This document shows, piece after piece, positions 1-53,831 of a stretch of 53,831 nucleotides of DNA; the stretch's first letter is position 1, and each line of letters starts with the position of its first letter. Source of the DNA: an uncultured Parvibacter sp. (lineage in GTDB: Bacteria > Actinomycetota > Coriobacteriia > Coriobacteriales > Eggerthellaceae). Under the pieces are notes generated by a model that saw nothing but the letters and a program-made list of their open reading frames with translations, was not told the DNA's origin and ran no database searches. The translations under genes and the position numbers were made by a program. Where the stretch lies: NCBI GenBank assembly GCA_947649875.1, contig CANSTH010000003.1, positions 1-53,831 of the forward strand, read 5' to 3'.

Positions 1-584
1 CGGCCAAGCGGAGCGCGGAGGAGATCCACTCGGGCGCAGCCCGAGTTAGCTCCGATAGCGCGGAGCGTCGAGCGCAGGCCTGTCGGGCCGGCCCACCTCC
101 GGAAGAGAGCCAACCATAAACCTATAGGTTTTTTGAACAAAACGTAAGAACGTTACGGACTGGCGGCGCAGTGCTTACAGGTTGTTTTGAAGTGGCTGTT
201 ACAGGGCTTTCAGGCATGCAACTTGGGAGAAACTGCCTTATGGATAGCTATCGCCTAGGAGCGGGGTGCCTGTCAGAGGCAGAAAAACGCGGGCGAGCGG
301 CCACTGCGCCTTGATAATTCTATCGACAATATAAGGGAGAAAAAGAACAACATATTGTAGTTACTTTCTCCCAAAACACAATAATGGTTTCCTGTTTGTG
401 ATAGAACCAGGCCAGATGCGGATTTATTTTGTTGTTTAGGGTTGAGGAAACCTTTGGAGTGGGAGTAAACTTACTACATCCTTCGTTATTTTGGGGTCGA
501 TAGGATATTTGGGGTCGAGACCATAGCGAAACGTTGGTCGGACGCAATTTGTCCGGCGGGGATTTGCAGTAAGGCAGGTGTACT
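1..584. other. Gene-free leader region with inverted repeats
   Basis: No convincing gene lies here. Visible structure: a perfect hairpin ACTCGGGC/GCCCGAGT with a 3-nt loop at 28-46, enclosed by CGGAG/CTCCG. A short palindrome AAACC-TATA-GGTTT followed by T residues at 118-134 could be a weak terminator of a gene left of the window. GGCGCAGTG at 165-173 pairs perfectly with CACTGCGCC at 302-310, enclosing 128 nt that contain a further CAGGCA/TGCCTG pair. The stretch 310-500 is AT-rich and may hold the promoter of the hydrolase gene. I could not match the structure to a known riboswitch class, including the c-di-AMP (ydaO) class often found before actinobacterial wall hydrolases. Confidence 0.5.
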
Positions 585-2318
585 ATGAGAACAAAGGCGA
601 TATCTCTTCTCACCACTGCCGCCCTGATTGTTGGTACTTCAGGTAGCGTGGCAGTGGCTCAGAGTGTGGCCATGGCCGAGAACACCAGTGGAGAGCAGTG
701 GGAGAATCTCTCTTCCGATGAGCGCGAGGCGCTGAATAGGCTTTCCGAGGGCGAGTTCGAGAGCTTCTGCCAGCTAGACGATTCTGCCCAAAAGGCAAAA
801 CTGAAGCAACTCGTAGCCGACATGAACGCCGAAAAGGCCGCGCAGGCCGAGGCCGACAAGAAGGCTACCGAGGACACTGCCTCAAAGGACGTTGAGCAGG
901 TCGAGGACAACACCACCGATAACACCGAAGAGGGCGAAACCCCCGACACCTCTGGAACCGATAAGGGCGAAGAGCCTGAAACTCCCGGCACTGGTGAGGG
1001 CGAAGATCCCGAGAACCCTGGCAGCGGCGAGGAGGGGGAAGACCCCGTTACTCCCGGCACCGGCGAAGGGGAAGACCCGGTAACTCCGCCGACGGAGGAT
1101 CCCGCTGAGCCGGCTGAACCGACTGAGCCGGCCGCCCCGGAGACGCCCGTTGCCCCGAAGCCCGAGGCCCCGGCCACTGATACCGCCAAACCCGAGGTGC
1201 AGCCTGCTCCCGAGCAGCCGAAGGCTGAGGAAAAGGCCGAGAATCCCAACAAGACCACCGAGCCCATTCCCGATAGCGGCACCTATACGCCCAAGCATTA
1301 CTCTCTGAACGCTACCACTGAGATGTTCATCGCCATTATTGGCGAGCAGGCGCGCCAGCTGGCGCAGGACAACGACCTGTATGCCTCCGTGATGATCGCT
1401 CAGGCCATTTTGGAGTCTGGCTCTGGCAATTCCAAGCTGGCCCAAGCCCCCAACTTCAACCTGTTTGGCATCAAGGGCTTTTATGAGGGCGACTCGGTAG
1501 TAATGCGCACCACCGAGTACGATTCTCACGGTGAGCCCTATACGCTGCTGGCCCGTTTCCGCGCCTACGATGGCTACGCTGATTCACTGGCCGACTATGC
1601 CGACTTGCTGGCCAATGGGCTGAATGGCTTCTACTCTGGCGCTTGGAAGTCCAATGCCGAAACTCCGGCGGAGGCTTGCGATTTCCTCGAGGGCCGTTAC
1701 GCAACTTCGCCTACCTACTCCGAGAAGCTGCAAGACTTGATTGCCACCTACGATCTGGAGCGCTTCGACAAGCCGCTGAAATGGGAGTATGTGGATACGT
1801 ATGAGAAGCAGGCGGTGGATCCGGAAACCGGTGAGCTGATGTTCGATGAAGAAAATCAGCCCATCATGGAAGAGTGCACCGTGGCCGACCTGCTGTCGGA
1901 GGTCACCTCCCACCTGGGTACTCCCTATGTGTGGGGCGGCGCCGATCCCATCACTGGTTTCGACTGCTCTGGCCTGATGCAGTACAGCCTGCGCGAGGCC
2001 ATGGGTGTGGAGATTCCCCGCACCACCTACTTCCAGTGGCGCCTGGGCGAAACGGTGCAGTTCGATGAGCTGCAGCCGGGCGACCTGCTGTTCTTCAACC
2101 GCGATGGCGACATTCACCATGTGGCCATGTACCTGGGCGATGGTTACTACATCCATGCGCCTCACACCGGCGATGTGGTACGCGTGACAGCGATGGAAGA
2201 CAATATGCCCTCCTTTGCCCAGCGCGTGCTGCCCACCAAGCCGGTGGCGCTGCAGGTGAAAGCCCCTACTCCCGATGAGCTTCTGGACGAAGCCCGCATG
2301 GCGGCCGGCATCAAGTAG
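585..2318 (+). CDS. Secreted peptidoglycan hydrolase: glucosaminidase plus NlpC/P60
   Basis: A 577-residue exported wall hydrolase. It starts with a Sec signal peptide (basic MRTK, hydrophobic stretch, likely cleavage near AVAQSVAMA, residue 30). A Glu-rich region and a long Pro/Glu/Thr/Gly linker (about 85-235) with repeats of the type GEGEDPxTPGT follow, probably spanning the wall. Residues about 245-395 match the glucosaminidase (FlgJ/LYZ2-like) family, with ILESGSGNS and NLFGIKG motifs; this domain cuts the glycan strand. Residues about 435-555 are an NlpC/P60 endopeptidase domain with the nucleophile Cys461 in GFDCSG and His511/His512 in DIHHVAMY, expected to cut stem peptides. The start is supported by AAGGCAGG upstream. 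It stands alone and ends in a strong terminator. Substrate specificity is inferred from family only. Confidence 0.93.
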   Translation: MRTKAISLLTTAALIVGTSGSVAVAQSVAMAENTSGEQWENLSSDEREALNRLSEGEFESFCQLDDSAQKAKLKQLVADMNAEKAAQAEADKKATEDTASKDVEQVEDNTTDNTEEGETPDTSGTDKGEEPETPGTGEGEDPENPGSGEEGEDPVTPGTGEGEDPVTPPTEDPAEPAEPTEPAAPETPVAPKPEAPATDTAKPEVQPAPEQPKAEEKAENPNKTTEPIPDSGTYTPKHYSLNATTEMFIAIIGEQARQLAQDNDLYASVMIAQAILESGSGNSKLAQAPNFNLFGIKGFYEGDSVVMRTTEYDSHGEPYTLLARFRAYDGYADSLADYADLLANGLNGFYSGAWKSNAETPAEACDFLEGRYATSPTYSEKLQDLIATYDLERFDKPLKWEYVDTYEKQAVDPETGELMFDEENQPIMEECTVADLLSEVTSHLGTPYVWGGADPITGFDCSGLMQYSLREAMGVEIPRTTYFQWRLGETVQFDELQPGDLLFFNRDGDIHHVAMYLGDGYYIHAPHTGDVVRVTAMEDNMPSFAQRVLPTKPVALQVKAPTPDELLDEARMAAGIK

Positions 2319-2343
2319 CTGCGGCGAAACAGAGAATCAGCCA

Positions 2344-2371
2344 GAAAGGGGCCTTCGGGCCCCTTTCTTTT
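2344..2371 (+). terminator. Rho-independent terminator of the wall hydrolase gene
   Basis: A perfect 10-bp stem GAAAGGGGCC / GGCCCCTTTC closes a TTCG tetraloop and is followed by TTTTGT. It separates the hydrolase gene from the symporter gene. Confidence 0.93.
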
Positions 2372-2495
2372 GTGCTTGGTGCTCGACAATATATTCCTGA
2401 AGGCGGATAGGATGGCGCTTTAGCGGGGTAAAGAGGGTCTGTTCTGGTAAAATGCCGCCAATTGGGGCCCCAAAACGGAATAAGGAGGAGGGCTT

Positions 2496-4007
2496 ATGGA
2501 TTTGAACGCGGCTTTAATCAGCTTGACGGGTCAGATCGATGACTTCATGTACACCTACATCTTGGTAATCTTGTTGGTGTTCGTGGGCATCTACTACACC
2601 GTTCGCACCAAGGCGGTGCAAATTCGCTACATCAAGGACATGTTCACTCAGCTTACTGAGAAGAAGCATGTGGAAGGGCAGCGTTCCATTTCTTCCTTCC
2701 AGGCCATGATGGTATCAACCGCCTCCCGCGTTGGCACCGGCAACATCGCCGGTGTGGCCACCGCCATTGCCACCGGAGGCCCGGGTGCCGTGTTCTGGAT
2801 GTGGCTGATGTGCATCATCGGTGCCGCCTCTGCATTCATCGAGTCCACCTTGGCCCAAATCTTCAAGGTGAAATTCAAGGAAGGCGAGTTCCGCGGTGGT
2901 CCCGCTTACTACATTCAGCAGGGTCTGGGGCAGCGTTGGCTGGGTATCGTATTTGCCATAGCCCTTATCCTCTGCTTTGCCTTTGGCTTCAATGGGCTGC
3001 AGACCTTCAACATGACCTCCTCGCTGGAGTATTACATTCCCGACTATGCTACCAACGGCGTAGCGCTGGGCGTGGGCATTGCCGTTTGCGTGTTCGTGGC
3101 CTTCGTTATTTTCGGCGGCGCGAAGCGCATCTCCATCATCACTTCCATCATCGTGCCCATCATGGCTTTCGCCTACATCGCCCTTTCCCTGTGGACGGTG
3201 TTTGCCAACGTAGGCGAGCTGCCGGCCGTGTTCGGCGTGGTGTTCCAGTCGGCCTTCGACTTCCAGTCGGTGGCGGGCGGCTTTGCCGGCTCGGTGGTTA
3301 TGCTGGGCATCAAGCGTGGTCTGTTCTCCAACGAAGCGGGCATGGGCTCGGCGCCTAACGCCGCCGCCACCGCTTCGGTTTCCCATCCGGTGAAGCAGGG
3401 TCTGGTGCAAAGCTTGTCCGTGTACATCGATACGCTGGTCATTTGCACCGCCTCCGCTTTGATGGTGCTCATTTTCTACGTGCAGAACCCCGAGGCCGCC
3501 ACTGCTCTGAACGGCATGGCTCTGGTGCAGATGGCCGTGAACAACTCGGTGGGCGAAGTGGGAATCCATTTCATGACCTTCGCTATCTTCGCGTTTGCGT
3601 TCTCCAGCCTTATCGGCAACTACTTCTACGCCGAGAGCAACTTCCTGTACATCACTAAGAACCGCTACGCTCTGCTGGTGTTCCGCATATTCTGCTTGGC
3701 GTTCATCCTCTACGGTGCGGTGAACAGCTTCGACCTGGCGTGGAACCTGGCCGACATCTTCATGGGCTTCATGGCCATCATCAACCTGGTAGTTATCTTG
3801 CTGCTGGGCAAGTGGGCGCTGGCGGCACTGGACGACTACACGGCGCAGCGCAAAGCCGGCAAAGACCCGGTGTTCCTGGCCTCCTCCATCCCCGGGCTGC
3901 CGGAAGTGCAGTGCTGGAAGCAGGACGAGCTTGAAGACATTGGCCCCAAGCCCATCCAGGAGTACATTGACGAAGCGCTTGATCCGGACTTCTCTCCGTT
4001 GAAGTAG
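2496..4007 (+). CDS. Sodium:alanine/glycine symporter, AGCS family
   Basis: A 503-residue polytopic membrane protein of the AGCS (AlsT/DagA) family, which imports alanine, glycine or related small amino acids with Na+ or H+. The family hallmark is clear near residues 65-100 (SSFQAMMVSTASRVGTGNIAG, then ATGGPGAVFWMW), followed by FRGGPAYYIQQGLG and a GLFSNEAGMGSAPNAAA segment near residue 280. About ten hydrophobic helices are visible and the length is typical of the family. GGAGG lies 9 nt before the ATG. The gene is monocistronic, lying between two terminators. Which amino acid it carries cannot be told from sequence. Confidence 0.93.
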   Translation: MDLNAALISLTGQIDDFMYTYILVILLVFVGIYYTVRTKAVQIRYIKDMFTQLTEKKHVEGQRSISSFQAMMVSTASRVGTGNIAGVATAIATGGPGAVFWMWLMCIIGAASAFIESTLAQIFKVKFKEGEFRGGPAYYIQQGLGQRWLGIVFAIALILCFAFGFNGLQTFNMTSSLEYYIPDYATNGVALGVGIAVCVFVAFVIFGGAKRISIITSIIVPIMAFAYIALSLWTVFANVGELPAVFGVVFQSAFDFQSVAGGFAGSVVMLGIKRGLFSNEAGMGSAPNAAATASVSHPVKQGLVQSLSVYIDTLVICTASALMVLIFYVQNPEAATALNGMALVQMAVNNSVGEVGIHFMTFAIFAFAFSSLIGNYFYAESNFLYITKNRYALLVFRIFCLAFILYGAVNSFDLAWNLADIFMGFMAIINLVVILLLGKWALAALDDYTAQRKAGKDPVFLASSIPGLPEVQCWKQDELEDIGPKPIQEYIDEALDPDFSPLK

Positions 4008-4058
4008 CGCTCATCCGGGTGGCCGCATCGGCCGATTCGCATATAGCAATGACCTAGC

Positions 4059-4095
4059 CAAAGCCGTCGGTTTTCCGGCGGCTTTGCTGTATTTT
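4059..4095 (+). terminator. Terminator after the AGCS symporter gene
   Basis: A 12-bp stem CAAAGCCGTCGG / CCGGCGGCTTTG (one T-G pair) has a TTTT loop and is followed by CTGTATTTTT. Confidence 0.9.
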
Positions 4096-4159
4096 TAGCA
4101 AGAGCTAGAACAACAAGTACAATAGTGGGCAACTGGTTCACGAGTGAAAGCGAGAAACC

Positions 4160-5299
4160 ATGGCCAACAAAGAGCTGGGGAAATTGCCCCAAGACACCAC
4201 CATCTTGGTAACGGGGGGCGCTGGATTCATCGGCAGTCATACGGTGGTGGAGCTGTTGGCCACCGGCTATACCGTGGTGGTAGTGGACGACCTATCGAAT
4301 TCCAGCCCTGAGGCGCTGCGGCGGGTGCAGCGCATTGCCGGCATCTCCGAGAACAGCCCACGGCTGCGCTTCTACGAGGCCAACATCCTAGATCGCGATG
4401 CGTTGGAGCAAATTTTCGATGAGAACGACATCGACGCCATCATCCACTTCGCCGGCTTCAAGGCGGTGGGGGAGAGCGTGGCAAAACCGCTGGAGTACTA
4501 CTGGAACAACATCGGCGGTACGCTGGTGCTGGCGGATGTGGCCCGCGCACATGGGGTGAAGAACCTGGCGTTCAGCAGCAGCGCTACCGTGTATGGCGAG
4601 CCGGAGTTCATCCCCATCACTGAAGAGTGCCCGAAACACGAGGCTACCAACCCCTATGGCCAAACCAAGAGCATGCTGGAGCAAGTGCTCACCGACCTGT
4701 ATGTGGGCGACAACGAGTGGAATGTGGTGTTGCTGCGCTACTTCAACCCCATTGGCGCTCATGAGAGCGGCTTGATCGGAGAAGACCCCAAGGGTATTCC
4801 CAACAACCTGCTGCCCTATGTGGCGCAGGTGGCGGTGGGAAAGCTGCCGCGGGTGAACGTGTTTGGCGATGACTATCCCACCCCTGATGGCACGGGCGTG
4901 CGCGACTATATTCATGTGGTGGATTTGGCCCGGGGCCATGTGGCGGCGCTGGATTGGATGGCCGGGCGCGTGGGTACCGGTGAACCGTGGGGATTGGGCT
5001 CGCTGGCAGGCCCGGCGGCCGAGGATGGCACTCGCCGCGGCGTGGGCATCTTCAACCTGGGTACCGGTAAGGGCTCCAGCGTGCTGGATGTGGTGCATGC
5101 TTTCGAGAAGGCCTGCGGGCATGAGCTGCCCTATGTAGTAAAGCCTCGCCGACCCGGCGATGTGGCCGTGAATTACGCTGCGTGCGATAAGGCACAGCGC
5201 GAGTTGGGCTGGCAGGCCCAATATGACCTGGAACGCATGTGCGCCGACAGCTGGCGCTGGCAGTCCATGAACCCGAACGGCTACGGGGAAAATATGTAG
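4160..5299 (+). CDS. galE: UDP-glucose 4-epimerase
   Basis: A 379-residue short-chain dehydrogenase/reductase of the GalE family that interconverts UDP-glucose and UDP-galactose (possibly the N-acetyl forms) in the cytoplasm. The NAD-binding TGGAGFIG sits at 18-25, the SSSATVYG motif near 139-146, and the catalytic Tyr166-x3-Lys170 in NPYGQTK. Also visible are NPIGAHESGLIGEDP and the RDYIHVVDLA segment. It is about 40 residues longer than the usual 338. The excess is an N-terminal extension of about 14 residues and an insertion near 270-295 (EPWGLGSLAGP region). The ATG lies after a modest GAAAGCGAG ribosome site, and TACAAT at 4118-4123 could be a -10. It is likely monocistronic. Confidence 0.95.
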   Translation: MANKELGKLPQDTTILVTGGAGFIGSHTVVELLATGYTVVVVDDLSNSSPEALRRVQRIAGISENSPRLRFYEANILDRDALEQIFDENDIDAIIHFAGFKAVGESVAKPLEYYWNNIGGTLVLADVARAHGVKNLAFSSSATVYGEPEFIPITEECPKHEATNPYGQTKSMLEQVLTDLYVGDNEWNVVLLRYFNPIGAHESGLIGEDPKGIPNNLLPYVAQVAVGKLPRVNVFGDDYPTPDGTGVRDYIHVVDLARGHVAALDWMAGRVGTGEPWGLGSLAGPAAEDGTRRGVGIFNLGTGKGSSVLDVVHAFEKACGHELPYVVKPRRPGDVAVNYAACDKAQRELGWQAQYDLERMCADSWRWQSMNPNGYGENM

Positions 5300-5439
5300 A
5301 AATTAACCATAGCTCACTTTTTGGGCCCATCTCTCTTTCCCAACAAGTTAACTTTCGATAACATCTCTTGCCGCAAATCTGCCCTTTGGATGCGTTCGTT
5401 TGTCTGAGGGGCAGCGGTTCTTTCTGGAAGGAAAGAGAG

Positions 5440-8400
5440 ATGTTCGATAAACGATTGCTTCAAATGGTTCCGCAGGCGCGGCCATACATAATTGTTAGTG
5501 TGCTGCTACAGTGGGTGGCGCTGCTGGCCAACATCGGGTTTGTGCTGGCAGTAGCGGCGGTGGTGCAGACGTTTTTGACGGGGGATGCTTCACCAGGGTG
5601 GCAAGGGTTTTTGGTTGCAGCGGCGGTGGCCGCCATCGCGGTGCGGCTTGGCTGTCTCACGCTGGCGCAAAAAGCAGGCCTGCGAGCGGCCATGGTGGCC
5701 AAGCGCGAGGTGCGCTCTCAAATTTATCGCAAGTTGGTGCAGCTGGGCCCCGCCTATACCGAGCAGGTCTCTACGGCCGAGGCGGTGCAAGTGTGCGTGG
5801 AGGGCACCGAACAGCTGGAAGGATATTTCGGCTCCTATCTGCCGCAGCTGTTCTACTCGGTGCTAGCGCCGCTTACCCTGTTCGTGTGCCTGGCGCCTTT
5901 GTGTCTGCCGGCTGCGGTGGCGCTTCTGGTGTGCGTGCCGCTTATCCCCATGTCTATCGTGGCCATCCAAAAGATCGCCAAGCGGGTGATGGGCAATTAC
6001 TGGAACGCCTACACCGACTTGGGGCAGACCTTCTTGGAAAACCTGCAGGGGCTTACCACCCTCAAGATATTCCAGGCGGACGAGGCACGCCATGAAGTTA
6101 TGAACCATGAGGCAGAGCGATTCCGCCGTGCCACTATGAAGCTGCTGTCTATGCAGTTGAACTCCGTGACGGTGATGGATTTGTTTGCCTTCGGCGGGGC
6201 GGCGGTAGGCATCATCGTAGTGGCCATGAACTATGCCGGTGGCTCGGTATCGTTCTTCGCCGCTTTCACGGTGCTGTTCTTATCGGCCGAGTTCTTCTTG
6301 CCGCTGCGGGCGCTGGGTTCCTACTTCCATACGGCTATGGGTGGCATGGCCGTGGCGGAGAAAATGTACCGCATTCTTGACGCCCCTGTGCCGCATCGGG
6401 GCAGCCGGGTGATTGGAGAAGAGGACTGCTCGCTGAGCTGCCGGGGAGTGGGCTACTCCTACGATGGGGAACGGGAAGTGCTCTCCGATGGAAATTTCGA
6501 TGCTCCCACGGGTAGCTTTACCGGCATCGTGGGAGAAAGCGGGTCGGGCAAGTCCACCCTGGCTGGCATTCTGAGTGGCCGCTTGGCAGGCTATTCCGGC
6601 GAAGTGATGGTGGGCGGGGTGCCACTGGCATCGGTTTCGCCGACCTCTTTGGCGGAAACAGTGACGGTAGTGCCGTTCGCCAGCTACTTGTTCAAGGGCA
6701 CGGTGCGCTCGAACCTGCTGATGGCCGACCCGCAGGCCACCGATGAGGAACTGTGGGAGGCATTGGAGAGCTGCTGCGTGGCAGATTTCGTGCGGGAAAT
6801 TGGCGGACTGGACGCGGAGATTGCCGAAGAGGGGAAGAACCTTTCCGGTGGGCAGCGGCAACGCATCGCTCTGGCACGCGCTCTGCTGCACGAAGCCCCC
6901 GTATACATATTCGATGAGGCCACCTCAAACGTAGACGCCGAAAGCGAACAAGCCATTGTTCAGGTGATTCACCGGTTGGCAGAGCGCAAGACAGTGGTGA
7001 TGATCAGTCACCGGCTGGCATCGGTGGCCGATGCCGACACCGTGTACGTAATGGAAGATGGGCGCATTGTGCAGCACGGCAGCCATCAGCAGCTGCTGGA
7101 AGAAGGCGGCGCTTACCAGCGGTTGTGGAATCAGCAACAAGAGCTGGAGGCGCTGGCGGAAAAGGAGCCGGAGGGCCAGCCCATCGATGAGTTTGCCGTG
7201 AGCGATGCTCGGCGCGGCAATGCCAAAGAGAACGCAGCGAAGGCTGCCGTCTGCTATTCCGATTGCCCGGTGAGCGAAGCGAGCAGCGCGGAAGGCGAAC
7301 AGTGCTGCAGAAGCCGTGTGGCAGCCGCCTGTATGTCGAATAGCAGGGTGGTGCCGGGCGAGGGCGCAAGCGGCTCCGAGCAAACCAGTTGTCCGGCGGT
7401 GGGAGCCGAGAGCGTTCGAAGCGGTCGGGCGGATACGCCTTGCGGTCGCCGCCGTTGCCGCTACGGACGGCGGGCGCAGGCTTCGATACCGGCAGGCCCG
7501 CCACACGTGGCGGTGATGCTAGGCCTGGTGAAGATGGTGAAGCCGCTGCTGGGGTGGATGCTGCTGGCGGTGGTATTGGGAGTTCTGGGCTTCGGGGCCG
7601 CCATCTTCCTCACGGTGTTCGGCATGTATGCCCTGGTAGATGTGGCGGGATTCTCTTCTGGCATGAGCTTCACCGCGGCGCTGGTGCTGGTAGCGGTATG
7701 TGGCATTGTGCGTGGGCCGTTGCGTTATGGCGAGCAGATGTGCAACCACTATCTGGCCTTCAAGCTGCTGGCGCTGGTACGCGACAAGGTATTCGGCGCG
7801 CTGCGACGGCTGGCCCCTGCAAAACTGGAAGGCCGCGACAAGGGAGATCTGGTATCGCTGGTCACCGCCGATATCGAGCTGCTGGAGGTGTTCTACGCCC
7901 ACACCCTTTCCCCGGCGCTCATAGCGCTGTTGGTGTCGGTGGGCATGGTGGCGTTCTTCGCTTCTATCTCGCCGGCTCTGGCTTGGATGGCCGTGGCGGC
8001 GTACTTAATTGTGGGAGTCTTGGTGCCCTGGATTGGGTCGAAAGCCAGCGGCCGGGCCGGGCGCGTGCTCCGCGAAGGCATGGGGCAGCTGAATGCCTTT
8101 GTGTTGGACAGCCTGCGGGGGTTGAGGGAAACGCTGCAATTTGGTCAGGCCGCCCAGCGCACGGCGCAACTGACGCAGCGGATGGCCGCCCACGAAACGG
8201 TGGAGCAGAAGCAAAAGGGCCGCGTTGCCTTGTTCACTGCGGGCGCAAATGGCGTTGTGCTGGTCTTGGATACTGCCATGATTTTGCTGGCTGGTGGCCT
8301 GGTGTTTGCCGGTAGCCTTTCGGCCGGGCAGGCTTTGGTGGCCATCGCTGCGTTCATGTCCTCGTTTGGGCCGGTGCTTGCGGTGGCCAGCTTGGGCACC

Positions 8401-9150
8401 ACGTTGCAGCAAACGCTGGCCGCCGGCGAGCGCGTGCTCGAGCTGCTGGAGGAACAGCCGCAAACGGAAGAGATCACCGATGGCGTGAACCTTGCGGCCT
8501 TCACCGGCGCTGGTGCCCATGGCGTGGACTTCTCCTATGGGGACGTGCCGGTGCTGCACAACGTGAGCCTTGAGGTGAAGCCGGGCTCGGTGGTGCAGAT
8601 TGCCGGCCGCTCCGGTTCAGGCAAATCCACCCTGTGCAAGCTGTTCCTGCGTTTCTGGGATACCACGCGCGGGGTAGTGGAAATTTCACAAGAGGACATT
8701 CGCCAGATAAACACCGCCAGTTTGCGCGACCACGAGAGCTGCATGACCCAGGACACCCACCTGTTCGTGGGCACGCTGGCCGAGAACATTTTGCTGGCGA
8801 AGCCGGATGCTACGGAAGAGGAGCTGGCGGAGGCCTGCCGGAAGGCGGCGCTTGGGGAGTTTCTGACGCGATTGCCGAAGGGACTCCAGACGCCAGTGGG
8901 CGAGTTGGGCGAAACCCTTTCCGGGGGCGAGCGCCAGCGCATCGGGCTGGCGCGGATGTTCCTGCACGGCGCCCCGCTGATGCTGCTGGACGAGCCCACC
9001 TCCAACCTGGACAGCCTCAGCGAAGCGGCAGTGCTAAAGGCGCTTCGCGACGGAAAGGGCAACAGCACCATCATTCTGGTGAGCCACCGCCCCTCCACCG
9101 CTGCCCTCGCCGACCAAGTAGTAACCGTAGACCACGGCCGTTTGAGCTAG
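5440..9150 (+). CDS. Fused two-half ABC exporter, CydDC-like
   Basis: One 1236-residue reading frame carries two complete ABC exporter halves (membrane domain plus ATPase, twice). Half one: membrane domain about 1-320, Walker A GESGSGKST at 365-373, signature LSGGQRQR near 468-475, Walker B YIFDEATSNVD. Half two: membrane domain from about 693, Walker A GRSGSGKST, signature LSGGERQR, Walker B LLDEPTSNLD. The layout best matches fused CydD-CydC thiol/heme exporters needed for cytochrome bd assembly, but other heterodimeric exporters cannot be excluded. The first ATPase site lacks the Q-loop glutamine (VVPF where VVPQ is usual); the second keeps it. A linker at 605-673 holds eight cysteines. 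The start chosen is ATG 5440, preceded by GGAAGGAAAGAGAG; the frame is open 72 nt further upstream. The stop overlaps the convergent pdxT end by 4 nt. Confidence 0.88.
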   Translation: MFDKRLLQMVPQARPYIIVSVLLQWVALLANIGFVLAVAAVVQTFLTGDASPGWQGFLVAAAVAAIAVRLGCLTLAQKAGLRAAMVAKREVRSQIYRKLVQLGPAYTEQVSTAEAVQVCVEGTEQLEGYFGSYLPQLFYSVLAPLTLFVCLAPLCLPAAVALLVCVPLIPMSIVAIQKIAKRVMGNYWNAYTDLGQTFLENLQGLTTLKIFQADEARHEVMNHEAERFRRATMKLLSMQLNSVTVMDLFAFGGAAVGIIVVAMNYAGGSVSFFAAFTVLFLSAEFFLPLRALGSYFHTAMGGMAVAEKMYRILDAPVPHRGSRVIGEEDCSLSCRGVGYSYDGEREVLSDGNFDAPTGSFTGIVGESGSGKSTLAGILSGRLAGYSGEVMVGGVPLASVSPTSLAETVTVVPFASYLFKGTVRSNLLMADPQATDEELWEALESCCVADFVREIGGLDAEIAEEGKNLSGGQRQRIALARALLHEAPVYIFDEATSNVDAESEQAIVQVIHRLAERKTVVMISHRLASVADADTVYVMEDGRIVQHGSHQQLLEEGGAYQRLWNQQQELEALAEKEPEGQPIDEFAVSDARRGNAKENAAKAAVCYSDCPVSEASSAEGEQCCRSRVAAACMSNSRVVPGEGASGSEQTSCPAVGAESVRSGRADTPCGRRRCRYGRRAQASIPAGPPHVAVMLGLVKMVKPLLGWMLLAVVLGVLGFGAAIFLTVFGMYALVDVAGFSSGMSFTAALVLVAVCGIVRGPLRYGEQMCNHYLAFKLLALVRDKVFGALRRLAPAKLEGRDKGDLVSLVTADIELLEVFYAHTLSPALIALLVSVGMVAFFASISPALAWMAVAAYLIVGVLVPWIGSKASGRAGRVLREGMGQLNAFVLDSLRGLRETLQFGQAAQRTAQLTQRMAAHETVEQKQKGRVALFTAGANGVVLVLDTAMILLAGGLVFAGSLSAGQALVAIAAFMSSFGPVLAVASLGTTLQQTLAAGERVLELLEEQPQTEEITDGVNLAAFTGAGAHGVDFSYGDVPVLHNVSLEVKPGSVVQIAGRSGSGKSTLCKLFLRFWDTTRGVVEISQEDIRQINTASLRDHESCMTQDTHLFVGTLAENILLAKPDATEEELAEACRKAALGEFLTRLPKGLQTPVGELGETLSGGERQRIGLARMFLHGAPLMLLDEPTSNLDSLSEAAVLKALRDGKGNSTIILVSHRPSTAALADQVVTVDHGRLS

Positions 9151-9770
9151 ATGAGACCTAGGAACAATTCGTAGAGGCGGTTGTCGTCGTTGAGTTCGGG
9201 GTGGAAGCAGCAGCCTATTTGGTTTTTGCAGCGCACGGCAACCGGCTCGCCGTTGAGGGCGATGAGGGTTTCGACGCCCTCTCCCGTTGCGGTGATGCGC
9301 GGGGCTCGGATGAAGGTGAGGGGGATGGACGGGGTTCCATCCCCCTCGCTGTGTTTCACGTGAAGCGGCGCGGTAGCGGTGAAGCTGCCCAGCTGGCGGC
9401 CGTAGCCGTTGCGCACAACGGTTACGGGAAGCGTGGCGAAGCCGAGGATTGGCATAAGAAGATCGGATATTGGATTGCGGCCATCGCTTGCGCTCTGCAC
9501 TGATTCGGCCAGCAGGATGAGGCCGGCGCAGGTACCCAGCACCGGTAGCCCGCCTTGGATGCGCTGACGCAGGGGTTCAAGCATTCCCAAATCATGCAGC
9601 AGTTTGGCTTGGGTGGTAGATTCGCCGCCGGGCAGTACCAGCCCATCGAAGGACTGCTGCAAATCGGTCAGCTGTCGCAGTTCGACTACGGCGCATCCCA
9701 ACGAGCGCAGTCGCGATTCATGTTCGGCAAAGGCGCCTTGGACAGCCAACACCGCAATAGTTTTCTGCAT
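9147..9770 (-). CDS. pdxT: PLP synthase glutaminase subunit PdxT
   Basis: A 207-residue class I glutamine amidotransferase subunit that supplies ammonia from glutamine to PdxS for pyridoxal 5'-phosphate synthesis. Visible: the N-terminal IAVLAVQGAFAEH typical of PdxT, PGGEST near 47-52, the nucleophile Cys81 in LGTCAGLI, and the His190/Glu192 pair in FHPEL. It lies 12 nt downstream of pdxS in the same operon. Its last codons overlap the end of the opposing ABC exporter gene by 4 nt. Confidence 0.97.
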   Translation of the reverse strand: MQKTIAVLAVQGAFAEHESRLRSLGCAVVELRQLTDLQQSFDGLVLPGGESTTQAKLLHDLGMLEPLRQRIQGGLPVLGTCAGLILLAESVQSASDGRNPISDLLMPILGFATLPVTVVRNGYGRQLGSFTATAPLHVKHSEGDGTPSIPLTFIRAPRITATGEGVETLIALNGEPVAVRCKNQIGCCFHPELNDDNRLYELFLGLI

Positions 9771-9782
9771 CCAGAGGCTCCT

Positions 9783-10691
9783 CTACTGCCCGCGCTCTTC
9801 CATGATCAGTTGGATTTCTTGCTCGTTGATGCCCACCATGGCTTCGCCTAGGTTCTCGGAAAGGCGCGCCAGCATGTCGGCGTCCTCGTAGTTGGTCACG
9901 GCGGCAACGATGGCGGCGGCGCGTTTCTCGGGATTGCCCGACTTGAAGATGCCGCTGCCCACGAATACGCCCTCGGCGCCCAGCTGCATCATCAGCGCGG
10001 CATCGGCGGGGGTGGCAATACCGCCGGCGGCGAAGTTCACCACGGGCAGACGGCCGCTGCGGTGCACCTCCAGCAGCAGCTCATAGGGCACTGCCAGCTG
10101 CTTGGCGGCTTCGAATAGCTCGTCTTCGCGCATCGCCGCAACGCGCCGTATCTCGGCGTTCATCTTGCGCATGTGGCGCACCGCCTGCACCACGTCGCCG
10201 GTGCCAGGCTCGCCCTTCGTGCGGATCATGGTGGCGCCTTCTTGGATGCGCCGCAGCGCCTCCCCTAAATCGCGGGCGCCACACACGAACGGCACGGCGA
10301 ACTGGGTTTTGTCGATGTGGTAGGTGTCGTCGGCGGGGGAGAGCACCTCCGATTCGTCGATGTAGTCTATCTCGATGGCCTGCAGAATTTGCGCTTCGGC
10401 GAAGTGGCCGATGCGGCATTTGGCCATGACGGGGATGGTCACCGCTTCCTGGATGCCCTTGATCATGGCGGGGTCGCTCATGCGGGACACGCCGCCGGTG
10501 GCGCGGATGTCGGCGGGGATGCGCTCGAGGGCCATCACGGCACAGGCGCCGGCCGCCTCGGCAATGCGCGCTTGCTCAGGGGTGGTCACGTCCATGATGA
10601 CGCCTCCCTTCAGCATTTGTGCCAGCTGGCGGTTCAGCGTTTGGCGATCGGAGGTTGCTTCGGGGGTAGCGATAGGTTGCTCTTGGGTCAT
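9783..10691 (-). CDS. pdxS: PLP synthase lyase subunit PdxS
   Basis: A 302-residue TIM-barrel enzyme that builds pyridoxal 5'-phosphate from ribose 5-phosphate, glyceraldehyde 3-phosphate and PdxT-derived ammonia. Conserved residues are in place: Asp34 in MDVTTPEQ, Lys91 in VMAKCRIGH, Lys159 in [12 protein letters not shown], and the [27 protein letters not shown] phosphate-binding region (only the family pattern is quoted in part). The N terminus carries about 15 extra residues. It is the first gene of pdxST and is transcribed divergently from the MocR-type regulator, which probably controls it. Confidence 0.97.
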
Positions 10692-10806
10692 GGGGTGTCC
10701 TTTCGATTGGGGCTTCAGGCCGATAAGGCTAACGGGAAACTGGCATGTTTGGTATAGTCAGTTTTTACGAAATTGATAAGGTCAGAAAGAGCGAGAAAAG
10801 GACGAG
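10692..10806. promoter_or_regulatory. Divergent pdxS / pdxR-like control region
   Basis: This 115-bp gap between divergent pdxS and the MocR-type regulator should hold both promoters and the regulator's binding sites. TATAGT at 10753-10758 is a candidate -10 for the plus-strand gene, without a good -35. The AT-rich part at 10745-10785 is the likely operator area. I found no clear long repeat. The assignment rests mainly on gene arrangement. Confidence 0.5.
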
Positions 10807-12372
10807 ATGCTCACTTACCAGTTAGGCAAAAGCGCAGAACAGCCGCTTTACGTGCAGCTGTATCGGGGCATTCGCCGGGACATTGAGGCGGGCTCAATTG
10901 CTTCTGGCGAGAAACTGCCTTCCAAGCGGGCGCTGGCTACCCATCTAGGCATAAGTGTCATCACTGTGGAGGGGGCCTATCGGCAATTGGAAGCCGAGGG
11001 ATACATTGAGGCACGGTCGCGCTGCGGGTTCTTTGCGTGCGATGTGGGGACATCGGGGATTTCGTCCTGTTTTCCGATGAGAGATACCCGCGAAGTAGAA
11101 ACATCAAAGCTGCGCCACAAATTGTCTGAACGGGAAGTATTCGCCGACTTCACCGGCGCCACATCGCCCACCGGCATCTTCCCCTACGACGCATGGGCGC
11201 GCACGATGCGCCAGGTGCTGGCGGAACAGGACGAGGCGCGGCTGCTCTCTTCCAGCGACGGCCGCGGCACCTATCAGTTGCGCCAGGCCATTGCGAATCA
11301 TCTGCGGGGGTTTCGGGGGATGGAAGTAGACCCTGAACAGGTGATTATCGGCTCGGGCGCGCAATCGTTGTACGGACTGCTGGTGCAGTTGCTGGGGCGC
11401 CAGCGTACCTTCGCCATAGAGAATCCCGGCTACCCGCGGCTGGCTCGCATCTACCAGTCCAATGACGTCTCGTTGCAATTAGTGGGATTGGACGAGAAAG
11501 GGCCGCTGGTGAGTCAGCTGGAAGAAAGCGGCGCCAGCGTGTTCCACTGCATGCCTTCCCACCAATTTCCCTTAGGCATCACCACAACGGTGGGGCGCCG
11601 CCAAGAGCTGCTGGAGTGGGCGGCAGGAGGGGGAAATCGTCGCTATCTGATTGAGGACGATTACGACTGCGAGTTCCGCATGGCGGGGCAGCCCATTCCA
11701 CCGCTGCAGGCAATGGATGGGCGCGAATGCGTCATCTACACCAACACTTTCACGAAAACGCTGGGATCGGCCTTTCGCATCGGCTACATGGTGCTACCGC
11801 CGCACTTGGCCCGGCAATTCCAAGAGCAGCTGGGCTTCTATACCTGCACGGTGGGGGCGTTGGAACAACTTACCCTGGCACGCTTCATCGAGTCGGGGCA
11901 GTACGAGCGCCACGTGAATCGCCAGCGCACCCATTTCCGCAAAGTGCAGAATGCCCTGGTAAAGGCGCTGGGCGAGCAGCAGCGCAAGGCGAAGGGGGCA
12001 TGGGCCCTGCGGCTGCGCAATGTGGGTGCCGGCCTGCACTTTGTGATGGAAGTGGAGGCGCATGGCGGCAGGGGGAGCAATGCAGGAGGTAGCGGCAATG
12101 GGGGTAGCGAGGTCAGCAGCGGCGCGGGAAGCAGCGTAGGGAGTGGCGGCGATAGGGGCGGTGAAACTGAGAGCCGCCGAATCGAAGCGCGGGACATTGC
12201 TGCCCGGGCGCTCAAGGATGGCGTGGCTCTCTCGCCCTTGGACGATTACTGGTTGGAAGGAACCCCGCAGGCAGGTGCGACGTTCGTCATGAATTTATCC
12301 GCCCTCAGCGAAGAGGATGCCTCCAAGGCTGCTGCTGTTATTGCCGATGCAATTGCAAATTGCTGCAAGTGA
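10807..12372 (+). CDS. pdxR: MocR/PdxR-type regulator (GntR HTH plus aminotransferase fold)
   Basis: A 521-residue MocR-family regulator. Residues about 10-80 form a GntR winged helix (QPLYVQLYRGIRRDIEAG, GEKLPSKRALATHLGISVITVEGAYRQL). Residues about 110-515 form a class I aminotransferase-like domain that senses PLP. The Schiff-base lysine is Lys317 in TFTKTLG, after LIEDDYDCEFR. Divergence from pdxST points to control of PLP synthesis. Family members of this kind usually activate pdxST when PLP is low; that is family knowledge, not seen here. A Gly/Ser-rich insertion (about 418-458) interrupts the C-terminal part and is probably a surface loop. Confidence 0.9.
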   Translation: MLTYQLGKSAEQPLYVQLYRGIRRDIEAGSIASGEKLPSKRALATHLGISVITVEGAYRQLEAEGYIEARSRCGFFACDVGTSGISSCFPMRDTREVETSKLRHKLSEREVFADFTGATSPTGIFPYDAWARTMRQVLAEQDEARLLSSSDGRGTYQLRQAIANHLRGFRGMEVDPEQVIIGSGAQSLYGLLVQLLGRQRTFAIENPGYPRLARIYQSNDVSLQLVGLDEKGPLVSQLEESGASVFHCMPSHQFPLGITTTVGRRQELLEWAAGGGNRRYLIEDDYDCEFRMAGQPIPPLQAMDGRECVIYTNTFTKTLGSAFRIGYMVLPPHLARQFQEQLGFYTCTVGALEQLTLARFIESGQYERHVNRQRTHFRKVQNALVKALGEQQRKAKGAWALRLRNVGAGLHFVMEVEAHGGRGSNAGGSGNGGSEVSSGAGSSVGSGGDRGGETESRRIEARDIAARALKDGVALSPLDDYWLEGTPQAGATFVMNLSALSEEDASKAAAVIADAIANCCK

Positions 12373-12455
12373 GTCAGACGAACCGCCTCTGGCTCTTGCT
12401 GCCCTGACTCCTGGAGAATTTGCAGAAATAAGCGGGTAATCACGAATGGGTAGGG

Positions 12456-12461
12456 TATAAT
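12456..12461 (+). promoter_or_regulatory. -10 box of the tRNA-Gly gene
   Basis: A perfect TATAAT lies 11 nt before the tRNA. No good -35 hexamer is seen at the usual distance. Confidence 0.6.
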
Positions 12462-12472
12462 ACTCCCTCACT

Positions 12473-12546
12473 GCGGGCGTGGTTCAATGGTAGAACTTGA
12501 GCTTCCCATGCTTACAACGCGGGTTCGATTCCCGTCGCCCGCTCCA
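12473..12546 (+). tRNA. tRNA-Gly (anticodon CCC)
   Basis: A full cloverleaf can be drawn. The acceptor stem GCGGGCG/CGCCCGC is perfect. The D arm is GTTCAATGGTAGAAC. The anticodon stem TGAGC/GCTTA closes the loop TTCCCAT, giving anticodon CCC. The T arm is GCGGG-TTCGATT-CCCGT. The discriminator T is followed by an encoded CCA. It decodes GGG. Confidence 0.96.
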
Positions 12547-12554
12547 ACAAACGC

Positions 12555-12587
12555 AACGGCCAGGTGCATCCCACCCGGCCGTTTTTT
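12555..12587 (+). terminator. Terminator after tRNA-Gly
   Basis: AACGGCC / GGCCGTT, with an inner GGTG/CACC pairing, is followed by TTTTTT. It lies 8 nt after the tRNA CCA end. Confidence 0.88.
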
Positions 12588-12602
12588 GATTCGACCTAAT
12601 AG

Positions 12603-12995
12603 GTGCGCGTAGAAACCCCGGGCTTTGCGAGGGCCAATTCTGGCAGGATCGGTCCTGTTTACATCTTGGCCTCTTCTGGGACTCCGCTCGCCTTCGCCGC
12701 ATGCCTTCTCTACTCGTTCACGGCTTCGGGCGATTACCTTCTTGCGATGGACCTCACAGAGGAGCAGCGCGGCATATACAACTCTGCTTCCATGGTCACA
12801 CAGGCATTTTCGGTGTTTTCCGTTGTGGTGTTCGGTTTGGCTCTCGTGGGGTTTCTGGCCGTCACGCTGGGCAGCACCTCGTTCGCTTCCATCGTTGCCG
12901 GGACGATTGGGGTCACCGTGGCGCTCCTGGGCGTCTACTTCGTCTTCACCTCCCGGGCCAACGAACGAATGCTCCTCGGATCCTGCTTGGAATAA
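12603..12995 (+). CDS. Small hypothetical membrane protein
   Basis: A 130-residue frame with a protein-like composition and two to three likely membrane helices: LAFAACLLYSF (about 29-39), FSVFSVVVFGLALVGFLAV (about 70-88) and VAGTIGVTVALLGVYFVFT (about 98-116). Between the first two lies a hydrophilic segment (MDLTEEQRGIYNSA). The frame opens at GTG 12603 without a good ribosome site, only 15 nt after the tRNA terminator, so the true start may be the ATG at 12747 or the 5' end may be missing. I do not recognise the family. It could be a remnant left by integration at the tRNA. Confidence 0.45.
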   Translation: MRVETPGFARANSGRIGPVYILASSGTPLAFAACLLYSFTASGDYLLAMDLTEEQRGIYNSASMVTQAFSVFSVVVFGLALVGFLAVTLGSTSFASIVAGTIGVTVALLGVYFVFTSRANERMLLGSCLE

Positions 12996-13050
12996 GGTGG
13001 GGGTGGGTTGAGAGAACCATCCCTCGACTCGCGTGGCTCAGGGAAGGGGC

Positions 13051-13530
13051 TTATGACTCCTGCTCCGGCAACTTGCACACGTCCACCCAGGTACCCTCGG
13101 GAACGAGGACTTCCAGCTCTGCAGGCGTTACGGCGATGGCGCTGTTGGAGCTTCCGCAAGCGGGGTACACGGTATCGAAACGGCGCAAAGACTCGTCGAA
13201 ATAGACATCGCAGCCTTCGTTTACGCCGAAGGGACACACGCCGCCCACTGCGTGCCCGATGCGCTCTTCGGCCGCATCGGCCGATAACATCTTGGCCTTG
13301 CAGCCGAAGTGCTGTTTGAACTTAGGGTTGGCCACGCGGGCATCTCCGGCGCATACCACCAGCGCCACTCGATCGCCCACTTCGAAAGAGAGCGTCTTGG
13401 CGATGCGTGCCGGCTCACAGCCCACGGCGGCGGCAGCCAGCTCCACCGTTGCGCTGGAAACGTCGAACTCCATCACATCGCCCTCGCGCCCGAATTGCGC
13501 GAGGTATGCCTTTGCCCGTTCGATTGCCAT
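13051..13530 (-). CDS. YbaK/EbsC-family aminoacyl-tRNA deacylase
   Basis: A 159-residue single-domain protein of the YbaK/ProX group, which removes wrongly attached amino acids (such as Cys or Ala) from tRNA-Pro. The invariant lysine is Lys45 in RIAKTLSF. The GGVCPFGV loop lies near 94-101 and the FDTVYPACGSSNSAI segment near 118. The length is typical. The ATG has GGAAAGGAA in front. The gene stands alone between two plus-strand neighbours. Its exact tRNA substrate cannot be read from sequence. Confidence 0.9.
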   Translation of the reverse strand: MAIERAKAYLAQFGREGDVMEFDVSSATVELAAAAVGCEPARIAKTLSFEVGDRVALVVCAGDARVANPKFKQHFGCKAKMLSADAAEERIGHAVGGVCPFGVNEGCDVYFDESLRRFDTVYPACGSSNSAIAVTPAELEVLVPEGTWVDVCKLPEQES

Positions 13531-13587
13531 ATCCGTTCCTTTCCTCAGTTCGCAGGATTATAGTCGAGAATCGCCGCAATCCGAGCG

Positions 13588-13773
13588 TCCGCCGTTAAAC
13601 CAGGATTGACATGGGGCGCTCCAGGCAGCTGAATTGATCGTAGGGCAGAGATTCTATCTCTGCCTGAACAGACGGTCCGCATGTGCTCGCGGCCCAGGCA
13701 GACATAGAATGTCTGCCCTACGAAGAGCCGTCCGGGGTCAATACCTTTATGTCAGTTTTGGTTTAACGGCGGA
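13588..13773. repeat. MITE-like element with terminal inverted repeats
   Basis: TCCGCCGTTAAACCA at 13588-13602 is repeated in inverted form at 13759-13773, and the match continues inward to TGACAT/ATGTCA (22 of 25 positions). The 186-bp span encloses one copy of the 84-bp palindromic repeat at its centre and has no reading frame of note. CCGAG occurs close outside both ends (13581-13585, 13775-13779) but not directly adjacent, so a target duplication is not proven. Confidence 0.7.
13639..13722 (+). repeat. Cruciform-forming palindromic repeat, copy 1
   Basis: An 84-bp unit bounded by CGTAG and CTACG. The first hairpin is GGCAGAGAT-TCT-ATCTCTGCC and the last is GGCAGACAT-AGA-ATGTCTGCC; a central hairpin GGTCCGC/GCGGCCC has one mismatch. 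It is intergenic, between ybaK-like and LytTR genes, and sits inside a larger inverted repeat. Confidence 0.9.
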
Positions 13774-13885
13774 ACCGAGGGGACAAAGAAGTGCAACTGG
13801 GGAGGGATGGGGTGCAACTGCGGGCTGCGGCTCTTGAGCGGCTTCGCCCTTTTCCGCATACTGCGAGGTGCGAGAAAGGACGCGG

Positions 13886-14323
13886 ATGAAGCTGAGCGTG
13901 AGAGAAGACCCCGCCGCTGCGGAGATCGAGGTGACAGTGGTGTGCCCGCGCATCGACCAGCGGGTACAGCGAATCGTGGCCGCCGTGGAGATGGAAGACC
14001 GGCGCCTGGCGGGGGTGGCCGATGGGTTCCTGCGTGTGCTGAGCGCTCGCGATGTGCTGTACGCCGAAACCGTTGACGGTCGCACCTTCCTGTACGGCGA
14101 AGACAAGGTGTACGAGGCAACGGCAACGCTGGCGGAAATCGAAAGCCATTTATCCGGTACCGAGTTTGTACGCGCATCCCGCCAGATGCTGGTGAACCTC
14201 GCCCATGTGAGCGGCATCCGTCCCTACCTGAACGCGCGGCTGGAACTGGCACTCGATAATGGCGAGCGCCTTATAGCATCGCGCCAATTCGCCCCTGTCA
14301 TCAAGAAACGCATCGGCCTTTAA
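13886..14323 (+). CDS. LytTR-domain DNA-binding regulator
   Basis: A 145-residue response-regulator-like protein without a receiver domain. The C-terminal half (about 45-145) is a LytTR domain: LYAETVDGRTFLYG, ESHLSGTEFVRASRQMLVN (family pattern), then HVSGIRPYLNARLELALDNGE. Such stand-alone LytTR proteins usually act with a DUF3021 membrane partner, which is encoded 24 nt downstream. The start chosen is ATG 13886, preceded by GAAAGGA; an upstream in-frame GTG would add six residues. It probably controls its own operon, but no binding repeat was identified. Confidence 0.9.
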   Translation: MKLSVREDPAAAEIEVTVVCPRIDQRVQRIVAAVEMEDRRLAGVADGFLRVLSARDVLYAETVDGRTFLYGEDKVYEATATLAEIESHLSGTEFVRASRQMLVNLAHVSGIRPYLNARLELALDNGERLIASRQFAPVIKKRIGL

Positions 14324-14347
14324 GCGGCCCTTGGGAAAGGAACAACA

Positions 14348-14779
14348 ATGAGCGAGTTTGCAAAGCGGATCGCAATTTCCACCTGTGTGATGTTCACCCT
14401 GTTTATGACGCTTGGTACGGTGACCGCCATCGCCTTCGCCGGCCTTCAATACGGGCTGGTGATGACGCTGAGCCTGCTTTTGGCGGCGGCGCTGTTTGCC
14501 CTGCTCCGGGCGCTGTGGTTCACCGACAAGGTAATCCGCCAGCTGGCCTATCCGGCGCGCATTCTGGGGTTTGGCCTCACCGGCTTTGTGGCGCTGGTGC
14601 TGTGCGCATGGCTGGGGGCGTGGTTTCCCATGGACAATCCGGGGGCGTGGATTACCTTCGCCATCATTTTCCTGGTAACGCTGGGGGCTTTTTGCCTGGG
14701 CTACCAAATTCACTTCAAGCGCACTGTGGGCAGCTTCGACGCCGCCCTTCGTGACTACCACCAGCGCATGGGGAGGTAG
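14348..14779 (+). CDS. DUF3021-family membrane protein
   Basis: A 143-residue protein with four predicted helices (about 12-32, 37-55, 70-92, 100-118) and a short basic C-terminal tail, matching DUF3021 proteins that are encoded next to LytTR regulators. GGAAAGGA precedes the ATG. In this family the membrane protein is thought to hold back its cognate LytTR regulator; that role is inferred from pairing. After the stop, GTACCCAA at 14796-14803 is repeated inverted at 14813-14820, a possible end-of-operon hairpin without a T run. Confidence 0.85.
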   Translation: MSEFAKRIAISTCVMFTLFMTLGTVTAIAFAGLQYGLVMTLSLLLAAALFALLRALWFTDKVIRQLAYPARILGFGLTGFVALVLCAWLGAWFPMDNPGAWITFAIIFLVTLGAFCLGYQIHFKRTVGSFDAALRDYHQRMGR

Positions 14780-14925
14780 GGCGCATCGCCTGATTGTACC
14801 CAATAGTTTCTTTTGGGTACCTACCGTACTTTATTGTGCCTACTTCTCAAATTGGTGTATTGCAACCAGAATGAACGCGAAAGAAAAAGTGGCATCGCGC
14901 ATTCATTTGCGAAAAGAGGCACATA

Positions 14926-15855
14926 ATGGAAACGGCAATGGACCAAAAGATAGAGGCATTGGCTGAGGCGCTGGCCGAGTGCGATAGCGTTGTAATTGGC
15001 GCCGGCGCGGGCATGTCTACGGCGGCGGGGCTCACCTATACGGGGCAACGGCTTCGGCGCTACTTCGGTGATTTCGTTCGCGCCTACGGGTTTGGCGACA
15101 TGTATTCCGGCGGATTCTACCCCTTCTCAACTCCCGAGCAGCATTGGGCCTATTGGAGCCGCTACATTTGGATTAACCGCTACGCCCCCATTCCCAATGA
15201 TGCCTATGAGCTGCTGCTTAAGTTGGTAGAAGGCAGGGACTACTTCGTGCTGACTACCAACGTCGACCACTGCTTCCAACGGGCGGGATTCAGCAAGAAG
15301 CGCCTGTTCTATACGCAGGGCGACTACGGGCTGTTCCAGTGCAGCGACCCTTGCTGCAACGAAACCTGGGACAATTGCGAAACGGTGAAGGCCATGGTGG
15401 AGGCGCAAGGGTTTATCGCGCAGCCGGATGGCACGCTGGATTTGCCCGAGGATGGGCACGTGTTGATGGAAGTGCCCGGTCAGTTGGTGCCCACGTGTCC
15501 CCACTGCGGGCGGCCTGCCACCATGAACCTGCGGGCCGATGCCACGTTTGTGGAGGACGAAGGGTGGCACGAGGCCTCCGCCTGCTACGGCAACTTCCTG
15601 CGCACGCGCACGGAAAACGGCCAGAAAGTGCTGTTCCTGGAGTTGGGGGTGGGCTATAACACGCCTATCATTATCAAGTACCCGTTCTGGCAGATGACCG
15701 CTCGGAACGGCAACGCGGTGTACGGTTGCGTGAACCGCGGCGAGGCCTACGTGCCCCGCGAGCTTGCCCCCCAGTCGGTTTGCATCGATAGCGACATCCG
15801 CGAGGTGCTGCTGGGGTTGACAGGGGCAACGGTTCGGGAAGGGGAGAGGCTATGA
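14926..15855 (+). CDS. sirTM: Class M sirtuin (SirTM) protein ADP-ribosyltransferase
   Basis: A 309-residue sirtuin-fold enzyme of the M class. The NAD-binding GAGAGMSTAAG is at 25-35 and TTNVDHCF at 110-117. The catalytic histidine of ordinary sirtuins is replaced by Gln131 in FYTQGDYG, the mark of SirTM enzymes, which ADP-ribosylate proteins instead of deacetylating them. Zinc ligands are likely Cys139, Cys143 or Cys144, Cys191 and Cys194 (QCSDPCC, CPHCG). In known systems SirTM modifies a lipoylated GcvH-like protein. The stop overlaps the start of the macrodomain gene (ATGA), so the two are translationally coupled. No gcvH-L or lplA2 lies in this window, unlike the staphylococcal and streptococcal operons. 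Confidence 0.92.
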   Translation: METAMDQKIEALAEALAECDSVVIGAGAGMSTAAGLTYTGQRLRRYFGDFVRAYGFGDMYSGGFYPFSTPEQHWAYWSRYIWINRYAPIPNDAYELLLKLVEGRDYFVLTTNVDHCFQRAGFSKKRLFYTQGDYGLFQCSDPCCNETWDNCETVKAMVEAQGFIAQPDGTLDLPEDGHVLMEVPGQLVPTCPHCGRPATMNLRADATFVEDEGWHEASACYGNFLRTRTENGQKVLFLELGVGYNTPIIIKYPFWQMTARNGNAVYGCVNRGEAYVPRELAPQSVCIDSDIREVLLGLTGATVREGERL

Positions 15856-16862
15856 CGCAAGACGATTCGCATACGGCGATGCAAGAGAACCCGCAATCAA
15901 TGGCAGACGAAGCCTCGCAGCTGCCGGCGCACGAGGGATTCCGGCAGAAAACCGGGGAAGACCCGCAGCCGATGATGCAGGGAAACCCGCAGTTGTTGGC
16001 GAAAATCGAGCACGCGTTGCCCCGTCTTGTGACCATGCTGCAGGAAGAACGGGGCGAGGCGCCTATAGTTTCCGACAATTCGCAGGGTCAATGGGACGTG
16101 TTCCGCGCCCTGGTGAACGTGCGGCCGCCGGCGCCGGCCTCGGCGGAGTTCCTTTCGTTGCAGGACGCCTTTTTGCAGGATCTGCTGGCCTATCGGGGGA
16201 TTGTGACCTTGGGAGATTTGGCGGATGCGGAAAGGGTGGACGCCGAGGGAGTTGCTGTGGAAAAAGCAGGCGCAGAAAAGGCAATTTCGGAGAGGGCAGC
16301 AACGGACGGGGCAGCGGCGAATGGCCCGCACGGCGTCTATCTGTGGCGCGGCGACATCACCAGGTTAGCGACCGACTGCATCGTGAACGCTGCCAACTCC
16401 CAAATGCTGGGCTGCTTCGTGCCGGGGCACCATTGCATCGACAACGCCATCCACACCTTCGCCGGTGTGCAGCTGCGACTGGAATGCGCCCGACTCATGA
16501 AGGCGCAGGGCTATCCCGAGCCCACCGGCATGGCGAAGATGACCGGAGCGTTCAACCTGCCCAGCCGCTTTATCGCTCACACGGTGGGGCCCATCGCGAA
16601 CGGCCGCGCCTCTGCCATCGATGCGGCGCTGTTGGCCAACTGCTACACCGCCTGCCTCGAGGCCGCCGCCGATGCAGGCTGCAGCTCCATTGCCTTCTGC
16701 TGCATCAGCACTGGCGTGTTCGGTTTTCCGCAGCGAGAAGCGGCGAAGATTGCCGTGAACACCGTAGCCGACTGGCGCGCCCGCACCGGCGCATCCCTGG
16801 CCGTGGTGTTCAACGTCTTCCACGAAACCGATGAGGCCCTCTACCGCGAACTACTGCGCTAG
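15852..16862 (+). CDS. Zinc-dependent macrodomain ADP-ribosyl hydrolase
   Basis: A 336-residue protein whose C-terminal half (about 160-336) is a Zn-Macro domain that removes ADP-ribose from proteins. WRGDITRLATDCIVNAANS (165-183) binds ADP-ribose. GCFVPGHHCIDNAIH (187-201) has the zinc ligands Cys188, His193 or His194, and Cys195, typical of the SirTM-linked class. The N-terminal part contains a helical region (about 48-125) also found in these proteins, then an Ala/Glu-rich low-complexity spacer (about 126-158) that looks locally expanded. Translation is coupled to SirTM through a 4-nt overlap. Together they should write and erase ADP-ribose on a shared target. Confidence 0.93.
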   Translation: MTQDDSHTAMQENPQSMADEASQLPAHEGFRQKTGEDPQPMMQGNPQLLAKIEHALPRLVTMLQEERGEAPIVSDNSQGQWDVFRALVNVRPPAPASAEFLSLQDAFLQDLLAYRGIVTLGDLADAERVDAEGVAVEKAGAEKAISERAATDGAAANGPHGVYLWRGDITRLATDCIVNAANSQMLGCFVPGHHCIDNAIHTFAGVQLRLECARLMKAQGYPEPTGMAKMTGAFNLPSRFIAHTVGPIANGRASAIDAALLANCYTACLEAAADAGCSSIAFCCISTGVFGFPQREAAKIAVNTVADWRARTGASLAVVFNVFHETDEALYRELLR

Positions 16863-17276
16863 GGCCGTATCGAAAGTCCTTGCGAGGTTTCGCCGGTTAA
16901 CTTCGCTAGGATCTTGACAGCATCTCCGCCGAGACTGCAATCGAACAAGTTTCCACCATTGCTTTGATGTGAGTTCTGCCGCCAGACGGCAAAAAGGTCC
17001 CTGATTTGAAAAAATCGAGCTACTTAGCATCGAGAGAGCTTTTCCGAGATCATTTTTGAAGATGACTAAATTGCAATGATTTTCTGAACAGGCATTTTGT
17101 CGGTAGCTGTTCTCACCAACTTCTAAAGGCTTTCAATTGGATGCTAAGTAGCTCGATTTTTTCTAATGAAAGGCTCCAAAACGTTGTTTTTGCGGGCTCC
17201 AATGCTAAGTAGCTCGATTTTTTCGGATGAGAAGATGCCAGTGCCAAGATTGGCGCCAGGCTATAGGGGCTAAGCG
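16863..17276. other. Convergent intergenic region carrying the 217-bp element
   Basis: Between the macrodomain gene and fetB, which converge, there is no reading frame of note. The right half is the 217-bp tripartite repeat listed separately. TGCCG-ccaga-CGGCA at about 16979-16993 is a small hairpin with A residues after it on the plus strand. Confidence 0.6.
17008..17224. repeat. 217-bp tripartite repeat element, copy A
   Basis: Three copies of a 23-bp motif with the core ATCGAGCTACTTAGCAT: 17008-17030 (forward), 17141-17163 and 17202-17224 (both inverted), plus TTTCTGAACAGGCATT at 17081-17096. Gap lengths are 50, 44 and 38 nt. The copy at 53557-53773 has the same four parts, in the opposite orientation, with exactly the same gap lengths. 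Nothing in it looks coding. Confidence 0.92.
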
Positions 17277-18071
17277 CTAATCCCGCAAAGCGGGGCTGAG
17301 GTAGTAGCCGTCGGGGGCGAAGCGCTTCTTGTAGGCCAGGAAGCAGATAAGCACAATGGCGATGGTGGTGGCGGCTGAAATCATCAGCAGCACCACTATC
17401 TGGTACTTCGCCGCAATCACCGGGTCGGCCCCCGCAAGGATTTGCCCCGACATCATGCCGGGAATCTGCACAATGCCGGCAGCGGACAGCTTGGCGAGTT
17501 CAGGGGTCATTCCGGCCCCAATTGCCGCTTTGATGGAAGGGAAGGCGGCTTCCCTGGGCGTGGCCCCCAGCGCCACCATGGTGTACATCTCGGCAGAGCG
17601 GCTGTCCATGCTGGAGAAGAGGCGCTCGATGGCCACCGCTGCCGACGACAGGGTGTTGCCGATAATCATGCCGGAGATGGGCACCAGCTCTTTGGCGGAG
17701 TACCACGGGTCGGCATGGATGATGCACTCCACCACGATGAGCGCAATCACGATGGACGATACGAAAATCGAGAGGAATGTGTCCAGCCAAAGCCCCTTCG
17801 CCACATGTTTCACGCGGCTGACGGCAATTTGCGTGGCGGCAAGCGTCATGGCCACCACCACCAGGCAAACAAGCCACCAGGTTTGATATTTGAACAGGTA
17901 TACCAGCAGAAAGCCCATGGCCAGAAGCTGCAGGAACGCGCGAATAGTGGAGATGGCGATGTTTTTCGTCTGCCCCAGCTTCAGCTTCCAAGATACCAGA
18001 CCCGCCACCATCATCAGCAGCGCCGAGGCCAGCAGTTCCACATAGCCGATGTTCACAACGCCGCCGGTCAT
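17277..18071 (-). CDS. fetB: FetB-type ABC transporter permease
   Basis: A 264-residue membrane protein of the FetB/UPF0014 family with about seven helices. Family features: SWKLKLGQTKNIAISTIRAFLQL near 28-50, the PISGMIIGNTLSSA motif near 132-145, LGATPREAAFPSIKAAIGAGMTPEL near 168-192, and IVQIPGMMSGQILAG near 200. In E. coli FetAB exports iron under oxidative stress; the metal here is inferred. Its start overlaps the stop of fetA by 4 nt, so the pair is an operon with the ATPase first. Confidence 0.9.
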   Translation of the reverse strand: MTGGVVNIGYVELLASALLMMVAGLVSWKLKLGQTKNIAISTIRAFLQLLAMGFLLVYLFKYQTWWLVCLVVVAMTLAATQIAVSRVKHVAKGLWLDTFLSIFVSSIVIALIVVECIIHADPWYSAKELVPISGMIIGNTLSSAAVAIERLFSSMDSRSAEMYTMVALGATPREAAFPSIKAAIGAGMTPELAKLSAAGIVQIPGMMSGQILAGADPVIAAKYQIVVLLMISAATTIAIVLICFLAYKKRFAPDGYYLSPALRD

Positions 18072-18853
18072 TTGGCAGCCTCCCTCGGCGCGGCCGGCGT
18101 GTCGGGCAGCGATGCCAGGGGCGAAAGATCCCCGGTGTCGTGAGCAGTGCGCGAGGCGATAATGGGACGATTGAGGTCGGTGACGGGGTTTTGACGGTAG
18201 GTCATTTTCCCGTCGGCCAGGGTGTACACCCCGAAGGCATACCCGTCCTCTGCCCGATGGCGAATGCGCAAGCAGGTCATGGAATTGTCGATGAGTGCCC
18301 GGGTAAGCTGGCTCACGGCAACGGCGGAGTCATCGTCCAGCGCCGCCTCTACCTCATCGAGCAGCAGCACCGTGGGCCGGGTGGCGAACACCCGCAGGAG
18401 CGATACCCGCGCCTGCTGCCCGCCGGAGAGCTGGGCGGCATCGTGGTCCAGGGACACATCGGTAAGAAGCGCCTGGGCAAGCAGGGCATTCAAGGCAGCA
18501 TCGGATGGGCGCGGCGTGGAGCCGTTGATCTTCAGCGTCCAAGGGAACAGCAGGTTGTCGCGCACGGTGCCGGGAAACAGCGTGGACTGTTGGGGGACCA
18601 AGCACACGCGGCGGCGCCACTGCTGCGGATCAAACTGGGAGGAATCTACGCCCGCCAGCGTCATGGAACCGCTGTCGCGCTTGAGCATACGGGCGCACGC
18701 GGTGAGCAGCGTGGACTTGCCCGAACCGGAGGGCCCGGTGAGGTTGTAGATGCGCCCCGGCTCGAGGGTGAAGCCAACATCGCTGAAGGGCCGGAACGGC
18801 TGACCCTTGCGGCTGTAGGTAACGCCCATATGTTGCGCTTCAAATAACGGCAT
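18068..18853 (-). CDS. fetA: FetA-type ABC transporter ATPase
   Basis: A 261-residue ATP-binding subunit, partner of FetB. Walker A GPSGSGKS is at 40-47, the Q-loop is in CLVPQQSTLFPGTVRDN, the signature is LSGGQQARVSLLR, and Walker B is VLLLDEVEAALD. The C terminus extends about 40 residues beyond the usual FetA end with a polar, Pro/Ala-rich tail that contains no recognised domain. First gene of a two-gene minus-strand operon. No metal-responsive box was recognised upstream. Confidence 0.9.
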   Translation of the reverse strand: MPLFEAQHMGVTYSRKGQPFRPFSDVGFTLEPGRIYNLTGPSGSGKSTLLTACARMLKRDSGSMTLAGVDSSQFDPQQWRRRVCLVPQQSTLFPGTVRDNLLFPWTLKINGSTPRPSDAALNALLAQALLTDVSLDHDAAQLSGGQQARVSLLRVFATRPTVLLLDEVEAALDDDSAVAVSQLTRALIDNSMTCLRIRHRAEDGYAFGVYTLADGKMTYRQNPVTDLNRPIIASRTAHDTGDLSPLASLPDTPAAPREAAK

Positions 18854-19066
18854 GAGCGAAGGATACGCCTCACCGCAACCGCCAACTGCAAGAGCCGTCC
18901 GCTGTTCCGCAACTGCGAAAAATGGGATGGCAGTCGGGCGCTGCCGTACCGGAGAGATTATGCTCGAGCTTCATCTCTTCCGGTAACACATTCCTCGATG
19001 CGCCACTAGGGATTGAGCGGCCGACATGCAAGTGATGGAGTGGTGACATCCTCCGGCAACCCAACA

Positions 19067-19095
19067 CGTGCATAATCATGCTATAATTATGCACG
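19067..19095 (+). promoter_or_regulatory. Palindromic operator over the antitoxin promoter
   Basis: CGTGCATAAT at 19067-19076 and ATTATGCACG at 19086-19095 form a perfect 10-bp inverted repeat with a 9-nt centre. A TATAAT -10 box lies inside at 19082-19087. The position fits self-repression by the antitoxin encoded 20 nt downstream, the usual arrangement for Phd/YefM-type proteins. Confidence 0.82.
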
Positions 19096-19115
19096 AACTT
19101 CGGAAGGAGTATGCC

Positions 19116-19379
19116 ATGCCAGTTTGCGTTCCAGTTAAAGATCTCCGTGATACATCCGCCTTTTTGGAGCTTGTAGAATCTAGTGCGTCTCCGGTGACGG
19201 TCACAAGAAACGGCTATGATCAATTCGTTGCAATCCGTAGCAAAGATTACGACGAGCTATGCCAACAAGCTGCCAGAAATCGCCTTCTCGAAAGAATGCT
19301 TATTGCCGAGCACGAACGCGCCGAAGGAAAGTCGGTAGACGCAAAAGAAGAGATTGCTAGCTTCTGGCAGTGTCGATGA
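19116..19379 (+). CDS. Phd/YefM-family antitoxin, no toxin gene seen
   Basis: An 87-residue protein with the Phd/YefM pattern: VPVKDLRDTSAFLELVESSASPVTVTRNG at the N terminus (only the pattern is quoted), the YDQFVAIRSKDYDEL strand-helix, and a charged C-terminal tail that in relatives wraps the toxin. Start ATG 19116 follows GGAAGGAG (19102-19109); the frame is open upstream but lies in the operator. The sequence right after it has no intact RelE, ParE or Doc-like frame. Short stretches that read like protein (DERAAYRQHLIEKC from about 19376 and PYATLYVINLDSLIAPDPW from about 19459) are in shifted frames, suggesting a decayed partner. Confidence 0.82.
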   Translation: MPVCVPVKDLRDTSAFLELVESSASPVTVTRNGYDQFVAIRSKDYDELCQQAARNRLLERMLIAEHERAEGKSVDAKEEIASFWQCR

Positions 19380-19769
19380 GAGGGCGGCTTATCGCCAGCA
19401 TCTTATTGAAAAGTGCGCGCCTGGAGTGCGCCAGTAGACGTAGCATAGGGGGGCGGTTCCCTATGCCACGCTCTATGTTATCAACTTGGATTCGCTCATT
19501 GCTCCCGATCCATGGACCGGTCGACCGGAACTTCTCTCCTACCGCTTGCTGTAACAGCGGGCAACGGGGACGTAGCTCATTGCCCCGATATATTCTCCAT
19601 GCCCTGGCAACATAATGCCTGATGAGAGCCGCCTGTCCTACGGTAAGGCAAACTTAAGGTAAATAGGTTGGCTTTTTTGGTAACATCAAATAGCTTGTAC
19701 TCGTTTTCTTGGCGGGGCAAGTGTTGCTTTTTTGCCAAAAAACACGGCCGGATTAAGAGGGAGTTTTGC
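19380..19769. other. Gap after the antitoxin, possible decayed toxin
   Basis: No intact gene. Two frame fragments (about 19376-19438, then about 19459-19551) look protein-like and end in stops, which fits a broken toxin or other lost gene. GCATAGGG/CCCTATGC at 19443-19466 is a perfect 8-bp hairpin with an 8-nt loop. The AT-rich end (19650-19750) probably contains the promoter of the following operon, but no clear hexamer pair stands out. Confidence 0.45.
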
Positions 19770-21413
19770 GTGGACTGCCGACGAAATGTACTGACCTATC
19801 TTGAGGATGATGCGGCGCGTCATCCCGATAAGCGTGCGGTGGAGGAAGAAGAGCGCAGCTGCACCTATGGCCAGCTGCTGGAATTTTCCCGGCAGGCGGG
19901 CAGCGCTTTGGCGGCGCTCGGTGCTCAGCGTCGGGCTGTGATGGTGTTCATGGAGAAAGGCATCGATGCTCTGGCGATAATGCTGGGGGCGTTGCAAGCG
20001 GGCGGCTTCTACGTGCCGGTAGATCCGCATATTCCGGCAGAGCGGTTGGCGCTGATTGCCGGTGTTCTGGAAGGGCCCATTGTGGTGGCCAGCGATGAAA
20101 CCATGCCGTTAGCCTTGGAGGCGCTTGGGCAGCAGCCCGACAGCCCAGGGGCGGGATGCGAAGAAGAGGCTGGGGCTTTGACGGAGGCGTGCCCTGCGAA
20201 TTTCGACAGCCCGATGCGCCCGCGTCTGGTGCCGGCAGCTCAGCTGCTGGGCTTTTCTGTGAACGATGACGCCCTGGAAGCGGCTCGCGCCCAGGCCACC
20301 GATGCCGATCCGGTGTACGTGCTGTTTACCTCCGGTTCCACCGGTGTGCCGAAGGGGGTGGCGGTAAGTCATCGTGCGGTGATCGACTTCATTGACGACT
20401 TCGTGACTCGCTTCGAATTTGGCGCTGATGAGCGCATTGCCAACCAGGCTCCCTTCGACTTCGATGTGTCCGTGAAGGACATTTACGGCGCCCTTGCCAC
20501 CGGCAGCACGCTCGTGGTGGTGCCACGGCGAATGTTCTCGGAGCCGGCGGTGCTCATGGACTTCCTGCAAGGGCGCGATATCACCAACATGACATGGGCG
20601 GTGGCGGCGCTGTGCCTGATTACCAGCCTCCACGGGCTGGAAGGCCACCAGCTTCCCACAGTACGGCGCGTATTGTTCAGCGGAGAGGTTATGCCCCTCA
20701 GCCATTTGCGCGCATGGATGGAGCGCGTGCCCCAAGCCGTGTTCGTGAACCTTTACGGCCCCACTGAGATTACCTGCAATTGTCTCTACCACGTGGTGGA
20801 TCCTGCGCGCTCTTATGAAGGCGGCCTTCCGCTGGGCGCTCCCTTTGCCCATAGGGAAATTCTACTGGTGGACGCGCAAGGCCATGCGGTGACAGAGCCC
20901 GGCGTGGAGGGTGAGATCCTGGTGCGTGGCGATTCCCTCGCGCTAGGTTATGTGGCAAATCCTGAGCGCACGGCCGCCTCTTTCTGCCAGAATCCGCTGC
21001 ACAATCGTTTTCCCGACCGTGTGTACCGCACGGGCGATTTGGCCGCGTTCGATGAATCGGGCGAGCTGTTCTATCGGGGGCGCGTCGACAACCAGATAAA
21101 GCATCAAGGCCATCGCATAGAGTTGGAAGAAGTGGATCGAGCGCTGGAGGGAGTGCCCGGTGTGCAGCGGTGTCGTTGCGTGTACGACCACGATAAGCAG
21201 CGGCTGATCGCCTTTTATGAGGGCAATGCCGAAGCCCGCGATATTCGCCAGCACGTGCTGCAAACATTGCCCATCTTCATGCTTCCCTCGAAGATCATGC
21301 CCATTGATGCCATGCCGCTCACCAAAAACGGCAAGGTGGATCGCAAGGCACTGCTAGAGAAGAGCCGCGAGGCCGCTGCTGCTCGCAGGGCTCGGTTCGC
21401 TCGGAAGAAATAA
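19770..21413 (+). CDS. DltA-like amino-acid adenylation enzyme
   Basis: A 547-residue adenylate-forming enzyme. It should activate an amino acid with ATP and load it on the carrier protein encoded at 23003. Motifs: YVLFTSGSTGVPKG (183-196), DFDVSVKDIYGAL, NLYGPTEITCN, YRTGDLA, GRVDNQIKHQGHRIELEEV, and the C-terminal LTKNGKVDRKALL with the catalytic lysine. It resembles D-alanine-carrier ligases more than peptide synthetases because there is one A domain and no fused carrier. A poorly conserved insertion (about 118-175) is longer than in DltA. The start is taken as GTG 19770 after AAGAGGGAG; the frame is open upstream but without a ribosome site. First gene of a dlt-like operon. The amino acid cannot be read reliably. 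Confidence 0.85.
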   Translation: MDCRRNVLTYLEDDAARHPDKRAVEEEERSCTYGQLLEFSRQAGSALAALGAQRRAVMVFMEKGIDALAIMLGALQAGGFYVPVDPHIPAERLALIAGVLEGPIVVASDETMPLALEALGQQPDSPGAGCEEEAGALTEACPANFDSPMRPRLVPAAQLLGFSVNDDALEAARAQATDADPVYVLFTSGSTGVPKGVAVSHRAVIDFIDDFVTRFEFGADERIANQAPFDFDVSVKDIYGALATGSTLVVVPRRMFSEPAVLMDFLQGRDITNMTWAVAALCLITSLHGLEGHQLPTVRRVLFSGEVMPLSHLRAWMERVPQAVFVNLYGPTEITCNCLYHVVDPARSYEGGLPLGAPFAHREILLVDAQGHAVTEPGVEGEILVRGDSLALGYVANPERTAASFCQNPLHNRFPDRVYRTGDLAAFDESGELFYRGRVDNQIKHQGHRIELEEVDRALEGVPGVQRCRCVYDHDKQRLIAFYEGNAEARDIRQHVLQTLPIFMLPSKIMPIDAMPLTKNGKVDRKALLEKSREAAAARRARFARKK

Positions 21414-21508
21414 TGGGCATTATGGCCGAAATACTTGCAACAGATGGCACATATGCGCCCTCTGATTCGTATCAAGGACAACGGGAACGTAGCGCTTTAT
21501 CCCGTTTT

Positions 21509-21591
21509 CGCGGGGCAGAGATTCTATCTCTGTCTAAATGGCAACTGCTTTGTGGCCGCAGCCTAGGCAGACATAGAATGTCTGCCCTACG
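21509..21591 (+). repeat. Cruciform-forming palindromic repeat, copy 2
   Basis: An 83-bp unit: GGCAGAGAT-TCT-ATCTCTGtC, centre with CTGC/GCAG, then GGCAGACAT-AGA-ATGTCTGCC and CCTACG. The left edge reads CGCGG instead of CGTAG. It lies between the adenylation and decarboxylase-like genes, within the operon. Confidence 0.9.
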
Positions 21592-21653
21592 AATTTCCTT
21601 ACGCGGAGATGTTACGATGTATAGCCTTTGGGCCGCCAGATAAGGAGGAATTG

Positions 21654-22847
21654 TTGAACGACGAGAAGCTTATGTCTATAGCGCAGCAGTTCGGTACGCC
21701 TGCGTTCGTTTTTGACGAGGCCGAGCTGCACGCCCGCGTAGCGTTTTTGCGTGAGAATTTGCCCGCGCGGGCTACGCTGTGCTTTGCGGTGAAGGCGAAC
21801 CCCTTCGCCATTCCGCTGATCCGCCCCGTTGTGCATCGCTTCGAGGTGTGCTCGCCCGGCGAGCTGAATATCTGCCGTGCCGTGGGTGTGGCACCGGAAG
21901 AGATTGTGCTGTCGGGTGTGTACAAAGACGAGGCTACCGTGCGCGATCTGGTGGAGCGCGATGTTCCCATCCACCGCTACACCGTCGAGTCACTCACGCA
22001 GTTTCAGCTACTTTACAGACTGGCCAAGGAGTACGGGCATCGCCTGCCGCTGCTTTTGCGGGTTACCACTGGCACCCAGTTCGGTATGGACCAGGCGGTG
22101 GTGCGGCAGATCATTGCCGAGCATGGCGCCGATCCGACGGTGGAAATTTGCGGGCTTCAGGTATTTGCGGGCACACAGAAGAAAACGGCTCGTCGCACAG
22201 CGAAAGAGCTGGCGATGGCCGATGCCCTTATTGCCGACTTGCGCGAGTCCTATGGGTTCGAAGTGCGCGAGTTCGAGTTCGGGCCGGGGCTGCCGGTGGA
22301 GTATTTCGACGATTACGATGAGGCGGAAGAGCGGGCGCTTCTGGCGGAGGTGTCTGAGCTGCTGGAGGGAATGGCCTTCCAAGGACCGTTAACGCTAGAA
22401 ATTGGACGCAGCTTGGTGGCCAGTTGCGGCAGCTACATCACCGGCGTTGTGGACGCCAAGACCAACAAGGGTGAGAACTACGCCATTGTGGACGGCGGCA
22501 AGCATCAGATGGTCTATTACGGAGGCGGCCTGGTGATGCGTCAGCCCCCGTGCTGGCAGCTGGGCTCGCGCGATTTAGACGCAGCGGCGGGCAATGTCGA
22601 AAACTGGAACATCTGCGGCTCGCTGTGCACTACCAACGACTTTTTGGCGAAAGAGGTGCCGGCGGTGGATTTGGCCGTAGGTGATGTGATTGCCTTCGAT
22701 CGCACCGGTGCCTACTGCATGACCGAGGGGATTTCGCTGTTCCTTTCCCGCGATCTGCCCAAAGTGGTGTATGCCCTGGCCAATGGCAGTAACAAGCTGG
22801 TGCGGGAAGGCATTCCCACCGATCCCCTGAACACCCCACGCCTATGA
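21654..22847 (+). CDS. Fold-type III PLP decarboxylase-like enzyme
   Basis: A 397-residue member of the LysA/ornithine-decarboxylase family. The PLP lysine is Lys47 in FAVKANP, EIGRSLVASCG lies at 249-259, and CGSLCTTNDFL at 321-331 carries the Cys325/Asp329 pair typical of active decarboxylases of this fold. DRTGAYC and SLFL near the end complete the site. So it is more like an amino-acid decarboxylase than an alanine racemase. Start is taken as TTG 21654, 5 nt after AAGGAGG; upstream codons run through the ribosome site. It sits between the adenylation enzyme and the carrier protein, so it may supply an amine or act on the carrier-bound amino acid. That link is inferred. Related gene sets with an acyl ligase, such a decarboxylase and a carrier occur in exosortase-linked loci. 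Confidence 0.85.
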   Translation: MNDEKLMSIAQQFGTPAFVFDEAELHARVAFLRENLPARATLCFAVKANPFAIPLIRPVVHRFEVCSPGELNICRAVGVAPEEIVLSGVYKDEATVRDLVERDVPIHRYTVESLTQFQLLYRLAKEYGHRLPLLLRVTTGTQFGMDQAVVRQIIAEHGADPTVEICGLQVFAGTQKKTARRTAKELAMADALIADLRESYGFEVREFEFGPGLPVEYFDDYDEAEERALLAEVSELLEGMAFQGPLTLEIGRSLVASCGSYITGVVDAKTNKGENYAIVDGGKHQMVYYGGGLVMRQPPCWQLGSRDLDAAAGNVENWNICGSLCTTNDFLAKEVPAVDLAVGDVIAFDRTGAYCMTEGISLFLSRDLPKVVYALANGSNKLVREGIPTDPLNTPRL

Positions 22848-22884
22848 GGAGAAAGCGAAGGGGATGATTGCCGCTGGCCCGATT

Positions 22885-22967
22885 CGTAGGGCAGAGATTC
22901 TATCTCTGCCTAAACGGACAGCCGCACATGATTGCAACCCAGGCCGAGATAAAATCTCGGCCTCACG
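22885..22967 (+). repeat. Cruciform-forming palindromic repeat, copy 3
   Basis: An 83-bp unit: CGTAG, GGCAGAGAT-TCT-ATCTCTGCC, a variable centre, GGCCGAGAT-AAA-ATCTCGGCC, then TCACG. The central hairpin is weaker here and the outer stem is imperfect. It lies between the decarboxylase-like and carrier protein genes. Confidence 0.9.
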
Positions 22968-23002
22968 AAAAACGTAACGAGAAAAGAGCTAAGGAGGACA
23001 AA

Positions 23003-23239
23003 ATGGAAGAACGCGAAGCAATCATTGAGATCCTGGAAGAGTTGGTGCCTGGTGCCGATTTTGAAGGCTGCACTACCCTGTGGGACAGCCGCGTGCTGGA
23101 CTCGCTGACGGTGGTGGCCTTGGTAAGCGAGCTGGAAGACGCCTTCGACATCACCATTCCCGCCGTAGAGGTAGTGGTGGAGAACTTCAACTCCGTAGAC
23201 GGCCTCACCGCCATGGTCCAAAGGTTGATGGAAGACTAG
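23003..23239 (+). CDS. DltC-like carrier protein
   Basis: A 78-residue acyl/peptidyl-carrier protein. The phosphopantetheine attachment serine is Ser34 in RVLDSLTVV. The protein is acidic and helical, and its length equals DltC. TLWDSRVLDSL matches the DltC type more than fatty-acid ACPs, which have DSLD. The start is ATG 23003 after AAGGAGG. It should receive the amino acid from the adenylation enzyme at 19770 and pass it to the MBOAT protein at 23424. Confidence 0.9.
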   Translation: MEEREAIIEILEELVPGADFEGCTTLWDSRVLDSLTVVALVSELEDAFDITIPAVEVVVENFNSVDGLTAMVQRLMED

Positions 23240-23249
23240 CTGCTCGTTC

Positions 23250-23372
23250 GCCCCGCTGGCAGCGGCAAGGGCTTCGGGCTAGGTCCTCGGCGACGGATTC
23301 GGTGTGATGAGTTATGTCACATCGAATCCTGCCTGCGGAAACGCCCTCAACCCTCGCCGCCGTCAGCGGGGC
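23250..23372 (+). repeat. Nested inverted repeat inside the dlt-like operon
   Basis: GCCCCGCTG (23250-23258) pairs with CAGCGGGGC (23364-23372), and inside it GGATTCGGTGTGA (23295-23307) pairs with TCACATCGAATCC (23317-23329), 12 of 13 positions. The 123-nt structure fills most of the gap between the carrier and MBOAT genes. No T run follows, so it is not a standard terminator. It could be an mRNA processing or attenuation element, or a small insertion. Confidence 0.7.
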
Positions 23373-23423
23373 TACTGATGTGGACCTGATTCATGTCGTG
23401 TTCGTTCGATTGATCGTTGAGTT

Positions 23424-25013
23424 ATGACTTCTTACTTCACACTCTTGTTCTTGGGAATCTTCTTGCCGCTCACGGTGGTGGTGTACGCTGCCGTGCCCAA
23501 AAAGGTGCGCTGGGTGGTGCTGTTGCTGGCCAGCTATGCGTTCTTTTTCGTCCTGAGTCGCATGCTCATTTTGGCGTTGCTGGTTTCTACGCTGAGTATT
23601 TATATATGCGGGCGTGGACTGGGGACGCTCATCGACAAGCGCGATGCGGCGCTGAAAGAGGCGAAATCCGGCAAGAAGGAAATCCGCAAGGCCTACGCCC
23701 GCAAGATGAAATGGGTGATGGCTGGCGGCCTGGTGGTGAACTTCGGGCTGCTGGCCGCTTACAAGTACCTGCATTTCTTCGGGCAGGTCATCGACGGCGC
23801 GATGGCGCTGGTGGGAATCCACTTGGATATCCAGCTGCCGGTATGGGCCGCCCCCATCGGCATTTCCTTCTACACGCTGATGGCCGGTTCTTATCTGATA
23901 GACGTGTTTCGCGGCACGGTGCCTGCTGAGAAGAACCTGGGGAAGGTGGCGCTGTTCCTGGGCTTCTTCCCGCAGATCATGGAAGGTCCTATCGCCCGTT
24001 TTGGCCAAACCGCCGATCAGTTGATGGCTGGCAGCCCCGTTACCCGCGCCAACCTCTACGCCGGTACTCTGCGCATGCTGTACGGCCTGTGCAAGAAGAT
24101 CATTGTGGCCGACCGCTTGAACGCCTTTGTGAAAACGGTGTTCACCAGTTACGACTGTTATGATGGCGGCATGATCGCCCTGGGTGCGGTGCTGTACACC
24201 CTGCAGCTATACTGCGATTTCTCCGGCACTATGGACTTGGCTCTGGGCATGGGGCGCATCTTCGGCGTTACCCTCCCCGAGAACTTCCGTCAGCCGTTCT
24301 TCAGCCGCACCGCCTCTGGTTTCTGGCAGCGGTGGCACATCACGCTGGGCAGCTGGCTGCGCGACTACATCTACTATCCGGTTTCGCTGTCGAAGCCGGC
24401 GAAGGTGCTCACCAAGCACGCCCGCAAGAAACTGGGCAACCGCTATGGACCGCTGCTGGCCAGCTCGCTGGCGCTCATCTGCGTGTGGCTGGGCAACGGC
24501 TTGTGGCACGGCGCCGGCAGCCAGTACATCTTCTTCGGCATCTACTACTTCGTGCTCATTGTGGCGGGCAGTCTTATCGAGCCCACGGCGGCACGCCTTG
24601 CCGAGAAGGCGGGCATCAGCCGTGAGAGCGTGGGCTATCGGGCGTTCCAGATTGCCCGTACGCTGGTGATCATCGTGGTGGGCGAGCTATTCTTCCGTGC
24701 CAATGGCCTGACGGCCGGTTTCGAGATGTTCGGCACCATGGTTACCGGCTTCACTTTCGAGTCTTTTGTGAACGGCACTGTTCTTTCTATGGGCATGGAC
24801 GCAAAGGACTTCGCGGTGGTTATAGTGTCCGTCGCGGTTCTACTGGTGGTGGGCATCTTGCGGGAGCGCGGTGTGGACATCGTGGGGCGCATTGGTGCAT
24901 GCAAGCTGCCGGCTCGCTGGGCGGTGTGGTACGCGGCGTTTTTGGTGCTGCTTATCTTTGGCGCCTACGGAGCTGCCTACACCCCGGTAGATCCCATGTA
25001 CGCGCAGTTCTAA
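23424..25013 (+). CDS. DltB-like MBOAT acyltransferase
   Basis: A 529-residue membrane-bound O-acyltransferase with about 12 helices. Family features: APIGISFYTLMAGSYLIDVFRG near 150, FFPQIMEGPIARFGQ near 195, YCDFSGTMDLALGMGRIFG near 265-285, FWQRWHITLGSWLRDYIYYP near 305-325, and the presumed catalytic His362 in GLWHGAG. In Dlt systems this protein moves the carrier-bound acyl group across the membrane. The ribosome site is weak. A DltD-like SGNH protein follows, as in dlt and alginate O-acetylation operons. Confidence 0.92.
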   Translation: MTSYFTLLFLGIFLPLTVVVYAAVPKKVRWVVLLLASYAFFFVLSRMLILALLVSTLSIYICGRGLGTLIDKRDAALKEAKSGKKEIRKAYARKMKWVMAGGLVVNFGLLAAYKYLHFFGQVIDGAMALVGIHLDIQLPVWAAPIGISFYTLMAGSYLIDVFRGTVPAEKNLGKVALFLGFFPQIMEGPIARFGQTADQLMAGSPVTRANLYAGTLRMLYGLCKKIIVADRLNAFVKTVFTSYDCYDGGMIALGAVLYTLQLYCDFSGTMDLALGMGRIFGVTLPENFRQPFFSRTASGFWQRWHITLGSWLRDYIYYPVSLSKPAKVLTKHARKKLGNRYGPLLASSLALICVWLGNGLWHGAGSQYIFFGIYYFVLIVAGSLIEPTAARLAEKAGISRESVGYRAFQIARTLVIIVVGELFFRANGLTAGFEMFGTMVTGFTFESFVNGTVLSMGMDAKDFAVVIVSVAVLLVVGILRERGVDIVGRIGACKLPARWAVWYAAFLVLLIFGAYGAAYTPVDPMYAQF

Positions 25014-25034
25014 TTCAAGATTGAGGTTTTGTTG

Positions 25035-26039
25035 GTGAGTGTATTGAGCGAGAGAATGAAAAATGGTCTGCGATCGGCAGGGGCGCTGGTGGCGTTTGTG
25101 GCCATTGGGTTTTGTCTTGTGATGGCGCTGGACCCGGTTTTTCAGCCCAAGAACAACACGGCTGAGGCTGGTACCATCAATGCGTCTTCCAATGCATTTA
25201 CGGGCGAGGCTCCTAACACCATTGATGCGGTGTTCATCGGGGACAGCCTAACTTATGTGTCCTTCTCTCCCATGGAAATGTGGCAAAGCGATGGCTTGGC
25301 CACATACAATTGCTCTACCAGCGGGCAGAACTTGCCCTACTGCAGCACTTTTCTCGATCGTGTGCTTGCTACCCAAAAACCAAAAGTGGTCTTTTTGGAG
25401 GCGAATGCTTTGTTCCGGCGCTTCTCTTATGAAAAGGTGGTTGCACGGACGGTAAACGATATGTTCCCGGCTATCGAGCATCACGATCGATGGAAGACCC
25501 TCAAACTGGAAGATTTCATAGTGGATCCGGACAACACATGGACCGATGATCTCAAGGGTTACAAAGCGCGGTTTTCCCATAAGGCAACCGATTTTAAGTA
25601 CATTGCAGAGGCTAATGCGGCCAGGCCCATGAAGACGGATGTGCCTATTCGCAATCGAACTATCCTGGAATCCATGAAAGAGCGTTGTGAACAAGCAGGT
25701 GCAAAATTGGTGGTTGTGGCAGCGCCTACCCTCTGCAACTGGAACGAGAAGCGCCACGACACCATGACTGAGATTTCCGAAGAGTACGGTATTGATTTCA
25801 TTGACATGCAATTTGGCGACGATGCGGTGGATATCGATTGGAGCTGCGAGTCCTATGACGGAGGCGACCACTTGAATTACACGGGGGCCCTCAAGACGTC
25901 TGCCAAGATGGCCGACATCCTGGTCAACCGCTATGGCCTCGAGGACCATCGGGGAGACGAAAAATATCGCTCTTTTGACGATGCATTACCTGGCTATCTT
26001 GAAGTGATTGAGAACAAGAAAGCTACTAAGCTGGATTAA
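25035..26039 (+). CDS. DltD-like membrane-anchored SGNH protein
   Basis: A 334-residue protein with one N-terminal membrane helix (about 14-33) and an extracytoplasmic SGNH-hydrolase-like domain. The nucleophile is Ser71 in FIGDSLTY; the Asp/His pair is in DGGDHLNYTGA near residues 275-285. It resembles DltD and the partners of MBOAT proteins that finish transfer to a wall polymer. Start is uncertain: GTG 25035 is chosen, 7 nt after TGAGGT, but TTG 25032 or 25029 are possible. It follows the MBOAT gene by 21 nt and ends the operon. Confidence 0.85.
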   Translation: MSVLSERMKNGLRSAGALVAFVAIGFCLVMALDPVFQPKNNTAEAGTINASSNAFTGEAPNTIDAVFIGDSLTYVSFSPMEMWQSDGLATYNCSTSGQNLPYCSTFLDRVLATQKPKVVFLEANALFRRFSYEKVVARTVNDMFPAIEHHDRWKTLKLEDFIVDPDNTWTDDLKGYKARFSHKATDFKYIAEANAARPMKTDVPIRNRTILESMKERCEQAGAKLVVVAAPTLCNWNEKRHDTMTEISEEYGIDFIDMQFGDDAVDIDWSCESYDGGDHLNYTGALKTSAKMADILVNRYGLEDHRGDEKYRSFDDALPGYLEVIENKKATKLD

Positions 26040-26062
26040 CTAAAAGAATAGAACCTTCTGTC

Positions 26063-26129
26063 TTGAATTCTTGAACCTCTGTGGTTTAATGGTTCAATAT
26101 TCAAAAGGAGGTTCAAAATGGAATTGAAC
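26063..26129 (+). promoter_or_regulatory. Promoter with GTTCAA/TTGAAC operator cluster
   Basis: TTGAAT (26063-26068) and TTTAAT (26085-26090), 16 nt apart, make a candidate promoter. TTGAACC at 26071-26077 and GGTTCAA at 26091-26097 form an inverted repeat around the -10. A second inverted pair, GTTCAA at 26111 and TTGAAC at 26124, brackets the start codon of the XRE-aminotransferase gene. The pattern suggests that the protein's own HTH domain binds here. Confidence 0.65.
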
Positions 26130-27779
26130 TCGTTTGACAAGCGGTTGCGCTGGGCAATGGATGCTCAGGGGCTCAAGCAGGCGGACCTTATCAGGCTTGC
26201 CGGCGAAAAGGGCGTAAAACTGGGAAAGAGCCAGATAAGCCAGTATGTGGGAGGAAAAACAACGCCCCGCAAGGAAGTTCTGGCTATCCTGGCGGGAATC
26301 CTTTCCGTCGAACCGCTTTGGTTGCAAAGTGGCGAGGAATCCGTTGCGAACCAAGGCCTTTCTGGCGGTGCAACCGCAAGCTCGAGTCAAGAAGCGCTCG
26401 GTAGTTCAAAGAACGAGCCTCTCTCAAGTTCAAAGCAAAGTTCAACAAATAGAGAACCGGCCATCGCTCCGGCATTCCGTTCCAGCATCACTTCTACGCC
26501 GCTATCGCCGGTTGCTCCTGCCGTGCCCTTCCCCGAACAGGAAAGAGACCCCCTCATGACCCCTCTGCCCCCCATTACCAAATCTTCGAAGCTCGACAAC
26601 GTGCTCTACGATGTGCGCGGGCCAGTGGCGGAAGAGGCGGCGCGCATGGAGGCGGCAGGAACGCAAATCCTGAAGTTGAACATTGGAAATCCTGCCCCCT
26701 TCGGGTTCCGTACCCCTGACGAGGTTATCTACGACATGCGCTCGCAGCTCACCGAATGCGAGGGCTATTCCGATTCCAAAGGTTTGTTCTCCGCCCGCAA
26801 GGCCATCATGCAATATGCCCAGATCAAAGGCATTCCCCATGTAACCATCGATGACGTGTACACCGGTAACGGTGTGAGCGAGCTTATCAACATCTCGCTC
26901 TCGGCCCTGCTGGATAACGGCGATGAGGTGCTGGTGCCCTCCCCGGACTATCCGCTGTGGACCGCTTGCGTGAACTTGGCCGGCGGCACGGCGGTGCACT
27001 ATGTGTGCGACGAACAGGCCGATTGGAACCCCGACCTGGATGACATCCGCAGCAAGGTTACCTCCCGCACCAAGGCCATCGTGGTCATCAACCCCAACAA
27101 TCCCACCGGTGCCCTCTATTCGCGCGAGGTGCTTGAGGGCATTGTTGAGATTGCCCGCCAACATGGGCTGATTATCTTCTCTGACGAAATTTACGACCGC
27201 CTGGTGATGGACGGCTTGGAGCACATCTCCACCGCTTCCCTTGCCCCCGACCTGTTCTGCGTTACCTTCAGCGGGCTCTCGAAATCCCATATGGTAGCGG
27301 GCTATCGCATCGGCTGGATGATTTTGTCGGGGCCGAAGTGGCGGGCGAAAGACTACATCTTGGGCTTGAACATGCTGTGCAACATGCGCATGTGCTCCAA
27401 CGTGCCGGCGCAGTCCATTGTGCAGACGGCCCTGGGCGGCCATCAGTCCGTGAACGGCTACATCGCCCCCGGCGGCCGCGTGTACGAACAGCGGGATTTC
27501 GTGTACGAGGCGCTGAATTCCATCCCCGGTGTGACGGCGGTGAAGCCCAAGGCCGGCTTCTACATCTTCCCCAAGTTGGATGTGAAGCGCTTCAGCATTA
27601 CCGATGACGAGCAATTCGCGCTGGACCTGCTGCACGACCAAAAGGTGCTCATCTCCCACGGCGGCGCCTTCAACTGGAAGCAGCCGGATCACTTCCGCGT
27701 GGTATTCCTGCCCCGTGTAGAGGTGCTCGAAGAAACCATGGACAAACTCGCCCAGTTCTTGAGCACCTACAGCCAGTAG
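26118..27779 (+). CDS. XRE-type HTH fused to AlaA-like aminotransferase
   Basis: A 553-residue two-domain protein. Residues about 1-75 are an XRE/Cro-type helix-turn-helix (KQADLIRLAGEKGVKLGKSQISQYVGGKTTPRKEVLAIL pattern). A Ser/Ala-rich linker runs from about 80 to 150. The rest matches AlaA-type glutamate-pyruvate aminotransferases closely: VLYDVRGPVAEEA, LKLNIGNPAPFGF, GYSDSKGLFSARKAI, VINPNNPTGALYS, DEIYDRL, and the PLP lysine in SGLSKSHMVAGYR. The enzyme part looks intact, so it may catalyse alanine synthesis and also regulate. This is not a MocR protein, which has a GntR domain. Ribosome site AGGAGG. Three more GTTCAA sequences lie in the linker-coding part (26404, 26428, 26440). Confidence 0.9.
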   Translation: MELNSFDKRLRWAMDAQGLKQADLIRLAGEKGVKLGKSQISQYVGGKTTPRKEVLAILAGILSVEPLWLQSGEESVANQGLSGGATASSSQEALGSSKNEPLSSSKQSSTNREPAIAPAFRSSITSTPLSPVAPAVPFPEQERDPLMTPLPPITKSSKLDNVLYDVRGPVAEEAARMEAAGTQILKLNIGNPAPFGFRTPDEVIYDMRSQLTECEGYSDSKGLFSARKAIMQYAQIKGIPHVTIDDVYTGNGVSELINISLSALLDNGDEVLVPSPDYPLWTACVNLAGGTAVHYVCDEQADWNPDLDDIRSKVTSRTKAIVVINPNNPTGALYSREVLEGIVEIARQHGLIIFSDEIYDRLVMDGLEHISTASLAPDLFCVTFSGLSKSHMVAGYRIGWMILSGPKWRAKDYILGLNMLCNMRMCSNVPAQSIVQTALGGHQSVNGYIAPGGRVYEQRDFVYEALNSIPGVTAVKPKAGFYIFPKLDVKRFSITDDEQFALDLLHDQKVLISHGGAFNWKQPDHFRVVFLPRVEVLEETMDKLAQFLSTYSQ

Positions 27780-27871
27780 AAAAGAGCCCCATATCCCCAT
27801 AGCCTCTGAGGCAAAATTGTCTTATGATAATCGCATCAATTCGGAGGGGTTGACGGGAGAAGAGGATTCGG

Positions 27872-28876
27872 ATGCTGAGCGAACTGGTGGTGAGCTACCT
27901 CTTTTTAGGGGGTTGCGGCGCTGGGGGCTGCTTGGTGGTCGCGGCGCTTTCGCTGCTTATCGCGAGGGAGGATCTGCGGCCGGCATTGGCAAGTCGCTTT
28001 GCCTCTTGCTCTGGGGCCCTTTACCGCAAGTTCGTCTCACCAATCCTCATGGCCAGCTTGGGGGCCCTTGTGCTGGGGTCGATTTGCCTGTTCGCCGACT
28101 TGGGCCAGCCGGGGCGCATACTCCTCCTGCTGTTTTCAGGTGTTGTCACTCACCTTACGGTGGGCGCTTGGGCACTGGTGCTGTGCTTCCTGATTGGCAC
28201 CTTCCTGGTGCTTGTATGGCAGGGCGTGGTTCCGGTAACTGCGATGGCGTTTCGCATTGTCAATGGACTGCTTGCGGCGCTCTCGCTAGTGGTGGCGCTT
28301 TATACCGGGCTGCTGCTTTCGAGCGTTGCCGCTGTCCCCATGTGGCATAGCGGCTGGCTGGCGGTGCTGTTTCTGGTTTCGGCGGTGTCCTGCGGCATAG
28401 CGCTTGCAAGTGGCGTATCGGTGTTTTCCGAAGGAGGGCGCCATTTCGCGAATGCCATCGCGAGGCTTGCGAAACTGGACATGATCGTAATTGTGGCTGA
28501 AGCGGTGGTGGTTGCACTGTGGCTGCTGTTGCCGGCCTTTTCCGGCGAAACCGTTTCCGCCCAGGCGGGTGGCATTTCGTTTGCCGTACTTACAACGGGG
28601 GCGTTGGCCCCGCTTTTCTGGATGGGTTTTTGTGGCATAGGCCTTGCGCTGCCCTTGGTGGTGGACGGCGCTTCCGCCCATGCGTCGGTGGAGGGGTCGG
28701 CCGGTATGGCTTTTGACAATGGGGTTGCTGTCCGGCATGTCGCAAACCCTGCCGCCATGCGCATTGGGCTGTTGGTTTCCGCTATTGCCGTGCTCATCGG
28801 CGGCTACCTTCTGCGCTATTTAGTGGTGGCATCTGCTGTTGCCCCCGTTTCCCTGTTGGCTCCCGGACTCCTTTAG
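27872..28876 (+). CDS. NrfD/PsrC-type quinol-interacting membrane protein, solitary
   Basis: A 334-residue membrane protein with about nine helices. The N terminus YLFLGGCGAGGCLVVAAL and the segment SPILMASLGALVLGSICLFADLGQPGR match DmsC/NrfD/PsrC anchors, which pass electrons between the quinone pool and an iron-sulfur subunit. No iron-sulfur or catalytic subunit is adjacent, which is unusual; it must work with subunits encoded elsewhere or with those of the operon at 30911. The next gene, a GntR regulator, starts 14 nt downstream, so the two are probably co-transcribed. Confidence 0.82.
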   Translation: MLSELVVSYLFLGGCGAGGCLVVAALSLLIAREDLRPALASRFASCSGALYRKFVSPILMASLGALVLGSICLFADLGQPGRILLLLFSGVVTHLTVGAWALVLCFLIGTFLVLVWQGVVPVTAMAFRIVNGLLAALSLVVALYTGLLLSSVAAVPMWHSGWLAVLFLVSAVSCGIALASGVSVFSEGGRHFANAIARLAKLDMIVIVAEAVVVALWLLLPAFSGETVSAQAGGISFAVLTTGALAPLFWMGFCGIGLALPLVVDGASAHASVEGSAGMAFDNGVAVRHVANPAAMRIGLLVSAIAVLIGGYLLRYLVVASAVAPVSLLAPGLL

Positions 28877-28890
28877 GAAAGGACACGCCC

Positions 28891-29355
28891 ATGTTCCCCT
28901 TCGAAATTGACGAAACCAGCGACCTGCCCCTCTGGGTTCAGCTGCGCCAGCGCATCGCCTATCTCGTTACTTCCGGCTACTTCAAGCCGGGAGAGAAGCT
29001 GCCCACGGTGCGTGGCCTGGCCTCCGAGATTTCCATCAACTACAACACGGTGAACAAGGCTTACTTGAGCCTGGTATCCGACGGGTTTCTGGAATCCACC
29101 CGTGGCCGTGGTGTGTTCGTGACTGATATTGCCCAAAAGGTGGATGCCGATGAGGTGGATCGGGTGACGGCGCTGCTGGATGACTGTATTGAAGCCTGCC
29201 GCGAAGTGGGCATGAGCCTTGACGAGATAGACCAAGCCATGACCCGCCGCATTCGCGAGCTGAAAATCGAGGAAGCGCGACGTGAGGGCAAGCTGTCCGC
29301 CCACATTGTGGATTTTCCCGATACCCGCGGAAAAGCAGAAGAGCGCGATGCGTAG
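28891..29355 (+). CDS. GntR-family regulator, YtrA type
   Basis: A 154-residue protein with an N-terminal GntR winged helix (LPLWVQLRQRIAYLVTSGYFKPGEKLPTVRGLASE pattern, then NYNTVNKAYLSLVSDGFLESTRGRGVFV) and a short helical tail (about 85-135) instead of a large effector domain, the mark of the YtrA subgroup. Such regulators usually repress nearby membrane-protein or transporter genes. AGGAAAGGA lies just before the start. It sits between the NrfD gene and the SPFH gene and may regulate both. Confidence 0.9.
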   Translation: MFPFEIDETSDLPLWVQLRQRIAYLVTSGYFKPGEKLPTVRGLASEISINYNTVNKAYLSLVSDGFLESTRGRGVFVTDIAQKVDADEVDRVTALLDDCIEACREVGMSLDEIDQAMTRRIRELKIEEARREGKLSAHIVDFPDTRGKAEERDA

Positions 29356-29406
29356 AGGGCATAAGCCTGGCCACGTTAACCGCCAACAAGAAGTAAGGAT
29401 GTGCAG

Positions 29407-30381
29407 ATGAGAGCAAGAAAATCGACTGCCGGAAAAGACGAACAGGCAACGTCGGGCCGGAAATGGCGTCTAACTCCTGACGCGCCCACCGAGACAGTGG
29501 GAGAACGCGCCTCTTCGGCTGGCGTATTCCTGTTCTCGCTGGTGCTGTTCCTGCTGACGTTCGCCGTGGTGCTGACGGCAGGCTGGGCGTTCGCCGGTGC
29601 CCTCACCTTGCCGCTTTTGGCGGTGGCAATGGTGGCGGCGCTGCTGGTGATTGCCTCCTGCCATGTTGCCCAGGAATGGGAGAAGGTGGTAGTGCTGCGG
29701 CTGGGCCGTTTCAATCGCGTGTCCGGCCCCGGCCTGTTCTGGACCATCCCCGTGATTGAATCCAACGTAATGCGCGTGGACACTCGTATGCGAGTGACCG
29801 CCTTCTATGCAGAAGAAACGCTCACCTCCGACCTGGTGCCGTTGAATGTGGATGCGGTGTTGTTCTGGCATGTGTGGGACGCGGCTGCCGCTTGCAACGA
29901 GGTAGGGGACTTCAGCCGCGCCGTGGAGATGGCCGCTCAAACGGCGTTGCGCGAGGCCATTGGGCGCGCCGCAGCAGCCGAGGTGTCCATTCGCCGCAAC
30001 CAGCTAGATCGCGAGCTGAAGAAAGTGTTGGAAGAGAAAGTGGCCCCGTGGGGCATCGCCATCCTTTCGGTGGAAGTGCGCGACATCCTGCTGCCGAAAG
30101 AGCTGCAGGAGACCATGAGTCTGGAGGCTCAAGCGGAGCAGCGCAAGAAGGCCCGCATCATCCTCATTGAAGCGGAGCACGACGTGTACGAGATGCTGGA
30201 CGAGATGGAAGAGCTGGTGGGCGGCCCCGAGGCCGTTTCCCGCCTGCGTACCATGCATCTGCTGAATGAGAGCCTGCGAGAAGGCAAGGGCACCGTGGTC
30301 ATCCCCAGCGCCTTCGCCGAAGGTTTCAACGACCCGGCCACAAATGCGGCCGATATCCTGAAGGGCGTTATAGGAAAGTAG
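29407..30381 (+). CDS. SPFH/Band 7 (slipin-type) membrane protein
   Basis: A 324-residue protein with a polar N terminus of about 35 residues, a hydrophobic hairpin of two helices (about 40-58 and 63-82), then an SPFH domain (EWEKVVVLRLGRFNRVSGPGLFWTIPVIE pattern; VDTRMRVTAF; LDRELKKVLEEKVAPWGI). The C-terminal part is helical. Such proteins form membrane scaffolds; slipins are often paired with an NfeD protein, which is absent here. ATG 29407 is chosen over GTG 29401 because AAGGA lies 8 nt upstream of it. Its role here is unknown. Confidence 0.9.
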   Translation: MRARKSTAGKDEQATSGRKWRLTPDAPTETVGERASSAGVFLFSLVLFLLTFAVVLTAGWAFAGALTLPLLAVAMVAALLVIASCHVAQEWEKVVVLRLGRFNRVSGPGLFWTIPVIESNVMRVDTRMRVTAFYAEETLTSDLVPLNVDAVLFWHVWDAAAACNEVGDFSRAVEMAAQTALREAIGRAAAAEVSIRRNQLDRELKKVLEEKVAPWGIAILSVEVRDILLPKELQETMSLEAQAEQRKKARIILIEAEHDVYEMLDEMEELVGGPEAVSRLRTMHLLNESLREGKGTVVIPSAFAEGFNDPATNAADILKGVIGK

Positions 30382-30587
30382 AGCGCCCTGGTGCTTGCTT
30401 TGATTTGCAGGTCCGATTCGTAGGGCAGAGATTCTATCTCTGCCTGACTCTCGACCTCAAGCCATTCTTGTTCGTGTACGAATACGATGAAGAAGAGGAT
30501 GTTGTGACCCTCCACAGAGTCGTACATCAAAGGCGAGTGAGATGACGGGCTTATATCTATCCTCAAAATAAAATAATCGACAGCAAA
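30382..30587. other. Intergenic stretch before the molybdoenzyme promoter
   Basis: No gene. It contains the half copy of the cruciform repeat (30419-30445) and then an AT-rich part leading into the tandem palindromes. Nothing else recognised. Confidence 0.5.
30419..30445 (+). repeat. Cruciform repeat, half copy
   Basis: Only the left part is present: CGTAG plus the hairpin GGCAGAGAT-TCT-ATCTCTGCC. The centre and the second hairpin are missing. Confidence 0.85.
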
Positions 30588-30635
30588 AATTGTCATATGA
30601 TTATCTTGAATTGTCATATGACAATTTGCTATAGT
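30588..30635 (+). promoter_or_regulatory. Promoter with two palindromic operators 21 bp apart
   Basis: AATTGTCATATGACAATT (30609-30626) is a perfect 18-bp palindrome. A second copy of its core, TGTCATATGA, starts at 30591, exactly 21 bp before the same core at 30612, so both lie on one face of the helix. A promoter TTGAAT (30606-30611), 18-nt spacer, TATAGT (30630-30635) contains the perfect site in its spacer. This probably controls the molybdoenzyme operon; the regulator is not identified. Confidence 0.8.
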
Positions 30636-30736
30636 GCGGCCAGTGGGAATTGGCCAATTCTCTAAACAGGAGGGCAGGCCCTTTTATAGGGCTTGCGATA
30701 CAGGGGCAAAAGAGGAGAGAATCACCCAAGCGAGCT

Positions 30737-30858
30737 ACCGCCCTTTGCGGCATTTGTTGCAATCGAGGTCAAGCCATGCCGCAGAAAAGCGACTGTCGCC
30801 TTAGGAGCCGAGCTTTTCACGGCGATGCGCTTTACTGATGACTGCCGCAAAGGGCGGT
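30737..30858 (+). promoter_or_regulatory. Long inverted repeat in the leader of the molybdoenzyme operon
   Basis: ACCGCCCTTTGCGGCA (30737-30752) pairs perfectly with TGCCGCAAAGGGCGGT (30843-30858), and GCGAG/CTCGC extends the stem outside. It encloses 90 nt and ends about 40 nt before the ribosome site, inside the presumed 5' UTR. It may be a cis-acting RNA. A molybdenum-cofactor riboswitch would make sense here, but I could not match the known consensus. Confidence 0.6.
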
Positions 30859-30910
30859 GACTCGCCGAATGCGATATCACTTCTCGTCCCATGTGATTCT
30901 AGGAGGAGAA

Positions 30911-33331
30911 ATGTCGGAATCTCAGAAGACGCTTTCTCGCCGCGGCTTCCTCAAGGGAACCGGAGCGGCGGCAGGCGCTTTGGGTCTTGCCGGTTTGGCG
31001 GGCGTGGGAACTGCGGGAAGCTTGCTTAGCCCGGTGGATGCTCATGCCGAAAGCGAAGAGCGCACCGCACACCTTTGCCATCAATTCCATTGTCTAACGG
31101 GTTGCAATTTGAAATGCACTATTCGTGATGAGCGCATCTCTATCATCGAGCCAAGCGACATCGTGAAGGATAAGAAGCACTCTACGATTTGCCTGCGCGG
31201 AATTGGCGAAGTGTCCCACATCTACTCGCAAGACCGCCTCCAGGTGCCGATGAAGCGTGTGGGCGAGCGCGGCGAAGGAAAATTCGAGCAAATCAGCTGG
31301 GACGAGGCCATCAAAACTATTGCTGACAACCTAAAAGAGACTCAGCAAAAATATGGTGAAGGCTCTGTGTTCATTCGTAAGTCAACAGAGGCGGGCATCG
31401 ATTTCGACTTCATCACGCAACTCCTTCATGCCGATGCGGGCGGACAGTGGGGCTTGGATCGCGGCCAGGCGAATGGTCTCGGCCCTGCGTTCGGTCCGTG
31501 GAGCTATCTCTCGAACCGCTCCCATTGGGAGTTCAAGGACGCAGCTACTATCATTGAGTTGAGTCACAACCCCCTGGAAAGTGCCATGGTTTGGTCGCGG
31601 CCCCTTATGGACGCAAAGGAAGCCGGAGTGTACATCGTGGCAATCGACCCGCGCTTCACGGGCACTGCCGCGAAAGCAAATGAATGGTTGCCTGTTCGTC
31701 CTGGCACCGATGCGGCCCTTATCCAGGGAATGTTGAAAGCCGTTGTTGATAACGGCTGGTATGACGAAGAATTCATTATGGCCCATACCTCATGCCCGTA
31801 CCTGGTTGATCGCGCTACAGGAAAAAGCTTCCGCAGCAGTGAAACGATGGCACCAAATCCCGCAGTGGTAAGCGCCGAGCCCGTGGGAGCTCCTTTCGTA
31901 TGGGATACCGTGACCAATGCCCCGGCTCTTTACGATGACCCTGCTGTTGTTGCGGCCCTCGAAGGCGAGTGGACAGTGGACGGCAAGCAGCTGGTAACTG
32001 AATTCACGCTCATCAAGGAATGGCTGGATGGTATCACGCTGGAGTGGGCTGCTGAAACCTCTGGTATTGACAAGCAGGCGATCGTGAACCTTGCCGACCG
32101 TTACGCAAACAACGGCCCGGCAATCATCGATATTGGGTTGGGCGGTGCAGATAAGTACACCAATGCCGATGTGTTGGGGCACTCCACTGCTATGCTCGTG
32201 GCTCTCACCGGTCAGTATGGAAAGAAGGGCGCAGGATACGCATCCTATTGCGGTCTGGGCGCAAGCAATCCTTCTGCAACCTTGAACTACTGGACGCTTC
32301 CCGAAGAGTACGGGTATGGCGAGAGCCCGGTGGCCATGTACGACATGCCGTACAAAGAGAACAGCATCCATGCGGCGCTCACGTTTGGTGATGCGTTCAC
32401 TTTGGAGGCTGGCGCTGCTCAGGATATGCTGAATTGGGTGAAAACCCTCGACTTCTTCGCCATTGTGGACCTCTACCACTCATCTGCGGTCGATTATGCC
32501 GATATCGTCCTTCCCGCATGCACCAAATTCGAATGCGAAGAGAACGTGAAGCAGCTGCGAGATAGCATGGGCCATGTCATGTTGGCGAACGGTATGGTGA
32601 AGCCACTGTTTGAGTCGAAGAGTGACCTTCAGATTGAGCGTCTGCTGGCTGCGCAATGGGGGCTGGAGGATCTTCTTCCCAAGACCTATGAAGAGCTGGC
32701 GCGCTTTATGCTTGATGGCGTGGCGGACGCTGATCCGCGCATGGAGGGCATTACCTATGACGCCCTTTTGGCCAATGGCGGCGTGATGGCTCTTCCAGAG
32801 ACTGGCGATGATTATATGCCCGATGGAACGGCCGATTTCTTCCTAACCCCTTCCACGCGAATCGAGCTTTATTACGAGTACCTCGCCGACCAGGGCCACG
32901 CTCTTCCTGTTTACGAAGACGCCAACGAGGCTTTTGAGACGAATCCCAAGAAAGCGCAATACCCGCTGTATTTCACTCAGGGCAAGAGCCGCTATCGCAT
33001 CCATGCATACTATTCGGCTGCCGAGTGGTTCCAAGAGGATTTTGGTCCCAGCATTAACATTGCACCCGAGGATGCCGAGGTGCGTGGGATCTCTACTGGC
33101 GATGATGTGCGTGTGTTCAACGATCGCGGTTCGTTTGTGGCAACAGCCCTGATTAATCGCTCCCTGCAGCCCGGCGTGCTATTTATGGCGGAGACAACGT
33201 ACACGCGCTACTACAAGGAAGGCTTCCTGCAAAACGTTACCAACTCTGCACGGTTAGAGCGCGGGTATTCAATGTTCTTTGGCCCGCAGATTCCTTACAA
33301 CGATGTGCTGGTCGAAGTAGAAAAGGCCTAG
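30911..33331 (+). CDS. Tat-exported molybdopterin oxidoreductase, catalytic subunit
   Basis: An 806-residue DMSO-reductase-family enzyme. The Tat signal has SRRGFLKG (9-16) and a hydrophobic stretch ending near DAHA (43-46). Cysteines 61, 65, 69 and 94 (CLTGCNLKC and TICLRG) should bind a [4Fe-4S] cluster; Cys56 is an extra one. The rest follows the family: ISWDEAIKTIADNL, VAIDPRFTGTAAKANEWLPVRPGTDAALI pattern, DIVLPACTKFE, and the C-terminal molybdopterin-binding domain (LYFTQGKSRYRIHA). It heads a three-gene operon with a ferredoxin-like and an NrfD-like subunit, so it is an extracytoplasmic respiratory reductase. The substrate is unknown; relatives in this family of bacteria act on sulfoxides, N-oxides or catechols. 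Start ATG 30911 follows AGGAGG. Confidence 0.93.
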   Translation: MSESQKTLSRRGFLKGTGAAAGALGLAGLAGVGTAGSLLSPVDAHAESEERTAHLCHQFHCLTGCNLKCTIRDERISIIEPSDIVKDKKHSTICLRGIGEVSHIYSQDRLQVPMKRVGERGEGKFEQISWDEAIKTIADNLKETQQKYGEGSVFIRKSTEAGIDFDFITQLLHADAGGQWGLDRGQANGLGPAFGPWSYLSNRSHWEFKDAATIIELSHNPLESAMVWSRPLMDAKEAGVYIVAIDPRFTGTAAKANEWLPVRPGTDAALIQGMLKAVVDNGWYDEEFIMAHTSCPYLVDRATGKSFRSSETMAPNPAVVSAEPVGAPFVWDTVTNAPALYDDPAVVAALEGEWTVDGKQLVTEFTLIKEWLDGITLEWAAETSGIDKQAIVNLADRYANNGPAIIDIGLGGADKYTNADVLGHSTAMLVALTGQYGKKGAGYASYCGLGASNPSATLNYWTLPEEYGYGESPVAMYDMPYKENSIHAALTFGDAFTLEAGAAQDMLNWVKTLDFFAIVDLYHSSAVDYADIVLPACTKFECEENVKQLRDSMGHVMLANGMVKPLFESKSDLQIERLLAAQWGLEDLLPKTYEELARFMLDGVADADPRMEGITYDALLANGGVMALPETGDDYMPDGTADFFLTPSTRIELYYEYLADQGHALPVYEDANEAFETNPKKAQYPLYFTQGKSRYRIHAYYSAAEWFQEDFGPSINIAPEDAEVRGISTGDDVRVFNDRGSFVATALINRSLQPGVLFMAETTYTRYYKEGFLQNVTNSARLERGYSMFFGPQIPYNDVLVEVEKA

Positions 33332-33340
33332 GTGAGATAA

Positions 33341-33958
33341 ATGACCAAGTATGGAATGGCAATCAACAAGACCCGGTGCATTGGGTGCCAGACATGTGCC
33401 TATGCCTGCAAAATGCAGAACAGTGTGGCGAAGAATGTTCGTTGGAATCGAGTTTTGTCAGAAGGGTGCGATGTGGTTGATGGGGCCGTGGGCCAGTACC
33501 CCAATCTTTCTCGGACGTATCTTCCCCTTGCATGCCAGCATTGCGAAAACCCTGCATGCATGAAAGTATGCCCCACTGGTGCAACATACAAAGACGAAAT
33601 GGGCCGTGTGGAGATTGACTACGAGAAGTGCATAGGCTGTCGCATGTGCATGGCGGCTTGTCCTTACAATGCACGCTCTTTCAACTGGGAAGAGCCGGTT
33701 CATGAGCCGGGTTTTGCCTATGGCGACAAAGACGTGCCCGAGCGCACAAAGGGCGTGGCGGAAAAATGCACGATGTGCAAAGAGCGAACCGATCGCGGTG
33801 AAGAGCCACGCTGCGTGCAATGTTGCCCGATGGGTGCCCGCGTGTTCGGCGACTTGGATGACCCCAATTCCGAGGTGTCAAAAGTAATTGCTACTCGTCA
33901 CGCTTCTCAACTCCTGGAGGAGCAGGGTACCCATCCGCAGGTTTATTACTTCGAATAA
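33341..33958 (+). CDS. DmsB-type four-cluster iron-sulfur subunit
   Basis: A 205-residue electron-transfer protein with four cysteine groups: CIGCQTCAYAC (13-23), CQHCENPACMKVCP, CIGCRMCMAACP, and CTMCKERTDRGEEPRCVQCCP. This matches DmsB/PsrB/NrfC subunits carrying four [4Fe-4S] clusters. It has no signal peptide of its own, so it should be exported with the Tat-tagged catalytic subunit. It starts 9 nt after that gene and passes electrons from the NrfD-like anchor at 34086. Confidence 0.95.
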   Translation: MTKYGMAINKTRCIGCQTCAYACKMQNSVAKNVRWNRVLSEGCDVVDGAVGQYPNLSRTYLPLACQHCENPACMKVCPTGATYKDEMGRVEIDYEKCIGCRMCMAACPYNARSFNWEEPVHEPGFAYGDKDVPERTKGVAEKCTMCKERTDRGEEPRCVQCCPMGARVFGDLDDPNSEVSKVIATRHASQLLEEQGTHPQVYYFE

Positions 33959-34085
33959 GGTACCAGAAGCGCATTTTCATTCTTATTGAGCGAACTGCCG
34001 GGCGGGCAAGTGTGTCGACCCTGTGGCAAATTGCGCCCAGCGGTTTCGCCCTTTCGAAAATCCCTTTGCTTGAAAGGTTTGGGAA

Positions 34086-35288
34086 ATGAATCTGATTATG
34101 AAAAACAAGGTGCTCTCTGCTGTGTGCGCCGTGCTGGCCGTGGTCGGCATCGTGTGCTGGGTCATGCAGCTGAGCCAGGGCCTGTCGCTTACCGGCATGT
34201 CCACCGCAAATTCGTGGGGCCTCTACATTGCCATGTTCATGTTCTTTGTGGGGCTTTCCGCTGGCGGTCTGATCGTGGCCTCCTCTGCTAGCGTGTTCCA
34301 CATCAAGCGCTTCAAGGCGGTGGCGCTCCCTGCCATCGTGTTGTCCACGGTGTGCATCTGCCTTGCCGGTATGTTTGTGCTCATCGACCTGGGTGGCATT
34401 CAGCGCATTTGGCGTCTGTTCACCGGCCCCAACTTCGCCTCTCCGTTGGTGTGGGACATTTGCGTGATCACGCTGTACCTGGTTATCAACATCCTCTATC
34501 TGGTGAACATGCGCCGCGGCAACGACCGCGTGGTGACCATCATCTCCCGCTTCGCCCTGCCCTGCGCCATTCTGGTGCACTCGGTGACTGCCTGGATCTT
34601 CGGCCTCCAGATGGCCAAAGAGGGTTGGTATTCCGCCATCATGGCCCCCATCTTCGTGGCGTCCGCCATGGATTCCGGCCTGGCGCTGCTGCTGTGCGTG
34701 CTGGCCGTGCTGAAGAAGGCGCGCATCTTCAACACCTCCGGCGACCTTATGGCCTCGCTGGCCGGCCTCCTGTGCACCTGCATCGCCGTGGACGCCTTCT
34801 TCATCTTCTGCGAAGTGCTGACCATGGCCTATCCTGGTGCCGCCGGTGCCGAGACGCTGGCGCTTATGACTGCCGGTCCTACCGCGCCGTTCTTCTGGTT
34901 CGAAATCATCGGCGGCCTGGTGATTCCCTTCTGCGTGCTGGTGTTTGCGAAGAACCGCGAGCGTACCGGCCTGGTAGTGGGGGCTAGCGTGCTGGTGATT
35001 GCCGGCGTGCTGTGCAAGCGCCTGTGGCTGCTGCTTACCTCCTTCATCGTGCCGAACGTTCAGGGCGCGCCGGGCATCATGAGCGATGGAAGCTGGACGT
35101 TGATGGGTTCTTATGCCCCCACCTTGCCCGAGGTGGCCATTGTGCTGGGAGTTGTTTCCGTGGGCGTGCTGGGCTTCGAGCTGCTGGCCGGTTGGGCCCT
35201 GGCGCCTGCCACTGAGGCCGCTTCTGTCAAGGCCAAGGCTCCGGCAGCCGCGGCCGACATGGAGGATGCCGCTCCCAGCTTGGGTTAA
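34086..35288 (+). CDS. NrfD/PsrC-type membrane anchor of the molybdoenzyme
   Basis: A 400-residue protein with about ten helices. GLYIAMFMFFVGLSAGGLIVASSA near the N terminus, LIDLGGIQRIWRLFTGPNFASPLVWD, and later EIIGGLVIPFCVLVFAKNR match the NrfD family of quinol-oxidising anchors. The last 25 residues are an Ala-rich soluble tail. Third gene of the operon, after a 127-nt gap. A terminator follows. It should draw electrons from menaquinol for the catalytic subunit. Confidence 0.92.
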   Translation: MNLIMKNKVLSAVCAVLAVVGIVCWVMQLSQGLSLTGMSTANSWGLYIAMFMFFVGLSAGGLIVASSASVFHIKRFKAVALPAIVLSTVCICLAGMFVLIDLGGIQRIWRLFTGPNFASPLVWDICVITLYLVINILYLVNMRRGNDRVVTIISRFALPCAILVHSVTAWIFGLQMAKEGWYSAIMAPIFVASAMDSGLALLLCVLAVLKKARIFNTSGDLMASLAGLLCTCIAVDAFFIFCEVLTMAYPGAAGAETLALMTAGPTAPFFWFEIIGGLVIPFCVLVFAKNRERTGLVVGASVLVIAGVLCKRLWLLLTSFIVPNVQGAPGIMSDGSWTLMGSYAPTLPEVAIVLGVVSVGVLGFELLAGWALAPATEAASVKAKAPAAAADMEDAAPSLG

Positions 35289-35299
35289 CTCTTCCCGCA

Positions 35300-35336
35300 G
35301 GGTGCCGGACTCCTCCACTTGCCCGGCACCCTTTCT
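35300..35336 (+). terminator. Terminator of the molybdoenzyme operon
   Basis: A perfect 9-bp stem GGGTGCCGG / CCGGCACCC with a 14-nt loop is followed by a short TTTCT. Confidence 0.8.
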
Positions 35337-35471
35337 ACCCGATGCGACCAATGTGCATAAGCAGCTCTGCGCAGAAGCGACTCCTTGTTTCTGGGAGTTG
35401 CTTCTGCGTTGCCACTGCTTGGCGTTGAGTACTAGGGATTTCGCTGTTGCTTCGGCGCTCTACTAAGGCTA

Positions 35472-35509
35472 TATAATAGGGGCTTCCGCGTTCACCCAAA
35501 GGAGCCCCT
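35472..35509 (+). promoter_or_regulatory. -10 box and inverted repeat over the thioesterase ribosome site
   Basis: TATAAT lies at 35472-35477. AGGGGCT (35478-35484) is inverted as AGCCCCT (35503-35509), which ends directly at the ATG and takes in part of the AAAGGAG ribosome site. If transcription starts upstream of 35478 the hairpin could hide the ribosome site; if it starts 7 nt after the -10, the repeat would act only in DNA. Confidence 0.6.
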
Positions 35510-35944
35510 ATGTTTGTTGATACGCCCATAAACGTTCGTTATGCCGATACCGACATGATGGGAGTGGTATACCACGGCAGCTACCTGCTCTACTTCGAGG
35601 ACGGGCGGGTGGATTACCTGCAGAAGAACGGCTTTTCCTATACTGCCGTGGAGGAGGCCGGATATATGAGCCCCATCTACCACCTTGACGTTCAGTACGG
35701 TGCACCCTTGCGCTATGGCGAAGCGGGCTTCTTGCGCACATCGGTCGAATCGGTAACTCCTACGCGCACGGTGTACCGCCAGAGGGTGTTTCATGAGGGC
35801 GACGATCCCGAGACGGACCGGCCTCTGGTGGACGGTCGGGTAACCGTGTGCCTGGTAGAGAAGGACACCTTCCGCCCCGTCAGTCAGAAGCACGCCCTGC
35901 CCGAGCTGTACGCCTTCTACAAACAAGAAGTTACCGGGCAATAG
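35510..35944 (+). CDS. Hotdog-fold acyl-CoA thioesterase, YbgC/FcbC type
   Basis: A 144-residue thioesterase of the 4-hydroxybenzoyl-CoA thioesterase/YbgC group. The signature VRYADTDMMGVVYHGSYLLYFEDGR carries the catalytic Asp15 and the nearby His22 (the pattern is read at 9-33). It should hydrolyse acyl-CoA or acyl-carrier thioesters in the cytoplasm. The gene is monocistronic by its own promoter and the preceding terminator. Substrate unknown. Confidence 0.92.
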   Translation: MFVDTPINVRYADTDMMGVVYHGSYLLYFEDGRVDYLQKNGFSYTAVEEAGYMSPIYHLDVQYGAPLRYGEAGFLRTSVESVTPTRTVYRQRVFHEGDDPETDRPLVDGRVTVCLVEKDTFRPVSQKHALPELYAFYKQEVTGQ

Positions 35945-35999
35945 GGCTTTGCATGCAAGGTGCTGCTGGGGGGAGGGTCAGCTACTTGCCTCGGAGTCA

Positions 36000-36162
36000 C
36001 CGTGGCCAAAACAAGCGCCTATTCTGGCCACGGAATCGAAAACGGGTCGTTTTTCACGAATCGCTTCGAAGCAATATCCGTCTTGCGATAATAGATTGCG
36101 AATTTTCCCCAAGACAAGCCTCGTAAATGCTACCGAGCCCAGAACAAGCGTCTATTCTGGGC
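36000..36162 (+). repeat. Two hairpins with a shared loop sequence
   Basis: Hairpin one: CCGTGGCCA (36000-36008) pairs perfectly with TGGCCACGG (36025-36033). Hairpin two: GCCCAGAA (36137-36144) pairs perfectly with TTCTGGGC (36155-36162). The loops share AACAAGCGyCTATTCTGG while the stem sequences differ but still pair. They fill the gap before the TlpA-like gene; otherwise this 328-nt gap shows no gene. Confidence 0.75.
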
Positions 36163-36272
36163 CTGCGCTCCAAAGGGAATGGCTTTGTGATGAATTTGGG
36201 ATTTCGGAAATTTGCAAGACTCGTTTGCTAAAGTGGGCGAAAACACAACTCAACTTGAAGGAGCGAGTTTTC

Positions 36273-37022
36273 ATGAGGAAGATTTTTGTAAAAGCTACGG
36301 TCATCTCGGCTGCCTTGGTCATTGGGCTTTTCGCGGCCGGCTGCGCCGCGCCTAACGCTTCGGCGCCGGGCAATGGCAGCGCGGCTTCCGGTCAGGAGCA
36401 GGGCCAGGGAAACAACAGCGGCAATGGTCGGGGTGGCTCTGCCGATGGCGAACAGGGCAATGGCTCGAACGGCCAGGGCCAGGGGAAAGGAAACGGCAAC
36501 GGTCAGGGCAATGGAAAAGTTGAGGGCAACTGGAAAGGTACCGATGTGGCCGAGGCGCCCACAGTGAGCGACTTGGGCAATTTCACCGCATCCACCATCG
36601 ATGGCGGCACCTTCTCAGCGGCCGATCTTGCCGACAAAGATATCACCATCGTGAACTTCTGGTCCACCACCTGTCCGCCTTGCAGGGCGGAGATGCCCGA
36701 CTTGGCGGAAATCCAGCAAGAGCTGCCCGCCAACGTGCAACTGATAACGGTGCTGTTGGACGGCCAGTCCGGTGTGCAGGAGGCGCAATCTATTCTGACC
36801 CAAGCGGGTTATCGCGGCGTCACGCTGGTGCCCGACGGGAATTCCGGCGACCTTATTGCCGCCGTGAGCGACATCATGTATATGCCCACTACGGTGCTCT
36901 ACGATAGCCAAGGGGTTGCCCTCTCCGAGTTTATCGGTGGCCAGGCCGACCTGGAGGATACCATCGAGAACGCTGTGAATCACCAGCTGTCCATCATGGG
37001 CAAGCCCGCGATCGACCTGTAG
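36273..37022 (+). CDS. TlpA/ResA-like thioredoxin-fold lipoprotein
   Basis: A 249-residue lipoprotein: signal peptide with lipobox FAAGC (Cys24), a Gly/Asn/Gln-rich low-complexity spacer (about 30-88), then a thioredoxin-like domain with WSTTCPPCRAEMPD (redox pair Cys134/Cys137) and the cis-proline region YMPTTVLYD. It should act outside the membrane as a thiol-disulfide reductase. GAAGGAG lies upstream of ATG 36273; the frame is open further upstream but without a start of quality. It begins a three-gene set with a CXXC peptide and a membrane polyferredoxin, suggesting reducing power is moved across the membrane. Confidence 0.92.
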   Translation: MRKIFVKATVISAALVIGLFAAGCAAPNASAPGNGSAASGQEQGQGNNSGNGRGGSADGEQGNGSNGQGQGKGNGNGQGNGKVEGNWKGTDVAEAPTVSDLGNFTASTIDGGTFSAADLADKDITIVNFWSTTCPPCRAEMPDLAEIQQELPANVQLITVLLDGQSGVQEAQSILTQAGYRGVTLVPDGNSGDLIAAVSDIMYMPTTVLYDSQGVALSEFIGGQADLEDTIENAVNHQLSIMGKPAIDL

Positions 37023-37087
37023 AGGGCACTGGGCTGCGGGGCCAATCGCGGGGAATCGCGCGAACGCAATGACGTGCAGGTGGAAGT

Positions 37088-37171
37088 CGTAGGGCAGAGA
37101 TTCTATCTCTGCCTCCCGAACGACCGGTTATGGGTCGCAGCTTTAGGCCGAGATAGAATCTCGGTCCTACG
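37088..37171 (+). repeat. Cruciform-forming palindromic repeat, copy 4
   Basis: An 84-bp unit: CGTAG, GGCAGAGAT-TCT-ATCTCTGCC, central hairpin CGACC/GGTCG, GGCCGAGAT-AGA-ATCTCGGtC, CTACG. It lies between the TlpA-like and CXXC peptide genes. Confidence 0.9.
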
Positions 37172-37185
37172 AAAGTGGCAGAGCG

Positions 37186-37356
37186 GTGAACGAGGCGAAA
37201 GGCAATGGCGTGACGAGGGCGCAATCTATAGCATTGGTGGCGATAGTGGCCATTGTGGCCATCGCTGCCATTGTCTTCGGCCTTATGCAGGGTGAGGCGG
37301 CCGTGGTGTTCAATAAGGCCGCCCGCATTTGCCTGGAATGCATCGGCATTGGGTAG
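37186..37356 (+). CDS. CD1871A-type CXXC motif membrane peptide
   Basis: A 56-residue peptide starting at GTG 37186: a polar N terminus, one membrane helix (about 15-34, rich in Ala/Ile/Val), and a C terminus ending [11 protein letters not shown] with a CxxC pair (Cys49, Cys52). This end matches the CD1871A family of small CXXC proteins, which are found beside TlpA-like and polyferredoxin genes in anaerobes. It may relay thiol redox equivalents between its two neighbours; that is inferred. The polyferredoxin gene starts 9 nt after its stop. The ribosome site is weak. Confidence 0.8.
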
Positions 37357-37365
37357 GGCGGCAAG

Positions 37366-38280
37366 GTGAAAATTAGAACCCAAAGGCTGATTCAACTGGC
37401 TGCTGCGGCGGTATTGAACGGCTATGCCATGGGATTTGCCGAGGGCAAAATCTTCACCGGCCCCACCAAGAGCGTGTGCGTCCCAGTGCTGAATTGCTAC
37501 TCCTGTCCCGGCGCCCTGGGCGCGTGCCCCATCGGTGCGCTGCAGGCGGCTTTTGGTTCCACCGGCCGCGGATTCCCCTTTTATGTGGTGGGAACGCTAC
37601 TGCTGTTCGGCATCTTACTGGGGCGCCTTTCCTGTGGGCTTCTGTGCCCCTTCGGCTTTATCCAGGATTTGCTGCATCGCATCCCTGTTCCCAAGCTGAA
37701 GGTTCCGGCCAAAATCGACCGCCCGCTGCGCTGGCTGAAGTACGGGGTGCTGGCAATCATGGTGATAGGGCTGCCAGCGATAGTGGCCGCCGCCAACGGC
37801 TACGCTCCACCGTTCTTCTGCGAGTTCTTGTGCCCTGCCGGCACGCTGGAAGCAGGGGTGCCGCTGCTTGCCATGGACGAGCGCTTGCGCAGCCAAATCG
37901 GATGGCTGTTCAACTGGAAGACGGCCATTCTGCTTGCCATCGTGGTCCTGTCCCTGTTCATACATCGGCCATTTTGCCGCTATCTGTGTCCGCTTGGGGG
38001 GCTGTGGGGGCTGTTCAACCGTTTCAGTTTGGTGCAGCTGCAATGGGCCGAGCCCACCTGCGTCCACTGTGGGAAGTGTGCGAAAGCATGCCCGATGGCG
38101 GTAGATCCCGTGAAGGATCAGGCCAGTGCCGAATGCATCCGCTGCACCACCTGCGTTTCCGTGTGCCCCACCAACTCGCTGCACCTGCGCACTCTTCTAA
38201 GGCCGAAAGCCTCTCTTCCCAAAGACGCTGGTGCCACTCTCGAAACCTCAAGCGCCGGGAATCCCGAAGAGCAAGCCTAA
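37366..38280 (+). CDS. Membrane 4Fe-4S polyferredoxin, NapH/NosR/CcdA-partner type
   Basis: A 304-residue protein with about five helices and many cysteines. Membrane-side pairs include CYSCPGALGACPIGAL, CGLLCPFG, CEFLCPAG and CRYLCPLGG. The C-terminal cytoplasmic part has two classical clusters: CVHCGKCAKACP and CIRCTTCVSVCP. It resembles NapH/NosR-type electron-transfer proteins. With the TlpA-like lipoprotein and the CXXC peptide it may carry electrons from ferredoxin to extracytoplasmic thiols. The start is GTG 37366. The stop codon TAA lies inside a copy of the dispersed tripartite-repeat motif, so that repeat defines the C terminus. Confidence 0.9.
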   Translation: MKIRTQRLIQLAAAAVLNGYAMGFAEGKIFTGPTKSVCVPVLNCYSCPGALGACPIGALQAAFGSTGRGFPFYVVGTLLLFGILLGRLSCGLLCPFGFIQDLLHRIPVPKLKVPAKIDRPLRWLKYGVLAIMVIGLPAIVAAANGYAPPFFCEFLCPAGTLEAGVPLLAMDERLRSQIGWLFNWKTAILLAIVVLSLFIHRPFCRYLCPLGGLWGLFNRFSLVQLQWAEPTCVHCGKCAKACPMAVDPVKDQASAECIRCTTCVSVCPTNSLHLRTLLRPKASLPKDAGATLETSSAGNPEEQA

Positions 38281-38325
38281 GTAGCTCGATTTTTTCTGAT
38301 GGAGCGGCCGATCTCGGTTCTGGCA
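38277..38325 (-). repeat. Fragment of the tripartite repeat element
   Basis: CTAAGTAGCTCGATTTTTTC is the inverted motif without its first bases. The next 38 nt resemble the motif-to-motif spacer of the copy at 53557 (CGGCCGATyTCGGTTCT is shared). No second motif or core follows. Confidence 0.85.
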
Positions 38326-38348
38326 ACCACCCGGACGGTACGCTGCCG

Positions 38349-39404
38349 CTACTTCTTCTCGTTGTCGGGGAGGGTGGTGAGGGCCTCCACTACTTCCTTC
38401 GCCAGCTTTTGTTGACGCTCGGGGGTGAGACGGTCGGAGATGCGCACCACTATCGAGCCCACTACCTCATGGTAGCCGGGGGCAAGGTCGGTGCCGTCGA
38501 ACTGGGAAATGTAGTCGTTGCGGGCTTCGGCCTGCTCCACGGTGGGGTACACCTCCACCGAGCCACCGCCCGAGGTGCCCTTTCCCACAACGCCTTCGCC
38601 ATAAACCTTGTCTTGGATAATCAGCGAGTAGCTGAAGTACACCATGGCGCTGTAACCCTCTGGCTGGTTCAGCAAGCCATTGGGGTCGTTTTCGGGAGTT
38701 ACCGCCTCGGCGGCGATGATGTGGGGCACAGTGCGCAGCCGCTCGATTACGTTGCTGGCGGTGGGATCCACCACCAGCTCGCGCAGGGCAATACTGTCCT
38801 CCAGCGCGTCTTCCGCCTCGTTCAGCTGCCTGACCAACTGGGCATAGTTGCCGGAGATGCGAATCTTGTTGGTCACCATGTGGATCTCTTCGGTGGTAGA
38901 AGGCATGGATGGGACTTCGTCCTTCGCGGCCCTCGCCTCGTCCATCAGCTCCTGGGCGCGGGTGATCAGCTGAATCTCAAGAGGCTGTGCGCCGGAGTTC
39001 ACCAAGAACTGCAACGATGCAACCGCCTGGTCCAGCGCCTCGTTACGCTCTTGCAGGGCGGCGGCCGAGCGCTGGTAGCTGTCCACCGCCTTCTGGTATT
39101 CGGCGAAGTTGGTGGTCACCACTGTGGCGATGGCGCAGGCGGCTACCACCAGCACGCAAGCAGCTGCAATAGCTATGCGAATCTTTGTGCCATGGGCCAG
39201 CGGTTCCTTAGCTTTGAGTTTTTCGGAGTCCTTGGGCCCACCGGATTCCTTGGGTTCCTCAAGCTCTTGGGGCTCCTCGGCATCGTTGGCTTCTGCGGCG
39301 CTTTCGGCCTTAGCGGCCTTGTCGCCATTCTCAGCCCTATCGACAGCCATATCAACAACCTCTTCCGCAGTGGCCGTCGTGTCTTTTGCATTCTCTTCAG
39401 TCAC
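38349..39404 (-). CDS. Hypothetical single-helix membrane protein
   Basis: A 351-residue protein I do not recognise. The N terminus (1-72) is acidic and low-complexity (Glu/Ala/Lys/Pro). One membrane helix runs at about 75-97. A helical, coiled-coil-like region follows (about 98-215), then a possible beta-rich part with SAMVYFSYSLIIQDKVYGEG. The layout suggests a cytoplasmic tail and a larger outside domain. It converges with the polyferredoxin gene, and no partner lies beside it. Start is GTG 39404, after AAGGAG. Confidence 0.75.
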   Translation of the reverse strand: MTEENAKDTTATAEEVVDMAVDRAENGDKAAKAESAAEANDAEEPQELEEPKESGGPKDSEKLKAKEPLAHGTKIRIAIAAACVLVVAACAIATVVTTNFAEYQKAVDSYQRSAAALQERNEALDQAVASLQFLVNSGAQPLEIQLITRAQELMDEARAAKDEVPSMPSTTEEIHMVTNKIRISGNYAQLVRQLNEAEDALEDSIALRELVVDPTASNVIERLRTVPHIIAAEAVTPENDPNGLLNQPEGYSAMVYFSYSLIIQDKVYGEGVVGKGTSGGGSVEVYPTVEQAEARNDYISQFDGTDLAPGYHEVVGSIVVRISDRLTPERQQKLAKEVVEALTTLPDNEKK

Positions 39405-39651
39405 GCCGGCTCCTTTCTGCGTTTACCTGCCAATCGATGCACAGCGCAGAAGACAGTCTAGCAGAGCGCACACAACCTTAGGCCACACCAGCCCATCAGT
39501 TCAGAAAATGCCCGAACTCTCAGCCTCCCTGTATCGCCGTCTTGCAGGGGTCACAGTAAGCAGCCGCGACGCGTGGCAACGCCCATCCGGTATGCGCCGA
39601 TAGCCCCGCGCGCGAGCACGGTTTTGCGACTCCCCTTGCTGGCTTTCGCCT

Positions 39652-40083
39652 TTAAGCTACAACCTCGAAAGAATCTCCCACCATGAGGCGGCCGCCGCTG
39701 ACTACCCGGCAAAACACGCCCTCGCGCGGCATGATGCAGTCGCCCATCTTGTGATAGATGGCGCAATGGGAGTGGCACTCCTTCCCAACCTGGGTAAGCT
39801 CCAGCTCTACCTGGCCACTTTTGAAGCGCGTGCCAATGGGAAGCGTCTTCAAATCGAAGCCTTCCACCACGATGTTCTCGCCGAACGCGCCATCGGCCAC
39901 TCCGGCCCCCTGGGCGTTGAAGTCCTGAATTTTCTCGAAGGCCAGCAGGCTCACCTGCCGATGCCAGTTGCCCGCATGGGCATCGTCCACAATGCCCCAG
40001 TCCTCCTTCAGCACAATGGAGGGCTTCGCGGTTTTCTGAATTCCCTTGCGATCGCTTGTGCACACAGCCTTGATTGTGCCCAT
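39652..40083 (-). CDS. MOSC-domain protein
   Basis: A 143-residue single MOSC domain. Motifs: LKEDWGIVDDAHAGNWHRQVSLLA (about 25-48 pattern), GAFGENIVVEGFDL, LPIGTRF, and LTQVGKECHSHCAIY with Cys102 or a nearby cysteine as the likely cofactor or sulfur ligand. MOSC domains bind the molybdenum cofactor or carry sulfur to metal centres, in keeping with the molybdoenzyme in this window. ATG 40083 follows GAGAAAGGG; the frame extends 24 codons further without a good start. Confidence 0.9.
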   Translation of the reverse strand: MGTIKAVCTSDRKGIQKTAKPSIVLKEDWGIVDDAHAGNWHRQVSLLAFEKIQDFNAQGAGVADGAFGENIVVEGFDLKTLPIGTRFKSGQVELELTQVGKECHSHCAIYHKMGDCIMPREGVFCRVVSGGRLMVGDSFEVVA

Positions 40084-40296
40084 GAGTGCACCCTTTCTCT
40101 CGTCGACAACGCGGCGCCACTTCGCGTGCCCGGTGCACTGTGAACATTGCCCCACCCCGCTGCACTACGAGGTGGGGAAGATTTTGGCGCACGGAAATAC
40201 TACCATACAACTAGACATTCTCAACCTGGAATAATGATGTTTCCCTGTGCGGCTTGGCATGTTGGGGGACATCAGGCCGCCTGCCAATAAGGTACA

Positions 40297-40497
40297 GGGA
40301 GCGCCCCGGGAGGCGGTTCGCGGAGCTCCGGGCGCCCCGCCAAAGAACGCGGCCCATAAGGAGGCGGCTATGCCTGCCGCAGTCCAAGATTCTGGGACGG
40401 GACGCCAGATCCCCTGCGCCATCTCGCCGCCTCCCTAGGCCGCGTTCGACGCGGGAAGAAGCGCCCGACGCTCGGCGAACCGCCTCCCGGCGCTCCC
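40297..40497. repeat. 200-bp GC-rich foldback
   Basis: GGGAGCGCC-CC-GGGAGGCGGTTCGC at 40297-40321 is answered by GCGAACCGCCTCCCGGCGCTCCC at 40475-40497 (23 paired positions, 2-nt bulge). Inside, GAACGCGGCC pairs with GGCCGCGTTC and GGAGGCGGC with GCCGCCTCC. The loop of about 55 nt has GTCC/GGGAC. It could be a structured RNA or a small mobile element; no protein signal is clear. It lies between the MOSC and hexomutase genes, in a 471-nt gap. Confidence 0.75.
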
Positions 40498-40554
40498 CCG
40501 CGGTGAGCTATCGGGCGGCGGGGAGCAGCCTATAGATCTTCGATTCGATTGGGC

Positions 40555-41970
40555 CTATTCCCCTTTGACTACTGCTTCGGCGGCATCGAGGAGGGCGTTT
40601 ACCTCGCCGGTGGTTTCGGCTTCGGCGTATACGCGCACGAGCGGCTCGGTGCCGCTGGGACGCATCATCACCCAGGCATCGTCTTCCAGCAGCAGCTTCA
40701 CACCGTCGCGACGGTCGTAGCCCAGCACCTTCTTGCCGCCGAACACATCGGTGGCGTAAGCGGGCATGATGTCCGTCTTGAAGTGGTCGATTTGCTGGGG
40801 CGTGAGGGCCACGCCGCGGCGGGCGAATTCCAGGGCGCCCACTTCCTCCAGCATATCGGCCACCAATGCCCCCAGGTCCTTCCCCTTTTGGGCCATCATC
40901 TCAGTGAGCAGCAGAGCCATAAGCAGGCCGTCACGTTCCTTCACGTGACCGGGCAGCCCGATGCCGCCGGACTCTTCGCCGCCCAGCAGCACGCCGCCCT
41001 TCTCCATCTCGGCGTAGATCCACTTGAAGCCCACGGGGGTGGACACCAGCTCCAGCCCCAGCTTGCGGCACATGCGGTCCAGCATGGCCGAGGCGGTGAC
41101 GGTGCTTACCACGCGGCCGGTTTCACCGCGGTCGCGCACCATGTGCTCGGTGATCAGGGTAATGATGCGGTGGGGGTTCACGAAATTGCCCTGGCTGTCG
41201 CCGCCGCCGATGCGGTCGGCGTCGCCGTCGTTGATGAACAGGGCGTCGTAGCCCAACTCGCGCACTTTCGCCAGGCCCTCGTCAACCCATGGGGGTACCG
41301 GTTCGGGGTGCAGCCCTTCGAAAGTGGGGTCGGCAGCGTTGTGGATTTCCACCACTTCCACGTTCATGGAGCGCAGCAGCTGGGCCAGGGACAGGCGGCC
41401 GGCGCCGAACAGCGGATCCAGTACCACACGCAAGCCAGCATCGCGGATGGCCTCCACGTCCACCAGCTCGGTTAGGGCCTCTAAGTAGGGGGTCATCAGG
41501 TCGCTCTCGGCGAAGTTGCCGCGGGCTTCGGTGGGCTGGGCGGGCAGCACCGCTTCCACTCGGTCGGTGAACTCTTTGGGGCTGGCGCCGCCGTCGGCCA
41601 TGCGCAGCTTTACCCCCAAGTACTCGGCGGGGTTGTGGCTGGATGTAAGCATAAGGCCGCCCACTGCCTCGGGGTTGTGGGCCACCGACCAGCACAGGGT
41701 GGGGGTGGGACAATAGTCTTGGGTGAGCAGCACGGTGAAGCCCTCGGCTGCCACCACTTCGGCTGCCAGTGCGGCAAAGCGGTGGGCGTCAACACGACAA
41801 TCGTGCCCTACGATGATGGCGCCCAGGTTGTCGGCGGTGCGGCCGGCCGCCAGGGCATCTTCCTTGAACACCTTCGCCGCGGCCTCTGCCACGCGCACCA
41901 GATTGCCCTCAGTGAAGCCTTCTCCGATGATGGCCCGCCATCCGTCGGTGCCGAAATGCACTTCCTCCAC
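40555..41970 (-). CDS. Phosphoglucomutase/phosphomannomutase family enzyme
   Basis: A 471-residue alpha-D-phosphohexomutase that moves phosphate between C1 and C6 of a hexose phosphate. FGTDGWR at 6-12, the phosphoserine loop LTSSHNP with Ser111, the Mg-binding INDGDADRIGG near 235, GGEESGGIG near 325, and the C-terminal RPSGTEPLVRVYAE phosphate-binding loop are all present, so it should be active. The specific sugar is not readable. GTG start with AAAGGA upstream. Confidence 0.94.
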   Translation of the reverse strand: MEEVHFGTDGWRAIIGEGFTEGNLVRVAEAAAKVFKEDALAAGRTADNLGAIIVGHDCRVDAHRFAALAAEVVAAEGFTVLLTQDYCPTPTLCWSVAHNPEAVGGLMLTSSHNPAEYLGVKLRMADGGASPKEFTDRVEAVLPAQPTEARGNFAESDLMTPYLEALTELVDVEAIRDAGLRVVLDPLFGAGRLSLAQLLRSMNVEVVEIHNAADPTFEGLHPEPVPPWVDEGLAKVRELGYDALFINDGDADRIGGGDSQGNFVNPHRIITLITEHMVRDRGETGRVVSTVTASAMLDRMCRKLGLELVSTPVGFKWIYAEMEKGGVLLGGEESGGIGLPGHVKERDGLLMALLLTEMMAQKGKDLGALVADMLEEVGALEFARRGVALTPQQIDHFKTDIMPAYATDVFGGKKVLGYDRRDGVKLLLEDDAWVMMRPSGTEPLVRVYAEAETTGEVNALLDAAEAVVKGE

Positions 41971-42021
41971 TGCCGCGTCCTTTCTGCCGAAACCTAAGTT
42001 CTCGTATGGGCCAATTCTAGC

Positions 42022-42696
42022 CTACTCGTTCTTTATCAGCCATGCCAGCTCGCGCGGGTCGTTCACAATCAGGTGCGGTTGTACGTCCGGCGCGCTGAAA
42101 TCCTCCACCGGATGGTAGCCCCAAGCCACTGCCACGCCAAATGCCCCGGCCGCCTTGGCAGTACGGATATCGTTGGGGGAATCGCCCACGTAGATGCATT
42201 CCGTTGGCTCAAGTCCCAGCTCATCGATGGTGCGCAGCAGCCCCGTGGGGTCGGGCTTGCGGGGAATATCGGCGCTTTCCCCGTGGATCACGGCGAAGTA
42301 GCCGGGCAGATATTGGCCTATCACCTCTTGCACACCATCGTCGAACTTATTGGAGAGCACCCCCAGCGCTACGCCCATGGCCTGCAACTCGTCCAGTGCC
42401 TCCACCACATGGGGAAAGGGCTGGGTGAGACGAGTGCCCATCTCGTGATGGATGGCACACCAGCTGTTGTAGACCTGCTTCAGCTCTTCGGCGGAAGTGC
42501 CTTCCGGCACGGCTTGCGAGATGAGGGATTTTACGCCGTTGCCCACGAATCCCAGAATCTCATCCTGGGTGCGTGGCGGCATGCCGGCCTGCTCGAGGGC
42601 CGTGTTGGTAACCACCACCAAGTCGGGCAGCGTGTTCAGCAGCGTGCCGTCCAAATCGAAAATAACCGCTTTGAAGTGCGGAGTGTCAGTACTCAT
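42022..42696 (-). CDS. gph: HAD phosphatase, phosphoglycolate phosphatase type
   Basis: A 224-residue HAD-family hydrolase. Motif I VIFDLDGTLLNT has the nucleophile Asp14 and the acid Asp16; motif II is LGVLSNK; motif III Lys lies in PRKPDP; motif IV is VGDSPNDIRTA. The cap lies after motif I, as in Gph/PGP enzymes, which remove phosphoglycolate formed by DNA repair or side reactions. The ATG at 42696 follows TAGGAG; the reading frame is open for a long way upstream but that part is antisense-frame noise over hypE. It starts 8 nt after hypE and is likely co-transcribed. Confidence 0.92.
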   Translation of the reverse strand: MSTDTPHFKAVIFDLDGTLLNTLPDLVVVTNTALEQAGMPPRTQDEILGFVGNGVKSLISQAVPEGTSAEELKQVYNSWCAIHHEMGTRLTQPFPHVVEALDELQAMGVALGVLSNKFDDGVQEVIGQYLPGYFAVIHGESADIPRKPDPTGLLRTIDELGLEPTECIYVGDSPNDIRTAKAAGAFGVAVAWGYHPVEDFSAPDVQPHLIVNDPRELAWLIKNE

Positions 42697-42704
42697 GAAA
42701 GCTC

Positions 42705-43730
42705 CTAACAGATACGGGGAAGCTGTTCGCCCACCAGCATGTCCAGGATGCGGGTGCTGCCAAACGCCGTGCGCAGGAACACCTTTGGGCCGCGGTCGGG
42801 GCGCATCTCGCCCACTTCGCCAATGATGGCGGCATCCTTTCCGTAGGGGCTCTGACGCATGGCCTGCAGCGCAGCTTCCGCCTGGTCGGGTGCCACTACG
42901 CATACCATTTTGCCCTCGTTGGCCACCTGGAACACGTCGTAGCCCAGCATTTCGCAGGCTCCCAGCACCTCGTCTTTCACCGGCACCGCATCTTCCTCGA
43001 TGGTGATGTCCACCTGCGCTTGGGAGGCCAGTTCGTTTAGGGTGGAGGCAATGCCGCCGCGGGTGGGGTCGCGGAAGCAGCGCACGTTGGGAGCAGCTGC
43101 CAGCACGTCGGCGATGAGATGGTTCAGCGGCGCGGCATCGCTTTCCAGCGTGGTGGAGAAGTTCAGCCCCTCGCGGCAGCCCATGATGGTGATGCCGTGA
43201 TCGCCCAGCGTGCCGGAAACCAGCACTTTGTCGCCGGGGCGGCACTGGGCCCCGCCCAGGTTCACGCCGGGGGCCAGCGTGCCCACGCCGCTGGTGTTGA
43301 TGAAGATGCCGTCGCCGTGGCCGCGGTTCACCACTTTGGTGTCGCCGGTGACGATGCGCACGCCTGCCTCCTTCGCCGCCTCGGCCATGGAGGCGCAGAT
43401 GCGGAGAAGGTCTTCCAGCGGAAAGCCCTCTTCCAGGATGAAGGCGCAGGTGAGATAGTGGGGCGTGGCACCGCTGGTGGCCACATCGTTCACGGTGCCG
43501 CACACCGCCAGGCGCCCGATGTCGCCGCCGGGGAAGAAGTGGGGGGTAACCACGAAGCTGTCGGTGGAATAGGCCAGGCGCGTTCCCGCAGTGGGTGCGG
43601 GCAGCACGGCAGCATCATCGCCCTTCAGCAGGTCGTCGTTGCCATAGGCGGCGAAGAACACTTCGTCGATAATGCGCTTCATCATGGTTCCGCCACTGCC
43701 GTGGCCAAGCATTACGGTTTCTGTAGCCAT
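42705..43730 (-). CDS. hypE: Hydrogenase maturation protein HypE
   Basis: A 341-residue HypE. It dehydrates the carbamoylated C-terminal cysteine to thiocyanate, giving the CN ligands of the NiFe site. The C terminus ends PRIC with the acceptor Cys341. The ATP-binding part has GHGSGGTMMKRII, LKGDDAAVLP and STDSFVVTPHFFPGGDIGRLAVCGTVND (family pattern). No hypF, hypD or hydrogenase gene lies nearby, so the rest of the system is elsewhere. A candidate -10 (TTATAT on the minus strand near 43743) lies upstream. A 237-nt gap separates it from nikR. Confidence 0.95.
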   Translation of the reverse strand: MATETVMLGHGSGGTMMKRIIDEVFFAAYGNDDLLKGDDAAVLPAPTAGTRLAYSTDSFVVTPHFFPGGDIGRLAVCGTVNDVATSGATPHYLTCAFILEEGFPLEDLLRICASMAEAAKEAGVRIVTGDTKVVNRGHGDGIFINTSGVGTLAPGVNLGGAQCRPGDKVLVSGTLGDHGITIMGCREGLNFSTTLESDAAPLNHLIADVLAAAPNVRCFRDPTRGGIASTLNELASQAQVDITIEEDAVPVKDEVLGACEMLGYDVFQVANEGKMVCVVAPDQAEAALQAMRQSPYGKDAAIIGEVGEMRPDRGPKVFLRTAFGSTRILDMLVGEQLPRIC

Positions 43731-43968
43731 CTGTTCCTCTTACATATATAAGTAGTCCAACGTGTTGCCGAGGGATTCCGCCATTTGTCGCCATTTGCCG
43801 CTAACGTGTTCAACCGCGCGGGCCCCGTCCTTTGTCGTACGTCTCTATTCGGCGAAGTCGGGCTTCGCAGACAGCTCTTCGGGCGATATTGCCTCGGGGC
43901 CAGGCCGAACCTGAAATCCGCCCTTCGCCGGGCATCGTCTCGGAGTGCGTGCCAGTGGTGCTGACTTG
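43731..43968. other. Gap between nikR and hypE
   Basis: No gene. The hypE promoter should be near 43735-43765. I looked for a NikR half-site pair (GTATGA/TCATAC) and saw none. Small GC-rich hairpins near 43851-43880 and 43916-43940 may be the nikR terminator area, without clear T runs. Confidence 0.4.
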
Positions 43969-44391
43969 CTAGATTACCGCACCGGTGGTGGTCACGGTAA
44001 GGTTGCCGTGGGAGACCCCCTTCGTGCCCAAAATCATGTTGGCAATGTCCTGCACCAGTCCCGTTTCGCCTTTCAGGATGATCACCTCAAGGCACTGGGA
44101 CTCGTTGATGTGCACATGAGTGGTGGACACGATGTTGGTGTAGTAGCGATGCTGTATCTGGTGCATCTTCTCCTGCACATCGTGGGCGTGGTGGTCGAAC
44201 ACGATGGTAAGCGTGCCCATTACCACCACGCCGGGGGTGCCGCACTCGTCTTCCACCAGCGCATCGCGCACCAGGTCGCGCACCACCTCGCTGCGGTTCT
44301 TCGCAAGACCGCGCCGTGCTACCAGCTGGTCGAATCGCATCAGCAGGTCCTCGGGCATAGCCACCGAGAACCGTACAAGGTCGTGAGCCAT
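43969..44391 (-). CDS. nikR: Nickel-responsive regulator NikR
   Basis: A 140-residue NikR: N-terminal ribbon-helix-helix (VRFSVAMPEDLLMRFDQLV, 6-24) and C-terminal ACT-like nickel domain. The four nickel ligands of the family are present as His81 (IQHRYY), His92 and His94 (THVHINE) and Cys100 (ESQCLEV). It represses nickel uptake genes when nickel is plentiful. Its place near hypE fits nickel use in NiFe hydrogenase. ATG 44391 is chosen; it lies 4 nt after the stop of the 84-residue gene, so translation is probably coupled. A TTG four codons upstream is an alternative. Confidence 0.95.
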   Translation of the reverse strand: MAHDLVRFSVAMPEDLLMRFDQLVARRGLAKNRSEVVRDLVRDALVEDECGTPGVVVMGTLTIVFDHHAHDVQEKMHQIQHRYYTNIVSTTHVHINESQCLEVIILKGETGLVQDIANMILGTKGVSHGNLTVTTTGAVI

Positions 44392-44395
44392 GCCG

Positions 44396-44650
44396 CTACA
44401 CAAGGCTCACGGTAACGCCGGAGGTTTCGGCGGCGTCCTCTTCCAGGGCGTCCTTGGCCTCGTCCAGCAGCGCGCGCACGTCATCCAGCAGCGACTGCGC
44501 GGCGTGCAGTTTCGCGTCCACTGTGGCGTAGCCAGCATCGCCGGCCATATGGCCCAGGGTGTGCACCCAGCGGCGCTCTAGTTTAATGTGGTCGTCGATC
44601 TGATCGATCATCTGCTCGAATTGGCCAGTGTTCACTCCGTTGCTGCACAT
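44396..44650 (-). CDS. Small helical hypothetical protein upstream of nikR
   Basis: An 84-residue acidic, almost fully helical protein (LDDVRALLDEAKDALEEDAAE near the C terminus). I do not recognise the family. It shares an operon with nikR, 4 nt apart, and could be a nickel-linked accessory protein; His21, His31 and His34 are not enough to claim metal binding. GACAGGAG lies 5 nt before the ATG. Confidence 0.75.
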   Translation of the reverse strand: MCSNGVNTGQFEQMIDQIDDHIKLERRWVHTLGHMAGDAGYATVDAKLHAAQSLLDDVRALLDEAKDALEEDAAETSGVTVSLV

Positions 44651-44732
44651 GGCAAACTCCTGTCTTTCGGATTGTCGATGGGGCTAGTATGCTACTTTAA
44701 TCGCATGGATAACTGGTGAATCGGGGTGCGGT

Positions 44733-45212
44733 GTGAAAGAAAGCCAAAAAAGTAACATGCTGTTTGCCACGGCCGAGGCAATGCTGGCGAAGTACCCGTT
44801 GCATGTGACGGCCGCCCCGAACGCCTCGCTGCTGTGCTTGAGCAGCAAGCCGCTGTCGGAGGAGGCGCAAGCGGCGGTGGCGGCATCGGCCGAGCGCCTG
44901 GGTTACGGCAGCTCCAATGTTGCCTGGGTAGCGGTGGCGCCGGAGGCGGAAATGGAAGCCTGTACGCTTCCCCTCACGGAGAACGACATCCGCACCATTG
45001 TCGAGGGCATCGACCCGGTGGCCGTGGTAGTGACCGATTCCAACGCCGCCGCCATGATGGCGGAGGCCTACAAGCAGCCGCTGTTCTGCGACCACTCGTG
45101 CCGCGTGGCCGGTCGCTCAGTGGCCCCCTTCACCAACTTCGAGGCTCTCCTGGCCACCCCCGACTCCAAACAAAAAGCCTGGACCCTCCTCAAAGAGCTA
45201 GCCCTTGAGTAG
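44733..45212 (+). CDS. Hypothetical cytoplasmic protein
   Basis: A 159-residue protein of unknown family. It reads as a compact alpha/beta domain (VAWVAVAPEAEM, PVAVVVTDSNAAAMMAEAYKQPL), with no signal or membrane segment. The start is GTG 44733, after GGGGTGCGG, a poor ribosome site. It is divergent from the nikR operon, with only 82 nt between, so the two share a control region and NikR might regulate it. A bidirectional terminator follows. Confidence 0.7.
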   Translation: MKESQKSNMLFATAEAMLAKYPLHVTAAPNASLLCLSSKPLSEEAQAAVAASAERLGYGSSNVAWVAVAPEAEMEACTLPLTENDIRTIVEGIDPVAVVVTDSNAAAMMAEAYKQPLFCDHSCRVAGRSVAPFTNFEALLATPDSKQKAWTLLKELALE

Positions 45213-45240
45213 CCTGTATATTGGCTTTTGAAAACATAAA

Positions 45241-45265
45241 GGAGGCGCCCCACGGGGGCGCCTCC
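45241..45265. terminator. Bidirectional terminator
   Basis: A perfect 11-bp stem GGAGGCGCCCC / GGGGCGCCTCC with an ACG loop lies between the plus-strand hypothetical gene and the minus-strand ferredoxin gene. T-rich sequence follows on the minus strand (TTTATGTTTTC); the plus side has only GGGTTTC. Confidence 0.8.
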
Positions 45266-45369
45266 TGGGTTTCGCATCCGGCAACTTGGGCCGTTGCGCT
45301 TGTGCCGGCCAGCTGGCTGGCGTGTTTGCGGCGCCCAGTGGGACGGCCGCTATGAGAAAAGCCGGCTAG

Positions 45370-45558
45370 CTAGTCTTCGGCAATCTCGGTGATGGCGCCC
45401 ATGGGGCACTCTTCCACGCAGTCGCCGCAGGCAACGCAGGCCTCTTCGTTCACGGCATCGGCAACGCCGTTCACAACTTCCAGCACCTCTTGGGGGCAGG
45501 CATCGACGCAAATGCCGCAGCCAATGCACTCATCGGTATCGATTACGGGATGGGACAT
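45370..45558 (-). CDS. 2[4Fe-4S] ferredoxin
   Basis: A 62-residue acidic bacterial-type ferredoxin with two CxxCxxCxxxCP motifs: CIGCGICVDACP (11-22) and CVACGDCVEECP (41-52). It carries electrons at low potential in the cytoplasm, serving for example hydrogenase, pyruvate oxidoreductase or the polyferredoxin at 37366; the partner is not shown. AGAGGAG precedes the ATG. Monocistronic. Confidence 0.95.
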   Translation of the reverse strand: MSHPVIDTDECIGCGICVDACPQEVLEVVNGVADAVNEEACVACGDCVEECPMGAITEIAED

Positions 45559-45919
45559 GGTTTACTCCTCTTGTCAGGTTTCTTATGCGAGGGCCTTTCA
45601 TTGCCCTGGCTGGTCGTAGCGCAAGATACCATTACTTACCTTCTGTGCAAGGGGGATTCACAATTTTTCGGCAGGATGGGCGAAAGCCTGCAAAGCGGCA
45701 CATCAGATGCCGGTCAATGGCAACAGGTTTGTAAGATTGGCACCTACGCTTTTCCTTCACATGATGCCCATAGGCTCAGGTTTTCTCATACCGTACAGAA
45801 ACATCCAGTTCACAGTGCGGCTGTAAGTCTAGCCCGCAGAGAAAAACCTGCGTAGGATGCCAGTTGCGCGTCTTAATTGTGGACGTTATAAGAATCCTCA
45901 ACGAAAGCACGCATGAAAC
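45559..45919. other. Gap between ferredoxin and the dnaK promoter
   Basis: No gene supported. The ferredoxin promoter should be near 45600. AGGTTTTCTC at about 45777 and GAGAAAAACCT at about 45838 form an imperfect inverted repeat. Nothing else recognised. Confidence 0.4.
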
Positions 45920-45952
45920 TTGACAACATAAGACTTAGATTTTATATTGTCA
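45920..45952 (+). promoter_or_regulatory. dnaK promoter with an overlapping inverted repeat
   Basis: TTGACA (45920-45925), 17-nt spacer and TATATT (45943-45948) form a near-consensus housekeeping promoter. TGACAA (45921-45926) is inverted as TTGTCA (45947-45952), overlapping both hexamers. The standard HspR box (CTTGAGT-N7-ACTCAAG) is not present, so this may be a variant operator. Confidence 0.8.
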
Positions 45953-46001
45953 GGCATCAAATAAAACTCTACATGTGTAATGTGAAAGCGAGGAAAGAGA
46001 A

Positions 46002-47906
<1,905 letters not shown>

Positions 47907-47911
47907 TTGCC

Positions 47912-48568
47912 ATGACGAGCCCGGAAAAGGACGAAGTCTTGGAATCTTCCGAAAGCGTTAACCCGAGCGCTGGCTCTCCCTCCTCTCCTTCCAGCGCCAG
48001 TGGGGAACCGGCCGCAGATGATGCGGCCGGCGCCCCCGCCGAAGCAGAAGCGGTAGAGGCGGAAATCGTCGAGGAAGACGCGGATTCCGAAGCCGTGGCC
48101 AAGGCCAAGGCAGAGGCGGCCGACTGGCAGGACAAGTACATGCGCCTGCACGCCGAGTGGGACACCTACCGCCGCCGCATGACCGAGCAGCGGGCCGAAG
48201 AAAAGCTGCGCGCCACCGAGAAACTGGTGGAGGGGCTGCTTCCCGTGATCGACGACTTTGAGCGCACCATCAGCTACGCCACCGACAACGGCGAGGCCGG
48301 CCTTCTGGACGGCGTCAAAGCGGTGATGAACAAGCTGGTGGGGGTGCTGGAAAAGGACGGCGTCCAAGTAATCAGCCCCGAAGGCCAGCCCTTCGATGCG
48401 CTGGAATGCCAGGCGGTGGCTACGGTGGACGATCCGAGCGCCTTCGATGAGACGGTGGCTCAGGTTTACCAGAAGGGGTACCGCATGGGCAAAAAGGTGC
48501 TGAGGCCAGCAATGGTAACGGTTACCACCGGCGGTCCGAAGAGGCCCCAAGAGGACAAGGCTGAATAA
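47912..48568 (+). CDS. grpE: Nucleotide exchange factor GrpE
   Basis: A 218-residue GrpE. The N terminus (1-65) is acidic and disordered. The helical dimerisation part carries WQDKYMRLHAEWDTYRRR (about 71-88), and the C-terminal beta domain has QVYQKGYRMGKKVLRPAMVTVT. It releases ADP from DnaK. It starts 5 nt after dnaK. A terminator follows directly, so dnaJ is probably expressed at a lower level or from its own promoter. Confidence 0.96.
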   Translation: MTSPEKDEVLESSESVNPSAGSPSSPSSASGEPAADDAAGAPAEAEAVEAEIVEEDADSEAVAKAKAEAADWQDKYMRLHAEWDTYRRRMTEQRAEEKLRATEKLVEGLLPVIDDFERTISYATDNGEAGLLDGVKAVMNKLVGVLEKDGVQVISPEGQPFDALECQAVATVDDPSAFDETVAQVYQKGYRMGKKVLRPAMVTVTTGGPKRPQEDKAE

Positions 48569-48581
48569 AGTAGCGAAGACG

Positions 48582-48614
48582 AGACGGGCCTTTTAGATGA
48601 GGCCCGTCTTTTTT
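48582..48614 (+). terminator. Terminator between grpE and dnaJ
   Basis: A perfect 9-bp stem AGACGGGCC / GGCCCGTCT with a 10-nt loop is followed by TTTTT. It lies inside the heat-shock cluster. Confidence 0.9.
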
Positions 48615-48850
48615 GAGAACGGCCCCGCAGTGGTTTGGCCATCGGGGTCGAATAAGAAACGGGGAGCAGCGCCCCCAAGATGCGTTGAAAAGCATCCGAG
48701 ATTTGCAGTAAGAAGCCATCGGCGATAGGGCTTTGATCTGCTTGTTTCGGCGAAAACAGAAAGCGGTTGGGCCAGATGCCCGACCTGCAGGAAAGAGGGC
48801 AAGAAGGGCGCAGGTGCCCGGACGGCCCACCGAGCAAGGAGGTGGAATGC
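48615..48850. other. Gap upstream of dnaJ
   Basis: After the terminator there are about 235 nt without a gene. A second promoter for dnaJ-hspR is expected here, but I found no good hexamer pair. AAGGAGGTGG at 48836-48845 is the dnaJ ribosome site. Confidence 0.4.
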
Positions 48851-49810
48851 ATGGCTCAAACGCCTGACTACTACAAAACCCTTGGCGTTGCCCGCAACGC
48901 CTCGGCTGACGAGATAAAGAAGGCCTTTCGCAAGCTGGCCCGTACTCATCACCCCGACGCAGGTGGCGACGAGGCGAAGTTCAAGGAAATAAACGAAGCC
49001 TACGAAGTGCTCAGCGATGAGAAGAAGCGTGCGCTATACGACCAATACGGCACTGCCAACGAGAACCAGATTCCCCAAGGGTGGGGTGGTGGCTACGGCG
49101 GTGGCCAGGGCTTTTCCGTCGAGGATATCTTTGGCGGAGGCGGCGGTGGCGGCTTCGGCGGCAGCTGGGCCGACATCCTGGATTCCATTCGCCATGGCGA
49201 AGGCGCGTTCGGCGGTAACTGGGATTTCGGTGGCTTTGGCGGCGCATCAGCTGCCCGCAAGGGCCAGGACATGACAGTTACCCTGAACGTCACTTTTGAC
49301 GAGGCCTTCAAGGGCACCGAGAAAAAAGTGACGGTGCGCGTGCCCGGCAAGAGCGAGCCGGAAACTTTCACCGTAAAGGTGCCAGCTGGTGCAGTGAGCG
49401 GTGGCCGGTTGCGCTTTAAGGGAAAGGGCGCCTTGGGCGAGAACGGCGGCGAGTCGGGAGACTTGCTGATTGTCACCAAAATTGCCGAGCATCCCTATTA
49501 CAGTCGCGATGGTGCTGACGTGGTAGTAGACCTGCCGGTCACGGTGGCCGAGGCGGCACTGGGCAGCTCCATTGTGGTGCCCGCGCCTGATGGCACGAAG
49601 GTGCGTGTGAAGGTACCGGCTGGCACCCAAGACGGCACCGTGCTCACCATCAAGGGCAAAGGCGCTCCCGACATCAAGAAAAAGGGCAGCACGGGAAACC
49701 TGAAGATTCGAGTTGACGTGAAGGTTCCCGTCAACATGAACGATGCCCAGAAGGCAGCGATGGAGGCCTTCAAGGAGGCCACAACCGAAGAGGTGCGGAC
49801 ATGGCAATAA
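48851..49810 (+). CDS. dnaJ: DnaJ-family co-chaperone without zinc finger
   Basis: A 319-residue J-domain protein. The J domain (4-70) has the HPD motif in [15 protein letters not shown] Gly/Phe-rich region (about 78-135, with a run of Gly) follows, then two beta-barrel substrate domains. No CxxCxGxG zinc repeats occur, so it is a class II protein (CbpA/DnaJ2-like) rather than classical DnaJ. It stimulates the DnaK ATPase. The start is ATG 48851 after AAGGAGGTGG; the longer frame upstream lacks a start of quality. The last 10 nt overlap hspR. Confidence 0.94.
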
Positions 49811-50190
49811 ACGATCGCAACCGCCCGGTGTACATGATTTCGGTGGCGGCGCAGCTGGCGGGCGTGCATCCCCAAACGCTGCGCGCCTATGAGCAAAAAG
49901 GCCTGGTCACTCCCAAGCGCACCTCTGGTAATACTCGCATGTACAGCCAAGCCGACATCGAGAGACTTGAGCTTATCAACGAGCTTACCGGCGAGGGCAT
50001 CAATCTGGCTGGCGTAATTCGCATTCTAGATTTGAAAGGGCGCCTGGAGGAGCGCGATGAAGAGCTGGACAGTCTGCATCGACGGCTACGCAAATTGGCG
50101 GATCGGGTGCACGAACTGGAAACGCGCGAAAGCGTGACGGCTTTGGTTCGCGCCTCCGACATCCCGCCGGTTGTGCGTCGACTGAAGTAG
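49801..50190 (+). CDS. hspR: Heat-shock repressor HspR (MerR family)
   Basis: A 129-residue MerR-type protein: winged helix [40 protein letters not shown] (family pattern, about 10-50), [21 protein letters not shown], then a coiled-coil ([23 protein letters not shown]). HspR binds DNA with DnaK as co-repressor and shuts off dnaK and clpB when there is no stress. It overlaps the end of dnaJ by 10 nt. The usual inverted-repeat box was not found upstream of dnaK or clpB here, so its site may differ. Confidence 0.95.
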
Positions 50191-50248
50191 GCTCCTCGCG
50201 GCCGCGCAATTCCGCGCCGCCCGACCGTGGTGCCTGGCCTGCCCGAAT

Positions 50249-50333
50249 CGTAGGGCAGAGATTCTATCTCTGCCTAAGGCTACGACTGGCACACAGTTGC
50301 AACTTTAGGCCGAGATAGAATCTCGGCCCTACG
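50249..50333 (+). repeat. Cruciform-forming palindromic repeat, copy 5
   Basis: An 85-bp unit: CGTAG, GGCAGAGAT-TCT-ATCTCTGCC, central hairpin CGACTG/CAGTTG, GGCCGAGAT-AGA-ATCTCGGCC, CTACG. The best-preserved copy. It lies between hspR and clpB, so it is in the leader of clpB or the tail of hspR. Confidence 0.92.
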
Positions 50334-50379
50334 AAGAACAGAAGAACCGTCCTTCCGAAAAAGGACTAAAGGAGAAAAA

Positions 50380-53187
50380 ATGAGACTAGACAAATTGGCC
50401 ATTACCGCTCAGGAGGCGTTCCAAAACGCCATGAGCGTGGCCGGAGACGCGGAGAGCGCGGTGATCCAGCCTATTCATCTGCTGAAGGCGCTGCTGGATT
50501 CCGACGAGAACAACCTCTCTGCCATTATCAAGCGCATTGGGGCCGACCCGGTTTGGCTGGCGCAGAACGTGACCGACGAGATTGCGAAGATGCCCAAGCA
50601 AAGCGGCAGCGCCCCCATGCCCATTCCCAGCCAGGACCTCATTAAGGTCATCGACGGCTCGGTGAAGATCGCCGAGAAGCTGGGCGATTCCTTCGCCACC
50701 AGCGAGCACCTGCTGATAGCGCTGTCGGAGGACAAAACCGCTGCGGGACGCATCCTCACCACCGCGGGCATCACCCGCAAGAACATCGAGGACGCCTACG
50801 ATGCCCTGCGCGGCGACACCCGCGTCACTTCCCAAACCGACAAGACGCAGTTCGAGGCGCTCGAGCAGTACGGCGAGAATCTCACCCAAAAGGCCCGCGA
50901 AGGCAAGCTGGACCCGGTAATCGGCCGCTCCGATGAGATTCGCCGCACCGTACAGGTGCTGTCCCGCCGCACGAAGAACAACCCGGTGCTCATCGGCGAG
51001 CCCGGCACCGGCAAAACTGCCATCGTCGAGGGCCTGGCCCAGCGCATTGTGGCGGGCGATGTGCCTTCTTCGCTGAAGGATCGCGAGATTGTCTCGCTGG
51101 ATTTGGGGGCCATGATGGCCGGCGCCAAGTACCGCGGCGAGTTCGAGGACCGCTTGAAGAACGTGCTGCGCGAGGTGAAGGAATCCAACGGCAACGTGAT
51201 TCTGTTCATCGACGAGTTGCACACCATCGTGGGCGCAGGGGCTGGCGGCGACAGCAGCCTGGACGCTGGCAACATGCTCAAACCCGCCTTGGCCCGTGGC
51301 GAGCTGCGGGCCATCGGCGCCACCACGCTGGATGAATACCGCAAGTACATCGAGAAGGATGCCGCCCTGGAGCGTCGCTTCCAAACGGTTATGGTGAACG
51401 AGCCCACGGTGGAGGATACCATTGCCATCCTGCGCGGCCTGAAGGAGAAGTACGAAATCCATCACGGCGTGCGCATCACCGACGGCGCCATCGTCAGCGC
51501 GGCTGAGCTTTCCGACCGCTACATCACCGATCGCTTCCTGCCCGACAAGGCCATTGACCTCATGGACGAAGCCGCCAGCCGCCTGCGCATCGAGATCGAC
51601 TCCATGCCCGAAGAGGTGGACATCGCCGAGCGCAAGCTGATCCAGATGCAAATCGAAGAGCAGGCGCTGATGAAGGAAAAGGACGATGCCTCCAAGGAGC
51701 GGTTGGAGAAGCTGCGCCGCGACATCGCCAATGCCCGCGAGGCGCTGGATCACCAGAAGGCCGAGTGGCAAAACGAGAAGGACGCCATCGTCAACGTGCA
51801 AAACCTCAAGGCCGAGCTTGAAAGTGCTCAGCTAGAGGAAGAGCGCGCCACCCGTGAGGGCGATCTGGTGCTGGCCTCCGAGATTCGCTACGCTCGCATC
51901 CCGCAACTGCAGCAGCAGCTGCATGCCGCCGAGGAAGCGGTGAAAATCAAGCAGCAAGACGGTGCCATCCTGAAAGAGGAAGTGACTGAAGAGGAGATCG
52001 CCTCCGTGGTCTCCGCCTGGACCGGCATCCCCGTCACCAAGATGATGCAAGGGGAAATGGACAAGCTGGTAGACCTGGAAGAGGTGCTGAAGAGTCGCGT
52101 GATCGGTCAGGACGAAGCCGTGGGCGTGGTGGCCGGCGCCATCCGCCGCAACCGTGCGGGGCTTTCCGACCCCAATCGTCCCATCGGCAGCTTCCTGTTC
52201 CTGGGCCCCACGGGCGTTGGCAAAACCGAGCTGGCCAAAACGCTGGCCGAGTATCTGTTCGACTCCGAGAAGGCCATGGTGCGTATCGACATGTCCGAGT
52301 ATATGGAGAAATTCTCCGTGCAGCGGCTTATCGGTGCCCCTCCGGGATACGTGGGTTACGAAGAGGGCGGCCAACTCACCGAGGCAGTGCGGCGCCATCC
52401 CTATTGCGTAGTGCTGCTGGACGAGGTGGAAAAAGCGCACCCCGATGTGTTCAACGTGCTGCTGCAAGTGCTGGACGACGGCCGTCTGACCGATGGCCAA
52501 GGGCGCGTGGTGAACTTCAAGAACACCATCATCATCATGACCTCCAACATCGGTTCGCAGATTATCCGTGATCATGCAGCCGAGGGCCGCGCCTACGACC
52601 TGCAGGAGCAAACCAGCGGCGAGACCATGGGCGACGTGGCTGAGCAGATGATGAAGATGACCCCCGAGCAGGCGGCCAAGCGCATGCAGGAGTTCACCAA
52701 CCGCATCCAGGACGCCCTGGCCGGCACCTTCCGCCCGGAGTTCCTGAACCGTATCGATGATGTGATCACCTTCAACGAGCTGTCCATCTCCGCCATCGAG
52801 CCCATCGTGGACTTGCAGCTGGAAGAGGTGCGCGACCGCTTGGCGGCCCGTCGCATCACGCTGGACGTTACGCCGGCGGCCATGGAGCACCTGGCCATCG
52901 ACGGCTACGATCCGGTTTACGGCGCCCGCCCGCTGAAGCGGCTCATCCAACGCCAGGTGGTGGACCGCATTGCGCAGTCGGTGATTACCGGCCAGCTGCA
53001 CGATGGCGGCCACATCCTCATCGACCTGGATGCGGAAGGGGAGTACGCCCTGCGCATCGAGGACTCCATGAGCCTGGGCGACCTGAACCTGGACGATTTG
53101 GCCAACTACGATACCGGCCTGAAGAATAGCCTGGCCGACCTCGATACTTTGAGCGATGACGATTTAGGCGAGGACCCGCTGGCGTAA
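50380..53187 (+). CDS. clpB: Disaggregase ClpB (Hsp100)
   Basis: A 935-residue AAA+ protein that pulls aggregated proteins apart with DnaK. The N domain (1-145) is followed by ATPase one (Walker [10 protein letters not shown] near 207-215), the coiled-coil middle domain (about 405-525) that separates ClpB from ClpA/ClpC, and ATPase two (Walker [10 protein letters not shown] near 609-617, [13 protein letters not shown]). The C terminus is longer than usual by about 50 residues and ends in an acidic Asp/Leu-rich tail ([13 protein letters not shown] to [10 protein letters not shown]). AAAGGAG precedes the ATG. A small hairpin GTCCTT/AAGGAC (50349-50366) lies just before it. Confidence 0.97.
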
Positions 53188-53234
53188 CCAAGTTCCGCAT
53201 AAAGCGCCCTCATGCGCCTCATCTTGGCGTTTCC

Positions 53235-53274
53235 CGCCGCCTCGACGCGTACCAAAGTACGCTTGGGCGGCGGC
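53235..53274. repeat. Hairpin downstream of clpB
   Basis: GCCGCC ... GGCGGC enclose CGTAC-CAAA-GTACG, giving a 40-nt hairpin with an internal loop. It sits in the 176-nt stretch between clpB and its terminator, in which I see no gene. Confidence 0.6.
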
Positions 53275-53363
53275 GCATGCCAATCTAAGGCACCTGGGGG
53301 CGTTTCTGCTACTTGCATTGACAAAGTAGTGGGCAAGCTCGCTTCGCCATCAAAGAAACCCAC

Positions 53364-53397
53364 AAGGGGCGCACCCATTAGAGTTGCGCCCCTTTTC
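53364..53397 (+). terminator. Terminator downstream of clpB
   Basis: A perfect 10-bp stem AAGGGGCGCA / TGCGCCCCTT with an 11-nt loop is followed by TTC. The T run is short. It is the first good stop signal after clpB, 177 nt downstream. Confidence 0.75.
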
Positions 53398-53556
53398 ATT
53401 TGCGGGGGGTGTCGCGCAATCGCCCGTTGTCTGCTGTGTCGGCAGCTGGTTGCGCCGCTATCCCAATTTGTCCTCATGCTCTATCTGTTCTCGAGCGCAT
53501 CCCTCGCTGCTAAGGTCTCTTCTCTTCATCCTGTTTCGAGTCGGTTCCTGCAATCC

Positions 53557-53773
53557 GAAAAAATCGAGCTACTTAGCATTTGGTCGCCCGCAAGAACCGA
53601 AATCGGCCGTTTCATCAGAAAAAATCGAGCTACTTAGCATCCCCTCCGCGAGGTGCGGAAGGGGGCTGGAGGCGCGGGCGGCATAATGCCTGTTCAGAAA
53701 TTCGATGCATTCCCATCATCTTAAAGCGGGCCCGCGAAAGCGCCGTTTCGATGCTAAGTAACTCGATTTTTTC
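53557..53773. repeat. 217-bp tripartite repeat element, copy B (inverted)
   Basis: Motifs at 53557-53579 and 53618-53640 (forward) and 53751-53773 (inverted, one mismatch), with the 16-bp core in inverted form at 53685-53700. Gap lengths 38, 44 and 50 nt are the mirror image of copy A. Total length is equal to copy A. Stretches within the 38-nt gap are also similar between the copies (TTGCGGGC in both, read on the same strand). The rest of 53398-53831 shows no gene. Confidence 0.92.
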
Positions 53774-53831
53774 TGATGACGACCGGGCGGGAAGGCCTGG
53801 ATGGATGGCCCGGGGTTGGAAAGAGGAAAGT

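Follow-up and report, generated by a model that had tools for sequence, protein, structure and literature searches.

The 53,831-nucleotide stretch of uncultured Parvibacter DNA analysed here (the window) carries two copies of an element built from three arms and a core (Table 1). The arm motif of these elements is GAAAAAATCGAGCTACTTAGCAT, and the arms stand around the core in both orientations. As the original prediction had described, the two copies are inverted relative to each other, and the three motifs, the core and the gaps of 50, 44 and 38 nt are all found in each, the gap lengths being exact. With up to 3 mismatches allowed, GAAAAAATCGAGCTACTTAGCAT has 7 matches in the window compared with 0.17 expected, and 7 or more were obtained in 0 of 100 shuffles, which excludes a chance origin. 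A decayed half-element is also present. It comprises one arm (38274-38289), mismatched at 2 positions, together with the neighbouring portion of the gap between arms 1 and 2, and it sits where two convergent genes meet.

Table 1. Positions of the elements in the window and of related features at other loci (L)
Feature	Sequence	Position	Strand	Remark
C3a arm 3	window	17008..17030	+	exact motif; element C3a itself on the - strand
C3a core	window	17081..17096	-	reads AATGCCTGTTCAGAAA on the - strand
C3a arm 2	window	17141..17163	-	exact motif
C3a arm 1	window	17202..17224	-	exact motif; 61 bp from arm 2
C3b arm 1	window	53557..53579	+	exact motif
C3b arm 2	window	53618..53640	+	exact motif; 61 bp from arm 1
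C3b core	window	53685..53700	+	AATGCCTGTTCAGAAA
C3b arm 3	window	53751..53773	-	one change, TCGAGTTAC; 126 bp from arm 2
Decayed half-element	window	38252..38343	-	profile match, E 1.9e-9, from sequence only
Type-2 repeats	L302	2991-3260		array-like; source genome
Type-2 repeats	L347	10090-10310		array-like; source genome
Type-2 repeats	L349	10559-10790		array-like; source genome
Type-2 repeats	L365	9860-10150		array-like; source genome
Type-2 repeats	L376	2379-2650		array-like; source genome
Type-2 repeats	L320	6304-6480		array-like; source genome
Cro/C1-type HTH gene	L101	2010-2231		by sequence
Cro/C1-type HTH gene	L105	1638-1856		by sequence
Cro/C1-type HTH gene	L320	5654-6136		by Pfam

The source genome is a draft, 86% complete and divided into 163 contigs. 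A whole-genome arm search revealed five elements, on contigs C3 (twice), C8, C14 and C71. The element had been predicted to be present twice, which holds for the window; the genome total is five, plus the decayed half-copy. The search returned 17 arm matches with at most one mismatch, all of them within elements, counting the beginning of C71, where the end of C3 is repeated. Measured from start to start, the arms lie exactly 61 and 126 bp apart in all five elements, while the parts outside the arms are ~40-65% identical and the outer flanks are random. A fourth arm, 60 bp beyond the third, is present in the copy on C14, giving the full layout -> -> core <- <-. The C8 copy has its core mirrored about the element axis, at exactly the mirrored position; C8 is therefore the same element without arm 1 and with arm 4. 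Most arms contain the A-tract AAAA and two contain TTTT (C14 arm 1 and C8 arm 3), a replacement that keeps the A-tract and would disrupt RNA pairing. C3b is located near the contig end, and C71 opens with this same third arm, mutation included, suggesting that C71 probably comes after C3. If so, three intact copies and the half-copy lie inside ~41 kb.

All these copies are intergenic. They are found between convergent genes for a macrodomain protein and a FetB-like permease, downstream of ClpB, between divergent genes for a response regulator and TrkH, between rhodanese and surface protein genes, and between MscS and surface protein genes. No shared neighbour gene was seen among the source-genome copies, and the neighbours that can be named are ordinary genes. 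A short peptide starting from an RTG codon in the core was considered and dropped, frame length and ribosome site being inconsistent by eye.

The core is also found with other arms in the same genome. In 1.43 Mb of it the core TGCCWGKTCA has 16 occurrences compared with 2 in controls, and a second arm type, GCAAAATCGCGAGATTTGTACG, is present at six or seven loci, its copies being spaced 31, 51, 114/115 or 125 bp apart. These type-2 elements hold the same core between their arms; it has drifted at several loci and is identical to that of the window element at two. Therefore, two arm types can share one core within a genome. The type-2 array of L302 is abutted by a gene of 352 aa (1964-3019) with unusually low third-position GC (0.55) and no Pfam match, a possible candidate for a partner gene.

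The exact window motif is absent from two genus-mates, and across 138 genomes of the family it gave only two single matches, at chance level. Likewise, a profile built from the sequences of the five copies alone found no second genome at E<=0.001. The weak matches of this profile, however, exposed the core again, now enclosed by other inverted repeats. The core pattern RTGCCTGKTCARRRA has 58 matches in the 138 genomes compared with 5 for the reversed control, and about a dozen of the matches lie between long inverted repeats whose sequence varies from genus to genus. Arms of different genera often have an A-tract plus (T)CG in common and then diverge. For example, the arms of genome G098, TTCAAAAARGGCGCCATTAGCAT, have the A-tract and the TTAGCAT end in common with the window arm and occur as two direct copies, 40 bp apart, ahead of the core. 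Another genome, G085, also carries a second arm type. In GTDB contigs the arm-pair pattern has 0 matches; the core scan there led to Paraeggerthella, the remaining matches being mostly chance. Judged by sequence, the window element is a member of a wider Eggerthellaceae family that has one core and genus-specific arms. We found no earlier description of such repeats in the papers searched on Eggerthellaceae (Eggerthella, Gordonibacter, Paraeggerthella, Slackia).

Several related sequences were seen outside complete elements. In three species of genus g7 (L080, L081 and L125) the core is conserved on its own, without arms; it lies there in T-rich DNA between genes, with a likely CIRCE/groES-type promoter downstream of it, and a similar core lies beside a similar flanking gene start in Aveggerthella (L208). 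Two loci, L091 and L200 (the latter from Eggerthella sinensis), have a conserved intergenic core, TTTTGCATCGTGCCTGGTCA, in different surroundings, possibly another member. Finally, small regulators of the Cro/C1-type HTH class (YozG-like; Table 1) adjoin elements in three genera, which may be due to chance.

Two lineages carry the element in high copy number. In Paraeggerthella hongkongensis (genomes G078 and G079) the arm CAAAACGRACGAGTTTTGC has 74-75 matches per genome versus 0-1 for controls. These form 31-32 arm pairs per genome, 57 of the 63 pairs being exactly 117 bp apart. In the aligned copies the arms, the core and a block TTTATCC...GAGGACCA are conserved and the stretch between them is random, but the length is constant. 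The elements also contain a small hairpin-like block, GGCGRTTTTTCGCC, and their arms start with TGTC followed by a stem starting in A/T (TGTC-AAAAC..GTTTT). One element (L192) lies within a palindrome of ~18 bp (GGCGAATCTCCGAACCT...AGGTTCGGCGATTCGCC), and the core at L171 (1123-1290) is enclosed by arms of a second type, CGCTGGCAGGTTTTGACGGTT, with a lone type-1 arm alongside. In genus g27 (G068 and G070), with the arm AAAAATSACGTTTGTGAACGA, 14/16 pairs are 110 bp apart and 2/16 are 89 bp apart, exactly 21 less; the paired arms carry a conserved mismatch.

The claim that spacing matters is borne out by these relatives, and on firmer ground than the original prediction had available. Spacing is not random in the genome or its relatives but fixed per genus, at 126, 117 or 110 bp, while the spacer sequence drifts. 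Exceptions and internal spacings are often 10 or 21 bp off (117->127, 110->89, 115->125), and tandem arms are 40/41 or 60/61 bp apart. Steps of 10 or 21 bp suggest helical phasing, a pattern drawn from a few exceptional spacings. Comparison of the two P. hongkongensis genomes is also informative. An orthologue at the same locus in G079 exists for 24 of the 32 G078 elements, and no clean empty site was found between the two genomes. Substitutions between orthologues amount to 7.3% in the left arm, 5.2% in the right arm, 9.8% in the core and 8.0% in the TTATCC block, against 18.5% and 24.4% in the variable spacer; the flanks differ by 11.8% (aligned parts only, some of them coding). The variable spacer thus evolves 2-4 times faster than the arms and core, a contrast that may be inflated because the conserved columns were picked from the paralogue consensus. 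Length differs in only 4 of the 24 orthologous pairs, by a single base in each, compared with 66 gaps (summed by hand) in ~4.8 kb of aligned flanks. The depletion of indels and the slower change of the arms indicate that length and arms are being kept, and that the spacing is under selection.

A further feature lies just outside the arms, where the seven adjacent bases show a complementarity of 0.62 compared with 0.46 by chance (0/2000 shuffles). A plain protein-site model does not predict this; it would fit a hairpin, or REP dimers, which can lie inside palindromes (PMC3733652).

We interpret these elements, with moderate confidence, as dispersed, REPIN-like intergenic DNA elements that are kept as putative two-armed protein-binding sites around the core. 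The arms would be sequence-specific sites for a candidate DNA-binding protein, placed as an inverted pair at a fixed distance around the core, and the core would probably be read by a second factor. A dimer or multimer of the arm protein may hold the two arms together in a defined loop. Which sequence this protein binds would shift fast between lineages, so that all arms of one genome would change together. The copies may have spread initially by a transposition-like or REP-like process, and they may persist now because the complex is useful to the cell or to a single-copy partner gene. Since the orientation of neighbouring genes is unbiased, an effect on DNA architecture is more likely than one on local transcription. 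The counterpoint to a host function is that strict spacing in REPINs is explained by mobility. More speculatively, and with the balance against it, the elements could represent an undescribed class of chromosomal architectural element, in which swappable arm modules, read by a fast-diverging lineage-specific protein, are helically phased around a core for a conserved factor, with several types per genome, maintained by selection across Eggerthellaceae.

A less probable but serious alternative is that they are orphan MITEs or true REPINs. The arms would then be transposase ends, with their spacing serving transposition, and the copies would have no cellular role; the mobility, past or present, would come from a transposase acting in trans (RAYT or a DDE enzyme). 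Such an origin agrees with the inverted ends, the dispersed intergenic copies, the short palindromes in the arms and the local near-duplicates. It also agrees with the fixed spacing, 71 and 110 bp, of REPIN doublets (PMC3116915), and with the REP dimers inside palindromes (PMC3733652), which resemble the complementary flanks described above. A 9-protein RAYT/Y1 profile was run over 1.43 Mb of the source genome (65%) and beside the elements retrieved, and it detected no RAYT. The original prediction had allowed for an autonomous transposon with these ends, and none was found among the arm matches, nor any gene-bearing copy ending in these arms. Moreover, the P. hongkongensis copies mostly stay at orthologous sites (24/32), with no clean empty site, and a core conserved independently of the arms would be superfluous for end recognition.

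The elements might instead specify a structured RNA, with the arms paired as a stem and the core forming a conserved loop. This is improbable, although the arms are complementary in every genus despite their differing sequence, and the block GGCGRTTTTTCGCC of P. hongkongensis and the complementary outer flanks are hairpin-like features. Variants of the two arms within an element match at 0.823 when paired and at 0.801 when shuffled (349/2000 shuffles), and with no covariation between them the arms lack the behaviour expected of an RNA stem. In addition, the swaps between AAAA and TTTT are uncompensated, some arms are direct repeats, the arm mismatch in g27 is conserved, the Rfam search of the element gave no match, and there is no bias in the direction of transcription. 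Of the protein-DNA assembly and the folded RNA that had both been proposed, the former is favoured. Finally, a site for recombination or integrase attachment, with the arms as arm-type sites and the core as the crossover, is very improbable: the layout -> -> core <- <- is like that of tyrosine-integrase attP sites, but the mirrored core of C8 is accounted for by the missing arm 1 and the arm 4 present, the spacers have diverged in all copies, no gene-bearing insertion adjoins the elements, no integrase is among the nameable neighbours, and exact-motif and arm searches of IMG/VR viral contigs gave 0 matches.

The family provides many natural replicates in which the spacing is fixed and the arms change. 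It allows one to ask why bacteria retain REP-like doublets for so long, and whether their upkeep is through a host function or through a resident transposase. If the partner protein of the putative binding sites is found, the family would show a DNA-binding protein and every one of its genomic sites evolving rapidly together.

Among known repeat systems, the Correia-type MITEs of Neisseria are ~100-160 bp long, with terminal inverted repeats of ~25 bp and an internal IHF site. The elements described here resemble these and similar bacterial MITEs in size, terminal inverted repeats and a putative internal protein-binding site. However, they keep the interior core from genus to genus and vary in their ends, and they have extra internal arms. 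No target-site duplication was seen by eye in the flanks inspected, and no parental transposon was seen. The CGTC/TGTC-tagged REPs (PMC3733652) are similar in the TGTC start of the P. hongkongensis arms, in head-to-head dimers, possibly inside palindromes, and in having no association with transposase genes. They differ in that the window arms are untagged, there is no CCA tail here, the stems are ~4-6 bp long rather than 8-9, and the spacer here contains a conserved core.

The original prediction knew of no named family with this layout, which was too strong: REPINs are inverted doublets of short palindromic repeats at a fixed spacing of 71 or 110 bp (PMC3116915). The present elements share with the REPIN/RAYT system (Bertels and Rainey 2011, PMC3116915; Nunvar 2010, PMC2817692) two short, partly palindromic inverted repeats at fixed spacing (110, 117 or 126 bp here), an extragenic location, lineage-specific arms, more than one type per genome and long persistence. 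Palindromes that can be read in the arms are GCTA-CT-TAGC, CAAAAC..GTTTTG and CGTT-TGTG-AACG. The arms have no consistent GTAG or CGTC tag, TGTC being found in P. hongkongensis only. REPs prefer convergent and unidirectional intergenic gaps (PMC3733652), a preference not matched by the P. hongkongensis elements, whose gene contexts are unbiased (++13, -+12, --10, +-10); nor do the elements prefer the 3' ends of genes. Since GTAG, RAYT and gene context are unmatched or not shown, and an arm-independent core is added, the element is classified as REPIN-like and not as a REPIN. What distinguishes it from REPINs is a core common to different arm types and genera, together with extra tandem arms at fixed spacing.
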